52,177 nucleotides of DNA from Klebsiella pneumoniae (GCA_945876945.1 CAMCQE010000013.1:1-52177), one strand, 5' to 3'; counted from the first letter of the stretch, positions 1 through 52,177 are shown. The notes: generated from the sequence alone by a model not told the origin. Numbers and translations: made by a program.

Positions 1-235
1 CCCCGCTTGCACGCTAAACCCGGCAGCAGGGAATTGCGTCGCATCCTTTTGCCAGAGACCCGGCTCCGCAGCGATCGCCGGGAGCTGGGGAAGTTCCGAA
101 ACTGTTGGCGCCCTGGCTCGCCCACGGGCTTAACCGCCAAAGGTCGGTCTATGATGCGGCACCGGAAGGTGAGGGGACCGTGACGCGGCTTGAATGCTTA
201 GCCAATGGCGCAGCGCCAGCAATCCCCTTGTCGCC
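1..235. other. Non-coding left edge downstream of argG
   Basis: No open reading frame here looks like a real gene. The argG stop lies at 236. A possible minus-strand start at 44 would give a short basic, leucine-containing N-terminus running off the window. It has only an A/G stretch directly touching the ATG in place of a spaced ribosome-binding site, so I do not call it. I see no clear hairpin with a T-tract that would end the argG transcript. Confidence 0.5.
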
Positions 236-1450
236 TCAGCCGCGCTTCGCCGCCACCCGCATGCGCAAGGCGTTGAGGCGGATGAATCCGCCGGCGTCGG
301 CCTGGTTGTAGCTGCCGGCGTCGTCTTCGAAGGTCGCCAGCGCAGTGCTGAACAGGCTGTCCTTGTCGGACTGCCGGCCAATCACCGTGACGTTGCCCTT
401 GTACAGCTTCAAGCGCACCAGACCGTTCACGCGGGTCTGCGACTCATCGATCATGGTCTGCAGCATCAGGCGCTCCGGGCTCCACCAGTAGCCGTTGTAG
501 ACGAGCGACGCATAGCGCGGCATCAGTTCGTCTTTCAAATGCGCCACTTCGCGGTCGAGCGTGATGGATTCGATCGCGCGGTGCGCGCGGAGCAGGATGG
601 TGCCGCCCGGGGTTTCGTAGCAGCCGCGCGACTTCATGCCCACATAGCGGTTCTCGACCAGATCGAGGCGTCCGATGCCGTTGGCGCCGCCGATTTCGTT
701 GAGCTTGGCCAGCAGGGCGGCGGGGCTCAGGCGTTCGCCGTCGAGGGCCACGGGGTCGCCGTGTTCAAACGTGATGTCGAGCATGCGGGCGGCGTCGGGC
801 GCGGCTTCCGGTGAAACGCTCCAGCGCCACATGCCGTCTTCCGCCGGCGTCCAGGGGTCTTCCAGCACGCCGCCTTCGTAGGAGATATGCAGCAGGTTGG
901 CGTCCATTGAGTAGGGCGATTTCTTGCCCTGCTGGTATTCGATCGGAATTTGATGCTTGGCGGCGTAGGCCAGCAAGGTTTCGCGCGAGGTGAGATCCCA
1001 TTCGCGCCAGGGCGCGATAACGCGGATGTCGGGTTGCAGGGCGTAGGCGCCCAGTTCGAAGCGCACCTGATCGTTGCCCTTGCCGGTGGCGCCGTGAGAG
1101 ATGGCGTCGGCGCCGGTCATGCGGGCGATTTCCACCAGGCGCTTGGCGATCAGCGGGCGGGCGATGGAGGTGCCGAGCAGATATTCGCCCTCGTAGATCG
1201 TGTTGGCGCGGAACATCGGGAAGACGAAATCACGCACGAATTCCTCGCGCAGGTCGTCGATGAAGATTTCCTTCACCCCCATCAGCTGGGCTTTGCTGCG
1301 CGCCGGCTCCAGTTCTTCGCCCTGACCGATATCGGCGGTGAAGGTCACGATTTCGCAGTCGTAGGTTTCCTGCAGCCATTTGAGGATGACGGAGGTATCG
1401 AGGCCACCCGAATAGGCGAGAACGACTTTCTTGACGGAGTGTTTGGACAT
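236..1450 (-). CDS. argG: Argininosuccinate synthase
   Basis: This cytosolic enzyme condenses citrulline and aspartate, using ATP, to argininosuccinate in arginine synthesis. The N-terminus carries the PP-loop ATPase motif AYSGGLDTS at residues 12-20. The downstream stretches [15 protein letters not shown] and [15 protein letters not shown] are characteristic of the family and bind ATP and substrates. The start at 1450 gives 404 residues, the usual length for type 1 ArgG. An upstream in-frame start at 1510 would add 20 residues with no family similarity. It is the last clear gene of the minus-strand run, separated from the hydrolase gene at 1713 by a 262-base spacer full of repeats, so it probably has its own promoter. 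I could not place that promoter. Confidence 0.97.
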
Positions 1451-1603
1451 GTTGAAACCGTGGCGCTGGGAGGGGCCAGCATTTTGCCGAAGGGGCTGCG
1501 GGTCGTCCACACGGAGGGTGGGGCGTTGGCCGGCCCGTTCGTCCTTCGACGGGCGGACGCAAGAACGGACTTACGCTGTGGGCGAGCACCGTTTTTTAAT
1601 TTT

Positions 1604-1631
1604 CGCGTCTCGCGTCTCGCGTCTCGCGTCT
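1604..1631. repeat. Four perfect tandem copies of a 7-bp unit
   Basis: CGCGTCT is repeated four times without mismatch at 1604-1610, 1611-1617, 1618-1624 and 1625-1631, directly after a T/A-rich tract (about 1592-1603). It lies upstream of argG, between argG and the alpha/beta hydrolase gene. A 7-bp perfect array of this kind can change copy number by slippage. It lies outside coding sequence, so any effect would be on argG transcription or on the 3' end of the preceding transcript. Confidence 0.9.
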
Positions 1632-1638
1632 GGCGTTA

Positions 1639-1666
1639 CCGTTCGCCCTGAGCTTGTCGAAGGGCG
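1639..1666. repeat. REP-like palindromic repeat element
   Basis: The core GCCCTGAGCTTGTCGAAGGG is flanked on the left by CCGTTC. GCCCT (1645-1649) pairs with AGGGC (1661-1665). This sequence type is a common dispersed extragenic repeat in GC-rich Proteobacteria. A related fragment, CCGTTCGTCCTTCGAC, sits nearby at 1535-1550 and can form its own short stem. The assignment is from recognition of the motif. Copy number in the genome is unknown from this window. Confidence 0.7.
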
Positions 1667-1712
1667 TGTGCTGGCACTGGCAGCTCAGCGCGAGCCCGGC
1701 CCCTTGCCCCGA

Positions 1713-2492
1713 TCACAGCAGCAGGCAGTCGTTCAGCGCGCGCATGAAATCTACGGGAGCCTCGGCGTGTGGCCAGTGGCCGGCGTTGGCCACGGTGTGC
1801 AGGCTGGCGGCGGGGAAATGATGATGGAGAAGCGGCAGGGCCTCGGCGTTCACCCGCGGCGAGTTTTCACCCCGGATCACGCGGAATGGACCGGAGTAGC
1901 GGGCCGATGATGACACCGGCAGCGGGCCGATGAGATCCGCCATGCCGCTTTTGAGCGCGGCGAGATTAAACCGCCAGCTGCCGCCATTTTCGGCAGGCAA
2001 CAGACTTTGCAGGAGAAAGAGCCGGATATCGTCTTCCGGCACGGCAGCGCGGAGCAGGGCGTCAACGCCACTGCGCCGACGCAGACTTTCGGGCGGCAGC
2101 GCCAGCATGGCGTCGATCATGGGCGTGTGCTGGTCCCCGGACGGCACCGGCGAGATATCCACCACCACCACGCGCGCCAGCCGGGCGCAATCCGTAAGCG
2201 CCAGGGTCATCGCGGTTTTACCGCCCATGCTGTGGCCCAGCAGCGTCACCTCGTGGAGATCGAGCTTCGCCAGCAGCGCCGCCACGTCAGCCGCCATCAG
2301 CGTGTAGTCCATGCCTGCCGTATGCGGCGAGCGGCCGTGATTGCGGGCGTCGACCGTAATCACCTGATAGCGCGAGGCCAGCTGGCGCGCCACGTTCTGC
2401 CAGTTGCGCGCCCAGCCGAACAGGCCGTGCAGAATGAGCAGCGGCGGGCCTTCGCCCGAGGTATCGAAAGCAAGTTCAACGGCGTTGCTCAT
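1713..2492 (-). CDS. Alpha/beta hydrolase, YbfF-like esterase
   Basis: A 259-residue cytosolic serine hydrolase of the alpha/beta fold. Visible elements are the oxyanion HG at residues 22-23 (LILHGLFGWARNW), DARNHGRS near residue 50, the nucleophile elbow GHSMGGK with Ser88, and a C-terminal AGHWPHAE with the probable catalytic His239. Length and motif spacing fit the YbfF/acyl-CoA-esterase group. The substrate cannot be read from sequence. It follows the Nudix gene by 47 bases on the same strand and may share the aceEF transcript. The start at 2492 has a GGAA-type site about eight bases upstream. Confidence 0.85.
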   Translation of the reverse strand: MSNAVELAFDTSGEGPPLLILHGLFGWARNWQNVARQLASRYQVITVDARNHGRSPHTAGMDYTLMAADVAALLAKLDLHEVTLLGHSMGGKTAMTLALTDCARLARVVVVDISPVPSGDQHTPMIDAMLALPPESLRRRSGVDALLRAAVPEDDIRLFLLQSLLPAENGGSWRFNLAALKSGMADLIGPLPVSSSARYSGPFRVIRGENSPRVNAEALPLLHHHFPAASLHTVANAGHWPHAEAPVDFMRALNDCLLL

Positions 2493-2539
2493 GGCTCAGT
2501 TCCGCAGCGGGCAGAGGTGGGGTTTGGCGCCAGACGCGA

Positions 2540-3025
2540 TCACAGTCGCGGTGGCGGCACCGCGAGGCCGCCGAGGGCAATCGGCACAAGTTCGAGATGC
2601 AGGCGCTCCAGCGGCCAGATATCCAGCAGCCGGATGTCTTCATCCACCCCCCGCATCACGGCCAAGCCGCGATAGTCCGCGGCCGCGATCCAGCGGTGGT
2701 CGGTGTGTTCGTGGTTAATTTCTACCGTGCCGTTCAGCCAGCGGTAGTGAAAAAGGTGCACTTCATAGATGCCGCCAAACAGGCTGTCGCGCCGGGGCCC
2801 CAAGCGGGACCGTTCGGCCAACTCATGTTGGAGGCCAATCTCTTCGCGCAGTTCTCGGCGCGCGCATTCTTCCGGCGTTTCGCCCTCTTCGATATGGCCG
2901 GCGGGGAAGCCCCATTGGTCCGGGCCTATCACGCGGTCCGGCGCCCGTTTCAGAAACAGGAGCCGGCCCTCGGCATCTTCAACCAGACAAATCGAGAAGC
3001 GCGCCCGGGGCGGGGAGTCCGTCAT
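2540..3025 (-). CDS. Nudix hydrolase
   Basis: A 161-residue protein with a complete Nudix box at residues 43-65: Gly43, Glu49, then RELREEIGL at 57-65. This matches GX5EX7REUXEEXGU, which binds the Mg-diphosphate moiety of a nucleoside diphosphate-X substrate. A conserved GPDQWGFPAG precedes the box. The substrate is not predictable; candidates are (deoxy)nucleoside triphosphates or nucleotide sugars. It begins 13 bases after the aceF stop on the same strand, so it is probably cotranscribed with the pyruvate dehydrogenase genes, though a functional link is not evident. Confidence 0.9.
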   Translation of the reverse strand: MTDSPPRARFSICLVEDAEGRLLFLKRAPDRVIGPDQWGFPAGHIEEGETPEECARRELREEIGLQHELAERSRLGPRRDSLFGGIYEVHLFHYRWLNGTVEINHEHTDHRWIAAADYRGLAVMRGVDEDIRLLDIWPLERLHLELVPIALGGLAVPPPRL

Positions 3026-3037
3026 CGGGCGCTTTGC

Positions 3038-4720
3038 TCAGAGCAGGATCTGGCGAATGTCGCCGAGGATCTGACCCAGACAGCGGGTGAATTCCGCCGC
3101 CGCCACGCCGTCGATCACGCGATGATCGTAGGACAGCGACAAGGGCAGCATGAGCCGGGGGACAAACGCGCCGTTCTGCCACACCGGCTTCATCGCGGCG
3201 GGAGAGACGCCGAGGATGGCGACTTCCGGCACGTTGATGATCGGCGTGAAGCCAGTGCCGCTCACGCCGCCGAGGCTTGAGATGGTGAAGCAGCCACCCT
3301 GCATTTCAGCCGGCGTGAGCTTGCCATCGCGCGCCTTGGTGCCCAGTTCGCGCACTTCCTTAGCGAGCGCCAGCAGGCCTTTGCCGTCGGCGTTGCGCAA
3401 TACCGGCACCACCAGCCCGCGCGGCGTGTTGGCCGCCATGCCGATATGGAAATACTTTTTGTAGATCAGCGATTCGCCGTCGGCCGAGAGCGAGGCGTTG
3501 AAATCCGGATAGCGCGCCAGCGCCACCGTCACCGCTTTGATGAGGAAGGCCAGCAAGGTGAGTTTGGTGCCGGCGGCTTCGGCGGCCGCGCCTTGCGCTT
3601 TGCGGAAGGCTTCGAGTTCGGTGATATCGGCTTCGTCGAACTGCGTCACATGCGGCGCGGTAATCCAGCTGCGATGCAGGTTTTGGCCGGTCATGCGGCG
3701 AATTTTGCTGAGCGCCTGCGTCTCCGTCTCTCCGAAGCGGCTGAAGTCGACGCTGGGCTGTTCCGGCAGACCGAACTTGGCGCTGGTAGCGGCCGGCGGC
3801 GTGGTCAGCACTTTTTTCACATGCCCCACGATGTCCTGGCGCACGATGCGTTCCTTGCGCCCGGTGCCTACCACCTGCGTGAGGTCAACGCCCAGTTCGC
3901 GCGCCAGTTTGCGCATCGCCGGGCCGGCATAGAGACGGCCCTGGGCCGGCGGCGCTTCCAGCGAATGCGAGTCGGCGGGCGCCATGCTGACGGCTGACGG
4001 CGGCAGGGCGGATTTGCTTGGAGCGGGGGCGGGCGGCGGTGCCGAGACCGCCGGGGCCGCGACTGCGGCCGGTGCCGGGGTCGCGGGGGCTGCGACTGCG
4101 GGCGCGGCGGGCGCCGGCGCGGCAAGCGCGCTACCGCTGACCTCTACCAGCGCCGAACCGGTCGCCACCTTGTCGCCGAGCTTGACCAGCACGCGCGTGA
4201 CGCGACCCGTTAACCCGGCGGGAATTTCCATCGTCGCCTTGTCGCTCTCCAGCGTCACCAGCGCGGTGTCGGCGTCGATGTCATCGCCCACCTTCACCAG
4301 CACTTCGATGACGTCGACTTCGGGGAAGTCGCCGAGGTCCGGCACGCGAACGGCCTGCGGTTCGGCGCTGGCAGCAACCGCCGGCGGCGGCGGGCTTGCC
4401 ACGGGCGCTGTCGGTGCGGGTGCCGCCACGACCGGAGCCTGTGCGCTCGGCGCGGCCTTGGCCGGTGCTGTCGCTGCCGGTGCGTCCACCAGTTCCAGCA
4501 AGAGAATGCGGCCGCCTTCGGCAATTTTGTCGCCGACCTTCACGCTGATGGCACCAATGACCCCCGCACGCGGGGCGGGGATATCCATCGTTGCCTTGTC
4601 GCTCTCCAGCGTGATGAGCGAGTCTTCGGCCTGCACCGTATCGCCGGGTTTGACCAGAATGTCGATCACGTCGACCGATTCGAAATCGCCGATATCCGGC
4701 ACCAGGACTTCAATTTCCAT
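3038..4720 (-). CDS. aceF: Pyruvate dehydrogenase E2, dihydrolipoyl acetyltransferase
   Basis: This is the core of the pyruvate dehydrogenase complex; it transfers the acetyl group from E1 to CoA through lipoyl arms. Two lipoyl domains are visible, with lipoylated Lys42 (ESDKATMDIP) and Lys161 (ESDKATMEIP), each followed by long Ala/Pro linkers. Next come a peripheral-subunit-binding domain (about residues 265-300, YAGPAMRKLARELGVDL) and the catalytic domain ending in SYDHRVIDG with active His533. The length is 560 residues. E. coli AceF has three lipoyl domains, so two is the shorter common arrangement. AGGAGA lies five bases before the start. The stop of aceE is 15 bases upstream, so the two are translated from one mRNA. 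Confidence 0.97.
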   Translation of the reverse strand: MEIEVLVPDIGDFESVDVIDILVKPGDTVQAEDSLITLESDKATMDIPAPRAGVIGAISVKVGDKIAEGGRILLLELVDAPAATAPAKAAPSAQAPVVAAPAPTAPVASPPPPAVAASAEPQAVRVPDLGDFPEVDVIEVLVKVGDDIDADTALVTLESDKATMEIPAGLTGRVTRVLVKLGDKVATGSALVEVSGSALAAPAPAAPAVAAPATPAPAAVAAPAVSAPPPAPAPSKSALPPSAVSMAPADSHSLEAPPAQGRLYAGPAMRKLARELGVDLTQVVGTGRKERIVRQDIVGHVKKVLTTPPAATSAKFGLPEQPSVDFSRFGETETQALSKIRRMTGQNLHRSWITAPHVTQFDEADITELEAFRKAQGAAAEAAGTKLTLLAFLIKAVTVALARYPDFNASLSADGESLIYKKYFHIGMAANTPRGLVVPVLRNADGKGLLALAKEVRELGTKARDGKLTPAEMQGGCFTISSLGGVSGTGFTPIINVPEVAILGVSPAAMKPVWQNGAFVPRLMLPLSLSYDHRVIDGVAAAEFTRCLGQILGDIRQILL

Positions 4721-4735
4721 GCGGGTCTCCTGCGC

Positions 4736-7390
4736 TCAGACCGTGGTCGGATTGGGCTTGTCGGCGTTGATTTGATACTTCGCGATCGCCGCGCTCACGG
4801 TAGCGAGCGGAATCACGCCCTCGTCGGCCAGCGACTTCAAGGCCGCGACCACCACGTAGTAGCGGTTCACTTCAAAGAACTCACGGAGTTTCAGGCGCGA
4901 ATCCGAACGGCCGAAGCCGTCGGTGCCCAGCACGCGGTAGCGGCCAGGGATGAACTCACGCACCTGGTCGGCATAGGTCTTGATGTAGTCGGTGGCGGCG
5001 ACCACCGGCCCGGTATGTCCGGCGAGCGCGGCGGTAATGTAGGGCGTCCGCGGCGTCGCTTCCGGATGCAGCATGTTCCAGCGCTCGCAGTCCAGACCGT
5101 CGCGGCGGAGCTCGTTGAAGCTGGTGACGCTCCACACATTGGCGCCGATGCCGAAGTCCGACTCCAGCAACGCGGCGGCGGCGATGACTTCGCGCAGAAT
5201 CGCGCCCGAGCCCAGCATTTGCAGCTGCGGTTTGGCGTGCGTTTGCAGCTGATAGATGCCGCGAATGATGCCTTCTTCCGCGCCTTCCGGCATCGCCGGG
5301 TGGCCGTAGTTCTCGTTCATCACGGTGATGTAGTAGAAGACGTTGTCCTGCTGCTCATACATCCGCTTGAGCCCGCTGTGGATGATCACCGCGAGCTCGT
5401 GGGCAAAGGTCGGGTCGTAGGCGATGCAGTTGGGGATGGTCGCCGCCTGCAAGAGGCTGTGGCCGTCCTGATGCTGCAGGCCTTCGCCGGCCAGCGTGGT
5501 GCGTCCGGAGGTGCCGCCAAGCAAGAAGCCCTGCGCTCGCATATCGCCCGCCGCCCAGGCCAAATCGCCTACGCGCTGGAAGCCAAACATCGAATAGAAA
5601 ATGAAGAACGGAATCATCTGCAGGGCGTGATTGGAATACGCCGTGCCGGCCGCAATCCACGAGCACATGGCGCCCGCTTCGTTGATGCCTTCTTCCAGAA
5701 TCTGCCCGCGGATGTCTTCGCGGTAGTACATCACTTCGTCGTGATCGACCGGTTCGTACAGCTGCCCCACGGAGGAGTAAATGCCGAGCTGGCGGAACAT
5801 GCCTTCCATGCCGAAGGTGCGCGCCTCGTCGGGCACGATGGGCACCACGCGCTGGCCAATCACCTTGTCGCGGGTCATCGCCGAGAGCATGCGCACGAAG
5901 GCCATGGTGGTCGACATTTCGCGATCGCCGGAGCCTTTGAGCAAGGCGTCGAAGATCTCGATCGAAGGAATCTTGAGCGGCTCGGCGCCGCGCCGGCGAT
6001 GCGGCAGGAAGCCGCCGAGGGCTTCGGTGCGCTCGCGCAGGTAGCGCATTTCCGGGCTGTCTTCCGGCGGCCGGTAGAACGGCGCGTCGGCGATCTTGTC
6101 GTCGGAAATCGGGATGTTGAAGCGGTCGCGGAATTTGCGCAGCGAGTCTTCGCCCATCTTCTTCTGCGAGTGGGTAATCATCTTGCCTTCACCCGCCTCG
6201 CCCATGCCGTAGCCCTTCACGGTTTTGCACAGGATGACGGTGGGCTGGCCGGTGTGGGCCATCGCCGCGGCATAGGCGGCGTAGACCTTGTGCGGATCGT
6301 GGCCGCCGCGGTTCAGACGCCAGATGTCGTCGTCGCTCATGCTGGCGACGAGGGCTTTGAGTTCCGGGTATTTGCCGAAGAAGTGTTCGCGCACATAGGC
6401 GCCGTTCACCGCCTTCATGGCCTGATATTCGCCGTCGACGGCTTCTTCCATGCGCTGCAGGAGCATGCCCTTGGTATCGCGTGCGATGAGCGGGTCCCAG
6501 GCGGCGCCCCAGATGACCTTGATCACGTTCCAGCCCGCGCCCCGGAAGTCAGACTCCAGTTCCTGAATGATTTTGCCATTGCCGCGCACCGGGCCGTCCA
6601 GGCGCTGCAGGTTGCAGTTGATGACGAACACCAGGTTGTCGAGCTTCTCGCGCGAAGCCAGCGCGGCCGCGCCGAAGGACTCTGGTTCGTCCATTTCGCC
6701 GTCGCCCATGAAGGCCCAGACCTTACGGCCGGCGGTGTTGGAGAGACCGCGGTGTTCCAGATAGCGCATGAAGCGCGCCTGATAGATGGCCATGATGGGC
6801 CCAAGGCCCATCGACACCGTGGGGAACTGCCAGAAGTCCGGCATGATCCAGGGATGCGGGTAAGAGGTCAGGCCTTTGCCGTCGACGTCCTGCCGGAAGT
6901 TATCGAGCTGTTCTTCGGTCAGTAATCCCAACAGGTAGGCGCGGGCGTAAATACCGGGCGCCGAGTGGCCCTGGAAGAACACCAGGTCCCCGCCGTGCTG
7001 CTCGCTCGGGGCATGCCAGAAGTGGTTGTAGCCCACTTCGTAGAGCGTGGCGGCCGAGGCGTAGCTCGCAATATGGCCGCCGAGTTCGCTGTTGCGGCGG
7101 TTGGCTTTAACCACCATCGCCATCGCGTTCCAGCGATTAATGGACCGGATGCGCCACTCGAGTTCAGGATTGCCCGGCGTGTATTGCTCGAGGTGCGGCG
7201 GAATCGTGTTGAGGTAAGCGGTGTTGGCGGAATAGGGCAGGTCGGCGCCGGAGCGGCGAGCCTTGTCGATCAGGCGTTCGAGGAGATAGTGGGCGCGTTC
7301 GATGCCCTCATTCTCGACCACCGCTTCTAATGCTTCGACCCATTCATCGGTTTCAATTGGGTCCAGATCGTTCTGGCCTGAGATGCTCAT
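4736..7390 (-). CDS. aceE: Pyruvate dehydrogenase E1, homodimeric
   Basis: Thiamine-diphosphate-dependent decarboxylase that feeds acetyl groups to AceF. With the start at 7390 (MSISGQND) it is 884 residues, close to the 887 of E. coli AceE. The 73-residue in-frame extension to 7609 is basic, unlike the family, and is rejected. Family features include FFQGHSAPGIYARAYLLG, the ThDP-binding GDGEMDEPES followed by NCNLQRLDGPVRGNGKI, and C-terminal transketolase-type regions such as GINEAGAM. The order aceE-aceF is normal. The usual lpd (E3) gene does not follow, and a Nudix gene takes its place. A promoter candidate and a leader hairpin lie at 7429-7484. Confidence 0.97.
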   Translation of the reverse strand: MSISGQNDLDPIETDEWVEALEAVVENEGIERAHYLLERLIDKARRSGADLPYSANTAYLNTIPPHLEQYTPGNPELEWRIRSINRWNAMAMVVKANRRNSELGGHIASYASAATLYEVGYNHFWHAPSEQHGGDLVFFQGHSAPGIYARAYLLGLLTEEQLDNFRQDVDGKGLTSYPHPWIMPDFWQFPTVSMGLGPIMAIYQARFMRYLEHRGLSNTAGRKVWAFMGDGEMDEPESFGAAALASREKLDNLVFVINCNLQRLDGPVRGNGKIIQELESDFRGAGWNVIKVIWGAAWDPLIARDTKGMLLQRMEEAVDGEYQAMKAVNGAYVREHFFGKYPELKALVASMSDDDIWRLNRGGHDPHKVYAAYAAAMAHTGQPTVILCKTVKGYGMGEAGEGKMITHSQKKMGEDSLRKFRDRFNIPISDDKIADAPFYRPPEDSPEMRYLRERTEALGGFLPHRRRGAEPLKIPSIEIFDALLKGSGDREMSTTMAFVRMLSAMTRDKVIGQRVVPIVPDEARTFGMEGMFRQLGIYSSVGQLYEPVDHDEVMYYREDIRGQILEEGINEAGAMCSWIAAGTAYSNHALQMIPFFIFYSMFGFQRVGDLAWAAGDMRAQGFLLGGTSGRTTLAGEGLQHQDGHSLLQAATIPNCIAYDPTFAHELAVIIHSGLKRMYEQQDNVFYYITVMNENYGHPAMPEGAEEGIIRGIYQLQTHAKPQLQMLGSGAILREVIAAAALLESDFGIGANVWSVTSFNELRRDGLDCERWNMLHPEATPRTPYITAALAGHTGPVVAATDYIKTYADQVREFIPGRYRVLGTDGFGRSDSRLKLREFFEVNRYYVVVAALKSLADEGVIPLATVSAAIAKYQINADKPNPTTV

Positions 7391-7428
7391 AAGCGCTGGT
7401 GACTCCCGCGGTTGGCTTGGTGTTCTTT

Positions 7429-7451
7429 GGGGGCCGGAAAGACGGACCCCC
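7429..7451 (-). promoter_or_regulatory. Leader hairpin upstream of aceE
   Basis: GGGGGCCG (7429-7436) can pair with CGG-A-CCCCC (7443-7451), giving eight base pairs with one bulged A and a six-base loop. It lies 39 bases upstream of the aceE start and would fall at or near the 5' end of the mRNA if the promoter candidate at 7457-7484 is correct. It could stabilise the message or bind a regulator. No known riboswitch or pdhR-like operator is recognised. Confidence 0.4.
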
Positions 7452-7456
7452 GCCCT

Positions 7457-7484
7457 AGTGTAACGCACGCGGAATGGGTGTCGC
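7457..7484 (-). promoter_or_regulatory. Candidate sigma-70 promoter for aceEF
   Basis: Read on the minus strand, GCGACA (7484-7479) is separated by 16 bases from TACACT (7462-7457). The -35 keeps the GACA half and the -10 matches four of six positions. The predicted transcript would start near 7450, giving a leader of about 60 bases before the ATG at 7390. Confidence 0.4.
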
Positions 7485-7545
7485 CGAATTGGCGTGCCAC
7501 GGATTGCGGCAGCCGAAAGACCGAAAACTTTGAAGGAAATTGCCC

Positions 7546-9033
7546 ATGAGTCCTGTCCGTTTCCAGATGCCGGAAGTCCCGCTGGTTCAGCAACAGGTAG
7601 ACGCTTCACCGGCGTGGATTGTGATGACCAACGAGCGGCCGCAGTGGAACGATTTACCCTACGGCGCTGAATTGCTCCGACGGCGGGGTCGACACGCGGG
7701 TGAGGCGCCCGAGGTTTGGGCGACGGACTTGCCTAACCTCCACGCCACCCGCGCCGTACACGTCACCGTGAGCGATACGGCGACGGCCTTTGAGCGCCTG
7801 AGCCTCGCGCGGCGGGCGATGGACCTGATCGGCGAGATTAATCCACGCGAATTGCTGATCAGTAGTCATGGACTGGCGGAGGCCGGGGCCGCTTACGAAG
7901 CCTTCGCGAGTGCCGCACTGGCCCGCGTTGTGACACTGCCGACCCACCGTCGACAGGCCCAGCAGCCCTCCCGGCTCGCGCGGATCAGACTGGTGGGGCC
8001 AGGCGCTGCGATAGACCACAAGCGGGTGTTGGCCGAGGCGCGCGCCAACGGGCTGGCCCGCCAGCTGTCGGTGATGCCCCCGAACCAGTTAACGCCGGGT
8101 CATTACCGCGAACGGCTGAGCGATCTGGCGACCCGCGAAGGGCTCGCCTTTGAGTTCCTCGGGCACGCGGCCCTGCGCAAACGTGGCGCCGGGGCGTTTT
8201 TGGCCGTCGCGCAGGGCAGTAGCCGCAAGGACGCCGGAATCGCGCATTTATCCTGGCATCCCCCGCGCCGGCGCCAGCTGCCGCGTCTGGCGTTGGTGGG
8301 CAAGGGGCTTTGCTATGACACCGGCGGGGTCAATTTGAAAAGCGCCCGCGGCATGTTCGGGATGCATCAGGACATGGCGGGCAGCGCGGTGGCCCTGGGC
8401 GTCATGCTGGCACTGAAAGAGATGGGCGCGCCGTTCCAGCTGGACTGCTGGCTCGCCCTGGCGGCCAACGATATCGGGCCCGAGGCCTATCAGCCGAACG
8501 ATGTGGTGAGTGCGGCAGACGGCACGACGATAGAAATCGTGCATACCGATGCCGAAGGCCGCATGGTGCTGGCAGATACCCTGCTGTTGGCCACCGCCAG
8601 CAAGCCGGACCTCGTGATCGACTACGCCACGCTCACCGGCGCCTGCATTAACGCACTGGGCAAACGCTACAGCGGGGTGTTTTCGAATCGGGACGCGTTG
8701 CTGCCGGTGCTGATTGCCGCCGGTCGCGCGAGCGGTGAGCGGGTGTGGCCGTTTCCGCTCGATCCCGACTTCGACAAGGCGCTGGAGAGTTCAGTGGCCG
8801 ACATCAAGCAGTGTGCGCTGGATGGCGAAGCGGACCACATCATCGCTGCCCGCTTCCTGCAACGTTTTGTGCGGCATGAGGTGCCGTGGATCCATCTCGA
8901 TCTGGCGGCGAGTCAGCACAAAGGCGGGCTGGCGCACGTGCCGACCGAGGAGACCGGGTTTGGCGTGCGCTACACCTGCAATCTGTTGCTGGATCAGCAG
9001 GTGTTCCGGGTGCTCGGGCGAACGCCGGCCTGA
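7546..9033 (+). CDS. Leucyl aminopeptidase family M17 protein
   Basis: A two-metal cytosolic aminopeptidase. Metal ligands can be matched to the family in KGLCYDTGG (Lys253, Asp258), HQDMAGS, and HTDAEGR (Asp335, Glu337; active Arg339). The first residue of the last motif is His where most members have Asn. Length is 495 residues. The ATG at 7546 is preferred over an in-frame TTG at 7540 because GAAGGAA at 7532-7538 is correctly spaced only for the ATG. The N-terminal half is less typical than the catalytic half, so this is a divergent PepA/PepB relative. It is transcribed divergently from aceE and ends two bases from the convergent lipoprotein gene. Confidence 0.93.
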   Translation: MSPVRFQMPEVPLVQQQVDASPAWIVMTNERPQWNDLPYGAELLRRRGRHAGEAPEVWATDLPNLHATRAVHVTVSDTATAFERLSLARRAMDLIGEINPRELLISSHGLAEAGAAYEAFASAALARVVTLPTHRRQAQQPSRLARIRLVGPGAAIDHKRVLAEARANGLARQLSVMPPNQLTPGHYRERLSDLATREGLAFEFLGHAALRKRGAGAFLAVAQGSSRKDAGIAHLSWHPPRRRQLPRLALVGKGLCYDTGGVNLKSARGMFGMHQDMAGSAVALGVMLALKEMGAPFQLDCWLALAANDIGPEAYQPNDVVSAADGTTIEIVHTDAEGRMVLADTLLLATASKPDLVIDYATLTGACINALGKRYSGVFSNRDALLPVLIAAGRASGERVWPFPLDPDFDKALESSVADIKQCALDGEADHIIAARFLQRFVRHEVPWIHLDLAASQHKGGLAHVPTEETGFGVRYTCNLLLDQQVFRVLGRTPA

Positions 9034-9035
9034 GG

Positions 9036-9620
9036 CTACTGCGCGGCGTTGGCGTTCGGACAAGGCGCGGTGCGTTCGCACTTTGAGCCTTTTTCGTAGA
9101 TGAAGCGGATGAAATCGCTGCCCGGCATGAAGCGCTGCTTGAGATCCGGCAGATTCGCGCCCCGGTCGATTTCGCGCAGGAAGCAGCTCATGTCCTCGCC
9201 GCCGCCGGTGCAACGGAAATCGAGCGGCTGAACTTGCGCCGAATGGGTGGACAGCAAATAGCCGCCGGACGTGCGCTGCCAGGCGCGCGCGAACCGGGTG
9301 TCGGCGCAGTCGCAGGTCAGGTAGCGGTCGGCGTACTCAATGAGCTTGCCCACCGTCATCCCGGGCACGGCATCGCCGGCGGCCCGCGCGTTGATGAGGC
9401 GCGCGGTCAGGAGTTCGCGGGGCGTGAGTGAGGGGTCTACCGTCGGTGCCGGGGCGGGGGCTTCTGCGACGGCGGCCGGCGCTTCGCGTTTGAGGAAACT
9501 CGGCATGCTGGGCATGCTCGGCAGGCTTGGGCGTAGCGAGGGTGCCTTGCAGGCGCTGAGCAGGAGCGCGGTGCCGAGGAGTAAAAGCACGTGCGCGGCG
9601 CGTGATCGGTTGAAGGTCAT
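9036..9620 (-). CDS. Lipoprotein of unknown function
   Basis: A 194-residue protein starting at 9620, with a signal sequence ending in the lipobox LLSAC (MTFNRSRAAHVLLLLGTALL, then LSACKAP), so it is expected to be acylated and membrane-anchored. A Ser/Met/Pro-rich repetitive stretch (PSLPSMPSMPSF) and an Ala/Pro linker lead to a cysteine-containing globular domain (LTCDCADTRF, DFRCTGGGEDMSC). I do not recognise the family. Its start overlaps the stop of the HAD gene by four bases (ATGA), making it the last gene of the seven-gene minus-strand operon. In-frame extension to 9785 runs through the HAD gene and is rejected. Confidence 0.85.
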   Translation of the reverse strand: MTFNRSRAAHVLLLLGTALLLSACKAPSLRPSLPSMPSMPSFLKREAPAAVAEAPAPAPTVDPSLTPRELLTARLINARAAGDAVPGMTVGKLIEYADRYLTCDCADTRFARAWQRTSGGYLLSTHSAQVQPLDFRCTGGGEDMSCFLREIDRGANLPDLKQRFMPGSDFIRFIYEKGSKCERTAPCPNANAAQ

Positions 9621-10531
9621 CGGGCATCCATTTCTGTCTTGAAAACGTGTTGTTCGCGCTCGAAGCGGATCCTCGCGATGATGAGGTCGAGGATTGTTCT
9701 GACGCGCTTTTCCAGGGTCTTGCCGCTGCGATAGTCGGCTTCGGCAAAAAAATCGATGCGCTGGCCGGCGACCAGATCGCGGCATACCGCGAGCGAATTG
9801 TCGTTGCCGGGATTGTGCACGGCGATCGCGAAGCCGCCGTAGTTTTTGGTCACCGTCATGCAGGGCACGTCGGTCAGACCATCGCCCAGGTACAGCATGT
9901 GACCAAAGGGCACCGGGCGCTCGGCTTCCGGCATGTATTCGTTAATCGACTCACCCTGCTGTTCGCGACCCTTGTTGATGCGGAACAGGTATTGCGTCTT
10001 GCTGGTGTCGTTAATGACGATGGTGGGGAAGCAGGCCACTTCGTGATGATTGAAGTGATACTGCGAGGCATAGATGCGCTCGAAGTGATGCTTGATGCTG
10101 ATGCCTTCCAGAATCTCGCTTAAACCCGCCGAGATGATGTAGTGCCGGGCCTGCACCGTGCCGCCGGAGGCGCTGGCGACATAGCGATTCACCCGTTCGA
10201 ACCAGGTTTCGACGCCCGGAAAATACTGCACGTCGCGGGCTAACTTGCGCAGGGCGTCGCGACTGAGATGCGCCTTGTTGGCCTCAATCTTTTCCACCAA
10301 CAAACGCATGTAGGTGAGGATGCCGTCACCGCCGGTGCGCTTGGCTTCGGCATTCACTTCGGCCCAGAAGTCCTGCGGCGCTATCCCGAGTTGGGGCAGG
10401 ACGGTGTATTCCTGCATGGGCTGCGGGGTGAGCGTGCCGTCGAAATCGTAAATGAGCGCGAGCGTGTTGCGCGCGAAATCGCCTTGGACCTTGTTGGCCT
10501 TTGCGCCGGCAGTGCTGGTGCGGCGGGCCAT
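9617..10531 (-). CDS. HAD-family phosphatase/hydrolase
   Basis: A 304-residue haloacid dehalogenase superfamily protein. Motif I is DFDGT with nucleophile Asp29 and Asp31, motif II is YIISAG, and motif IV is GDGLTDVP. The C-terminal 50 residues are charged and helical. It resembles phosphoserine-phosphatase-like HAD members with a helical cap. The physiological phosphate ester is unknown. It overlaps the gene upstream by one base (TGATG) and the lipoprotein downstream by four, so translation is coupled. This is one of two unrelated HAD proteins in the same operon. Confidence 0.85.
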   Translation of the reverse strand: MARRTSTAGAKANKVQGDFARNTLALIYDFDGTLTPQPMQEYTVLPQLGIAPQDFWAEVNAEAKRTGGDGILTYMRLLVEKIEANKAHLSRDALRKLARDVQYFPGVETWFERVNRYVASASGGTVQARHYIISAGLSEILEGISIKHHFERIYASQYHFNHHEVACFPTIVINDTSKTQYLFRINKGREQQGESINEYMPEAERPVPFGHMLYLGDGLTDVPCMTVTKNYGGFAIAVHNPGNDNSLAVCRDLVAGQRIDFFAEADYRSGKTLEKRVRTILDLIIARIRFEREQHVFKTEMDAR

Positions 10532-11022
10532 CAGGGCGCCGCCCGCTGGGCCAGGGCGCTGGCAAGCTGGCCCTTACGGCGCGCTTCCGCCCATTGATCG
10601 AGTTGCTTCATCTCGAGCTTGGGATGGGTGGGTTTGAGTTGCGCCCAGGCGTCGAGCGCGGCGCTGATGCCGGCTTCTGCATCGTCGCCCTGGCGTTTGC
10701 CGCGGAGCTGGGAGTCGAGATTGCCGCCCATATAAGCGGCATACAGCACGGCCTGCACGTCTTGCGGATAGGGCTGATACATCCAGAAGAGCAGGTCGCT
10801 GCGCAGCACGGTGTGCACCGTGCCCCGCTGCATGAATTTCAGGAAGGTTGGGGCTTCACGCAATTGCTGCTCCGGCGCCTGACGGAAGCGGTCCCAGGCC
10901 GCCAGCGCTTGTTCCTGCGTGATGACCTCCGGTACCGGCGCGCTGGTCGCGTCTGCGAGGGCGCAAACGCTGCTTAACATCAGCAAGCTGGCACCCAGAG
11001 TCTTGGTGAATTTCCCGGCCAA
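10531..11022 (-). CDS. Exported hypothetical protein, TTG start
   Basis: A 163-residue protein with a signal peptide (MAGKFTKTLGASLLMLSSVCALADA) and a mature part rich in Gln, Ala and charged residues. No family is recognised. The start is TTG at 11022. AGGGG lies eight bases upstream of it, and the only nearby ATG (10980) would destroy the signal peptide, so the TTG is well supported. The TTG directly abuts the TAA of the upstream HAD gene. The mature region looks helical (about residues 35-160), with the periplasm as the likely location. Confidence 0.8.
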   Translation of the reverse strand: MAGKFTKTLGASLLMLSSVCALADATSAPVPEVITQEQALAAWDRFRQAPEQQLREAPTFLKFMQRGTVHTVLRSDLLFWMYQPYPQDVQAVLYAAYMGGNLDSQLRGKRQGDDAEAGISAALDAWAQLKPTHPKLEMKQLDQWAEARRKGQLASALAQRAAP

Positions 11023-11712
11023 TTACGCTTCCCCTAAGCGGACACGGCCTGCGCCCAACAGCGCATGCACCCGCAGCGCGGCGGCCGGCATGGAGGGCAA
11101 GATCTCGTGCACCAGCTCGGCGATGGCGGCGCCGGCGGGTTTCAAGTCCGGGATCATCAAGGTCCACATGCCGGCGCTGACGGCGGCCTGGGCGCCAACA
11201 TCGGAATCTTCGAGGGCGATGCAGCGCGCCGGGTCCACGGCCAGACGCGAGGCGGCAAGGAGATAGACATCCGGCGCCGGCTTGCCCTGTTTCACTTCAT
11301 CGCCGGTGGCGCAGACGGGCAGATAGTCGATAAGGCCGGCGGCGCTTAACGCGGCCTGGGCGTGACCGCTGCGGGTCTGGGTGGCGACCGCAATCGGTAC
11401 CCCGCCGGCGGTAAGGGCTTGCAGCAGCGCCGGAATGCCGGGCTTGCTGCGCATGCCGTCGCGACTCACGGTCTGCTGATAGAAATGCTGGAACCGCAAG
11501 CGGTATTCGGCGAGCGGGAAGTCCGCGCCGAACACGTCCATCAACATCGCTTCCACCCGCCCGCCCGGCAGGCCGATCATTTTGAGATACAGCTCATCGG
11601 TGAGGGTTTTGCCGAAATCCTCGCCCGCCAGCTGCGCGGCACGACGAATGACCGGCTCGGAATCGATCAGCACGCCGTCCATATCGAAGATGACGGCATC
11701 GAAACGTTTCAT
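11023..11712 (-). CDS. HAD hydrolase, phosphoglycolate phosphatase/beta-PGM type
   Basis: A 229-residue HAD subfamily IA protein. Motif I is FDMDGVLIDSEP with nucleophile Asp10 and acid/base Asp12, motif II lies in VATQTRSGHAQ, the motif III lysine in KQGKPAPDVYLLAA, and motif IV is LEDSDVGAQAA. The four-helix cap between motifs I and II is typical of Gph, YcjU and YniC-like enzymes. The substrate cannot be assigned. The start overlaps the LOG gene stop by four bases (ATGA). This cluster does not resemble a sugar-catabolic operon. Confidence 0.9.
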   Translation of the reverse strand: MKRFDAVIFDMDGVLIDSEPVIRRAAQLAGEDFGKTLTDELYLKMIGLPGGRVEAMLMDVFGADFPLAEYRLRFQHFYQQTVSRDGMRSKPGIPALLQALTAGGVPIAVATQTRSGHAQAALSAAGLIDYLPVCATGDEVKQGKPAPDVYLLAASRLAVDPARCIALEDSDVGAQAAVSAGMWTLMIPDLKPAGAAIAELVHEILPSMPAAALRVHALLGAGRVRLGEA

Positions 11713-12269
11713 GGTGCGGCGACCAGCGGCAGGCTTTCTTCCAGCGCTTCGAGCAGGCGGTCAACGCGGTCGTGGACCATCAAGCGCGAAACCTCGGCCT
11801 GATCGAGAAATCCTTCCTTCACGGCTTGCCGCAGCACTTCTAACCAGGGGGCGAAGTAGCCGGCGGTGTTCAACAGCGCGATGGGTTTGTCGATGCAGCC
11901 GAGTTGTCGCCAGGCCATCACTTCCAGCAATTCGTCGAGCGTGCCGATGCCGCCGGGCAGGGCGATGAAGCCGTCGGCAAGTTCGATCATCAGGCCTTTG
12001 CGCTCAAACAGGTCTTCGACCTGATGATTCACCTGCAGGCCCGGATGCAGCACTTCACGGCTGGAGAGAAAACCCGGAATCACGCCGGTGACTTCGCCGC
12101 CCGCGTCGAGACAGCCCTGCGCCACTACGCCCATCAAACCCACCCTGCCACCGCCGTACACCAGCGGCCAGCCGCGCGCCGCCAGCGTTTTGCCCAGGGC
12201 TCGGGCATCTTCGGCATAGCGCGCGTTGGCACCGGCGCGCGCGCCGCAAAACACAGCAATACTCGGCAT
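11709..12269 (-). CDS. LOG-family nucleoside 5'-monophosphate phosphoribohydrolase
   Basis: A 186-residue cytosolic protein of the TIGR00730/LOG (Lonely Guy, YgdH/PpnN-related) family that splits nucleoside 5'-monophosphates into base and ribose 5-phosphate. Signature parts are an N-terminal FCGARAG, LVYGGGRVGLMG near residue 40, and PGGIGTLDELLEVMAW, the last holding the catalytic Glu and the phosphate-binding glycines. Whether it releases cytokinin-type bases or simply recycles AMP or GMP is unknown. It lies two bases after the exported hypothetical gene and overlaps the HAD gene downstream by four. Confidence 0.92.
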   Translation of the reverse strand: MPSIAVFCGARAGANARYAEDARALGKTLAARGWPLVYGGGRVGLMGVVAQGCLDAGGEVTGVIPGFLSSREVLHPGLQVNHQVEDLFERKGLMIELADGFIALPGGIGTLDELLEVMAWRQLGCIDKPIALLNTAGYFAPWLEVLRQAVKEGFLDQAEVSRLMVHDRVDRLLEALEESLPLVAAP

Positions 12270-12271
12270 GG

Positions 12272-12889
12272 TCAGGGTCTCGCTATCCAGATGAGTTCGC
12301 CGCTGAGGACGGTCCAGTTTTTCCCCTTGCGGAGGGCGCGGATGAGGCGACCAGAACCGCAGGCAGGGCCACAGGTAAATTCGATATACGCCAAGGCGTG
12401 CCCCGCAGGGGCTTCGACGGCCGCTCTTGAGAGCCGCAGCAGCCCGGGCGCATCGGGAAACTTGGCCCGAAACCGACCCCAGTTCGCGGCCGCATCGTCG
12501 CCGGTGAAGATCTCAGCGCGGGTCTTGTCGTCCAGCAAATGGTATTGGGCCCGCAGGCTGAACTGCCGCTCAAGGCTGAGCGAGCTTTGATTGGCCGCCA
12601 CCCAGGCTTTGAGCAAGGTGGGCGAGACGTCCAGTTTTTTGGCGACGTCTTCAAGTTTGGCATCCGGTGCCAGCACGGCACTGGTTTCATCGGTGGTGCG
12701 TTGGGCGATAACCACCGTCTTGGCGTCCGCCCCCAGCCCGTGGGTAATCAGCGCCGACCACAGCGCGTATTGGGTGCTCGCGTCGGGTTCGGCGGCGGTG
12801 ACTGAGACCGGCGGCGCTGCCAATGCAAAGCTCTGCCAGAACATCAGCGCCAGGAGCCGCCAGCCGAAGCGCTTAATCAATCGCGTCAT
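12272..12889 (-). CDS. Exported hypothetical protein
   Basis: A 205-residue protein starting at 12889 (MTRLIKRFGWRLLALMFWQS), with a signal peptide that ends near ALA-AP. The mature part contains a helix-rich segment (KLEDVAKKLDVSPTLLKAW) and a C-terminal beta-type region with paired cysteines (FTCGPACGSG) and a tryptophan-containing end. I do not recognise a family. Its ATG overlaps the PrpD-like gene stop by four bases. The longer in-frame version to 12988 lacks signal features and is rejected. Confidence 0.8.
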   Translation of the reverse strand: MTRLIKRFGWRLLALMFWQSFALAAPPVSVTAAEPDASTQYALWSALITHGLGADAKTVVIAQRTTDETSAVLAPDAKLEDVAKKLDVSPTLLKAWVAANQSSLSLERQFSLRAQYHLLDDKTRAEIFTGDDAAANWGRFRAKFPDAPGLLRLSRAAVEAPAGHALAYIEFTCGPACGSGRLIRALRKGKNWTVLSGELIWIARP

Positions 12890-14277
12890 CGCGCCACCAT
12901 GGCGTGGGTGAGTGCTGCCAGATTTGGCGCCGTATCGAGGCCCATGACGGCGGCGATCAAGGCATCGCTGCTGGATAAAGCCCGACACCGGTCCGCATTG
13001 CGGCGGAATTTACGCATCACATCCTCCGGGCCGAGCGGGTTCTCCGCAGCGCCGCGGTTAATGGCCTCTCGCGCTTCCAGCACGTGGCCATTTTTGAGGT
13101 AAATCCGCAGCGCCCCGCTGTAACTGGTGGGGTAGCGCGATGCCGGATCTGGCTGCCAGCGCACTTTTTGCGCGAGCGCGAGCGTTGCGATATCGCTCAG
13201 CGCGGCGGGTTCCAGTTCATCCAGCCCAAAATCCCCAAGCCGCAGTGTGGCTGCTACGCAAAACTGGAGACTGAACTGGGCATCGTAGGGCGACTTGGGC
13301 GCCAGCTTAGCGGCGACGGGCTCGCACACGATCGTGATTTGATCGGGGTGAATCAGCGCTTCGATGTGGTCGATGGCCGCGAGGTCGAAGCCCGGCAGTG
13401 CCCGGCAGTGCCGCGCGCAATCGATAAAGGCATGCAGAAAATGGCAGGCGGGATACGGTTTGAAGCCGTTATCGAAAATCGCCCATTGGCTGCCGAGTCC
13501 TTCCAGCACGCCGCTGAGGTCCGGCGCCGGGTCGTCGAGCAGCATGCGATAGAGCCCGAAACGGCCCTCGAAGGCCTGCGCTGGGCCCACGAATCCGGCC
13601 TGTCCATACGCGGCCGCCGTGTAGCCCGCGACGGCGGCCCAGCCGGGATGCAGGCGCTTGGTCCACGCGCCGTCGTTGAGAAATTCCAGATTGCCGCTCG
13701 CCATGCTGAGGGTGATGCCGAGCGCGTCGGCAATGCCGCGCGAGGAGGCGCCAAGCAAGTGGCCGGCGGCGGCCGCGCAACCGAAGGCGCCAATGATCCC
13801 GGTGGGATGCCAGCCGCGCTTTTGCAGGGTGCCGCGGGCGACGGCGCCGAGGCGGGCGTCGATTTCAACCGCGAGCAGATAGGCGGTGAGGGCGGCTCGA
13901 CCGCTCACCCCGCAGCGTTGTCCCACGCCCAGCATCAGCGGCACCGCGCTGGCGGAACAGTGCACGACGCTCGCGCCGTGGGTGTCGTCGAAGTCGAGTC
14001 CGTGCACCAGCACGCCGTTCTGGAGCATGGCGTCGCGGAGTGGCAGGCGCTCGCTGCGGCCAATCACGGGATATTCGCCGGTCTCGCCCAGACTATGGAG
14101 GGCGGCTGCGCTGACGTCGGCAAAGTCGCAGGTGCTGGCCGCGAGCGCGGTGCCCAGCGCATCCAGCACGTGGAGTTTGGCGCGTTCAAAGGCCGCCGCC
14201 GGAATGGACTCCGGGTGCAGACTGGCGGCGAACTCGGCCAGGCGAGCGGCGAGCGTAGGCGATGAGGGCGCTGACAT
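12886..14277 (-). CDS. MmgE/PrpD family protein
   Basis: A 463-residue protein of the 2-methylcitrate dehydratase/cis-aconitate decarboxylase/iminodisuccinate epimerase family. Family features are an N-terminal helical domain (AKLHVLDALGTALAAST), LVHGLDFDDTH with the active-site region, HPTGIIGAFGCAAAAGHLLG, LNDGAWTKRLHPGWAA, and FKPYPACHFLHAFID, which carries the conserved Lys/His. No prpB, prpC or acnD gene is near, so a role in the methylcitrate cycle is not supported by context. It is the first gene of a seven-gene operon. The start at 14277 (MSAPSS) gives family length; an extension to 14424 is rejected. The intergenic side faces a divergent exported FAH-fold gene. Confidence 0.9.
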   Translation of the reverse strand: MSAPSSPTLAARLAEFAASLHPESIPAAAFERAKLHVLDALGTALAASTCDFADVSAAALHSLGETGEYPVIGRSERLPLRDAMLQNGVLVHGLDFDDTHGASVVHCSASAVPLMLGVGQRCGVSGRAALTAYLLAVEIDARLGAVARGTLQKRGWHPTGIIGAFGCAAAAGHLLGASSRGIADALGITLSMASGNLEFLNDGAWTKRLHPGWAAVAGYTAAAYGQAGFVGPAQAFEGRFGLYRMLLDDPAPDLSGVLEGLGSQWAIFDNGFKPYPACHFLHAFIDCARHCRALPGFDLAAIDHIEALIHPDQITIVCEPVAAKLAPKSPYDAQFSLQFCVAATLRLGDFGLDELEPAALSDIATLALAQKVRWQPDPASRYPTSYSGALRIYLKNGHVLEAREAINRGAAENPLGPEDVMRKFRRNADRCRALSSSDALIAAVMGLDTAPNLAALTHAMVAR

Positions 14278-14448
14278 GCGGCGATAAAGGGCTCGTCTCG
14301 GGTGGCAAAAGGGAACCCGCGCAGAAGGCGGTGAGTCCGTTAGAATCTGGCGGACGCCGCCATTACAAGGGCCGGCCTCCAACGCGTCAAGCAGGCCATA
14401 GCCTGGTGCAACGACGCGCTTCATTTCACCTCAAATTGAACTGGATTC

Positions 14449-15291
14449 ATGCGCACGCTGATTTTTTTCTGTTGTCTCGCCGTGCATGGGATCGCTCAAG
14501 CCTGGAGTACGCTCGACAACTGGGCCGACGTGGTGCTCCTGCAGACGCAGGCGCGGCGACCCTTGCCGACGATTACCTCGCTGGAGCCCTCCCTGAAGCT
14601 GGACGATGCCTATGGCATTCAGCAGCGCGTGGTGCGCGAACTCGGTGGCCGCACGCCGCTGGTGGGCTTTCGGGCCGATCTCACCTCGCCGCTCAGCCGG
14701 GCCCGCTTGCGGGGTACCGAACCCATTACTTCGGCGGTACTCAAGGACCAGTGGCTGGCGCCCGGCGCGTGGGTCACGCGGGCCGCCAAAAGCCAGTTGA
14801 AAGTCGCGCCCGCTCTGGGCTTCACGCTCAATGTCCCGATTACCAGCCCGGTGACCGCAGTGGCCGACCTCGCCGTGAAGGTGAAAGAAGTGCGTCCGGT
14901 GGTGCTGCTGGTGGACTACAACTTCGACGACTCAGCCCCGCTGCAGGTGCAGGATTTGGTGGCCGCCAACGGCGCCAAGGCCCGGCTGGTGGTGGGCGAA
15001 CCGTTCAGGAGCAGTGAGCCCTCGGTGGTGGACGCCACGTTCGTGGAGATGCGGCGTGCCGACGAGATCGTGGTGCGCGGCAAGGCGACCAATGTGATGG
15101 GCGGGCAGTACGAGGCGTTGCGGTGGCAGGTTAATCAGCTGATTGCCCGAGGCTGGCAATTGAAGCCCGGATTTTTGCTGGTGACCGGACCCTTGGCCGA
15201 ACCGGTGCCGGCCGAGGTTGGCGACTGGCAGGCGGATTACTGGGAGCACGCGCAGCTGAAGTTCAGCGTGGAATACGGCAAACCGCTGTAA
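14449..15291 (+). CDS. Exported FAH/MhpD-fold protein, metal ligands lost
   Basis: A 280-residue protein with a signal peptide (MRTLIFFCCLAVHGIAQAWS). The rest aligns by eye with 2-keto-4-pentenoate hydratase (MhpD) and related FAH-superfamily enzymes: LDDAYGIQQRVV, LVGFRADLTS, LVAANGAKARLVVGEP, and GQYEALRWQVNQL before the C-terminus. In MhpD-type enzymes the divalent metal is held by a Glu-X-Glu pair and one later Glu. Here the corresponding places are Ala120-Pro-Ala122 (KVAPALGF) and Leu153 (VRPVVLLVD). All three acids therefore seem absent, which suggests a non-catalytic, periplasmic binding role. Assignment to the fold is moderately sure; loss of activity is inferred. It diverges from the PrpD-like gene. 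Confidence 0.75.
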   Translation: MRTLIFFCCLAVHGIAQAWSTLDNWADVVLLQTQARRPLPTITSLEPSLKLDDAYGIQQRVVRELGGRTPLVGFRADLTSPLSRARLRGTEPITSAVLKDQWLAPGAWVTRAAKSQLKVAPALGFTLNVPITSPVTAVADLAVKVKEVRPVVLLVDYNFDDSAPLQVQDLVAANGAKARLVVGEPFRSSEPSVVDATFVEMRRADEIVVRGKATNVMGGQYEALRWQVNQLIARGWQLKPGFLLVTGPLAEPVPAEVGDWQADYWEHAQLKFSVEYGKPL

Positions 15292-15297
15292 GCGGGC

Positions 15298-16596
15298 TCA
15301 GCCGGCGCTGGCCCACCATTGATAGCCAAAGAGCACGCCCACACCCACGCAATACCCCATCGCGACATAGCCGCCGTTCCAGCGCAGCAGATCCATAGAC
15401 CGCAGACCAAACCGGGTTTGAAACACCAGGCTGGTTCCCGAGAAAGGCGACGCGACCAGGCTTAAACCCCACACCAGCAGGAACACGATCCCGAGCAGGT
15501 TGCCGTCCAAGTCGTTGAACTGCCAGATGCTGGACAGCGCCGAAATCGCCGCCACCGGGTGAACGCCGACAATCCCCAGCACGATGAGTCCCGCCAGCAA
15601 TACCGCCGCGCCGCTGGCATCGAGATGCGCCGGGCTCAACGCAATGTCCCCGTGGCGCACCGCCGCTTCGATGCCGGCGCTCATCACCGCCGCGCCCAGA
15701 AACATCGCAATTTCGCTGCCCATGCCCGGCAGACGTTCGCGCAAGTGGGTGATGAAGATCTGCGGCGCGGCGCGGCCACGCACCAGCGGCAGTGTCGCCA
15801 GCACCACGCCCAGCGCGGCGCCATCAATCAGCGTCAGCACCGAGATTTGCGGCAGCAGCCAGTGGCCGCCCAGCACGCAGGTGCTGAGCAATACCGGCGC
15901 CCACAGGGCTTGCACGCGTAGTGGATAGCCAATGAATTCGTGGGCCTCCGGGTCGCGCGGCAAGTGCCAGAAATTCCAGGCCATGAAGCAGCCGGAGGCG
16001 ATGAAGCCGGCGGCGGAAATGACCGCGAACTGCGCGTTAGGCAGCAGCTGCAGGATGATCGCCATGGCGATAAAAAACGGTGACCACATCGAGGCCGCGA
16101 CGAACGCGCGGCTGACGGCCTGGCTTTGGAGCCGGCTCAGGCGATCGTTCTGCGCAATCCGTTCGCCGATCACCACCGGCGCCGAGATATTGATGACGGC
16201 GCCGAAGAGATGCGTCGCCAGCAGCGTCTGCATCACCGCGCGCGGGCCACGCGGCAGGGCCGCGCTGCGGGCGACACTGGGCGCCGTAATCAAGCGCAGG
16301 AAGCTGACCGAGGCGAGCATTGCCAGCATCGGATGGTTGCCTTTCTCCAGCGTGGCCCACCAACTAAAGTCGCCCGCATTGATGGCAACCGAGATCCCCG
16401 ACAGGCCGATCGCGCACATGATCAGCGCCTGGGTGATCTGAAAACGATTGAGGCCGAACACCAGAATGATACCGGCCAACCAGGCGCAGGCGCCCGGTAG
16501 CGCGGCGACTTGGGGCAGAAATCCGGCGCCCGTGAGGAACGAGGACAGGGTCATCACGGCGACGGCCGCACCCGCCACCGAGCGGAGCACAGGCAT
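15298..16596 (-). CDS. Multi-pass membrane protein, transporter-like
   Basis: A 432-residue, strongly hydrophobic protein with roughly eleven or twelve predicted transmembrane segments. The start at 16596 (MPVLRSVAGAAVAVM) places the first segment at the N-terminus; the extension to 16725 overlaps ppsR and is rejected. Polar, glycine-rich breaks within helices (GIVGVHPVAAISALSS, INISAPVV, VASPFSGTS) are typical of re-entrant or broken helices in secondary transporters of the ion-transporter type, but I cannot name the family. It begins two bases after the ppsR stop on the same strand, so the two are probably cotranscribed. It ends six bases from the convergent FAH-fold gene. Confidence 0.75.
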   Translation of the reverse strand: MPVLRSVAGAAVAVMTLSSFLTGAGFLPQVAALPGACAWLAGIILVFGLNRFQITQALIMCAIGLSGISVAINAGDFSWWATLEKGNHPMLAMLASVSFLRLITAPSVARSAALPRGPRAVMQTLLATHLFGAVINISAPVVIGERIAQNDRLSRLQSQAVSRAFVAASMWSPFFIAMAIILQLLPNAQFAVISAAGFIASGCFMAWNFWHLPRDPEAHEFIGYPLRVQALWAPVLLSTCVLGGHWLLPQISVLTLIDGAALGVVLATLPLVRGRAAPQIFITHLRERLPGMGSEIAMFLGAAVMSAGIEAAVRHGDIALSPAHLDASGAAVLLAGLIVLGIVGVHPVAAISALSSIWQFNDLDGNLLGIVFLLVWGLSLVASPFSGTSLVFQTRFGLRSMDLLRWNGGYVAMGYCVGVGVLFGYQWWASAG

Positions 16597-16598
16597 TT

Positions 16599-17423
16599 TC
16601 AGCGCAAACCCTTGTCGCGCACGATGGTGGCGGCAATTTCCTCGATCGATACGGTGGTGGTGTCCAGAAACTGGATGTTTTGGGCTTTGAACAGGGCTTC
16701 CGCCTGCGCCACTTCGGCCCGGCATTGGGCCAGCGTGGAGTAGGTGCCGTGGGGGCGTCGTTCATGTCGGATGCGGCTGAGTTGTTCCGGCACGATGGTC
16801 AGCCCGTAAACCTTATCGCGACAGCCCACCAAACCTGCCGGCAAGCCGCCGCGTTCGAAGTCTTCTTCGGTCAGCGGGTAGTTGGCCGCTTTCAGCGAGT
16901 ACTGCAGGGCGAGATAGAGACAGGTGGGGGTTTTGCCGCAGCGGGAAACCCCGGCGAGCACCACGTCGGCCTGGGCGAGCCCGCGCAGGTTCACCCCATC
17001 GTCGTGCGCCAGCGTGTAATTCAGCGCGCTCATCCTCCGCTCATAGCTGCTGACGTCGCGAATGCCGTGCATACGCCCGGCCGTATGCGAGGACTCCTCC
17101 CCCAGCGCTTCTTCCAGGGGCTCGATAAAAGTGCCGAACAGGTCGAAAACGTGTTCGGACGCAGTGCCAATGAAGTACTGGGTGGTAGGGTCAGTGAGGG
17201 TGGAAAAGACCACCGGCGCCACCCCATCTTCGTGTTTGGCGGCGAGAATAATTTCGGCCGCGCTCTGGGCTGCCGCCTGGTTGGTCACGAAGGGCAGGGT
17301 CTGGGTGACGAACTCGGTGTTCGGGAACTGGGTCAGCAGGGTTTGGCCAAGCATTTCAACCGTAATGCCGGTGCGGTCTGAGACAAAAAAGACCCTGCGT
17401 TTTTTGATGATGGAATCGTTGAT
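16599..17423 (-). CDS. ppsR: PEP synthetase regulatory protein (kinase/pyrophosphorylase), ATC start
   Basis: A DUF299 protein that switches PpsA off by ADP-dependent phosphorylation and on again by phosphate-dependent dephosphorylation. A central GVSRCGKTPTCLYLA is the P-loop-like motif. The ATG at 17354 would give only 251 residues and cut away VFFVSDRTGITVE, which is a conserved N-terminal block of the family. Reading upstream in frame, the TAA at 17447-17445 is reached without any ATG, GTG or TTG. The best start is ATC at 17423, preceded by GGGGAG with eight bases between, giving MNDSIIKKRRVFFVSDRTG and 274 residues (E. coli 277). The gene diverges from ppsA, its expected target. Confidence 0.9.
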   Translation of the reverse strand: MNDSIIKKRRVFFVSDRTGITVEMLGQTLLTQFPNTEFVTQTLPFVTNQAAAQSAAEIILAAKHEDGVAPVVFSTLTDPTTQYFIGTASEHVFDLFGTFIEPLEEALGEESSHTAGRMHGIRDVSSYERRMSALNYTLAHDDGVNLRGLAQADVVLAGVSRCGKTPTCLYLALQYSLKAANYPLTEEDFERGGLPAGLVGCRDKVYGLTIVPEQLSRIRHERRPHGTYSTLAQCRAEVAQAEALFKAQNIQFLDTTTVSIEEIAATIVRDKGLR

Positions 17424-17431
17424 AAGCCAAT

Positions 17432-17437
17432 CTCCCC
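17432..17437 (-). promoter_or_regulatory. Shine-Dalgarno that decides the ATC start of ppsR
   Basis: GGGGAG on the minus strand (plus-strand CTCCCC) stands eight bases before the ATC at 17423-17421. No other purine-rich site is suitably placed for the internal ATG at 17354, whose upstream sequence encodes the conserved VSDRTG block. Confidence 0.65.
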
Positions 17438-17445
17438 GGGTCGGT

Positions 17446-17451
17446 TACAAT
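17446..17451 (+). promoter_or_regulatory. Possible -10 element for ppsA
   Basis: TACAAT lies 53 bases upstream of the ppsA ATG. A TTGATA at 17419-17424 is 21 bases away, too far for a standard -35, so the promoter may depend on an activator. It falls inside the short divergent ppsR-ppsA spacer. Confidence 0.3.
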
Positions 17452-17503
17452 GCCGCTCCCTTTTTTGCCGCGACTGTGCGGAACAGCCTACGAGTAAGCC
17501 TGA

Positions 17504-19873
17504 ATGACCGATTATATAGTTCCCCTTGATCACATCGGAATCGACGATATCGACCGCGTGGGCGGCAAGAACGCCTCGCTGGGCGAGATGATCCGTCATC
17601 TCAGCGCCGCCGACGTGCGCGTGCCGGGTGGATTTGCCACGACGTCCGAGGCTTTTCGCGAATTTTTGGCGCAAGACGGCTTGGCCGATCGCATCCAGCA
17701 GCGCCTCGATACCCTTGATACCGATGACGTCGCGGCCCTGACCGCCGCCGGTCGCGAAATCCGCGACTGGGTGTCGAGCACGCCGCTACCGGCGGGGTTT
17801 GAGGCCGCAATCGCCGAGGCTTATGCCGCCATGGCAGCCAACGCCCCGACCGGCTTCTCGGTCGCGGTGCGCTCCTCGGCCACCGCCGAAGACCTGCCCA
17901 CTGCCTCCTTCGCCGGCCAGCAGGAAACCTATTTGAACGTGACCGGTCTGGAGCAGGTTCGACGCCGCATCAAGGATGTCTTTGCCTCTCTCTTCAACGA
18001 TCGCGCCATTTCCTACCGTGTCCACCACGGTTTTGAACACCACAAGGTTGCGCTTTCCGCCGGCATTCAACGCATGGTTCGCAGCGACGTCGGCGCCAGC
18101 GGCGTGATGTTTACGCTCGATACCGAATCTGGCTTTCGCGACGTGGTGTTCATCACCTCCAGCTATGGTCTGGGCGAACTGGTGGTGCAGGGCGCGGTGA
18201 ATCCGGACGAGTTCTACGTTTACAAGAAGGGCTTGGCCGAAGGACGGCCTGCGATTCTCCGGCGCAATCTGGGTAGCAAACATGTGCGCATGAACTACGC
18301 CGACGGCGCGGGCACCGGCCACAGCGTGGAAACCCTCGAAGTCGACGAATCCGACCGACGGGTGTTTTCCATTAACGATCAGGACGTCGAGGAGCTGGCC
18401 AGACTCGCAGTTGCTATTGAACGACACTACGGCCGCCCGATGGACATTGAATGGGCGAAGGACGGGGTAGACGGCAAGCTCTACGTGGTGCAGGCGCGGC
18501 CCGAGACCGTGCAAAGCCGCAACGGGCAGGTCATGGAGCGCTACGACGTGGGCGCCCGCGGCAAGGTGCTGGTGGAAGGCCGCAGTATTGGCCAGCGCGT
18601 GGGTAGCGGCGTGGCGCGGGTCATTTCCGACGTGACCGATATGGCCACCCTGCAGGACGGCGACGTGCTGGTGACCGACATGACCGATCCGGACTGGGAG
18701 CCGGTGATGAAGCGGGCGGCGGCCATCGTCACCAATCGCGGCGGACGCACCTGCCATGCGGCGATTATCGCGCGTGAACTTGGCGTGCCGGCGGTCGTGG
18801 GCTGTGGTGACGCGACTGCCAAAATCGTGAACGGCCAGCCGGTCACGGTGTCGTGCGCCGAAGGCGACACGGGCTACATCTACGAAGGACTGGTGCCTTT
18901 CGAGCGCCGCGAAATTCGCCTGGATGCCATGCCGGATCTGCCGGTCAAAATTATGATGAACGTGGGTAATCCCGATCGCGCCTTCGCCTTCGGCAGCTTG
19001 CCGCATCGGGGCGTGGGCCTGGCCCGGCTTGAGTTCATCATCAATCGCATGATTGGCATTCACCCGCGAGCGCTGGTCGACTACGCCAAACTCTCACGCG
19101 ATTTGCAGGAAAGCATTGCGCCGCTGATCGCGGCTTACCCGAGCCCGCGTGAATTCTTTGTTTCGCGGCTGGTTGAGGGCATTTCAACCATTGCGGCGGC
19201 GTTCAATCCGGAACCGGTGATCGTGCGCTTGTCGGACTTCAAGTCCAACGAATACGCCAATCTGATCGCCGGCAATGTGTATGAGCCGGAAGAGGAAAAT
19301 CCGATGCTCGGCTTCCGTGGCGCCTCGCGTTACATCGCCGACAACTTCCGCGCCTGTTTCCAGATGGAATGCGACGCCCTGAAGCGCGTGCGCAACGACA
19401 TGGGCCTGACCAACGTGGAAGTCATGGTGCCCTTCGTGCGCACGCCCGATGAAGCGCGTCAGGTGATAGACCTTTTGGCCGAGGCGGGCTTAAGCCGCGG
19501 TGAGAATGGGCTGCGCATCATCATGATGTGCGAACTGCCGTCCAACGCGCTGCTGGCCGAAGAGTTCCTTCAGTATTTCGATGGCTTCTCGATTGGTTCC
19601 AACGACCTTACCCAGTTAACGCTGGGGCTCGATCGGGATTCTGGTCTGGTGGCGCATCTGTTCGATGAGCGGAACCCGGCGGTCAAAATGCTGATGGCGA
19701 AAGCGATCAGCGCGTGCCGCGCGGCCGGCAAGTACATCGGTATTTGCGGTCAGGGGCCGTCGGACCACGCGGACCTCGCGGCCTGGTTGCTGGAGCAGGG
19801 CATTGAGAGTATTTCGCTTAACCCGGATACGGTCGTGGAGACCTGGCTAAGCCTCGCCCAGCGTCACGGCTAG
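17504..19873 (+). CDS. ppsA: Phosphoenolpyruvate synthase (pyruvate, water dikinase)
   Basis: Converts pyruvate, ATP and water to PEP, AMP and phosphate, opening gluconeogenesis. The N-terminal nucleotide-binding half begins [11 protein letters not shown] and contains [20 protein letters not shown]. The swivelling phosphohistidine domain has [15 protein letters not shown] with His418 (His421 in E. coli). The C-terminal TIM barrel has [37 protein letters not shown], and ends [10 protein letters not shown]. It has 789 residues, normal length. It is divergent from ppsR, the usual pairing in Proteobacteria. Confidence 0.98.
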
Positions 19874-19889
19874 GCGCGGGTTTGGGGCG

Positions 19890-20615
19890 CTAGAGCAGGC
19901 GGAGTTCTTCTTCCAGAACCCGCCGCTCTAGCGCCGAGAGGTCTGCGCTTTCCAGGCGGGACCTCACCACTTCGCGCGGCACCAGGCCGTGCTTGATCAG
20001 GCGGCGCTTTTCTTCGGGCAGGATGCTGTTGCGGAAGAAGATGTCCCCGAGCGGGATGATTCGGTTCTCGATAATCATCTGGACCTCGCCCAGCAAGGTG
20101 CGGAAACCGGTGTGCACTTCGCGCAGCCGCGTTTCCACAAAATCGGGCCACGCCAGGCCGCTGCCATAGAGCGCCCGGATTTCTTTCTTGTAGCGCTCGA
20201 TCACCAGCGGATTGACCTGGGCTTCGATCTTTTCCTCAACGCGCCGTAGCCGCTTTTGCAAAAGTGTTTGCAGGTGCTGCTCAAGCCAGGGACTGCGCTT
20301 GGCATTGGCGTAGATGGCCAGCACGTTCTTGACCGTTAGCCGCTCATAGACGTCGTGCGTGAAATAGCGATCGCGTTGGTGGGCCAAGCTGTCGTAGCTG
20401 TCGGCACCCAACATGGAAATCACGTCGGGCAGTTGGCGAATTGAGGGATGGAAGCCGACGGCGCAAATGAGTTGTCCGTTGGCCAGCCCTAAAGCGCGGG
20501 CGATTTCGCGCGAGCGCTGGGCGTCTGCGCCGCGCGCGCGGCTGGAGGCCGCCCGATAGATAAGCTTCAGCAGGTCTTCGTCGGCAGCGAGCAGGATTTG
20601 TTCGAACAGGGTCAT
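19890..20615 (-). CDS. Hypothetical protein, helical
   Basis: A 241-residue protein without signal peptide or membrane segment. It is rich in Leu, Arg and Glu, with long stretches that look helical (about residues 85-130 and 195-241, ending in SALERRVLEEELRLL). No cysteine pair, P-loop or other catalytic motif is visible. The start at 20615 is ATG; the stop lies 17 bases upstream of the region and the next gene on this strand, mtdA-like, ends 17 bases before it, so the two may share an mRNA. I do not recognise the family. Confidence 0.75.
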   Translation of the reverse strand: MTLFEQILLAADEDLLKLIYRAASSRARGADAQRSREIARALGLANGQLICAVGFHPSIRQLPDVISMLGADSYDSLAHQRDRYFTHDVYERLTVKNVLAIYANAKRSPWLEQHLQTLLQKRLRRVEEKIEAQVNPLVIERYKKEIRALYGSGLAWPDFVETRLREVHTGFRTLLGEVQMIIENRIIPLGDIFFRNSILPEEKRRLIKHGLVPREVVRSRLESADLSALERRVLEEELRLL

Positions 20616-20632
20616 CGGAATTGAGCGCCGCT

Positions 20633-21499
20633 CTAGCGCGCCAGCACCAGCGTTTGGGCGGTGGCGAGCACTTCTGGCGCGTCAAAAACGCGGTCGTTCG
20701 CCTCGAACATCTGGGCGATACAGGCGCGCTGCAGTTCCAGCTTGAGTCCTCCGAAGCCCAGCGCGCCATAGCAGCGCTTGCCATGACGAAGCGTGCCACG
20801 GTCCTGCATCTCGATGCCGGCAATTCCCAGCGGCGGGGTAGCGTTGGAATCCAGCACCGCCTCCAGCGTGGGATGGGAGGACCATAGCGCCTCGGGCAGC
20901 AGTTCGATGCCGGCGGCACCGGTGGTCATCACAATTTGGGCACCTTGCAAGATGTTTTCGACCGCCTGGAGATCGGGCGTGGCGGCGGGCGTGATTGCCA
21001 GTTTGAAGCGGGTATTCATCGCCTCGCAGGCGCTCGCCGCGCGGTCCAGCGTGCGTGAGCACAAGGTCACCAGTGCGCCCTGCTGCGCCAGCATGGCGGC
21101 CGCGCGCTGTCCCACGGGGCCGGTACCGGCCAGAATCACGGCGCGCTTTTCGGCCAGTGGCAGGTCTTTGCCCAGTTGCGCGATGGCCGCTGCCGCCGTC
21201 GTATTGCTGCCATTGCTGTCCAACATGACCGACACCCGGAACTGGCCAAAAAACTGCTGACGGACTGCTTTTAACAGCGCTTCGCCATCCGCCATGTTGG
21301 TGCCGGTAATGAACAATGCGGTGAATTTTTTTGCGCTGGGTGGGCGCGTGAACACCGCGCCTTCCACCAGCTTTGCGGCATTCGCCGCGGAGATGCCGCC
21401 TAGCGGGGTGACGTGATCTGCGCCGGCGTCGTAGGCCACAACTACATCGAAGGTGTTGGGCGGGGTGTCGGTGTCGAAAATAAACAGCAGCTTTTTCAT
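20633..21499 (-). CDS. Methylene-tetrahydromethanopterin/tetrahydrofolate dehydrogenase, MtdA/MtdB-like
   Basis: A 288-residue NAD(P)-dependent dehydrogenase of one-carbon metabolism that oxidises methylene-H4MPT or methylene-H4F to the methenyl form. It follows the Methylobacterium MtdA/MtdB pattern closely: KLLFIFDTDTPPNTFDVVVA at the N-terminus, FFGQFRVSVMLDSNGSNTTA, the nucleotide-binding VILAGTGPVGQRAAAML, TTGAAGIELLPEALW, and YGALGFGGLKLELQRACIAQ. Choosing between MtdA (NADP, both pterins) and MtdB would need phylogeny. It diverges from an FchA-like cyclohydrolase whose substrate is the methenyl product, so the two probably work in sequence. The ribosome-binding site before the ATG is weak. 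Confidence 0.9.
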   Translation of the reverse strand: MKKLLFIFDTDTPPNTFDVVVAYDAGADHVTPLGGISAANAAKLVEGAVFTRPPSAKKFTALFITGTNMADGEALLKAVRQQFFGQFRVSVMLDSNGSNTTAAAAIAQLGKDLPLAEKRAVILAGTGPVGQRAAAMLAQQGALVTLCSRTLDRAASACEAMNTRFKLAITPAATPDLQAVENILQGAQIVMTTGAAGIELLPEALWSSHPTLEAVLDSNATPPLGIAGIEMQDRGTLRHGKRCYGALGFGGLKLELQRACIAQMFEANDRVFDAPEVLATAQTLVLAR

Positions 21500-21607
21500 G
21501 CAATACCAGCGGAGAGACTTTCAATGCGCGAGGTCACACTAACCGCAGGCGAGAGCCCTCACAAGCCGCGCTCGAAACGGCGGATGAGTGCAGCGCGCGT
21601 CGCTGCC

Positions 21608-21613
21608 TATAAT
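21608..21613 (+). promoter_or_regulatory. Consensus -10 element for the fchA-like gene
   Basis: A perfect TATAAT sits 36 bases upstream of the ATG at 21649. No good -35 is found at 16-18 bases distance; the best is a TGAGTG at 21585-21590. The transcript would start near 21620 with a leader of about 30 bases. Confidence 0.5.
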
Positions 21614-21648
21614 CGACGCCTTACCTTGAGCCCTGCGGAGTGCCCCCC

Positions 21649-22272
21649 ATGCTGACCGATCAAAAAATTCAGGAATTTCTCGACCAATTGGCCAGCCGTG
21701 CGTCGACTCCGGGCGGCGGTAGCGCAGCAGGTCTGATGGGGGCCATGGGCGCGGCGCTGATCGGTATGGTGTGCAACCTCACGCTCGGCAAAGAAAAGCA
21801 TGCCGCGGTGGCCGATGAAATGGCGCTGGTACTGGCCGAGGCCGAGCAACTGCGCGAGCGTTTAACGCAAGCGATTGCGGCCGACATCGCCGCCTTTGAT
21901 GCGGTCATGGCGGCCTATGGAATGGCCAAGGACACTGAAGATGAAAAGCTCGCGCGCACGGAAGCCGTGCAGGCGGCGCTGGTGCTGGCGACCGAAGCAC
22001 CGATGGATTGTGCGCGATTGTCGGCGCGCGTCATCGCACTATCTGAGCCGGTGGCAGAGCGCGGCAACCCCAATGTGATCAGCGATGCCGGGGTTGCGGT
22101 GATGGCCGGATGGGCGGCGCTCAAGAGCGCGGCGCTGAATGTTTATGTGAACGCCGGCGTGATTAAGGATCGAGCCTTTGCCGAGGCACGTTTGGCGGAG
22201 TTGTCTGCGCTGGTGGCGACCGCCGAGCCCGCTGTGAATCGCATCTATGAGAGCGTCCGCAGCCGGCTTTGA
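21649..22272 (+). CDS. Methenyltetrahydrofolate cyclohydrolase, FchA-like (cyclodeaminase family)
   Basis: A 207-residue protein of the formiminotransferase-cyclodeaminase fold, the family to which FchA of methylotrophs belongs. The signature is ASTPGGGSAAGLMGAMGAAL near residue 20, then SDAGVAVMAGWAALKSAALNVYVN. In this context it probably hydrolyses methenyl-H4F to 10-formyl-H4F. An alternative is formimino-H4F cyclodeaminase, but no hutF or ftcD-type partner is present. The ATG at 21649 is chosen over an in-frame GTG at 21640, because GGAG at 21637-21640 overlaps the GTG and is well spaced for the ATG. It is adjacent to and divergent from the MtdA-like gene. Confidence 0.87.
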   Translation: MLTDQKIQEFLDQLASRASTPGGGSAAGLMGAMGAALIGMVCNLTLGKEKHAAVADEMALVLAEAEQLRERLTQAIAADIAAFDAVMAAYGMAKDTEDEKLARTEAVQAALVLATEAPMDCARLSARVIALSEPVAERGNPNVISDAGVAVMAGWAALKSAALNVYVNAGVIKDRAFAEARLAELSALVATAEPAVNRIYESVRSRL

Positions 22273-22275
22273 GGT

Positions 22276-23166
22276 TCAGGCGTCGGTGGCGTGGTTGATT
22301 CGCATCGAGAAATCGGTCGCCCGTAAATGCTTGGTCAGACTGCCGACGGAGACAAAATCTACGCCGGTGGCGCCAATCGCTGGCAAATCGGCTAACTCAA
22401 AGCCGCCCGAGGCTTCGAGCTTCACGCGCCCGGCGGTGAGTTGCACCGCCTCACGCAGCATGTCGGTTGAGAAGTTATCCAGCAGCAGCATGTCGGCGCC
22501 GGCGCCGATGGCCTCTTCAATCTGGGCGAGATGCTCGACTTCCACCTCAACCGGCAGGCCAAGCCCGGCGGCGTGAATCAGGCGAATGGCCGCGCTGACT
22601 GAGCCCGCCGCAGCGATGTGGTTTTCCTTGATAAGCACCCCGTCGTAGAGACCGGCGCGGTGATTGAAACCGCCGCCACAGCGCACGGCGTATTTTTGCG
22701 CGCGGCGCAGGCCGGGCAGCGTTTTGCGGGTATCGAGCAAGCGGGTCCGGCTGTTACGCAGCGCGTCAGCATACCGACGCGTCACAGAGGCGGTGCCGGA
22801 CAGCGTTTGCAGGAAGTTGAGCGCACTCCGCTCACCGGTCACCAGCGCACGCGCGGGGCCTTGCAGCCGGCAGACCAGATCGTCCTGAGCCAGAAGGTCC
22901 CCGTCCTGCTTGAGCCATTCGATTTGGACCGCTGGATCAATCGCACTGAAGACACCGTTAAACCAGCGCTGACCGCAGAGCACTGCGGCTTCGCGGGCAA
23001 TGACGGTTGCCGTGGCTTGGCGGCCTGGCGGAATAAGACTCGCGGTGACGTCGCCGCTGCCTACGTCTTCGGCCAGCGCGGCCGTGATGCCGTCCTCAAG
23101 GTCTTTGGAATAATCAATTTCGGTAGCGCTACGGTCGAATGAAGAAGGCACTGAGGCGGCTCGCAA
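22276..23166 (-). CDS. nadC: Nicotinate-nucleotide pyrophosphorylase (carboxylating)
   Basis: Makes nicotinate mononucleotide from quinolinate and PRPP in NAD synthesis. Family motifs are ALAEDVGSGDVTASLIP, ERSALNFLQTLSGTAS, DTRKTLPGLRRAQKYAVRCG, HRAGLYDGVLIKENHI, DMLLLDNFS, and LEASGGF. The start is uncertain: TTG at 23166 (296 residues) or GTG at 23151 are available, neither has a good Shine-Dalgarno, and no ATG lies before the conserved EDVGSGD block. It is convergent with the fchA-like gene (three bases apart) and divergent from egtD. Confidence 0.95.
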   Translation of the reverse strand: MRAASVPSSFDRSATEIDYSKDLEDGITAALAEDVGSGDVTASLIPPGRQATATVIAREAAVLCGQRWFNGVFSAIDPAVQIEWLKQDGDLLAQDDLVCRLQGPARALVTGERSALNFLQTLSGTASVTRRYADALRNSRTRLLDTRKTLPGLRRAQKYAVRCGGGFNHRAGLYDGVLIKENHIAAAGSVSAAIRLIHAAGLGLPVEVEVEHLAQIEEAIGAGADMLLLDNFSTDMLREAVQLTAGRVKLEASGGFELADLPAIGATGVDFVSVGSLTKHLRATDFSMRINHATDA

Positions 23167-23210
23167 CTGAAGGGGAGGTAGCCTAATCGCTCCGGGGCCG
23201 GATGTTCAAA

Positions 23211-23229
23211 CCCGGCATGCAGGGCCGGG
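23211..23229. promoter_or_regulatory. Hairpin in the nadC-egtD divergent spacer
   Basis: CCCGGC (23211-23216) and GCCGGG (23224-23229) form a perfect six-pair stem with a seven-base loop. It lies midway between the two divergent genes and just before a TATCAT (23233-23238) that could be an egtD -10. It could be an operator or a leader structure. No consensus is recognised. Confidence 0.35.
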
Positions 23230-23281
23230 TGGTATCATCGCCCGCCATGATTCGCCCGCTCCATTCCAAGAGAACAAATCG

Positions 23282-24259
23282 ATGTCGAACGCCTTACCGG
23301 AAGTAGTTTCACCGTCACGTCCGGTGCCCTCGTTAGCAGATGACGTACGCGCGGGTTTGCTCCGCGTGCCGCGTGAATTGCCGCCCAAATATTTTTACGA
23401 CGATCGCGGGTCGGCCTTGTTCGAGGCCATTTGCGAGACCCCTGAGTACTACCCCACACGGGCCGAAAAGGCCCTGATCGCTGCGCACGCGACGGAAGTG
23501 ATTGAAGCCTCGCGACCGCAGTTCATCATTGAACTGGGAAGCGGAGTGGCGTCGAAGATAGGTCCGTTGTTTGCCGCTTGCGAGGCGCTGAACCTTCCCA
23601 CCGTGTACTGCCCGTTTGATGTCTGCGAAGCGGTGCTCATCAAAACGGCGGCCTTGTTGTCTGGCCAATTCAGTGCGCTTGAAGTCAGACCCCTGCAGGG
23701 TGATTTCACTGCCGGGCTCGAGCATCTGCCGCGCCTGCCAGGGCGCACCCTGTACATGTTTCTAGGCGGAACGATTGGCAATTTCACCGACCCGGCAGCC
23801 ATCTCATTGCTCAGTGAGATCCGCGCCATGATGGGCCCGGAGGATTGTTTGCTGCTGGGCGCGGATCGCGTGAAAGATGTGGCGAAACTCAATGCCGCCT
23901 ATAACGACGCTGCGGGTTACACGGCGGCCTTCAATCTCAACGTACTTTCGGTGCTGAACGAGGCTATCGATGCGGATTTCGAACCAGAAAAATTTTCGCA
24001 CCGCGCGTTCTACAACCAGAACGAAGCGCAGATCGAAATGCATCTCGAAAGTCGGGTGGAGCAGTTGGTGACCCTTGGCGACCTTGGGCAGACGCTGCAC
24101 CTCGCCAGCGGCGAGACCATCCGCACCGAGATCAGTCGCAAGTTCTCCTCGCAATCGATTGCGCGCTTGCTGTCGGCGGCCGGTTTCCAAATCGAGCAAC
24201 ACCACAGCGGCCCCGAGGGCGAGTTCTCCTTGTTGCTGGCATCGCCGGCAGATGCCTGA
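23282..24259 (+). CDS. egtD: L-histidine N-alpha-methyltransferase (ergothioneine pathway)
   Basis: SAM-dependent enzyme that trimethylates histidine to hercynine, the first step to ergothioneine. The N-terminus has LPPKYFYDDRGSALFEAICE and PEYYPTRAE, typical of EgtD. The SAM site is FIIELGSGVASK, followed by MFLGGTIGNF and LLLGADRVKD. The end holds AYNDAAGYTAAFNLNVL and a C-terminal SAAGF region. It has 325 residues, normal for the family. EgtB, the sulfoxide synthase usually next to egtD, is absent here. The gene overlaps ampD downstream by eight bases, an unusual partnership. Confidence 0.93.
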   Translation: MSNALPEVVSPSRPVPSLADDVRAGLLRVPRELPPKYFYDDRGSALFEAICETPEYYPTRAEKALIAAHATEVIEASRPQFIIELGSGVASKIGPLFAACEALNLPTVYCPFDVCEAVLIKTAALLSGQFSALEVRPLQGDFTAGLEHLPRLPGRTLYMFLGGTIGNFTDPAAISLLSEIRAMMGPEDCLLLGADRVKDVAKLNAAYNDAAGYTAAFNLNVLSVLNEAIDADFEPEKFSHRAFYNQNEAQIEMHLESRVEQLVTLGDLGQTLHLASGETIRTEISRKFSSQSIARLLSAAGFQIEQHHSGPEGEFSLLLASPADA

Positions 24260-24827
24260 AACGCCTGCTCTGGATTTGGATCCCGCTACCGGCTGGTGCA
24301 AGACCGCCAGGCGCTGCCCATCGCCTAACTTCAACGCACGACCCGCGGGGGTCGGTATCGACCTGCTGGTGATTCACGGCATTAGTCTGCCCGCGGGCCA
24401 CTACGGTGGCCCGTTTATCGAGGCGCTGTTCCTCAATCAACTCGATCCACACGCCCATGCATCGTTTGCCGACCTGCGCGATTTGCGGGTCTCTGCCCAC
24501 TTTCTGATTCGTCGCGACGGCGCCTTGGTGCAGTTCGTTTCCACCGACGATCGCGCCTGGCATGCGGGCGTGTCGAGCTTCGAAGGCCGCAGCGGGTGTA
24601 ATGATTTTTCGATCGGGATAGAACTCGAAGGCTGCGATGACGAGCCCTATGAGTCATTTCAGTACGAGCGACTCATCGGACTCACCCGGGTGCTTTGCGC
24701 GGTTTATCCGGGGATTACGCCGCAACGTATCGTGGGACATTGCGATATCGCGCCCGGCCGCAAAACGGATCCGGGCGCGAGATTTGACTGGTCAGCCTAT
24801 CGGGCCGGGCTTATCCAGCCCCGCTAG
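24252..24827 (+). CDS. ampD: 1,6-anhydro-N-acetylmuramyl-L-alanine amidase
   Basis: Cytosolic zinc amidase of cell-wall recycling that frees the peptide from anhydro-muropeptides and thereby keeps AmpR-type responses low. Zinc ligands are visible in VIHGIS, and in IVGHCDIAPGRKTDPG, which carries the second His and the Asp. GIDLLVIHG, VSAHFLIRRDG, RAWHAGVSSFEGR and DFSIGIELEG are family motifs. It has 191 residues (E. coli 183). The start at 24252 overlaps the egtD end; the apparent longer frame from 24075 is out-of-frame egtD sequence. It is convergent with lpxH, six bases apart. Confidence 0.96.
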   Translation: MPETPALDLDPATGWCKTARRCPSPNFNARPAGVGIDLLVIHGISLPAGHYGGPFIEALFLNQLDPHAHASFADLRDLRVSAHFLIRRDGALVQFVSTDDRAWHAGVSSFEGRSGCNDFSIGIELEGCDDEPYESFQYERLIGLTRVLCAVYPGITPQRIVGHCDIAPGRKTDPGARFDWSAYRAGLIQPR

Positions 24828-24833
24828 CCCGCT

Positions 24834-25571
24834 TCAGGCAAGCGTCAGAAACTCGCTGGTCGTGAGTAACTGATACTCGCCTTCGTGCACCCACAGCACG
24901 ATGCCTTCCTCGTACCAGTCGCCGAGCACGTAGCGTCGGAGCGTGCCCGACTCAGTCTCGAGGCTGTGAACGCCGGGCCGATGCGTGTGGCCGTGGATCA
25001 GAACGCTGGCACCGTTGGCCGCCATTACGCGTCGCACTTCGGTCTCTTCGACGTCCATGATCTGGTCGTCTTTCTCGGTCATTGAGGCCTGTGTGCCTTC
25101 GCGGGTCTGCGCGGCAATCCGGCGTCGCTCGGCCAGTGGGGCCGCCAGAAACTGTTGCTGGTTGCTTGGGTTCCGGACAAAGCCCCGAAAAGCCTGATAT
25201 TTGAGGTCTCGCGTGCAGAGCAGGTCACCGTGACCAATCAGCACCTTCTCACCCGCAAGCTCGATGACCGTGTAGTCCTCAAGCAAGCCAGCACCGGAGT
25301 CCTGCGAGAAGCGCTCTCCGAGCAGAAAATCCCGATTACCCAGCGCCACCTTGAGCGCACCGCCGGCCGCGCTAAATCGCGCGAGTGCGGCGACGACCTC
25401 GCGATGGAAGGGGGCATCATCATCGTCGCCCGGCCAGAACTCCACGAGGTCGCCCAGAATGTAGACCTCGGCGCCGAGCGCCGAGGCCTGAGTCAGGACG
25501 TGCTGAAAATGGCTCAGCTGGACGGGCCGCAACTCACTCAGATGAGCGTCTGACAAAAACAGCGTAGGCAC
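24834..25571 (-). CDS. lpxH: UDP-2,3-diacylglucosamine diphosphatase
   Basis: Manganese enzyme of lipid A synthesis that cleaves UDP-2,3-diacylglucosamine to lipid X and UMP at the inner membrane. The calcineurin-like metal site is complete: LSDAHL, GDLVEFWPGDD, GNRDFLLG, GHGDLLCTRD and HGHTHRPG. The family usually reads SDLHL and GDLFE, so Leu/Phe changes there are minor. It has 245 residues. The start is GTG at 25571; no better ATG precedes the metal motif. It follows ppiB by 14 bases, the same order as in E. coli. Confidence 0.95.
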   Translation of the reverse strand: MPTLFLSDAHLSELRPVQLSHFQHVLTQASALGAEVYILGDLVEFWPGDDDDAPFHREVVAALARFSAAGGALKVALGNRDFLLGERFSQDSGAGLLEDYTVIELAGEKVLIGHGDLLCTRDLKYQAFRGFVRNPSNQQQFLAAPLAERRRIAAQTREGTQASMTEKDDQIMDVEETEVRRVMAANGASVLIHGHTHRPGVHSLETESGTLRRYVLGDWYEEGIVLWVHEGEYQLLTTSEFLTLA

Positions 25572-25585
25572 TGTGTGTCGTCCGC

Positions 25586-26089
25586 TCAGAGCACGGTGGC
25601 GCCCGTAATTTCAACGGTCTCGACCGGGACGTCGGTCATTCCTGCGGCGCGGCCGGTTTTCACAGCCTTGATGTCGTTGACGACTTCAATCCCTTCGACC
25701 ACCTCACCAAACACGCAGTAGCCCCAGCCCTGCATCGACTGGTCGCGGTGATTGAGGAAGTCGTTGTCCTTCACGTTGATAAAGAACTGGGCGGTGGCGG
25801 AATGGGGGTCGTTCGTGCGGGCCATTGCGATGGTCCCCACCTTGTTGCCCTTGCCGTTGTTGGCTTCGTTGCCGACGGGGGCATTGGTCTTTTTCTGATT
25901 CATGTCTTTGGTGAAGCCGCCACCCTGAATCATGAAGCCGTCGATGACGCGGTGAAAAATGGTGCCAACGTAGAATTGGTCCTGCACGTATTTCAGGAAA
26001 TTGGCCACAGTGGTCGGCGCTGCTTCGTCGAAGAGTTCGAGGGTGATGGCGCCTTTGGAGGTGTCGAGTTGTACGCGCGTGCCGGCCAT
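25586..26089 (-). CDS. ppiB: Cytosolic peptidyl-prolyl cis-trans isomerase B (cyclophilin)
   Basis: A 167-residue cyclophilin without signal peptide. It has [15 protein letters not shown] with the catalytic Arg, [18 protein letters not shown], and [13 protein letters not shown], all standard for PpiB. The start at 26089 has AAGGAA seven bases upstream; the extension to 26152 is rejected. It is coupled to lpxH downstream and faces the tRNA operon upstream. Confidence 0.96.
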
Positions 26090-26218
26090 GGAAAGTTCCT
26101 TCGTAATGGGTGATGAGAAAAACAACGCTGACGGCGCGCGTGGCGCGGGCAATCGGCAGCGGGCGGAATGGTGCTGGACGATGGGCTTGCCCGCAAGCGT
26201 GAAACTCGTTCAGGCGCG

Positions 26219-26247
26219 TTGCTTCCATGCGTTTCGCTGCGTATCAT
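26219..26247 (+). promoter_or_regulatory. Sigma-70 promoter of the tRNA operon
   Basis: TTGCTT (26219-26224), a spacer of exactly 17 bases, and TATCAT (26242-26247) lie 38 bases before tRNA-Pro. The GC-containing discriminator that follows is usual for stable-RNA promoters under stringent control. Confidence 0.65.
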
Positions 26248-26284
26248 CCACGCTCTTTCGCGTAGGGCCAGTGACCGAAAAAAT

Positions 26285-26361
<77 letters not shown>

Positions 26362-26394
26362 TCCGGTAGCGTCAACAGCGTTTTGGTTTCGAAT

Positions 26395-26471
26395 GCGCCT
26401 GTAGCTCATCCGGATAGAGCATCGGCCTTCTAAGCCGAGGGTAGCAGGTTCGAGTCCTGCCAGGCGCGCCA
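26395..26471 (+). tRNA. tRNA-Arg (TCT)
   Basis: The acceptor stem GCGCCTG pairs with CAGGCGC, the loop CTTCTAA gives anticodon TCT, the discriminator is G and CCA is encoded. It is 77 bases long. Confidence 0.97.
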
Positions 26472-26543
26472 CCTCTCTGGTGGTCCGTCGCGGCGGATGG
26501 AAACCCGCCGCAGGTCTGCGAAAGAAATGTCTTCAAGTTCGAT

Positions 26544-26620
26544 GGCGGGCGTAGCTCAGTTGGTAGAGCACAGGTTTGTGGCACCTGGTGTCGCGGGTTC
26601 GATCCCCGTCGCTCGCCCCA
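26544..26620 (+). tRNA. tRNA-His (GTG)
   Basis: The extra 5' G at 26544 pairs with discriminator C, as expected for histidine. The acceptor is GCGGGCG with CGCTCGC (one G-T pair), the loop TTGTGGC gives GTG, and CCA is encoded. Confidence 0.97.
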
Positions 26621-26635
26621 TCCTCTTTCCTTGAA

Positions 26636-26711
<76 letters not shown>

Positions 26712-26925
26712 TCAATTCCCTCCGATTGACCGTGCCGACCGCAGGCGCCTGTCGCCAGTCGTGTCTCAAGTGTCCAAACGCCGGCTCCGCTTCTTGCCTC
26801 ATGACTGCTAGCGATTTCCTCCGACGCAATTTTTTCTGCCTCCGGGCTGGTAATTAGTCCTGATTCGCCAGTAGCATTGATATGAATCTTCCGATCAGCT
26901 GTGAATAGTTGAGAGCGTCTTTAGG
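26712..26925 (+). other. Spacer between tRNA-Lys and the multiheme operon
   Basis: No gene is seen. A weak stem (TCAAT/ATTGA, 26712-26729) follows tRNA-Lys. A T6 tract at 26830-26835 has no convincing stem before it. TTGATA at 26877-26882 could be a -35, but only poor -10 matches (TGAATA, 19 bases on) follow. I find no repeat of the tRNA-Lys 3' end that would mark an attachment site. Confidence 0.5.
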
Positions 26926-27750
26926 ATGTTGCACGAAAACCTTCTGAAGTTCGCCAGCTTTCGCTACCTCAAAGTCGCGACATTGCTGGTGCTGGGAAGC
27001 ATAGGGGCCTACCTCTGGCATACGCCCCGCACGATACCTAACGGTGGCACCTGGCTGGGCTACACCTTGGGGACGATCGGCGCGGCCCTCATCCTCTGGC
27101 TGATGTTTTTCGGCCTTCGCAAACGCGCTTACCGCTCCAGGCTTGGTACCGTCAAAGGCTGGTTGTCGGCGCATGTTTATCTCGGGCTATCGCTCATCGT
27201 GGTGGCCACGCTCCATACCGGATTCCAGTTTGGCTGGAACATCCACACGCTGGCTTACGCGTTGATGCTGGGGGTAATTTTCAGCGGGATGTGGGGCGTG
27301 TATGTCTACTTCAGAAATCCGGTGTTGATGAGCGGGATGCTGGACGGGAAGACCGTTCAGCAACTGGGTGGTTCGCTCCGCGAGATCGACGCCCAGTCGC
27401 GCAAAATCGCCAGCAACCTCAGCCCCGACTTGCAGGCCCTCGTGCAGCGATCGTCTGAGGCGGCGATTGTCGGTAGCCTTTTCGGTCGGTTCCGTTCCCA
27501 GATCATCGGTTGTCCGACGCGCAGAGCGGTCGACGTTCTCCAGCAACGGGTTAAGGCGGAAGGCGCGAGCAAGCCACTACGCGATCTGCTCAACCTGCAG
27601 TTCCGGCGCCTGTCTCAACTGGATGAGATCAGGGCGTTTGTGAAGCTGAAAACCTGGACCGATTTGTGGCTGCTGTTTCATGTGCCACTGTCTTTCGCGT
27701 TGCTGGCGACCCTGACGGCGCACATCGTCTCGGTCTTTTTCTACTGGTAG
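26926..27750 (+). CDS. Membrane protein with two HX13H pairs, predicted diheme cytochrome b
   Basis: A 274-residue integral membrane protein with about five hydrophobic segments (residues 16-32, 43-63, 79-97, 106-127, 247-271). Two of them carry histidines 14 residues apart: His83/His97 and His252/His266. Two HX13H helices are the arrangement that holds two stacked b-hemes in bc1-type and ferric-reductase-type proteins, so a diheme b function is inferred. Between segments four and five lies a soluble loop of about 115 residues (130-245), which is unusual. As first gene of the operon it could oxidise or reduce the quinone pool and pass electrons to the anchored decaheme protein encoded six bases downstream. 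No family name is recognised. Confidence 0.8.
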   Translation: MLHENLLKFASFRYLKVATLLVLGSIGAYLWHTPRTIPNGGTWLGYTLGTIGAALILWLMFFGLRKRAYRSRLGTVKGWLSAHVYLGLSLIVVATLHTGFQFGWNIHTLAYALMLGVIFSGMWGVYVYFRNPVLMSGMLDGKTVQQLGGSLREIDAQSRKIASNLSPDLQALVQRSSEAAIVGSLFGRFRSQIIGCPTRRAVDVLQQRVKAEGASKPLRDLLNLQFRRLSQLDEIRAFVKLKTWTDLWLLFHVPLSFALLATLTAHIVSVFFYW

Positions 27751-27756
27751 TCGCCC

Positions 27757-29349
27757 ATGCAGCATAAAGAAGACGACCCGATAACCGCCCAGATTAAAAA
27801 TCTGCAGCGCCCCTTGGGCGGGCGTCGACTGCTGTCCTGGGGCTTGTTTGTCATCGCGGCGGTAGTCGCTCTGCTGCTACCGGTTGCAAGCTCCGAGCAT
27901 GCCGATGAACTGAAGGTCTGGCTGCACAAGGTGCCAGGCCTCGCCGAACACGTGCTACCGCTGATGGCGAGCGTGGAGCAAGCATTCCTCGCGCGTAGAC
28001 CGGACCCTGCGGTTAAAGCCCCCGCTGAACGCAAATCTCACCACGACATTCACGCCCCGCTGGTTGCCGGGGCCTATGTCTCCCCGCCGCCAACTTTGCT
28101 CGGTTTGGACCGGGTCTGGAATCCCGGCCCGCTGGCCCAAGCGCATCAGCCGTGGGCAAACGATTGCAAAGTCTGTCACAGCGTGCCGTTCAAACAGGTG
28201 ATGGATAAAGACTGCCGAACCTGCCACGCGACGATCGGCGACCACGTTGACGCCAAGTCCGGCGAGGTTCATGGCCTGAGTGACCGGAGCTGCACGAGCT
28301 GTCATCAGGACCATCAAGGCGAGTTTGGTCTTGCCACACAAAACCTGCATTTTGTTGGTCGCGATTGCGCCGAGTGTCATCGCGACATCAAGCGCGCGAT
28401 GCCCGCCACGCACACCGAAAACGTTGCCGACTTTGCGATCCAGCATCCCCAATTCCGCGTGCAGCTTGCCGGGCCGCCGCCTGCGTCGGCGCTAACGCGG
28501 GTTCGTCTGGCGCCGGGCAAGGCGCTGGAGGAGCCGACGGGGCTCAAATTCCCGCACGACGTCCATCTCAGCGCGAAAGGTATCGACAGCCCCAAAGGCA
28601 CGGTGCGGATGGAATGCGCTAACTGCCATGTGCTGCAGCCGGACGGCCTGCGCTTCGTGCCAACCAACATGAAAGACCACTGCCAAAGCTGCCACGCGCT
28701 GAAGCTCGAGCCCCAGATGTCTAACCGCGAAGTGCCGCACGGCCCGGTGCCAGAAGTGCTCACCGCCTTGCGCGAGTTTTATGCCTATGTGGCGCAACAG
28801 GGCGGATTACCGGCGAGTGCCGAGCCCCTTACCCGCACCATCCAAATCACCCGACCTGGCGAACCGAAGGCGGAGCCGCGCAGCTTCATTGACCTGCCCG
28901 GTGGCGTGCGTGAACGCGCGGCAGCGGCCGCGACCGAGTTGTTCGAAAAAACCTCTTGCGTGGTATGTCATGAGGTAAGCCGCGAAGCGGGCGCCGGACT
29001 GGCCGGAACGCCCGGATCCGATCTGCCGCAGTGGAAGATTGCGCCGGTGCAGTCCATCCATGAGTGGATGCCTAAATCAGTATTCAACCATACGGCTCAC
29101 GCGAACGAAGCGTGCACGGACTGCCATCAGGCCGAGCACTCCAAAAAGGCCGCCGAGGTGCTGATGCCGCGCATCGAGGTCTGCCGTGATTGCCACGCAG
29201 GAACCGCCCCGTCGGCCAACAAAATTACCTCAGATTGCGGGCTTTGCCACGGCTTCCACCAGCCCGCGCGCTTGCCTGTCACCGCGCAACTCACGCGCCC
29301 GGCGTTGTTACCGTCAGCACACTCGCCAGGTGGGGCCCCGGCGCGATGA
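27757..29349 (+). CDS. Membrane-anchored decaheme cytochrome c
   Basis: A 530-residue protein with a basic N-terminus, one uncleaved-looking membrane segment (about residues 26-44) and ten CXXCH heme sites at about 137, 153, 179, 204, 287, 309, 401, 453, 476 and 494. Many additional His residues (for example FPHDVH, FNHTAHAN) can serve as distal ligands, as in cytochrome c3/c7-type folds. It would stand in the periplasm, tied to the inner membrane. This is the place occupied by CymA or NapC in other systems, although it is larger than those and has more hemes. Its stop overlaps the next start by four bases (ATGA). Confidence 0.92.
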   Translation: MQHKEDDPITAQIKNLQRPLGGRRLLSWGLFVIAAVVALLLPVASSEHADELKVWLHKVPGLAEHVLPLMASVEQAFLARRPDPAVKAPAERKSHHDIHAPLVAGAYVSPPPTLLGLDRVWNPGPLAQAHQPWANDCKVCHSVPFKQVMDKDCRTCHATIGDHVDAKSGEVHGLSDRSCTSCHQDHQGEFGLATQNLHFVGRDCAECHRDIKRAMPATHTENVADFAIQHPQFRVQLAGPPPASALTRVRLAPGKALEEPTGLKFPHDVHLSAKGIDSPKGTVRMECANCHVLQPDGLRFVPTNMKDHCQSCHALKLEPQMSNREVPHGPVPEVLTALREFYAYVAQQGGLPASAEPLTRTIQITRPGEPKAEPRSFIDLPGGVRERAAAAATELFEKTSCVVCHEVSREAGAGLAGTPGSDLPQWKIAPVQSIHEWMPKSVFNHTAHANEACTDCHQAEHSKKAAEVLMPRIEVCRDCHAGTAPSANKITSDCGLCHGFHQPARLPVTAQLTRPALLPSAHSPGGAPAR

Positions 29350-31187
29350 TTGGGCCGCCGCTCCGCTGGCGGTCGCTCTGCGCGCTAGCGTTCGCCCTGA
29401 CGCTGGTCACTGCCTCAGCGCAAGGGGCCAGCCTGTCCCTCGCCGAGGTTAATCGCGTCGCGGGGCAGGCCGAACAAGCGGCAGAGTCGCTAGGCCAGAC
29501 TCGCTTCACCATTGCCGTCGTCGATCGCGTCGGCAATGTGCTGGCAGTATTTCGGCGCGGCGCCGCCAGCGCACTGACCATTACTTCAGGCCTGCCCGTC
29601 ACCGGCGGTCTGGAGGGCATTAGTTCAACGGCCACGGGGCTAGATCTGGCGGCCGTTGCGGCGATTTCCAAGGCCGTGACCGGCGCATATCTCTCCTCCT
29701 CGGGTAATGCGTTCAGTACCCGCACTGCGAGCTTCATCATCCAGAATCACTTTGCGCCGGGCGTGAAAAACACGCCGGGTGGCCCGCTCTACGGCGTACA
29801 GTTCAGCCAGTTGCCCTGCGGTGACTTTGTGCAGACGAACGATCCCGGCGCTACCACGGGCATTGGCCCGCGTCGTTCGCCATTGGGTCTGGCCGGCGAC
29901 CCGGGTGGCTTTCCTTTGTACAAGGCCGGCGTGGTAGTGGGCGGCGTAGGCGTTATCGCGGGCGCCACAGCGACCTATACGCTTGATCTGGACCCGCGCC
30001 GTCCCAAAGCCGACCTTGAAGAGCGGATTGCGCAGGCCGCGACGACCGGATTTGCGCCTCCGGATGCCCTGCGCCAAATCACCGCCGGCGGCATTCGCCT
30101 GCCATATTCCACTTCAGACGCTAGCGTGCCCGCCGTCACCCGAAGAGTGCCGGTACATGCCACGCCACAGACCATTGCGGGCTACACCATCAACGTCGTC
30201 AAAGCGGGTCGAGCCTTTGGCAGAGAGGGATCAGGCTATGTCCCGGCAACTCGCGCCAACGCGACGCCCGCACTGGTCGCCCGCCATGCGTTCATCCTTG
30301 AGGATGGCGCGGGGCGCAATCGCTTTCAGCCCAAAAGCAGCGTCGTGCCATCAGCGCTCAGCGCGACGTTCGTGAATGAAATTCTCCAGCAGGCTTTAGG
30401 CGTGGCGAATCAGGCCCGAGCGCAAATTCGCCGGCCACTCAATTCCGCCGCGCAGGTGACGGTGGCGGTGGTGGATGTGGCCGGCAACATCCTCGGCGTG
30501 GCCAGAACCCCGGATGCACCCGTCTTCAGTACGGACGTCTCCGTGCAGAAAGCGCGCACCGCAGCCTTGTTCTCGCGGCGTGATGCGAGCGCCAAAATCC
30601 GGGCGATAGCCCCCGACAGCATTGCGGGGATTAGCATTCCGGGCGGTGCGCGCCGCATGAACGCGACGCAGCGTTTTTTTGGCCGGGACGTCTTTACCGG
30701 CACGGCCTTCACGGCGCGCGGACTCAACAATTTGGCCCGCCCGAATTTCCCGGACGGCATTGATGCCAACGGTCCCGGACCGCTGGCGAACGGCGCGAAC
30801 TGGAGTCCGTTCAATGTCGGGTTACAACTCGACGCGGTCGAAAAAAACGTGCTCACCGCGCTGGTGTTACCGCAGGCGCAACTCGGCTCCTGCACAGTCA
30901 AGCCGCTCGGCGCCAACAACGGGATTCAGCCGTTCGCCGGCGCCTCTCCTATTTACGCCGGGTCGACGCTGGTGGGCGCCGTCGGGGTGTCCGGCGATGG
31001 CATCGATCAGGACGATATGGTGGGCTTCCTGGGGCTGCAAAGGGCGAGCAGCGGGGCCGTCATCAAGGGCGCTGTGGGGCATGCACCCAAGGCGATCCGG
31101 TCGGACCGTCTTGGTCTGCGCTATGTGCAATGTCCGCAATCGCCGTTTATTAACAGCGATGCGCAAAACGTCTGCGCCGGATTCTGA
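29346..31187 (+). CDS. Exported double GlcG/HbpS-domain protein
   Basis: A 613-residue protein with a signal peptide (MIGPPLRWRSLCALAFALTL, cleaved near AQG-AS). Two GlcG/HbpS (DUF336) domains are seen: the first begins LSLAEVNRVAGQAEQAAE and FTIAVVDRVGNVLAVFR, and the second QVTVAVVDVAGNILGVAR, ending PIYAGSTLVGAVGVSGDGID. HbpS of Streptomyces binds heme and iron. Heme handling or a structural role beside the cytochromes is inferred. The start at 29346 is fixed by the ATGA overlap with the decaheme gene; the apparent extension to 29190 is out-of-frame sequence of that gene. No CXXCH is present. Confidence 0.85.
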   Translation: MIGPPLRWRSLCALAFALTLVTASAQGASLSLAEVNRVAGQAEQAAESLGQTRFTIAVVDRVGNVLAVFRRGAASALTITSGLPVTGGLEGISSTATGLDLAAVAAISKAVTGAYLSSSGNAFSTRTASFIIQNHFAPGVKNTPGGPLYGVQFSQLPCGDFVQTNDPGATTGIGPRRSPLGLAGDPGGFPLYKAGVVVGGVGVIAGATATYTLDLDPRRPKADLEERIAQAATTGFAPPDALRQITAGGIRLPYSTSDASVPAVTRRVPVHATPQTIAGYTINVVKAGRAFGREGSGYVPATRANATPALVARHAFILEDGAGRNRFQPKSSVVPSALSATFVNEILQQALGVANQARAQIRRPLNSAAQVTVAVVDVAGNILGVARTPDAPVFSTDVSVQKARTAALFSRRDASAKIRAIAPDSIAGISIPGGARRMNATQRFFGRDVFTGTAFTARGLNNLARPNFPDGIDANGPGPLANGANWSPFNVGLQLDAVEKNVLTALVLPQAQLGSCTVKPLGANNGIQPFAGASPIYAGSTLVGAVGVSGDGIDQDDMVGFLGLQRASSGAVIKGAVGHAPKAIRSDRLGLRYVQCPQSPFINSDAQNVCAGF

Positions 31188-31190
31188 CGC

Positions 31191-33257
31191 ATGCGCCTAC
31201 GCCGCCACGTGAGCCACGCAACCCGGGCCTTGATGTTCCTGGCGAGCCTCGGCCCCTATGCCAGCGCAAGCGCTGTGGAAACGTCGGCCGCAGCCCGCGT
31301 CATGCAGGTTATGGCGGTGCGGACCGAACTGCGCACAGCGCCAAATCCTAAAGCCCCGGCCGTGGCGATTGTCGGGCGCGGCAACTTGCTGGAAGTGATC
31401 GAGTCGCAGGGGCACTGGTATCGGGTGCGTTACGGCACGCGACCGGCCGACACCGCATGGGTCGAGCGAAAACCCGATCGCTACAGCCAGTACAGCCTTG
31501 AATTTATTCGCGTGCCCGGCGCTACGCCCCGGTTCGCCGAAGATCAGACGGGTGTGAAGCCCGATGCCCCGGTAGAGCCGATGCGGCCCGGCGCAACGAA
31601 CCCAAGGCCGGTGGTGACCCTCCCGCCCATCGACCCCCGGCAGGTGCCGGGGCCGGCCGTGAATCTACCCCGGGAATCCTTACCGTTGCCCGACCGTTGG
31701 CGCTTGATGCACGCGCTCGACTTCAAGTTTCCCTGGTACGACCCCTACAACCAGAATGTCTTTAAGGGTGATATTCCCATCACTCGCCTCGGGCCCGACG
31801 TTTTCCTCAACGTCATCGCCATTTCTGACACGCTTTTTGAGGCGCGCTCGGTGCCGACGCCGGTGTCCCAGACGACTTCCTTTCCGGACGCCAACAACAT
31901 CTACGGCGGCAACCAGCAAGAGCTATTTTCGACCACCATTCTTGCCGGGTTCTCTCTGATCCAGGGGAACACCACATTCAAGCCGCCGGATTACGAATTC
32001 CGCGCCCTCGCGGCCATTAATTACAACCGGGCGAATGTTGAAGAGTCCGGCGCCTTGCTGATCGACCCTTCGCAGGGCCGTACCCGCGAAGATCACTTCG
32101 CGGGCTTGCAGGAACTCTTTATCGACAAGCATCTGCGCAATGTGTCCGATCGCTACGACTTCGACTCTTTGCGCGTCGGGATTCAGCCCTTCACGTCTGA
32201 CTTCCGCGGGTTTCTGTATATCGATCAGCCCCTGGGCATTCGTATCTTCGGCGACCGCGATAACAATCGCTACCAATACAACCTCGCCTGGTTCCGTCGG
32301 CTGGAGAAAAACACCAACTCCGGGCTCAACGATATGTTCCGCGAGCCTCGTGAGGACGATATTTTCGTCGCCAACCTCTATGTGCAGGATTACCCGGTTA
32401 AGGGATTTACCTCGCAGGTCAGCGTCACGCACAACCGCAACGACGAGTCGTCTGACCACTACGACAACAACGGCTTCCTCGTGCGGCCAGCGCTGGTGGG
32501 CGATGCTCAGGCCCACGATTATCAGGTGACCTACTTCGGTTACAGCGGCGACGGCAACTTGTTCTGGTTCTGGCCGAAAGCCCGACTGAATCTCACGACC
32601 TCCACCTATCTCGCCGTGGGTAGTGATTCGCATAGTCCCATTGCGGGTCGGGAACAAAGCATTCTGGCCGGCTTCCATGCGAGCGAGCTTTCGCGCGACT
32701 TCGACTGGATTCGCGTGCGCGGCAACTTGTTGTTTGCGACTGGTGACGGTGACCCCTACGACGGCGAGGCCAACGGCTTCGACGCCATTCTCGAAAATCC
32801 GCAGTTTGCGGGCGCTGATACCGCGTATTTCATCCGTCAGGGCATTCCCCTGATCGGTGGCGGCGGGGTGGCGATTTCGGGTCGCAACGGCATTCTGCCT
32901 TCGCTGCGTTCGTCTAAAGACCAGGGTCAGTCCAACTTCGTGAATCCCGGCCTGCAGCTCTATGGCATGGGCGCTGACATCGACGTGCTGCCCGGATTGC
33001 GCCTGACAACCAATGTGTCTTATTTGCGGTTTATGGACACGAGTTCACTGGGCGCGCTGCGCCTGCAGCGTGAGCCTGATGGCGAACTCGGGACTGATTT
33101 CGCTGTTGGCGTTGAATTCCGCCCGTACTACAACCAGAACCTGGTGCTTAACGCTTCTGCCAGTGTGCTCCATCTCGGTCAAGGCATGATCCAGATGTAC
33201 GGTAACGAGCAGGAAAATCTCTACTCGACCTTCGTCAACGCGATTGTGGCCTTCTGA
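31191..33257 (+). CDS. SH3-domain outer-membrane beta-barrel protein
   Basis: A 688-residue exported protein (signal peptide ending near ASASA). Residues about 36-87 resemble a bacterial SH3 domain (VRTELRTAPNPKAPAVAIVG, then LLEVIESQGHWYRVRYG, with WVERK). A Pro-rich linker follows. From about residue 180 to the end there are alternating, aromatic-rich strands separated by Asp/Asn-rich turns, and the chain ends in Phe (NAIVAF), as outer-membrane barrels do. By position it is the likely sleeve for an electron conduit, like MtrB or PioB, but it lacks the N-terminal CXXC of MtrB and has the SH3 domain instead. The next start overlaps its stop by one base. Confidence 0.82.
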   Translation: MRLRRHVSHATRALMFLASLGPYASASAVETSAAARVMQVMAVRTELRTAPNPKAPAVAIVGRGNLLEVIESQGHWYRVRYGTRPADTAWVERKPDRYSQYSLEFIRVPGATPRFAEDQTGVKPDAPVEPMRPGATNPRPVVTLPPIDPRQVPGPAVNLPRESLPLPDRWRLMHALDFKFPWYDPYNQNVFKGDIPITRLGPDVFLNVIAISDTLFEARSVPTPVSQTTSFPDANNIYGGNQQELFSTTILAGFSLIQGNTTFKPPDYEFRALAAINYNRANVEESGALLIDPSQGRTREDHFAGLQELFIDKHLRNVSDRYDFDSLRVGIQPFTSDFRGFLYIDQPLGIRIFGDRDNNRYQYNLAWFRRLEKNTNSGLNDMFREPREDDIFVANLYVQDYPVKGFTSQVSVTHNRNDESSDHYDNNGFLVRPALVGDAQAHDYQVTYFGYSGDGNLFWFWPKARLNLTTSTYLAVGSDSHSPIAGREQSILAGFHASELSRDFDWIRVRGNLLFATGDGDPYDGEANGFDAILENPQFAGADTAYFIRQGIPLIGGGGVAISGRNGILPSLRSSKDQGQSNFVNPGLQLYGMGADIDVLPGLRLTTNVSYLRFMDTSSLGALRLQREPDGELGTDFAVGVEFRPYYNQNLVLNASASVLHLGQGMIQMYGNEQENLYSTFVNAIVAF

Positions 33258-36200
33258 TGACTGAGCATTTACTCGCGCGATTCTGGTCCCTCCTGCTCGC
33301 AAGCTGTCTGGTGCTGAGCGGCGGCTTGTTGTCTTTCTCCGTTAGCGCCAGCGACAAACCCGAACTGGTGCAGCGCGACTATGTCATGGCGCCGGCAGCG
33401 CCAAAGTCGCAAACCCAGGCGCAAGCGGATACCAAGTCGGTCGGCTGCGTCAGCTGCCATGAGCGCACTGACCGACACACCATGCACGCCAATCCCGGGG
33501 TGGTGATCGGGTGCGCGGATTGCCATGGGGGTGACGCCAAGGTCATGCGCGCTGCCGGCTCTGCCAAAGGCGACGAGCCTTACCGAAAGGCGATGGACGC
33601 CGCGCATGTGCTGCCGCGCGACGAACATTTCTGGCGGCCTCAAGCCTCCGCCAATCCGCCCGACTCCTATGCGCGGCTAAACAAGGAACATCCTGCGTAC
33701 GTCCGGTTTATCAACCCGGGCGATCTACGCATCGCGCGTGAAGCCTGTGGAGAATGTCATCTGCCGATTATTCAGGCGCAGGAACGCAGCCTCATGAGCA
33801 CTTCCGCGATGCTGTGGGGCGGCGCCGCGTACAACAACAATATCCTGCCGTTCAAGCGCTATATCCTCGGTGAGGCCTATACGCAGGACGGACTGGCCGC
33901 GGGGCTGCTCAACCCGGTGAAAGTGGACGATGCCCTGTTCGTCCAGAAAGGGGTGCTGGAAAAGCTCTATCCGCTGCCCGCCTGGGAAACCATTCCGCCG
34001 GGCGACATCTTTCGGGTGTTCGAACGTGGTGGCCGCGTGATCAGCAGCCAATTCCCTGAGATTGGACTGCCCAACAGCACCGGGGCGTTGCAGAAACTTG
34101 ACGAACCCGGTCGCCCCGACCTCAAGCAATCCAATCGCGGGCCCGGCACCGGTAGCAGAATTTCCGTGCCTATCATCAACCTGACCAAGTCGCGACTGAA
34201 CGACCCGCATCTGTGGTTTCTGGGCACCAACGACAACCCCGGCGACTATCGCTCGTCCGGCTGCAGCGCGTGCCATGTGGTGTATGCGAACGACCGCGAT
34301 GAAAAACATTCCGGGCCGTATGCGCAGTTCGGAAACCGCGGCAAATCGCAGACCAGCGACCCTACGATTTCGCGCGAGGAATCTGGTCATCCGCTAAAAC
34401 ATGAATTCACGCGTGCGATTCCGTCTTCCCAGTGCATGGTCTGTCACATGCACCAACCGAATATCTACGTGAATTCCTTCTACGGTTTCATTCAGACCGA
34501 CTACGAGGCCGATGCCGAAGCGCTTTGGCCCAAGGAAGAGAAACACCCGACCGCGGCCGAAATCCGTGAGATTAACCAGCGCAATCCGGAAGAAGCGGTG
34601 ATTCGCGGTAAATGGTCAGATCCGGAATATCTGGCCGAAATCTCCAAGCTTAACCCCACCCTGAAAGACACCCAGTTCGCGGACTATCACGGTCACGGCT
34701 GGGTGTTTCGCGGTGTCTTCAAGCGCGACCGCAAGGGTGCGCTACTGGATGCCAAAGGACAGGTGGTGCCAGACACCGATCCCAAAAAGTTCGACAAAGC
34801 GGTGCATATGGGCTCGATCCATATGGACAAGGGCATGCACTGTGTTGACTGCCACTTCGAGCAGGACATGCACGGCAATGGTCATATTTACGGGGAAGTG
34901 GCGGCGGCCATCGAAATTGACTGTGCTGACTGCCATGGCACGTCCAAGGCCTATCCCACCCTGCACACCTCCGGGCCAGCCGCGTCACCCGGTGGTCGCG
35001 ACCTGTCGCTGATGAAAACGCAAGACGGACGCCAGCGCTTTGAATGGCGAGACGGCGACCTGTACCAACGTTCATCCCTCCATCCTGACAAGGAATGGAA
35101 GGTCTCCCTGGTGAAGGATTCGGTCAATCGCAATCACCCGGACTACAACGAAAAGGCTGCGCGATCGAAGTTGATGGCGGCAGGCGAGGCAGGGCGGCAA
35201 GGCAAATGGGGTCCGGGCGTCGCCGCACTCGCACACGACAACGAGAAAATGATGTGCTTCACCTGCCATCTGTCGTGGACCACGAGTTGCGCAGGTTGCC
35301 ATCTGCCCATCCAGGCCAACTGGAAAACCGAACGCCTTCACTACGAGGGCGGCGAGACTCGCAACTATGCGACCTACAACGTGCAGGTGGCGCGCGACGA
35401 CGTCTTCCAGTTAGGCCGGCATGGTCCGGTGAAAGACGGACGCATTGCGCCCATCCGTTCCAGTTCAGCGCTGGTGCTGTCCTCGCAGAATATTAACCGC
35501 GAGCGGATCTACATCCAGCAGCCGCCGATCGCAGCCAGCGGTTACTCCAGTCAGGCGTTCGCGCCGCATTACCCGCATACCGAGCGCAAGGAAGAAACGA
35601 AAACCTGCGAGGACTGCCACGTTTCCAGTCGCAACGACAACAACGCGATCATGGCGCAGCTGCTCCTGCAGGGGACGAACTTCGTCAACTTCATTGGCGG
35701 TTATTCAATGATCGGCGAGGCGGGTCATATCGAAGGGATTGCTGTCACCGAACTCGATGAGCCGCAGGCCGTCATCGGCAGCTATCTGCAGCGCTTCGCA
35801 TACCCGGACCGCTTCAAGGCACACGAGGCTCGTGGCAAGGAACTCGTGGAGGCGCACGCACACACCACCGCAGGCCCCGCCCGCTGCGTGCAACTGCGCG
35901 GCGAGTATTTCTTCGTGGCCGAAGGGAAGGGCGGCTTCCGGGTGTATGACACCGCGGCGCTGCCCAACAAGGGCTTCTCCGAACGCATCATTACCGCGCC
36001 GTATTCGCCCCTTGGCCACGACGCCCACGTGCCGAGTGCGAACGCCACCTGCATGGCCTTGCCAACCAACCAACCGATAGCACCGGCGCGTAACGAGGGC
36101 CCGTTGATGCGCGAGGTTAATCAGGAACAGCCCGCGCACCCGATCTACCACTACGCGTTCATTGCGGACGCCGAGGAAGGTTTGATCGTGGTGAACGTCG

Positions 36201-37033
36201 ACACCTTCTCGGACGGTGAGGCGCGTAATAACTTCCTCAAGCGAGCCGCCACCTGGAATGAAGGCGGGGTGCTCACGGGGGCGAGTCATATCGTGGTGGG
36301 CGGTCACCGCGCGTTCATTACCACGGCCTCGGGGGTGCACATCGTCGAACTTGACGACCCGCTCAAGCCCAGGCTCATTGCCAGCGTTCCCCTGCCGGGC
36401 GCTCGCGCCAGCGCCTTGCAGTTCCGCTATCTCTACGTTACCGCCGAGGATGGCCTACACGTGGTCGACGTTACCGAAATCACGCAGCCCAAACTGCTAC
36501 CGGCCAGAATTGCGCTCGCTGATGCGCGTCGGGTGTATCTGGCGCGGACCTATGCCTACGTCGCTGCGGGCAAAGACGGCCTGGTGATCGTCGACATCGA
36601 GAAGGCTGATGCGCCTAAGGAATACCAGCGCTTCAACGCCGGCGGCGCGATCTCGGACGCGAACGACGTGGTGGTGGGTTCCACCAACGCCTCGCTCTTC
36701 GCGTACATCGCCGATGGGGCAAACGGGCTCAAAGTCGTGCAATTGACCGCGCCCGATAGCCAGCCAAGGTTCTACGGATTCTCACCTGAGCCGAAACCCC
36801 AACTCATTGCCTGGCACAAAACGCGCACCCCTGCGCTGGCGCTGTCGAAGGGCTTGGATCGCGACCGTGCCGTCGACGAAACTGGCGGACAGATCGCGGT
36901 GTTCGGCCGCATTGGGTCGCGCCCGTTTACCGCCGAAGAAATGGCCAAGATGTACCGCAATCCGGATGGGTCGGTCTGGACGGTGAGCAATCAGGGTAAG
37001 CCCGCTGACTACGAGGCGAAGCCCGAAAAATGA
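33257..37033 (+). CDS. Decaheme cytochrome c fused to an LVIVD-type beta-propeller
   Basis: A 1258-residue exported protein. Ten CXXCH sites lie at about 64, 86, 164, 336, 393, 529, 556, 667, 678 and 784. After residue 870 there are repeated blade-like units: YFFVAEGKGGFRVYD, YAFIADAEEGLIVVNVD, RAFITTASGVHIVELDDPLK, YLYVTAEDGLHVVDVTEI, YAYVAAGKDGLVIVDIEKA and FAYIADGANGLKVVQL. These match the LVIVD repeat, a surface-protein propeller. The N-terminus fits either ordinary signal cleavage (VSA-SD) or a lipobox LAS-Cys17, so surface lipidation like OmcA/MtrC is possible. A REP-like segment may encode part of the C-terminus (36829-36853). It overlaps both neighbours. Confidence 0.92.
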   Translation: MTEHLLARFWSLLLASCLVLSGGLLSFSVSASDKPELVQRDYVMAPAAPKSQTQAQADTKSVGCVSCHERTDRHTMHANPGVVIGCADCHGGDAKVMRAAGSAKGDEPYRKAMDAAHVLPRDEHFWRPQASANPPDSYARLNKEHPAYVRFINPGDLRIAREACGECHLPIIQAQERSLMSTSAMLWGGAAYNNNILPFKRYILGEAYTQDGLAAGLLNPVKVDDALFVQKGVLEKLYPLPAWETIPPGDIFRVFERGGRVISSQFPEIGLPNSTGALQKLDEPGRPDLKQSNRGPGTGSRISVPIINLTKSRLNDPHLWFLGTNDNPGDYRSSGCSACHVVYANDRDEKHSGPYAQFGNRGKSQTSDPTISREESGHPLKHEFTRAIPSSQCMVCHMHQPNIYVNSFYGFIQTDYEADAEALWPKEEKHPTAAEIREINQRNPEEAVIRGKWSDPEYLAEISKLNPTLKDTQFADYHGHGWVFRGVFKRDRKGALLDAKGQVVPDTDPKKFDKAVHMGSIHMDKGMHCVDCHFEQDMHGNGHIYGEVAAAIEIDCADCHGTSKAYPTLHTSGPAASPGGRDLSLMKTQDGRQRFEWRDGDLYQRSSLHPDKEWKVSLVKDSVNRNHPDYNEKAARSKLMAAGEAGRQGKWGPGVAALAHDNEKMMCFTCHLSWTTSCAGCHLPIQANWKTERLHYEGGETRNYATYNVQVARDDVFQLGRHGPVKDGRIAPIRSSSALVLSSQNINRERIYIQQPPIAASGYSSQAFAPHYPHTERKEETKTCEDCHVSSRNDNNAIMAQLLLQGTNFVNFIGGYSMIGEAGHIEGIAVTELDEPQAVIGSYLQRFAYPDRFKAHEARGKELVEAHAHTTAGPARCVQLRGEYFFVAEGKGGFRVYDTAALPNKGFSERIITAPYSPLGHDAHVPSANATCMALPTNQPIAPARNEGPLMREVNQEQPAHPIYHYAFIADAEEGLIVVNVDTFSDGEARNNFLKRAATWNEGGVLTGASHIVVGGHRAFITTASGVHIVELDDPLKPRLIASVPLPGARASALQFRYLYVTAEDGLHVVDVTEITQPKLLPARIALADARRVYLARTYAYVAAGKDGLVIVDIEKADAPKEYQRFNAGGAISDANDVVVGSTNASLFAYIADGANGLKVVQLTAPDSQPRFYGFSPEPKPQLIAWHKTRTPALALSKGLDRDRAVDETGGQIAVFGRIGSRPFTAEEMAKMYRNPDGSVWTVSNQGKPADYEAKPEK

Positions 37034-37057
37034 ACGCGTTTAGCCGCCTGCGCTGCC

Positions 37058-37062
37058 GAGGA
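37058..37062 (+). promoter_or_regulatory. Shine-Dalgarno favouring an internal start of the pentaheme gene
   Basis: GAGGA stands six bases before ATG 37069. The upstream ATG at 37030 overlaps the previous stop (ATGA) but gives a 14-residue longer, arginine-rich leader. The site favours 37069. Confidence 0.5.
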
Positions 37063-37068
37063 AGAGTC

Positions 37069-38445
37069 ATGATGCGAATGCTGGTGTCGCGTAGCGCAAG
37101 GCTCGCGCGCGACTGCCTACTGAGCCTGTCAGGCCTGTTGGCCGCTTTGCCCATGGCGGCGAGTGCGGGAGATCCGGTCTTACCCTTGCTCTCTCCCCAC
37201 CAGACGATTGGCACCGTGAACTGCGCGAGTTCCACCTGCCACGGGTCAATCACGCCGTGGGAGGGCGGCAATGTCCTGCAGAATGAATACACCACCTGGT
37301 CGCGCCTTGATCGCCATACGCGCAGCTACGAAGTCCTGAAGAACGCGGTATCTCAGCGCATTGTGCGCAATCTCGGCTACAAAGAGCCGGCCACCGAGGT
37401 GAAGATTTGTCTCGATTGCCACGCGCACAATCCGCTGCCGGCGCTGCGGGGCGATCGCTTTACGCAAAGCGAAGGTATTGGCTGCGAGGGCTGCCACGGG
37501 CCCGCTGCCGACTGGGTTGGCGAGCACGCGGTGAAGGGCACTCCGCACAGCGCGAACATCGAACGTGGGCTGTATCCCACGGACCAGCCCATTGCCCAGG
37601 CCAAGCTATGCCTCTCCTGTCACTTCGGGGATGAGTCGCGCTTCGTGACCCATCGCATCATGGGCGCCGGTCACCCGCGTATCTCCTTTGAGCTCAAAAC
37701 GTTCTCGGCGCTGGAACCCGCCCACTATCGGATTGATGCAGACTATGAGCAGCGCAAAGGTAGCTACGACAGCGTTCGCCTGTGGGCGATTGGTCAGGCG
37801 CTCGCCGCGCGTCAGCAACTCGATACGCTTGCCGATCCCAAGCGTGGCCGCGATGGTCTGATGCCCGAACTCGTCTTGTTTGATTGCTATTCCTGCCATC
37901 ATCCGATGAGCGACAAGCGGTGGACGCCTCGCCTCGGCGTCGGTCCCGGTCGGATACGCCTCAACGATAGCAACCTGCTGATGCTGAGAGCGATCGTGCG
38001 TGCCACCTATCCTGAATCCTCGGCTGCCTTCGACAAGGCCGTTCGCGCCACCCATCTCGCCGTTTCGACCGGCCAGACGGAGGGCGGGGCGGCGCCACTG
38101 CAGGTCGTGAGCAAGCTGTCCGCCACCATCGGTGCCTACCTGCCACGGCTGGAGCAGCAGGCATTTCCCCCGGCGCTACAGCGCAAGGTACTGGTGGCGC
38201 TGATCGACGAGTCGGCCGAAACCAGCTACGCCGATTACGCCGGTGCGGAGCAGGCCTATATGGCCATCGTGACGGTGAGCAACGATTTGCTCAGCCACGG
38301 TGCCCTTAAATCGACGCCCGCGCTCACCGATGCGCTGGCGCGGCTACTGAAGGCATTGCGTCACGACGAGCAGTACGACGCGAATGTTTTCAGGAAGCAG
38401 TTATCCACGCTCCGCAGCACGATCGGCGTGCAAGAGAGGTCCTGA
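37069..38445 (+). CDS. Five-heme cytochrome c, c554-like
   Basis: A 458-residue periplasmic cytochrome (471 if translation begins at the ATG 37030 that overlaps the previous gene). In the 471-residue numbering the heme sites are CASSTCH at 65-71, which is CX4CH, and CXXCH at 127, 152, 194 and 286. The run NCASSTCHG, NEYTTWSRLDRH and CLDCHAHN recalls the cytochrome c554/multiheme family known from hydroxylamine-oxidising bacteria. The second half (about 300-471) has no heme and looks helical. It could shuttle electrons between the anchored decaheme and the barrel complex. Function is inferred from position only. Confidence 0.88.
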   Translation: MMRMLVSRSARLARDCLLSLSGLLAALPMAASAGDPVLPLLSPHQTIGTVNCASSTCHGSITPWEGGNVLQNEYTTWSRLDRHTRSYEVLKNAVSQRIVRNLGYKEPATEVKICLDCHAHNPLPALRGDRFTQSEGIGCEGCHGPAADWVGEHAVKGTPHSANIERGLYPTDQPIAQAKLCLSCHFGDESRFVTHRIMGAGHPRISFELKTFSALEPAHYRIDADYEQRKGSYDSVRLWAIGQALAARQQLDTLADPKRGRDGLMPELVLFDCYSCHHPMSDKRWTPRLGVGPGRIRLNDSNLLMLRAIVRATYPESSAAFDKAVRATHLAVSTGQTEGGAAPLQVVSKLSATIGAYLPRLEQQAFPPALQRKVLVALIDESAETSYADYAGAEQAYMAIVTVSNDLLSHGALKSTPALTDALARLLKALRHDEQYDANVFRKQLSTLRSTIGVQERS

Positions 38446-40907
38446 TGCCTGCTGCCAGTAATCCCGCCATGTACAACGCCGCCGCCGAGGCCGACTACGA
38501 CATCGTTATCGTCGGGTCCGGCCCTGCCGGGCTGTCTGCTGCTTCCCGTGCCCAACATCACGGCAACACCCATGTGCTGCTGGAAGCGGCCGCGCATGCG
38601 TCCGACACCATCTACAACTACCAAAAAGGGAAGTTCGTGATGGCGGAGCCGGGCAACATTCCGCTGCGTAGCGGGATGACTTTTGGCGAGGGCCGCAGGG
38701 AAGGCATTTTGGGCACCTGGGACGATGAACTTGCCGCCCAAGGCGTGAACATTGCCTACAACAAGAAGGTTGATGGCATCCAGCGCGATGTCACCACCGG
38801 TGTGTTCAGCGTCAAGTGCGAGGATGGCACCGGCTACACCGCGCGCAGCGTCATTCTCGCGATTGGGCTGCAGGGCAATGTGCGTAAGCTCGGCGTGCCG
38901 GGTGAAAACCTTTCTCGCGTGCAGTACACGCTGTCTGATCCGGACGAATACCACGATGAAGTCATCGTCGTGGTGGGGCCTGGTGATGCTGGCATCGAAA
39001 ATGCCGTCGCGCTGGCCGACCACAACACGGTGTACATGATTAATCGCGGTGACGAATTCACCACCTGCAAAGATGGCAATCGGGCGCTCATTCTGGCCAC
39101 CGAAAAAGCGGGCCAAATCACCATCTGTTATTCCGCGAGTGCAGTCCGCGTGGAGGAAACCGGTGAGGAACCACCGCTGCATTTTGTCTTCAACGCCAAA
39201 GACGGTGAGAAGAGCATCCCCTGCCATCGCGTGATCGGTCGGATCGGCGCTATTCCGCCTCGTAAGTTGGTGGAGAGCTTCGGCGTGGTGTTTCCCAATC
39301 CTTCGCCGGCCGCGTTGCCCGAACTGACCGAGCAGTATCAATCCAACGTCCCCGGCCTGTTTATTGTCGGCGCGTTGGGCGGCTATCCGCTGATCAAGCA
39401 GGCCATGAACCAGGGTTACGAGGTGGTCGATACCTTGAATGGCCTGGTGGTCGAGCCGGTCGATGAACCGCTGTTACGAGAGCGTCTGCGGGTGTGGCGC
39501 CCGCAATCGGAAGTCTCTCCGCTGATTGACCGCTTGATGCGCGACGTGCCGCTGTTCAGTGTCATGACGCGTCTGCAGGTCCGCGAATTCCTGCTGGAAT
39601 CGCAACTGCGCGCAGTGCCGGCCAATGAGCCAATCTTTGAAAAGAACGAATACACGAACACCTTCTTCACGCTGATCAACGGCTCCGCTTTCATCGAACT
39701 GGGCGGCGATGGGGCTAAAACCCGCAAAATCCCGCTGGCGAACGGCCAGTTTTTTGGCGAAATGGGCCTGATTGCCGGACGTCGCCGAACGGCCACGGTA
39801 CTCGGCGGTGATTCCTGCGTCGTCATCGAGACGCCGCGCCGGATGATGCTCAAGCTGATGAGTTCTTCAGACGATGTGCGGCGTTTGATCGACGAAGCTT
39901 TCGTGCGCAACGCGTTGATGTCTTACATGCACACGTCCGCACAGGGCGCCGCTGAACTCGTTGCTGATGGCATTGAACTCCGCCAGTACAAGGCGCGCGA
40001 AGTGTTGTTTTCGGAAGGCGACAAGGCGGACGGCCTCTACCTGCTCCGGCGCGGTTCGGTGACGCTGTCGCGCCGGGTGGAGGGCATTGATGCGTTCGTC
40101 GCCTATGTGCCCGCAGGCGACTACTTTGGCGAAATCGCCTTGCTCGATTCAGCCCCGCGCGGCGCTACTGCCACCGCCAACGTGATGTCCGAAGTGTTGG
40201 TGTTGAAGCGTGAGGCGGTAAATACGCGGCTGGCTGCGGGCACCCAGTTCGCGGGCTTCATGCGCCAGACCATGATGACGCGACAGGAAGAAAACATTCT
40301 GTCCGAGGTCAAGGGCATCACCCCGCGCCATCAGGTGGAGCCGCTGATTCAGCAGGGGCTGGGCGAAGCAACCAACGTCTTGATTATCGACGAGTCGCTG
40401 TGTGTTCAATGTAACAACTGCGAAACGGCGTGCGCTGAGACTCACGGCGGGGTGTCGCGCATGAAACGCGAGGCCGGTGCCACCTTCGCGCAGATTCATA
40501 TTCCCATTGCCTGCCGCCATTGCGAGCATCCGCACTGCATGAAGGACTGCCCGCCCAACGCCTTGTCGCGCGGGCCGGGCGGCGAAGTATTTATTGCCGA
40601 TACCTGCATTGGCTGTGGCAACTGCGAGCGCAATTGCCCTTACGGCGTTATCGACATGGTGCCGGAGAAGAAGCCGAAATCCGGCGCGGGCCTGCTCTGG
40701 ATGCTGTTCGGGATTGGCAAGGCGCCGGGACAGCGGGCGCCCGATTACGACCCGGATGCCAAGAAAAAAGCAGTCAAGTGCGACCTCTGCCAGAGTCTTA
40801 AAGGGGGGCCGGCCTGCGTGCGCTCTTGCCCCACCGGGGCTGCGATTCGTATCTCGCCGGAAAGCCTGTTCGAGAAACTGTCGCCGCACGCGAGCCAGCG
40901 CGACTAA
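38445..40907 (+). CDS. FAD/NAD(P) reductase, two cNMP-binding domains and four-cluster ferredoxin in one chain
   Basis: An 820-residue cytosolic fusion. Residues 18-340 are a thioredoxin-reductase-like flavin domain with dinucleotide motifs GSGPAG (24-29) and GPGDAG (178-183) and a C-terminal FIVGALGGYP FAD site. The redox CXXC of thioredoxin reductase is missing. Residues about 370-480 and 505-600 are Crp-type cyclic-nucleotide domains with phosphate-binding cassettes GEMGLIAGRRRTA and GEIALLDSAPRGAT. Residues 650-800 hold four [4Fe-4S] sites: Cys653/656/659/663, 690/693/698/702, 721/724/727/731 and 779/782/791/795, a HycB/DmsB-like set. It lacks signal and membrane segments. It could pass electrons between NAD(P)H and a partner under cNMP control. 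The start overlaps the upstream stop by one base. Confidence 0.92.
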   Translation: MPAASNPAMYNAAAEADYDIVIVGSGPAGLSAASRAQHHGNTHVLLEAAAHASDTIYNYQKGKFVMAEPGNIPLRSGMTFGEGRREGILGTWDDELAAQGVNIAYNKKVDGIQRDVTTGVFSVKCEDGTGYTARSVILAIGLQGNVRKLGVPGENLSRVQYTLSDPDEYHDEVIVVVGPGDAGIENAVALADHNTVYMINRGDEFTTCKDGNRALILATEKAGQITICYSASAVRVEETGEEPPLHFVFNAKDGEKSIPCHRVIGRIGAIPPRKLVESFGVVFPNPSPAALPELTEQYQSNVPGLFIVGALGGYPLIKQAMNQGYEVVDTLNGLVVEPVDEPLLRERLRVWRPQSEVSPLIDRLMRDVPLFSVMTRLQVREFLLESQLRAVPANEPIFEKNEYTNTFFTLINGSAFIELGGDGAKTRKIPLANGQFFGEMGLIAGRRRTATVLGGDSCVVIETPRRMMLKLMSSSDDVRRLIDEAFVRNALMSYMHTSAQGAAELVADGIELRQYKAREVLFSEGDKADGLYLLRRGSVTLSRRVEGIDAFVAYVPAGDYFGEIALLDSAPRGATATANVMSEVLVLKREAVNTRLAAGTQFAGFMRQTMMTRQEENILSEVKGITPRHQVEPLIQQGLGEATNVLIIDESLCVQCNNCETACAETHGGVSRMKREAGATFAQIHIPIACRHCEHPHCMKDCPPNALSRGPGGEVFIADTCIGCGNCERNCPYGVIDMVPEKKPKSGAGLLWMLFGIGKAPGQRAPDYDPDAKKKAVKCDLCQSLKGGPACVRSCPTGAAIRISPESLFEKLSPHASQRD

Positions 40908-40919
40908 TGCGCGGCCGGC

Positions 40920-41348
40920 CTAGTGGCGCGTTCGATTTGGCTCAGGCGTTGGGGCAGCACGTCCCTGCATGATTGGGCTGGCGTGGTGCGAAACCATTTG
41001 CCAGCTCCCGCTAACGCAGCGGTAGATATTGGTTGCGAGCACGGGCGGGTAAGCAATCCGGCTGCCCCGCGGCGTGATGTGCTCATAGCCGGTGAACACC
41101 GCGAGATTGGCGCTTTCAAAGCGATTGAGCGCTTCAAATTCGATCTTTCCCGCACCGCCCCCGGCCAGAATGCCCGCCCAGCTGTGGTCGATCGCCACCT
41201 CGCCTCGCAACGCGTCGCCGGTAGGGTGGACGCAGAGGGTGTCGGTACCCCTGGCCCAGACGGCGGTCATGGCCGCCATGTCACCTTTGGCAAATGCAGT
41301 ATAGAAGGCCTGTTGAGCGGTCTCGGGAGTGTCCAGCGGTAATGACAT
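40920..41348 (-). CDS. SnoaL/NTF2-like protein
   Basis: A 142-residue protein with the cone-shaped NTF2 fold signature: TPETAQQAFYTAFAKGD, MTAVWARGTDTLCVHP, a central beta sheet (IYRCVSGSWQMVSHHAS) and no signal peptide. Members of this DUF4440/SnoaL-like group with TLCVHP and SHHAS ends are common and uncharacterised. It ends 12 bases from the convergent end of the multiheme operon and lies downstream of the glutaredoxin-like gene's strand partner, so it is not part of that operon. Confidence 0.85.
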   Translation of the reverse strand: MSLPLDTPETAQQAFYTAFAKGDMAAMTAVWARGTDTLCVHPTGDALRGEVAIDHSWAGILAGGGAGKIEFEALNRFESANLAVFTGYEHITPRGSRIAYPPVLATNIYRCVSGSWQMVSHHASPIMQGRAAPTPEPNRTRH

Positions 41349-41357
41349 CGGGTTCGC

Positions 41358-41852
41358 CTAGGGTTTGGCGGCAGTGCCCGCGCTGGGGTCGGTAGGGAGC
41401 GGGTAGCCCGCCTGTTTGAGGGCGCTGTCCAAGGCTGCGCGGTTGTAGCCGGTCACCACCTGCTTGCCGATTGCCACCGCTGGCACCGTGAGTGATCCCG
41501 CCAAGGCTTGCAGGGCATTCTGTTGTGCGGCGTCCGCATCAACGAGATGTTCTGCGAACTGGATTTTGCGCGCCTGCAGCTGGTGCCTGACGAGATCGCA
41601 GGCGTCGCAATTGGGCATGGAAAACAGCTGCACCGGGTTGCGCTGCATGACCTCGGCCAATTTGGTGTCGGCATTGCTACGGGCGACGCCGGCCAGCTTT
41701 TGCTCTGAGATTTGGTCTGCCTCCGGTGGGCACCGGTCCCGGAACGTTACGCCCCCACTTTTGTCCTTGCACTGAACAACGGTAACCGCCCATGCGGGGG
41801 CGCTTAGCAGGCTAATCGTGAGGAACAGAGGGGTGACAAGTCTGAGGCGCAT
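41358..41852 (-). CDS. Exported DUF4124-glutaredoxin protein
   Basis: A 164-residue protein starting at 41852 with a signal peptide (MRLRLVTPLFLTISLLSAP, cut after AWA). A short DUF4124-type segment follows (VTVVQCKDKSGGVTFRDRCP). Residues about 80-150 form a glutaredoxin-like domain with the active CDAC, cis-Pro in LTVPAVAIG, and VVTGYN. A dithiol in the periplasm next to multiheme cytochromes could help reduce heme-binding cysteines or other disulfides, but this is inference. It follows on the same strand as the SnoaL-like gene (nine bases between). Confidence 0.87.
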   Translation of the reverse strand: MRLRLVTPLFLTISLLSAPAWAVTVVQCKDKSGGVTFRDRCPPEADQISEQKLAGVARSNADTKLAEVMQRNPVQLFSMPNCDACDLVRHQLQARKIQFAEHLVDADAAQQNALQALAGSLTVPAVAIGKQVVTGYNRAALDSALKQAGYPLPTDPSAGTAAKP

Positions 41853-41983
41853 TTCGGTCCAATCCCGTGACTGAATCATGATGCCGGAGTATACCGACTT
41901 AAACCCGCGTAGCTCGGGGTATCCAGCACGCCACCGCATGCCTATACTGGCGCCCTTCCGTGACGTCGTCAGGCGGTCGGTTA

Positions 41984-42002
41984 GCAAAGCCTCGCGCTTT
42001 GC
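41984..42002. other. Hairpin upstream of tRNA-Leu
   Basis: GCAAAGC (41984-41990) and GCTTTGC (41996-42002) form a perfect seven-pair stem with a five-base loop, 45 bases before tRNA-Leu. It lies in the 195-base spacer between the divergent glutaredoxin gene and tRNA-Leu. Two TATACT-like boxes (41943-41948 plus; 41888-41893 minus) are nearby but lack -35 partners. Confidence 0.4.
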
Positions 42003-42047
42003 AAGCCGGCTCGGTCAGCAACACACGGTTCTACGGTCAGACATCTC

Positions 42048-42132
<85 letters not shown>

Positions 42133-42202
42133 TGAACCGCACTCGCAGGCCCCGGCTTCACTAACAGCACCCCCAACTCAACATCAGCATATCGATAGAC
42201 CC

Positions 42203-43537
42203 ATGCAGGTATCCATAGAAAATTCTGGCGCGCTCGAGCGGCGCATGATGGTTCAGGTTCCGGAAGAGCAGATCAGCGCTCAGGTCAAGGAAAAGCTTGG
42301 CGAGCTGATGCGTTCTGTGCGGATCGACGGATTCCGACCCGGCAAGGCACCGCTCGTGGTGGTGCAACGCCAGTTTGGTGAGCGGGTCCGTAACGATGTC
42401 CTCGGGGACCTGCTTCGCAAATCCTTCTCCGACGCCTTGCAGAGCCACGACTTACGGCCCGTCGCAGACCCGGTGTTCGACCCGGTCTCCGCCGACGTCG
42501 GTAGCGGGCTGTCGTACACAGCGACGTTTGAGGTTTACCCCGAGGTCAAACTCGCGGCCTTGAACGAACTTTCAATCAAGCGCCCGGTCTGCGAAATAGC
42601 GGACTCTGACATCGATGCCATGCTGGAAGTGCTCCGGCGCCAGCATGCGACCTGGGAAGAAGCTTCGCGCGTAGCGGCCATGGGCGACCGTTTGGTGGTC
42701 GATTTCACTGGCACGGTTGACGGCGAGCCGCTGGAACGCGGCAGCGCGACCGACCACGAAATGGAGCTCGGGGCTGCCAACATGATCGACGGCTTTGAGA
42801 GTGGACTGGTCGGAGCGGCGGCGGGCGATGTGCGCACGCTCGATCTCCACTTCCCCACTCCCTACTCGCGAGAAGACCTCGCGGGCAAGGCAGTGCAGTT
42901 CGTCGTGACGGTAAAACAGGTGAAAGAGCGGGTGTTACCCGCGCTGGATGACGAACTCTTTGCCAAATTCGGCGTCACCGAAGGCGGCCTTGAAGCCTTC
43001 CGGACAGAGGTTTCGGAAAACATGTCGCGTGAGCGCGACCGCGCACTGCTCCGAAACTTTAACCGCGGCGTAATGGAATCATTGAGTGCCGCGCATGAAC
43101 TTGATCTCCCCGTGACCCTGATTGCTGTTGAAGCGCGCAGAATGCACGAGGAAAGCCGGCGCAATCTCACGATGCGCGGTGTTGATCCGGATCGAGTGGG
43201 GCACCCCGGACCTGAAGTATTCGGTCCGCAGGCTCAGGAACGCGTGAAGCGTGGCCTGCTCATGGCAGAAGTGGTGCGGACCTCGGGCGTGCAGGCGACG
43301 CCGGCCAAAGTGCGCAGCATGGTGGAGTCGATGGCTGCCAGTTACGAGGAACCCGAAGCGCTGATGCGTTGGTATTACTCGGAGCCCGACCGCCTCAAAG
43401 AGATTGAAGCGATGTGCGTAGAAGACGAGGCGGTTAACTGGTTAGTGGCGCAAGCCAACGTGACCGACGAAGCCATCTCGTTTGACGATCTGATGAATCC
43501 GGGGCAGACTCGGAATCAGGAACAAAGCCCGGCTTAA
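42203..43537 (+). CDS. tig: Trigger factor
   Basis: Ribosome-associated chaperone and prolyl isomerase. The N-terminal ribosome-binding loop sequence is GFRPGKAP (about 42-49). The FKBP-type domain is at about 150-245 ([20 protein letters not shown], then [19 protein letters not shown]). The C-terminal helical arms end with an acidic/polar tail. It has 444 residues, usual length. It starts the tig-clpP-clpX-lon series. No strong Shine-Dalgarno precedes the ATG. Confidence 0.97.
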
Positions 43538-43562
43538 GTCGGAAAAAGAGTGGTTCCAAAGA

Positions 43563-44186
43563 ATGAATAGCCAAGAAATTCGCGCGCTTAATCTGGTTCC
43601 CATGGTGGTTGAGCAATCAGCCCGTGGGGAACGCGCCTATGACATTTACTCGCGACTGCTGAAGGAGCGAGTGATATTTCTGGTCGGTCCGGTAGAGGAC
43701 TACATGGCCAACGTCATTGTGGCGCAGTTGCTGTTTCTGGAATCGGAGAATCCTGATAAGGACATCAATCTGTACATCAACTCACCGGGTGGCTCGGTGA
43801 CCGCTGGTATGGCGATCTACGACACCATGCAGTTCATCAAGCCGGCAGTGAGCACCTTGTGCATTGGCCAGGCGGCCAGTATGGGGGCCTTGCTGTTGTG
43901 CGCCGGCGCTGCCGGCAAGCGATTCTGTTTGCCCCACTCACGCGTGATGATTCACCAGCCTTTGGGCGGTTTTTCCGGTCAGGCGACAGATATCGATATT
44001 CACGCCCGCGAAATCCTGAAGGCGCGCGATCGCCTGAACGAAATCCTGTCTCGCCATACCGGCCAGTCGGTTGAAAAAGTAGCCAACGATACCGACCGCG
44101 ACAATTTCATGGGTGCTGAAGATGCCAAGGCCTACGGCATCATCGATGCGGTGCTTAGCACACGCGAATCTATCAAACTGCCCTAA
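43563..44186 (+). CDS. clpP: ATP-dependent Clp protease proteolytic subunit
   Basis: Serine protease chamber of ClpXP. The catalytic residues are Ser106 ([11 protein letters not shown]), His131 ([11 protein letters not shown]) and an Asp in NDTDRDNFM. The N-terminal loop [16 protein letters not shown] includes the propeptide-processing region. It has 207 residues, as in E. coli. It lies 25 bases after tig and 76 before clpX, all on one strand. Confidence 0.98.
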
Positions 44187-44262
44187 GGCAACCGTTGAAG
44201 CCAGCGCTCCGACTGGCCTTCGGACCGGGGGCAATTAATGATCAAGTGATGAGGAATCGCCA

Positions 44263-45543
44263 ATGAGCGATGGCAAGAATTCCAAGGGCGGTGACAATGA
44301 CCGCCTGCTGTACTGCTCCTTCTGTGGGAAGAGCCAGCACGAGGTCCGCAAGCTAATCGCAGGACCCTCGGTGTTCATCTGCGACGAATGCGTCGAACTC
44401 TGCAATGACATCATCCGCGAGGAGATTCAAGACAAGTCCGCCTCGGCCGGTGGGAGCAAGTTGCCCGTCCCGCACGAGATTCGCGACATCCTTGATGAGT
44501 ACGTCATTGGTCAACCGCACGCCAAAAAGATTCTGGCCGTGGCGGTCTACAACCACTACAAGCGTCTCGAATCCCGCGTAAAGCAGGGCGAAGTTGAACT
44601 GGCCAAGAGCAACGTGCTACTCATCGGCCCGACCGGTAGCGGCAAGACCCTCTTGGCGGAAACGCTGGCTCGTTTGCTCAATGTGCCGTTCACGATCGCC
44701 GACGCCACCACCCTGACCGAAGCCGGTTATGTGGGTGAGGACGTTGAGAATATCATCCAGAAGCTGTTGCAGAAGTGTGATTACGACGTCGAAAAGGCCC
44801 AGACCGGCATCGTCTACATCGACGAAATCGACAAAATCTCGCGTAAGAGCGACAACCCTTCGATCACGCGGGATGTGTCTGGCGAGGGCGTGCAGCAGGC
44901 GCTACTCAAACTCATCGAGGGTACCGTTGCTTCGGTACCACCTCAGGGCGGACGCAAGCATCCTCAGCAGGAATTTCTGCAGGTGGATACCTCCAACATC
45001 CTGTTTATTTGCGGTGGCGCGTTTGCAGGCCTTGAGAAGATCATCCGCGACCGCTCCGAAAAGGGCGGTATCGGATTCTCGGCCGAAGTGAAGAGCAAAG
45101 ACGATCGTAAGACGACCGGTGAGGTTCTCCACCAGGTTGAACCGGAAGACCTCATTCGCTACGGGCTGATTCCTGAATTTGTCGGACGACTGCCTGTTTT
45201 GGCAGTGCTCGACGAACTTCACGAAGACCAACTCGTGCAGATTCTGACCGAACCCCGTAACGCGCTCACGAAGCAGTACGGCAAGCTGTTCGAAATGGAA
45301 GGCTGCACGCTCGAGTTCCGGGAAGACGCGCTTCGCGCGGTTGCCCGGAAAGCGGTTGAGCGGAAAACAGGTGCTCGCGGATTGCGGTCCATTCTTGAGT
45401 CCAACCTGCTCGACACGATGTACGACCTGCCGTCGCTTAACAACGTGTCGAAAGTTGTGGTTGATGAATCGGCGATTCGCGGTGAATCCAAGCCGCTGGT
45501 CATCTACGAAGGTGCCGAAATGCCGAAAGCTGCGGCCGACTAA
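44263..45543 (+). CDS. clpX: ATP-dependent Clp protease ATPase subunit
   Basis: AAA+ unfoldase that feeds ClpP. The N-terminal zinc domain holds YCSFCGK and [10 protein letters not shown]. The Walker A is GPTGSGKT at residues 122-129, the Walker B region is [10 protein letters not shown], and the pore loop GYVGEDVEN and sensor regions follow. The IGF-type ClpP-docking loop region reads GGIGFSAEV. It has 426 residues. The spacer of 165 bases to lon holds three hairpins. Confidence 0.98.
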
Positions 45544-45589
45544 TTGAAGCCGCGTTGCCATTTCTGATTGCCAGGGCATATCCCGCCCG

Positions 45590-45615
45590 GGAGATCGGTC
45601 CATCGACCGGTCTCC
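45590..45615 (+). terminator. Hairpin 1 in the clpX-lon spacer
   Basis: GGAGATCGGT (45590-45599) pairs with ACCGGTCTCC (45606-45615): ten pairs including one U-G, loop of six. No T-tract follows, so termination would need Rho or another factor. It may also be a processing site. Confidence 0.45.
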
Positions 45616-45628
45616 TGCTCGCCTCCCC

Positions 45629-45650
45629 GGGCGCTCGATGAAAAGCGCCC
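45629..45650 (+). other. Hairpin 2 in the clpX-lon spacer
   Basis: GGGCGCT (45629-45635) pairs with AGCGCCC (45644-45650), seven perfect pairs and an eight-base loop. Confidence 0.5.
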
Positions 45651-45669
45651 AGTCATTGTTGGAACTGCA

Positions 45670-45686
45670 CCCGACGTGCCGTCGGG
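45670..45686 (+). promoter_or_regulatory. Hairpin 3 just before the lon ribosome-binding site
   Basis: CCCGACG (45670-45676) and CGTCGGG (45680-45686) form a very stable seven-pair stem with a three-base loop. It ends eight bases before GAGGA (45695-45699) of lon, so it is placed to affect translation or mRNA stability. Confidence 0.5.
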
Positions 45687-45708
45687 CCCGCATTGAGGAC
45701 CTGTGCCC

Positions 45709-48108
45709 ATGAGTACCAGTTCGCCCCTTATCCCTGTCTTGCCCTTGCGTGATGTGGTCGTTTATCCCCACATGGTCATTCCGCTGTTTGTCGGGCGCGA
45801 CAAGTCGATCAAGGCGCTGGAACGCGCCATGGACGAGACCAAGCAAATTCTGCTGGTCGCGCAACGGAGTGCCGCAGACGATAACCCGCAGCCGCGGGAC
45901 ATCCACGACATCGGCACCATTTCCAACATCCTCCAACTGCTGCGTTTGCCGGACGGCACCATCAAAGTGTTGGTTGAGGGTGTGCAGCGCGCCAAGGTCA
46001 CTCGCTTTGAAGACCTTGGCTACATGTTTGCTGCGGAAACCGAGTTACTGGAGCCCGAGCCGGGCTCGGAGCGTGACACCGAAGTGCTCACGCGTTCGCT
46101 GATGAACCAGTTCGACCAATACGTAAAGCTCAACAAGAAGGTCCCGCCAGAGATTCTGTCGTCACTGGCCAGCATTGATGACGCCTCCCGTTTGGCCGAC
46201 ACCGTTGCTGCCCACATGTCGATCAAGATCCAGGACAAACAGAAGGTTCTGGAGTTGATCGATCTCCACGAGCGGCTGGACCAGCTGCTGCTGATGCTGG
46301 AGACCGAAATTGACCTGCTGCAGGTTGAGAAGCGTCTGCGTGGCCGCGTGAAGAAGCAGATGGAGAAGAGCCAGCGCGAGTACTACCTGAATGAGCAGAT
46401 GAAGGCCATTCAAAGCGAACTCGGCGACATGGAAGACGGCACCAACGAGTTCGATGAAATTGCCAAGCGCATCAAACGCGCGGGCATGACGAAGGAAGCC
46501 CGTAAGCGGGCGGAGGCCGAACTCAAAAAGCTCCGCATGATGTCTCCCATGTCGGCGGAAGCAACGGTAGTCCGCAACTACATCGACTGGATGCTCAACG
46601 TGCCGTGGAAGCAGCGCTCGAAGATTAGTGCCGACATTGGCAACGCTGAAGCCATTCTCGATGAAGACCACTATGGTCTCGAGAAAGTGAAGGAACGGAT
46701 TCTGGAATACCTTGCTGTTCAGCAGCGGGTTAAGAAGATGAAGGGGCCCATCCTGTGTCTCGTCGGCCCTCCGGGTGTTGGCAAGACTTCGCTCGGGCGG
46801 TCTATCGCACGCGCCACCAATCGTAAATTCGTCAGGATGTCCTTGGGCGGGGTGCGGGATGAAGCCGAAATCCGTGGCCATCGCCGAACCTATGTAGGCT
46901 CACTGCCGGGCAAGATTCTGCAAAATCTGGCCAAGGTCGGCACCAAAAACCCGCTTTTCCTGCTGGACGAAGTGGACAAAATGGCAATGGATTTCCGAGG
47001 CGATCCGGCTGCGGCCCTGCTTGAGGTGCTCGACCCGGAACAGAACACCAGCTTCAATGACCACTATCTGGAAGTGGATTACGACCTTTCAGACGTGATG
47101 TTTGTGACCACTGCGAACAGCCTGAACATCCCCGCGCCCTTGCTGGACCGGATGGAAATCATTCGGCTCGCCGGTTACACCGAAGATGAGAAAGTCAGCA
47201 TCGCGCAGAAATATCTGTTGCCGAAGCAGATTGAAGCCAATGGCCTGAAGGCTTCGGAACTCAGCGTGAATGAAGCCGCGATACGCGACATCATTCGCTA
47301 TTACACGCGCGAAGCAGGGGTGCGTAGCCTTGAGCGTGAAATGGCCAATCTGTGCCGGAAAGTGGTGAAGCAGGTGCTGCAGAAACCCGCCGACAAGATG
47401 ATCACCATTACCCCCAAACTGCTTGATAAATATCTCGGCGTTAAGCGCTTCCGGTTTGGCCGGGCAGAAGAAGAAGATCGCGTCGGACAGGTCACCGGAT
47501 TGGCTTGGACCGAAGTGGGCGGCGACTTGCTCACGATTGAGGCCGTGGTGGTTCCGGGCAAAGGCAAGGAGACCTACACGGGACGCCTTGGTGATGTGAT
47601 GCAGGAGTCGATCAAGGCCGCGCTGACGGTGATTCGCAGTCGCGCTGCGTCGCTCGGGATCAAGCCTGATTTCTACCAACACAATGATGTGCACTTCCAC
47701 GTACCTGAGGGCGCGACGCCGAAAGACGGCCCGAGCGCTGGCGTCGGCATGTGCACCGCACTGGTCTCGGCACTGACCGGCATTCCTGTGCGCGCCGATG
47801 TCGCCATGACCGGCGAGATCACCTTGCGGGGTGAAGTCTTGCCGATCGGCGGACTGAAAGAAAAATTACTCGCCGCTTTGCGTGGCGGCATCAAGACGGT
47901 GGCCATTCCGCAAGAAAATGAGCGTGAATTGAAAGAGATTCCGGCTAACATCAAACAGGGACTGGAAATCAAACCGGTCCGCTGGATTGATGAGGTATTT
48001 ACCTTGGCGCTCCAACGCCAGCCGGAACCCCTTGCGGTGCCGTTTGAAGAAGCCGCCCCTGCGGTCACTGAAGAGACGGCGCCCGATGATTTAATTCGCG
48101 CGCATTGA
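45709..48108 (+). CDS. lon: ATP-dependent protease La
   Basis: Degrades misfolded and regulatory proteins. The LAN substrate domain is N-terminal ([20 protein letters not shown]). The AAA+ Walker A is GPPGVGKT at residues 353-360. The peptidase domain has Ser676 in [11 protein letters not shown] and Lys717 in [10 protein letters not shown], the catalytic dyad. The ATG at 45709 (799 residues) is preferred over a GTG at 45703, since GAGGA at 45695-45699 is spaced nine bases from the ATG and only three from the GTG. Length is near the 784 of E. coli Lon, with a short extra C-terminal tail. Confidence 0.98.
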
Positions 48109-48114
48109 CTACCG

Positions 48115-48147
48115 TGCCGCACGCACCTTGGATGCGTGCGTGTGGCA
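48115..48147 (+). other. Hairpin with bulge between lon and hupB
   Basis: GCACGCA (48119-48125) pairs with TGCGTGC (48133-48139), and TGCC (48115-48118) pairs with GGCA (48144-48147) across a four-base bulge. A copy of GTGCCGCAC recurs at 48163-48171, so an alternative pairing with GTGTGGCAC (48140-48148) is possible. No T-tract follows. Confidence 0.45.
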
Positions 48148-48211
48148 CACACACTGAAAGATGTGCCGCACAACAACCTGCGCATGACCCGAGATTCTAC
48201 AAAGGAAATTT

Positions 48212-48484
48212 ATGAACAAATCAGACCTCATCGACGCCGTCGCCGACGCTGCCGATATCAGCAAAATGTCTGCGACGCGCGCCGTCGATGCCGTCATTTC
48301 GGCGATCGGTGAAGCGCTTAAGGCCGGCGATACGGTGACCCTCGCGGGCTTCGGTAGCTTCCAGGCCAAAGTCCGTCCGGCCCGCACCGGCCGCAATCCG
48401 AAAACCGGAGAAGCCATTGCGATCGCAGAGAGTAAAGTTCCTGCATTCAAATCTGGCAAAGCGCTAAAAGATCTACTAAAGTAG
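48212..48484 (+). CDS. hupB: DNA-binding protein HU-beta
   Basis: A 90-residue nucleoid protein that bends DNA. The N-terminus is [18 protein letters not shown], the arm region has [18 protein letters not shown] with the intercalating proline, and the C-terminus is [26 protein letters not shown] lies before the start. It follows lon, as in E. coli, and is followed within ten bases by tRNA-Val, so the tRNAs are probably on the hupB transcript. Confidence 0.97.
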
Positions 48485-48494
48485 CGCTCCCTTC

Positions 48495-48570
48495 GGGTGC
48501 TTAGCTCAGTCGGGAGAGCGTCGCCTTTACACGGCGAAGGTCGTGGGTTCGAACCCCTCAGCACCCACCA
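48495..48570 (+). tRNA. tRNA-Val (TAC)
   Basis: The acceptor is GGGTGCT with AGCACCC, the loop TTTACAC gives TAC, and CCA is encoded. It begins 11 bases after the hupB stop. Confidence 0.97.
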
Positions 48571-48582
48571 GAGAAGGTCATT

Positions 48583-48659
48583 GGAGTGGTAGTTCAGTTG
48601 GTTAGAATACCGGCCTGTCACGCCGGGGGTCGCGGGTTCGAGCCCCGTCCACTCCGCCA
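48583..48659 (+). tRNA. tRNA-Asp (GTC)
   Basis: The acceptor is GGAGTGG with CCACTCC, the loop CTGTCAC gives GTC, the discriminator is G and CCA is encoded. It lies 12 bases after tRNA-Val. Confidence 0.97.
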
Positions 48660-48669
48660 AATCAATAGC

Positions 48670-48699
48670 CATCCCGTCGCGGGTTCCTGCGGCGGGATG
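48670..48699 (+). terminator. Stem-loop after tRNA-Asp, possible terminator
   Basis: CATCCCGTCGC (48670-48680) pairs with GCGGCGGGATG (48689-48699): eleven pairs with one U-G, loop of eight. It is strongly stable and well placed to end the hupB-tRNA transcript, but only a weak pyrimidine mix follows in place of a T-tract. Confidence 0.5.
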
Positions 48700-48796
48700 C
48701 GCCATTGACCACCAAGATTTGAACCATAGTTTCTAACCAGCGCGCACGGCCCCGGCGGGCACGGGGAATGTCGCCGAGTCGTGAGGTTTTACCGGC

Positions 48797-50704
48797 ATGA
48801 TGGAGTTCATCCGCGTACGCGCTCAAGGTCTGGTGGCGGTCGTCATCATCCTTCTGCTCTGTCTTACCTTCCTGCTCTGGGGCATCGAGTCCTACATCAG
48901 CGCTGCACGTCAGGTCATCGCCGGGAAAGTTAATGGCGAAGACATCCAGCTGTCGGAATACCAAAAATCCTTCGACCGCATGCGGCAACGGGCTCAGCAA
49001 GAGCAGGGCGCTGAGTTCGACGCGGAATTCTGGACGCGCGACACCACCAAGCAAAGAGTGCTTGATGCGCTGGTCGAAGAGCGTCTCGTCAAGCAATTAG
49101 TTGATAAGTCACGGTTAGTCATCGCCAACGACCAGCTCGCGCAATTTATCGGCAGCTCCGAAGCCTTCCGCGTTGACGGCAAGTTCTCGCCCGAACGGTT
49201 TAAAGAGATCGCCCTGATGATGGGCATGACGGACACTGGCCTCGAGCAGCAGATTCGCGCTGATTTAGCCCAACAGCAGCTTCGAGCGGGCGTTGCCCTC
49301 TCTGCCTTCGCGCTCAAAACCGAAGCGCAGCAATTAGCGCAATTGCTGGATCAAAAACGCGATATTGCGTACGCCATGGTGAAGCCGGCGGACGCCAAGT
49401 CAGCCGCCGTCACCGACGCTGAACTCGAGACCTATTACCAAGCGCATCAAGATGCTTTCCGCATTCCCGAAAAGCTCACGCTGGAATTCATCGAGTTAAA
49501 GCTTGAAGACCTTAAACGTGAAGTGGCAGTCGACGACAAAGCCTTACAGGACTACTACGACGCACACAAAGCGAACTACACCACGCAGGAACAGCGGAGC
49601 GTCAATCACGTTTTAATTGCGGTGAAAAAGGATGCGCCGGACAGCGCGGTTGAAGCTGCGAAGCTGAAGGCCTCCTTGTTCCGTGAGGTGATCGCCTCCG
49701 GGAAAAAGACCATCGAGCAGGTTGCGAAAGAATCCTCGGAAGACATCGGTTCAAAAGCCGAGGGTGGTGCCACAGGCTTCTTCCCGCGCGGCGTGATGGC
49801 GCCCGAGTTTGAAAAGGCCGCTTTCGATATGAAGGCTGGCGAGTTGAGTGAGCCCGTTAGAACTGACTTTGGATTTCACATTATCAAGCTGCAGGAAATT
49901 CGGGCCGGCGGCACGAAATCGCTGGCGGAGGCGCGCGCCGAAGTGGAAACGGCGTATCGCACCGAACAGGCAGAAGCGCTGCTGTCGGAGCGCGCCGAGC
50001 AATTCAGCGATGCGCTGAACGAGCACCCCGACTCGCTGGTCGCGGCCGGGGAGCGGCTTAAACTGAAAGCGGAAACCCTTACCGCCGCCGCGCGCGAGGT
50101 CATTACCGAGCGTTTCTCCGCGACGGTCGCCGCAGCGGCATGGGAGCCGGAAGTGCTCAATGAGGGCCTTGCGACGCCGGCCATCGATATCGGTAACAAC
50201 CGCATGGTCGCCTTGCGCGTGACCGCTCGCGAGCCGGCTAAAGTCCCGTCATTGGCCGAACTCAAGGACACCGTGACTGAACAGGTCCAGCAGGAAAAGG
50301 TGTACTCAGCGGCGACGGCGCAGGGCGAAGCCTTACTCGCCCGTCTGAAGAAGGGCGAGGCCGCTTCGGATGTGATGGCGCAAGAAAAGCTTGATTGGGT
50401 CAGGGTGATTAGCGCGAATCGGGAATCCACCGAGGTGAGCCGTGCTGTGGCTCGCGCCGCGTTCGGGGTGCCCTTGAAGGATACGGACGCGTCTGTGTTT
50501 GTCGGGGTTCGGCTTGGCACTGGCGCGTATGCGGTGGTGGAAGTCTCCCATCTCAGACTGCCCAAGCCGGAAGAGATTGAGGGACGAAAGGTCGCGGCGA
50601 TTCAGCGCGATACCGAGAGTTTTCGCCTCAGTTCTGCCTGGCGCGATTTCTTGGCGGAGCTCCGTGAGGAGGCCTCCATCAAGACCTACCTCAAGGTGCT
50701 TTAA
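48797..50704 (+). CDS. ppiD: Periplasmic folding factor PpiD, SurA/PpiC type
   Basis: An inner-membrane-anchored chaperone of the periplasm. It has 635 residues with one N-terminal membrane segment (about 12-33, GLVAVVIILLLCLTFLLWGI), a SurA_N-like helical region, and a parvulin domain at about residues 265-370 (RSVNHVLIAVKKD, GGATGFFPRGVMAPEFEKA, TDFGFHIIKLQEI). The C-terminal part is helical. It is transcribed away from the tRNAs and converges with fabI, 24 bases apart, the order of several gammaproteobacteria. Confidence 0.94.
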   Translation: MMEFIRVRAQGLVAVVIILLLCLTFLLWGIESYISAARQVIAGKVNGEDIQLSEYQKSFDRMRQRAQQEQGAEFDAEFWTRDTTKQRVLDALVEERLVKQLVDKSRLVIANDQLAQFIGSSEAFRVDGKFSPERFKEIALMMGMTDTGLEQQIRADLAQQQLRAGVALSAFALKTEAQQLAQLLDQKRDIAYAMVKPADAKSAAVTDAELETYYQAHQDAFRIPEKLTLEFIELKLEDLKREVAVDDKALQDYYDAHKANYTTQEQRSVNHVLIAVKKDAPDSAVEAAKLKASLFREVIASGKKTIEQVAKESSEDIGSKAEGGATGFFPRGVMAPEFEKAAFDMKAGELSEPVRTDFGFHIIKLQEIRAGGTKSLAEARAEVETAYRTEQAEALLSERAEQFSDALNEHPDSLVAAGERLKLKAETLTAAAREVITERFSATVAAAAWEPEVLNEGLATPAIDIGNNRMVALRVTAREPAKVPSLAELKDTVTEQVQQEKVYSAATAQGEALLARLKKGEAASDVMAQEKLDWVRVISANRESTEVSRAVARAAFGVPLKDTDASVFVGVRLGTGAYAVVEVSHLRLPKPEEIEGRKVAAIQRDTESFRLSSAWRDFLAELREEASIKTYLKVL

Positions 50705-50728
50705 CCGCTTCGCGCCAGGCGCGGTGTC

Positions 50729-51517
50729 TTAGCCGTAGACGCCGCCCGCGCCCATGATGTTGTAGCCGCAGTCCACATAGGTCACTTCGCCGGTGACAGC
50801 GGAGGCCAGATCAGAGCAGAGGAAGGCTGCAACGTTGCCAACTTCCTCAATCGTCACGTTCCGCCTCAGTGGCGCGTTCTTCTCAACGAAGTCCAGAAAT
50901 TTGCGCAGGTCCTTCACGCCCGAGGCGGCAAGCGTCTTGATGGGGCCGGCCGAGATCGCGTTCACTCGAATGCCCTCCGGGCCAATGCTTTCTGCCATGT
51001 AGCGGACGTTAGCCTCGAGGCTCGCTTTCGCTAAGCCCATCACGTTGTAGCTGGGCATGGTTCGCACCGCGCCCAGATAGCTCAACGTCAGCATGGCGCC
51101 TTTGCGTCCCTGCATCATGCGTCTTGCCGCATTGCCGAGCGCCGCGAAGCTGTAAGAGCTAATGTCGTGCGCTACTCGAAAACCTTCACGGGTCACCGAA
51201 TCGAGATACCCGCCGGCCAATTCCTCGCGCGGCGCATACGCCACCGAGTGCACCAGGATATCGAGATAACCCCAGTGGTCATCAAGCTTGTTGAACAGCG
51301 CCGCGATTTCTTCGTCGCTGGCCACTTCGCAGGGCAGGACGATTTCAGAACCACATTCCGCCGCAAAATCTTCCACGCGCGATTTGAGGCGCTCGTTCTG
51401 GTAGGTGAAGGCCAATTCCGCGCCTTCGCGACGCATGGCCTGCGCGATGCCCCATGCAATCGAGCGATTGCTTGCAACGCCAACGATCAGCGCTTTTTTA
51501 CCGTCTAACATGCCCAT
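50729..51517 (-). CDS. fabI: Enoyl-[acyl-carrier-protein] reductase (NADH)
   Basis: Last step of each fatty-acid elongation cycle. It is a 262-residue short-chain dehydrogenase of the FabI type: [20 protein letters not shown] at the NAD site, [32 protein letters not shown] holding the catalytic Tyr-X6-Lys, and C-terminal [14 protein letters not shown] stands eight bases before the start at 51517, which decides against the longer frame to 51553. It is divergent from the solute-binding lipoprotein gene and convergent with ppiD. Confidence 0.97.
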
Positions 51518-51608
51518 GGTCTGTTCCTCCAGAAACGGCATTACTGCCCACAATTGCGGCCAGAGTGTACAGTGTCGATCATCGCTTTATAACCCTGAGC
51601 GCTTGCCG

Positions 51609-52177
51609 ATGCCGTCCTCCAGTGCGCGCGCTTTCGCCGGCCATTTGCGCCTTTATCGGGTGCTCGGTCTGCTCATGGTGCTGACCCTGTGTGCCTGCGG
51701 CACGCGCCCGCTGAACAACCCCTATCCGGCCGAAGACGCTTCCCGCTCGATTCTCTATTCCACCTTTGAGGCGCGTCCCAAGCATCTCGATCCCGCCACT
51801 TCGTATAACGAAAACGAAGCCGTGATCACGGCGCAGGTCTATGAGACGGTGGTGCAGTACCACTTTCTGAAGCGGCCGTATGAACTGCAGACGCTCACGG
51901 CAACTCAACTGCCCGAGCCCCGCTATTTCGACGCCGACGGTCACGAGCTGCCGGCCACCGCGCCGGAGGAAAAAGTGGCGCGCGTGGTATACCGCATCAG
52001 CCTCAAGCCCGGCATTCGCTATCAGCCCCATCCGGCCTTCGCGCGCGATGCAGATGGCCAATGGCGCTATCACGGGGCGCATTCATCGTTGCCCCCGAAC
52101 TTCAAGACGCTGCAGGATTTCCCGCTCACGGGGACTCGCGAACTGGTGGCAGAAGATTATGTTTACCAGATCAAGCG
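51609..52177 (+). CDS. Family-5 solute-binding lipoprotein, partial
   Basis: The gene starts at 51609 and runs off the window (189 complete codons). It has a signal sequence ending in the lipobox LTLCAC and then the opening of a peptide/nickel-type ABC-transporter binding protein: RPKHLDPATSYNENEAVITA, QVYETVVQYHF, VYRISLKPGIRYQPHP, and TGTRELVAEDYVYQIKR. The YETV and DYVYQIKR motifs are typical of SBP_bac_5. Peptide-transporter genes follow fabI in some gammaproteobacteria, so permease genes are expected beyond the edge. Confidence 0.85.
   Translation, partial: MPSSSARAFAGHLRLYRVLGLLMVLTLCACGTRPLNNPYPAEDASRSILYSTFEARPKHLDPATSYNENEAVITAQVYETVVQYHFLKRPYELQTLTATQLPEPRYFDADGHELPATAPEEKVARVVYRISLKPGIRYQPHPAFARDADGQWRYHGAHSSLPPNFKTLQDFPLTGTRELVAEDYVYQIK

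Follow-up and report, generated by a model that had tools for sequence, protein, structure and literature searches.

The window, that is the whole stretch of DNA which was analysed (52,177 nucleotides), contains seven open reading frames (ORFs), all on the + strand and spanning positions 26926-40907. Their coordinates and the proteins which they encode are as follows:

b, 26926..27750, + strand: integral membrane diheme b-type cytochrome of the PCC3/PCC4 "IMP" type
dec, 27757..29349, + strand: inner-membrane-anchored periplasmic decaheme cytochrome, 10 CXXCH
glcg, 29346..31187, + strand: exported protein with two HbpS/GlcG-like domains and four conserved cysteines
omp, 31191..33257, + strand: N-terminal SH3, linker, outer-membrane beta-barrel of about 18 strands, C-terminal F
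big, 33257..37033, + strand: secreted protein, decaheme (residues ~48-860) followed by LVIVD beta-propeller (~861-1240)
penta, 37030..38445, + strand: periplasmic cytochrome c554-like protein, four CXXCH and one CX4CH
red, 38445..40907, + strand: cytosolic FAD/NAD(P) oxidoreductase with two cNMP-binding domains and a four-[4Fe-4S] ferredoxin domain

No intergenic gap exceeds 6 nt: b and dec are separated by 6 nt and glcg and omp by 3 nt, a 4-nt overlap (ATGA) joins dec to glcg and big to penta, and a 1-nt overlap (TGATG) joins omp to big and penta to red. Due to these short gaps and the several start/stop overlaps the seven ORFs are regarded as one operon-like unit. The start of glcg was placed at the ATG at 29346 and a TTG at 29190 was set aside; signal peptides and topology of all proteins were read by eye. 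Clustering of the flanking genes gave no eighth core gene. The flanks look housekeeping, with trigger factor, clpP and clpX-like ORFs downstream (by eye, from translations). A preliminary description of this DNA had spoken of seven coupled genes and named their components, and both are confirmed by the ORFs, the Pfam domains, the haem motifs and the conserved ligands.

The b protein has five hydrophobic segments and two HX13H pairs (H83/H97 and H252/H266), which belong to WX3HX13H motifs on TM3 (W79, H83, H97) and TM5 (W248, H252, H266), with SGXXG on TM4 (S120, G121, G124). The four haem histidines and H107 are 100% conserved in an alignment of 52 sequences; Pfam gave a weak cytochrome b561 match, and nothing useful was obtained when the b profile was searched against solved structures. 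Dec carries its 10 CXXCH in 530 aa. In most dec homologues an N-terminal cytosolic FHA-like region precedes the membrane anchor (recognised by Pfam in the one homologue tested, that of locus L025, and by eye in the remainder), while the window dec is without it and has only a short tail. An FHA domain ahead of the hydrophobic stretch speaks for an anchor at this point and against a signal peptide that is cleaved off. A PP2C phosphatase, FHA proteins or a CHASE2-cyclase are also found near some loci. Penta matches cytochrome c554 in Pfam, and all five of its haem motifs, including the CX4CH (C65..C70-H71), show 100% conservation across 52 sequences. In red, Pfam recognised Pyr_redox, two cNMP domains and Fer4, as well as PF13247 at E 3.5e-7, and 16 of 16 Fe-S cysteines are 100% conserved in 61 sequences. 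The cNMP domains match the regulatory domains of cAMP/cGMP-dependent kinases, ligand binding being putative. The flavin domain has a YpdA/TrxR fold, with YpdA-type proteins as the nearest solved flavoproteins; the redox-active CXXC was found in 0 of 61 sequences, and for this reason red was ruled out as a thioredoxin reductase.

The outer half of the cluster is formed by glcg, omp and big. In glcg the HbpS-like domain is repeated (Pfam), cysteines C158, C516, C596 and C610 are conserved, and the N-terminus is lipoprotein-like in some relatives. The SH3 domain of omp scored just below the curated Pfam cut-off, and in the predicted structure (pLDDT 81.5) it is followed by about 18 strands. The best fold match of this model was AlgE (Z 27.8, 365 residues aligned, rmsd 3.1), with OprD-family channels at Z about 25; MtrB was not among the matches listed, which is compatible with a distant relation. 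The sheath of MtrB is built of 26 strands, and a barrel of about 18, as modelled here, may lack the width to enclose a decaheme, and this is the main reason to doubt an outer-membrane conduit through the omp lumen. The preliminary description held that the cluster supplies every layer a conduit needs; the components are indeed real, conserved and linked, but for an AlgE/OprD-like barrel the outer-membrane step was overstated.

Big carries 10 CXXCH in 1258 aa, all ten invariant in 52 sequences, and an LVIVD propeller (Pfam) whose best structural counterpart is 1l0q (Z 30.0, 274 residues aligned, rmsd 2.1). The model is haem-free with a mean pLDDT of 71 and moderate confidence in the haem half, and the haem geometry was left uninterpreted; Foldseek and VIA-align returned propeller matches only, the haem half being barely probed. 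The sequences of big and omp gave nothing useful against solved structures. Of the seven proteins, big shows the strongest conservation, its median pairwise identity over 16 loci being 0.67 versus 0.35-0.53 for the others (omp 0.53, glcg 0.52, red 0.52, penta 0.45, b 0.42, dec 0.35). Such conservation would suit an enzyme or a precise docking partner more than a generic surface wire, and no catalytic motif was recognised in big.

A profile search of GTDB r220 contigs yielded at least 585 relatives of big, of which the best 80 come nearly all from Alpha-, Beta- and Gammaproteobacteria, and the branches of a tree of 77 big sequences follow these classes for the most part. Among 397 other Pseudomonadota genomes sampled, big was present in 10 (about 3%), and all ten also have b. 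The question whether the seven genes stay together can be answered positively, as the other six lie near big in 28-38 of 38 fully flanked loci (omp 38, glcg 37, b, dec and red 35 each, penta 28). Two gene orders are common, b-dec-glcg-omp-big-penta-red and red-b-dec-glcg-omp-big(-penta). In these loci red-b-dec moves as a block; red is the last gene of the window operon but adjoins b in many relatives. One of the genomes sampled across the phylum (G450) has red-b-dec and penta-glcg-omp-big on separate contigs. No penta lies within reach in 10 of the 38 loci, so that another protein may take over the periplasmic relay there, or its gene may lie at a different place. In the window's genus, three genomes (G001, G004, G008) carry the cluster next to SnoaL-like, glutaredoxin-like and trigger-factor genes that are the same in all three, and in two others (G003, G007) these neighbours are present with 0 of 7 cluster genes in the stretch read; at this one site the genomes of the genus have either the entire block or none of it.

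The closest described relative is PCC4, a putative porin-cytochrome cluster reported by He et al. in 2017 (PMC5566968). The IMP of PCC3 and PCC4 has five TM, SGXXG on TM4 and WX3HX13H on TM3 and TM5; in PCC4 a pfam13247 Fe-S protein lies beside the IMP, three multihaem cytochromes carry 4, 5 and 10 haems, and the system was drawn as electron uptake into the quinone pool and proposed for Fe(II) oxidation (PMC5566968). The IMP motif is present in the window b with invariant histidines, and the Fe-S protein with pfam13247 is represented by red, here fused to a flavoprotein. A b profile search of 398 genomes revealed four clusters (L151, L152, L155, L157) fitting PCC4 subgroup II, assigned by gene content and not by comparison with published PCC4 sequences. 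They comprise a porin, an NAD(P)H-type flavin reductase, a tetraheme, a cNMP/Fe-S protein, an IMP, a decaheme and sometimes a pentaheme; in L157 the porin was not identified, and the Pfam domain scan of these clusters covers L155 only. In hhalign comparisons b matched the PCC4-like IMPs at 99.3% (257 columns), dec the decaheme at 99.5%, penta the tetraheme at 99.4%, and the cNMP-Fe-S part of red its counterpart at 100% (444 columns). In contrast, omp showed no homology to three PCC4-like porins identified by gene content (probability 0.1%), the flavin part of red gave 0.1% with the flavin reductase, and big had no clear counterpart (probability at most 28.6%), so that by hhalign the PCC4-like clusters are without an equivalent of the omp barrel, the HbpS/GlcG protein or the decaheme-propeller. 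The haem counts likewise differ (10/10/5 in the window cluster versus 4/5/10 in PCC4). The flavin domain of the window is Pyr_redox (YpdA-like) and fused to the Fe-S protein, whereas the PCC4-like one is NqrF-like (FAD_binding_6/NAD_binding_1/Fer2), non-homologous and in the same place as that of red; an NAD(P)H flavin input is thus supplied twice, by non-homologous enzymes, in the two kinds of cluster. Judged by the profile comparison scores, the inner half is common to the PCC4-like clusters, and the outer half and flavin input differ. In two further loci (L149, L150) red and b are fused in one protein and accompanied by an FHA-decaheme, on account of which red and b probably exchange electrons directly; in a third (L148) red, b and the FHA-decaheme are unfused, the sequence ending soon after the decaheme. 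None of big, omp and glcg was detected in the stretches read of these three loci. PCC4-type inner relays are, in this sense, joined to differing flavin inputs and outer-membrane ends.

Other known systems resemble the cluster in parts only. The decaheme families of Mtr, Mto and Pio were rejected: dec reached 29.1 bits with TIGR03508 against a cut-off of 192.2, big gave no match, and no protein of the cluster matched the DmsE/MtrA, MtrB/PioB or OmcA/MtrC families at curated scores. Omp did not match the MtrB/PioB family at E 0.1, the fold results leaving a distant relation possible, and what is shared with MtrCAB, MtoAB and PioAB is the general idea of a barrel plus decahemes, the window barrel having about 18 strands. 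The Methylobacter bioanode and Ferrovaceae clusters are of MtrAB type and are not the window cluster. Big is locally similar around the haem motifs to ExtM (63.2 bits, cut-off 800) and ExtO (23.1 bits, cut-off 200) of the Geobacter Ext system for selenite/tellurite, scores which exclude membership of Ext, and we know of no LVIVD, cNMP or HbpS counterpart in that system. With PCC3, which combines a porin with periplasmic and extracellular multihaem cytochromes very rich in haem (per-protein medians of 34 and 21, with few residues per haem; PMC5566968), the cluster has the IMP motif, the porin and multihaem cytochromes in common; nevertheless its big and dec carry 10 haems each, and no cNMP/flavin/Fe-S protein or HbpS has been described for PCC3 (PMC5566968). 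Uet of Tenderiales consists of a porin, the undecaheme UetJ, the tetraheme UetA, the trihemes UetDEG and the NHL beta-propellers UetHI (PMC10734462). Porin, multihaem cytochromes and propeller proteins are shared, but the Uet propellers are separate whereas that of the window is fused to a decaheme, and by description haem counts and gene content set Uet apart. The preliminary view that no described system has this combination therefore holds with regard to Mtr, Pio, Mto, Ext, PCC3 and Uet and has to be narrowed for the inner half, which is homologous to PCC4-like clusters. No description of the cluster was found in the open-access literature on LVIVD, HbpS/GlcG or FHA with multihaem cytochromes; the outer half (SH3 barrel, HbpS/GlcG, propeller-decaheme) appears to be undescribed, and the inner half resembles the proposed PCC4.

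The interpretation to which we would give about an even chance is that of a trans-envelope electron-export system related to PCC4, fed by NAD(P)H and controlled by cNMP. NADPH (or NADH) would reduce the FAD of red, and electrons would pass over its four [4Fe-4S] clusters to b, whose two haems would take them through the inner membrane to the anchored dec. In the periplasm penta would act as the shuttle between dec and big, the latter being associated with the outer membrane, held by the SH3-barrel omp and assisted by the HbpS/GlcG protein. From big the electrons would go to a specific acceptor at the outer membrane or beyond it. The flow would be switched on and off by red through its cNMP sensors and, in the majority of relatives, by dec through its FHA domain, and such gating is to be expected because a drain of NADPH by this path also discharges the membrane potential. 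Gene content, cofactor ligands, linkage and the homology of the inner half with PCC4-like clusters are observations, whereas we infer the direction, the use of NADPH, the order of carriers, the outer-membrane side of big and the acceptor. Export is supported by the cytosolic flavin and four [4Fe-4S] clusters beside a diheme b whose haems are stacked across the membrane, with ligands all invariant. The path from NAD(P)H through flavin and Fe-S to stacked b haems and outward would run downhill in redox potential and along the membrane potential. Outward flow would conserve no energy, and a gated assimilatory, defensive or redox-balancing role is therefore preferred over a respiratory chain; for NAD(P)+ to be reduced by flow in the opposite direction, a donor of very low potential would be required. 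Against export fed by red it can be said that b could exchange electrons with quinone in its place. It should also be mentioned on that side that He et al. drew PCC4 as uptake (PMC5566968) and that the window dec has no FHA.

The physiology of the carriers bears on the role of the system. Haem-copper oxidase subunit I was found in 19 of 19 carriers tested and true RuBisCO in one (G044, E 1.5e-139), the weak RuBisCO-family matches in the window's genus, G027 and G033 (E 1e-11 to 1e-19) being read as RuBisCO-like. Named carriers include the heterotrophs Steroidobacter, Sphingobium, Duganella, Haliea and Limnobacter. As the carriers respire oxygen and mostly lack true RuBisCO, these findings speak against lithoautotrophic electron uptake as a general role, and metal respiration or growth-supporting electron uptake, along the lines suggested in the preliminary description, fits them poorly. 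Discussion of trans-envelope cytochrome systems has centred largely on bacteria that cycle metals, and the presence of this cluster also in ordinary aerobic heterotrophs suggests that NAD(P)H-wired, cyclic-nucleotide-gated electron export is a common, unstudied trait, which cultured carriers (Parahaliea, Steroidobacter, Limnobacter) make directly testable.

A somewhat unlikely alternative is a periplasmic or inner-face reductase, in which big, on the inner side of the outer membrane, is the last station of the relay, omp acts as a substrate channel or anchor and no electrons exit. The resemblance of the omp barrel to AlgE and the OprD-family channels, the enzyme-like conservation of big, the N-terminal SH3 of omp expected on the periplasmic side and the lack of profile relation between omp and the PCC4-like porins are all in line with it. 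However, the linkage of omp and big in 38 of 38 loci suits a porin-cytochrome complex equally well, big shows no recognised catalytic motif, and a cell-surface site for big would also be compatible with these findings. In functional terms the cytosolic NADPH-FAD input to two stacked b haems on HX13H helices is analogous to NADPH oxidase/ferric reductase (NOX/FRE), from which the cluster differs in that its electrons would go on via c-type haems toward a second membrane. Membership of that family was rejected, since Pfam gave no ferric-reductase domain match. A bacterial NADPH oxidase over two membranes, with a cNMP-gated current and a surface-exposed big reducing O2 (to superoxide or peroxide) or metals in aerobic heterotrophs, seems to us quite improbable.

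Dissimilatory respiration of metals or minerals at low oxygen, fed by quinol through b in an Mtr-like manner, is very unlikely: a multihaem chain reaching the outer membrane and a diheme b which could be quinol-active (PMC5566968) would agree with it, but no Mtr-family member occurs at curated scores, the cytosolic red and its cNMP sensors would be superfluous, and all 19 tested carriers can respire oxygen, although this is compatible with a second mode. Electron uptake, in which big takes electrons from a donor outside the cell (Fe(II), Mn(II), a sulphide mineral or a cathode) and the flow runs inward to the quinone pool or NAD(P)+, is likewise held to be unlikely, since the named carriers include heterotrophs, true RuBisCO is confined to one of the 19, a high-potential donor could not reduce NAD(P)+ via red, and inward flow opposes the membrane potential. 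In its favour may be counted the homology of the inner half to PCC4-like clusters, PCC4 having been proposed for Fe(II) oxidation (PMC5566968), and the origin of locus L074 from a biocathode Haliea MAG. A 10-haem "Forkhead-associated protein", listed without a system in 27 of 87 genomes of iron-oxidising Gallionellaceae (PMC10734462), points in the same direction, as it may belong to the same family as dec.

In two loci of relatives the genes of the cytosolic oxidoreductase (red) and the diheme b membrane protein (b) are joined, each fusion encoding a single protein of about 1120 amino acids:
L149:7250-10606, red-b fusion gene
L150:3052-6423, red-b fusion gene
At both loci the fusion is followed by the gene of an FHA-decaheme (a dec homologue with an N-terminal FHA-like region), and the outer-membrane module (big, omp, glcg) was not found beside the fusion in the stretch read. 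A likeness to the porin-cytochrome system PCC3 is seen in another gene pair:
L153:9194-11891, IMP-like gene, then a 24-haem cytochrome

Plasmids carry the decaheme-propeller gene big in 12 records of Sphingobium and one of Sphingopyxis. Other genes adjoin the cluster in two relatives:
L112:1509-9662, genes directly upstream in Sphingobium herbicidovorans plasmid pMSHV
L025:3621-5705, gene of a sulphate permease/STAS protein whose N-terminus carries an FHA domain
The former comprise a two-partner-secretion-like pair (a ShlB/FhaC-type protein and a hypothetical ORF of 6.3 kb) and a CHASE2 gene.

L055, L056 and L067 are MAG records whose titles name Bordetella parapertussis or Candidatus Marinimicrobia. 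These labels look doubtful; the big proteins of the three cluster with those of Betaproteobacteria and Alphaproteobacteria MAGs.

Two further genes were noticed in the window and its genome (G000):
window 23282-24259, ORF similar to EgtD-type histidine methyltransferase, its translation judged by eye
G000:C9:37739-38413, RuBisCO-family protein, weak match (E 1.4e-19)
The latter is probably a RuBisCO-like protein.
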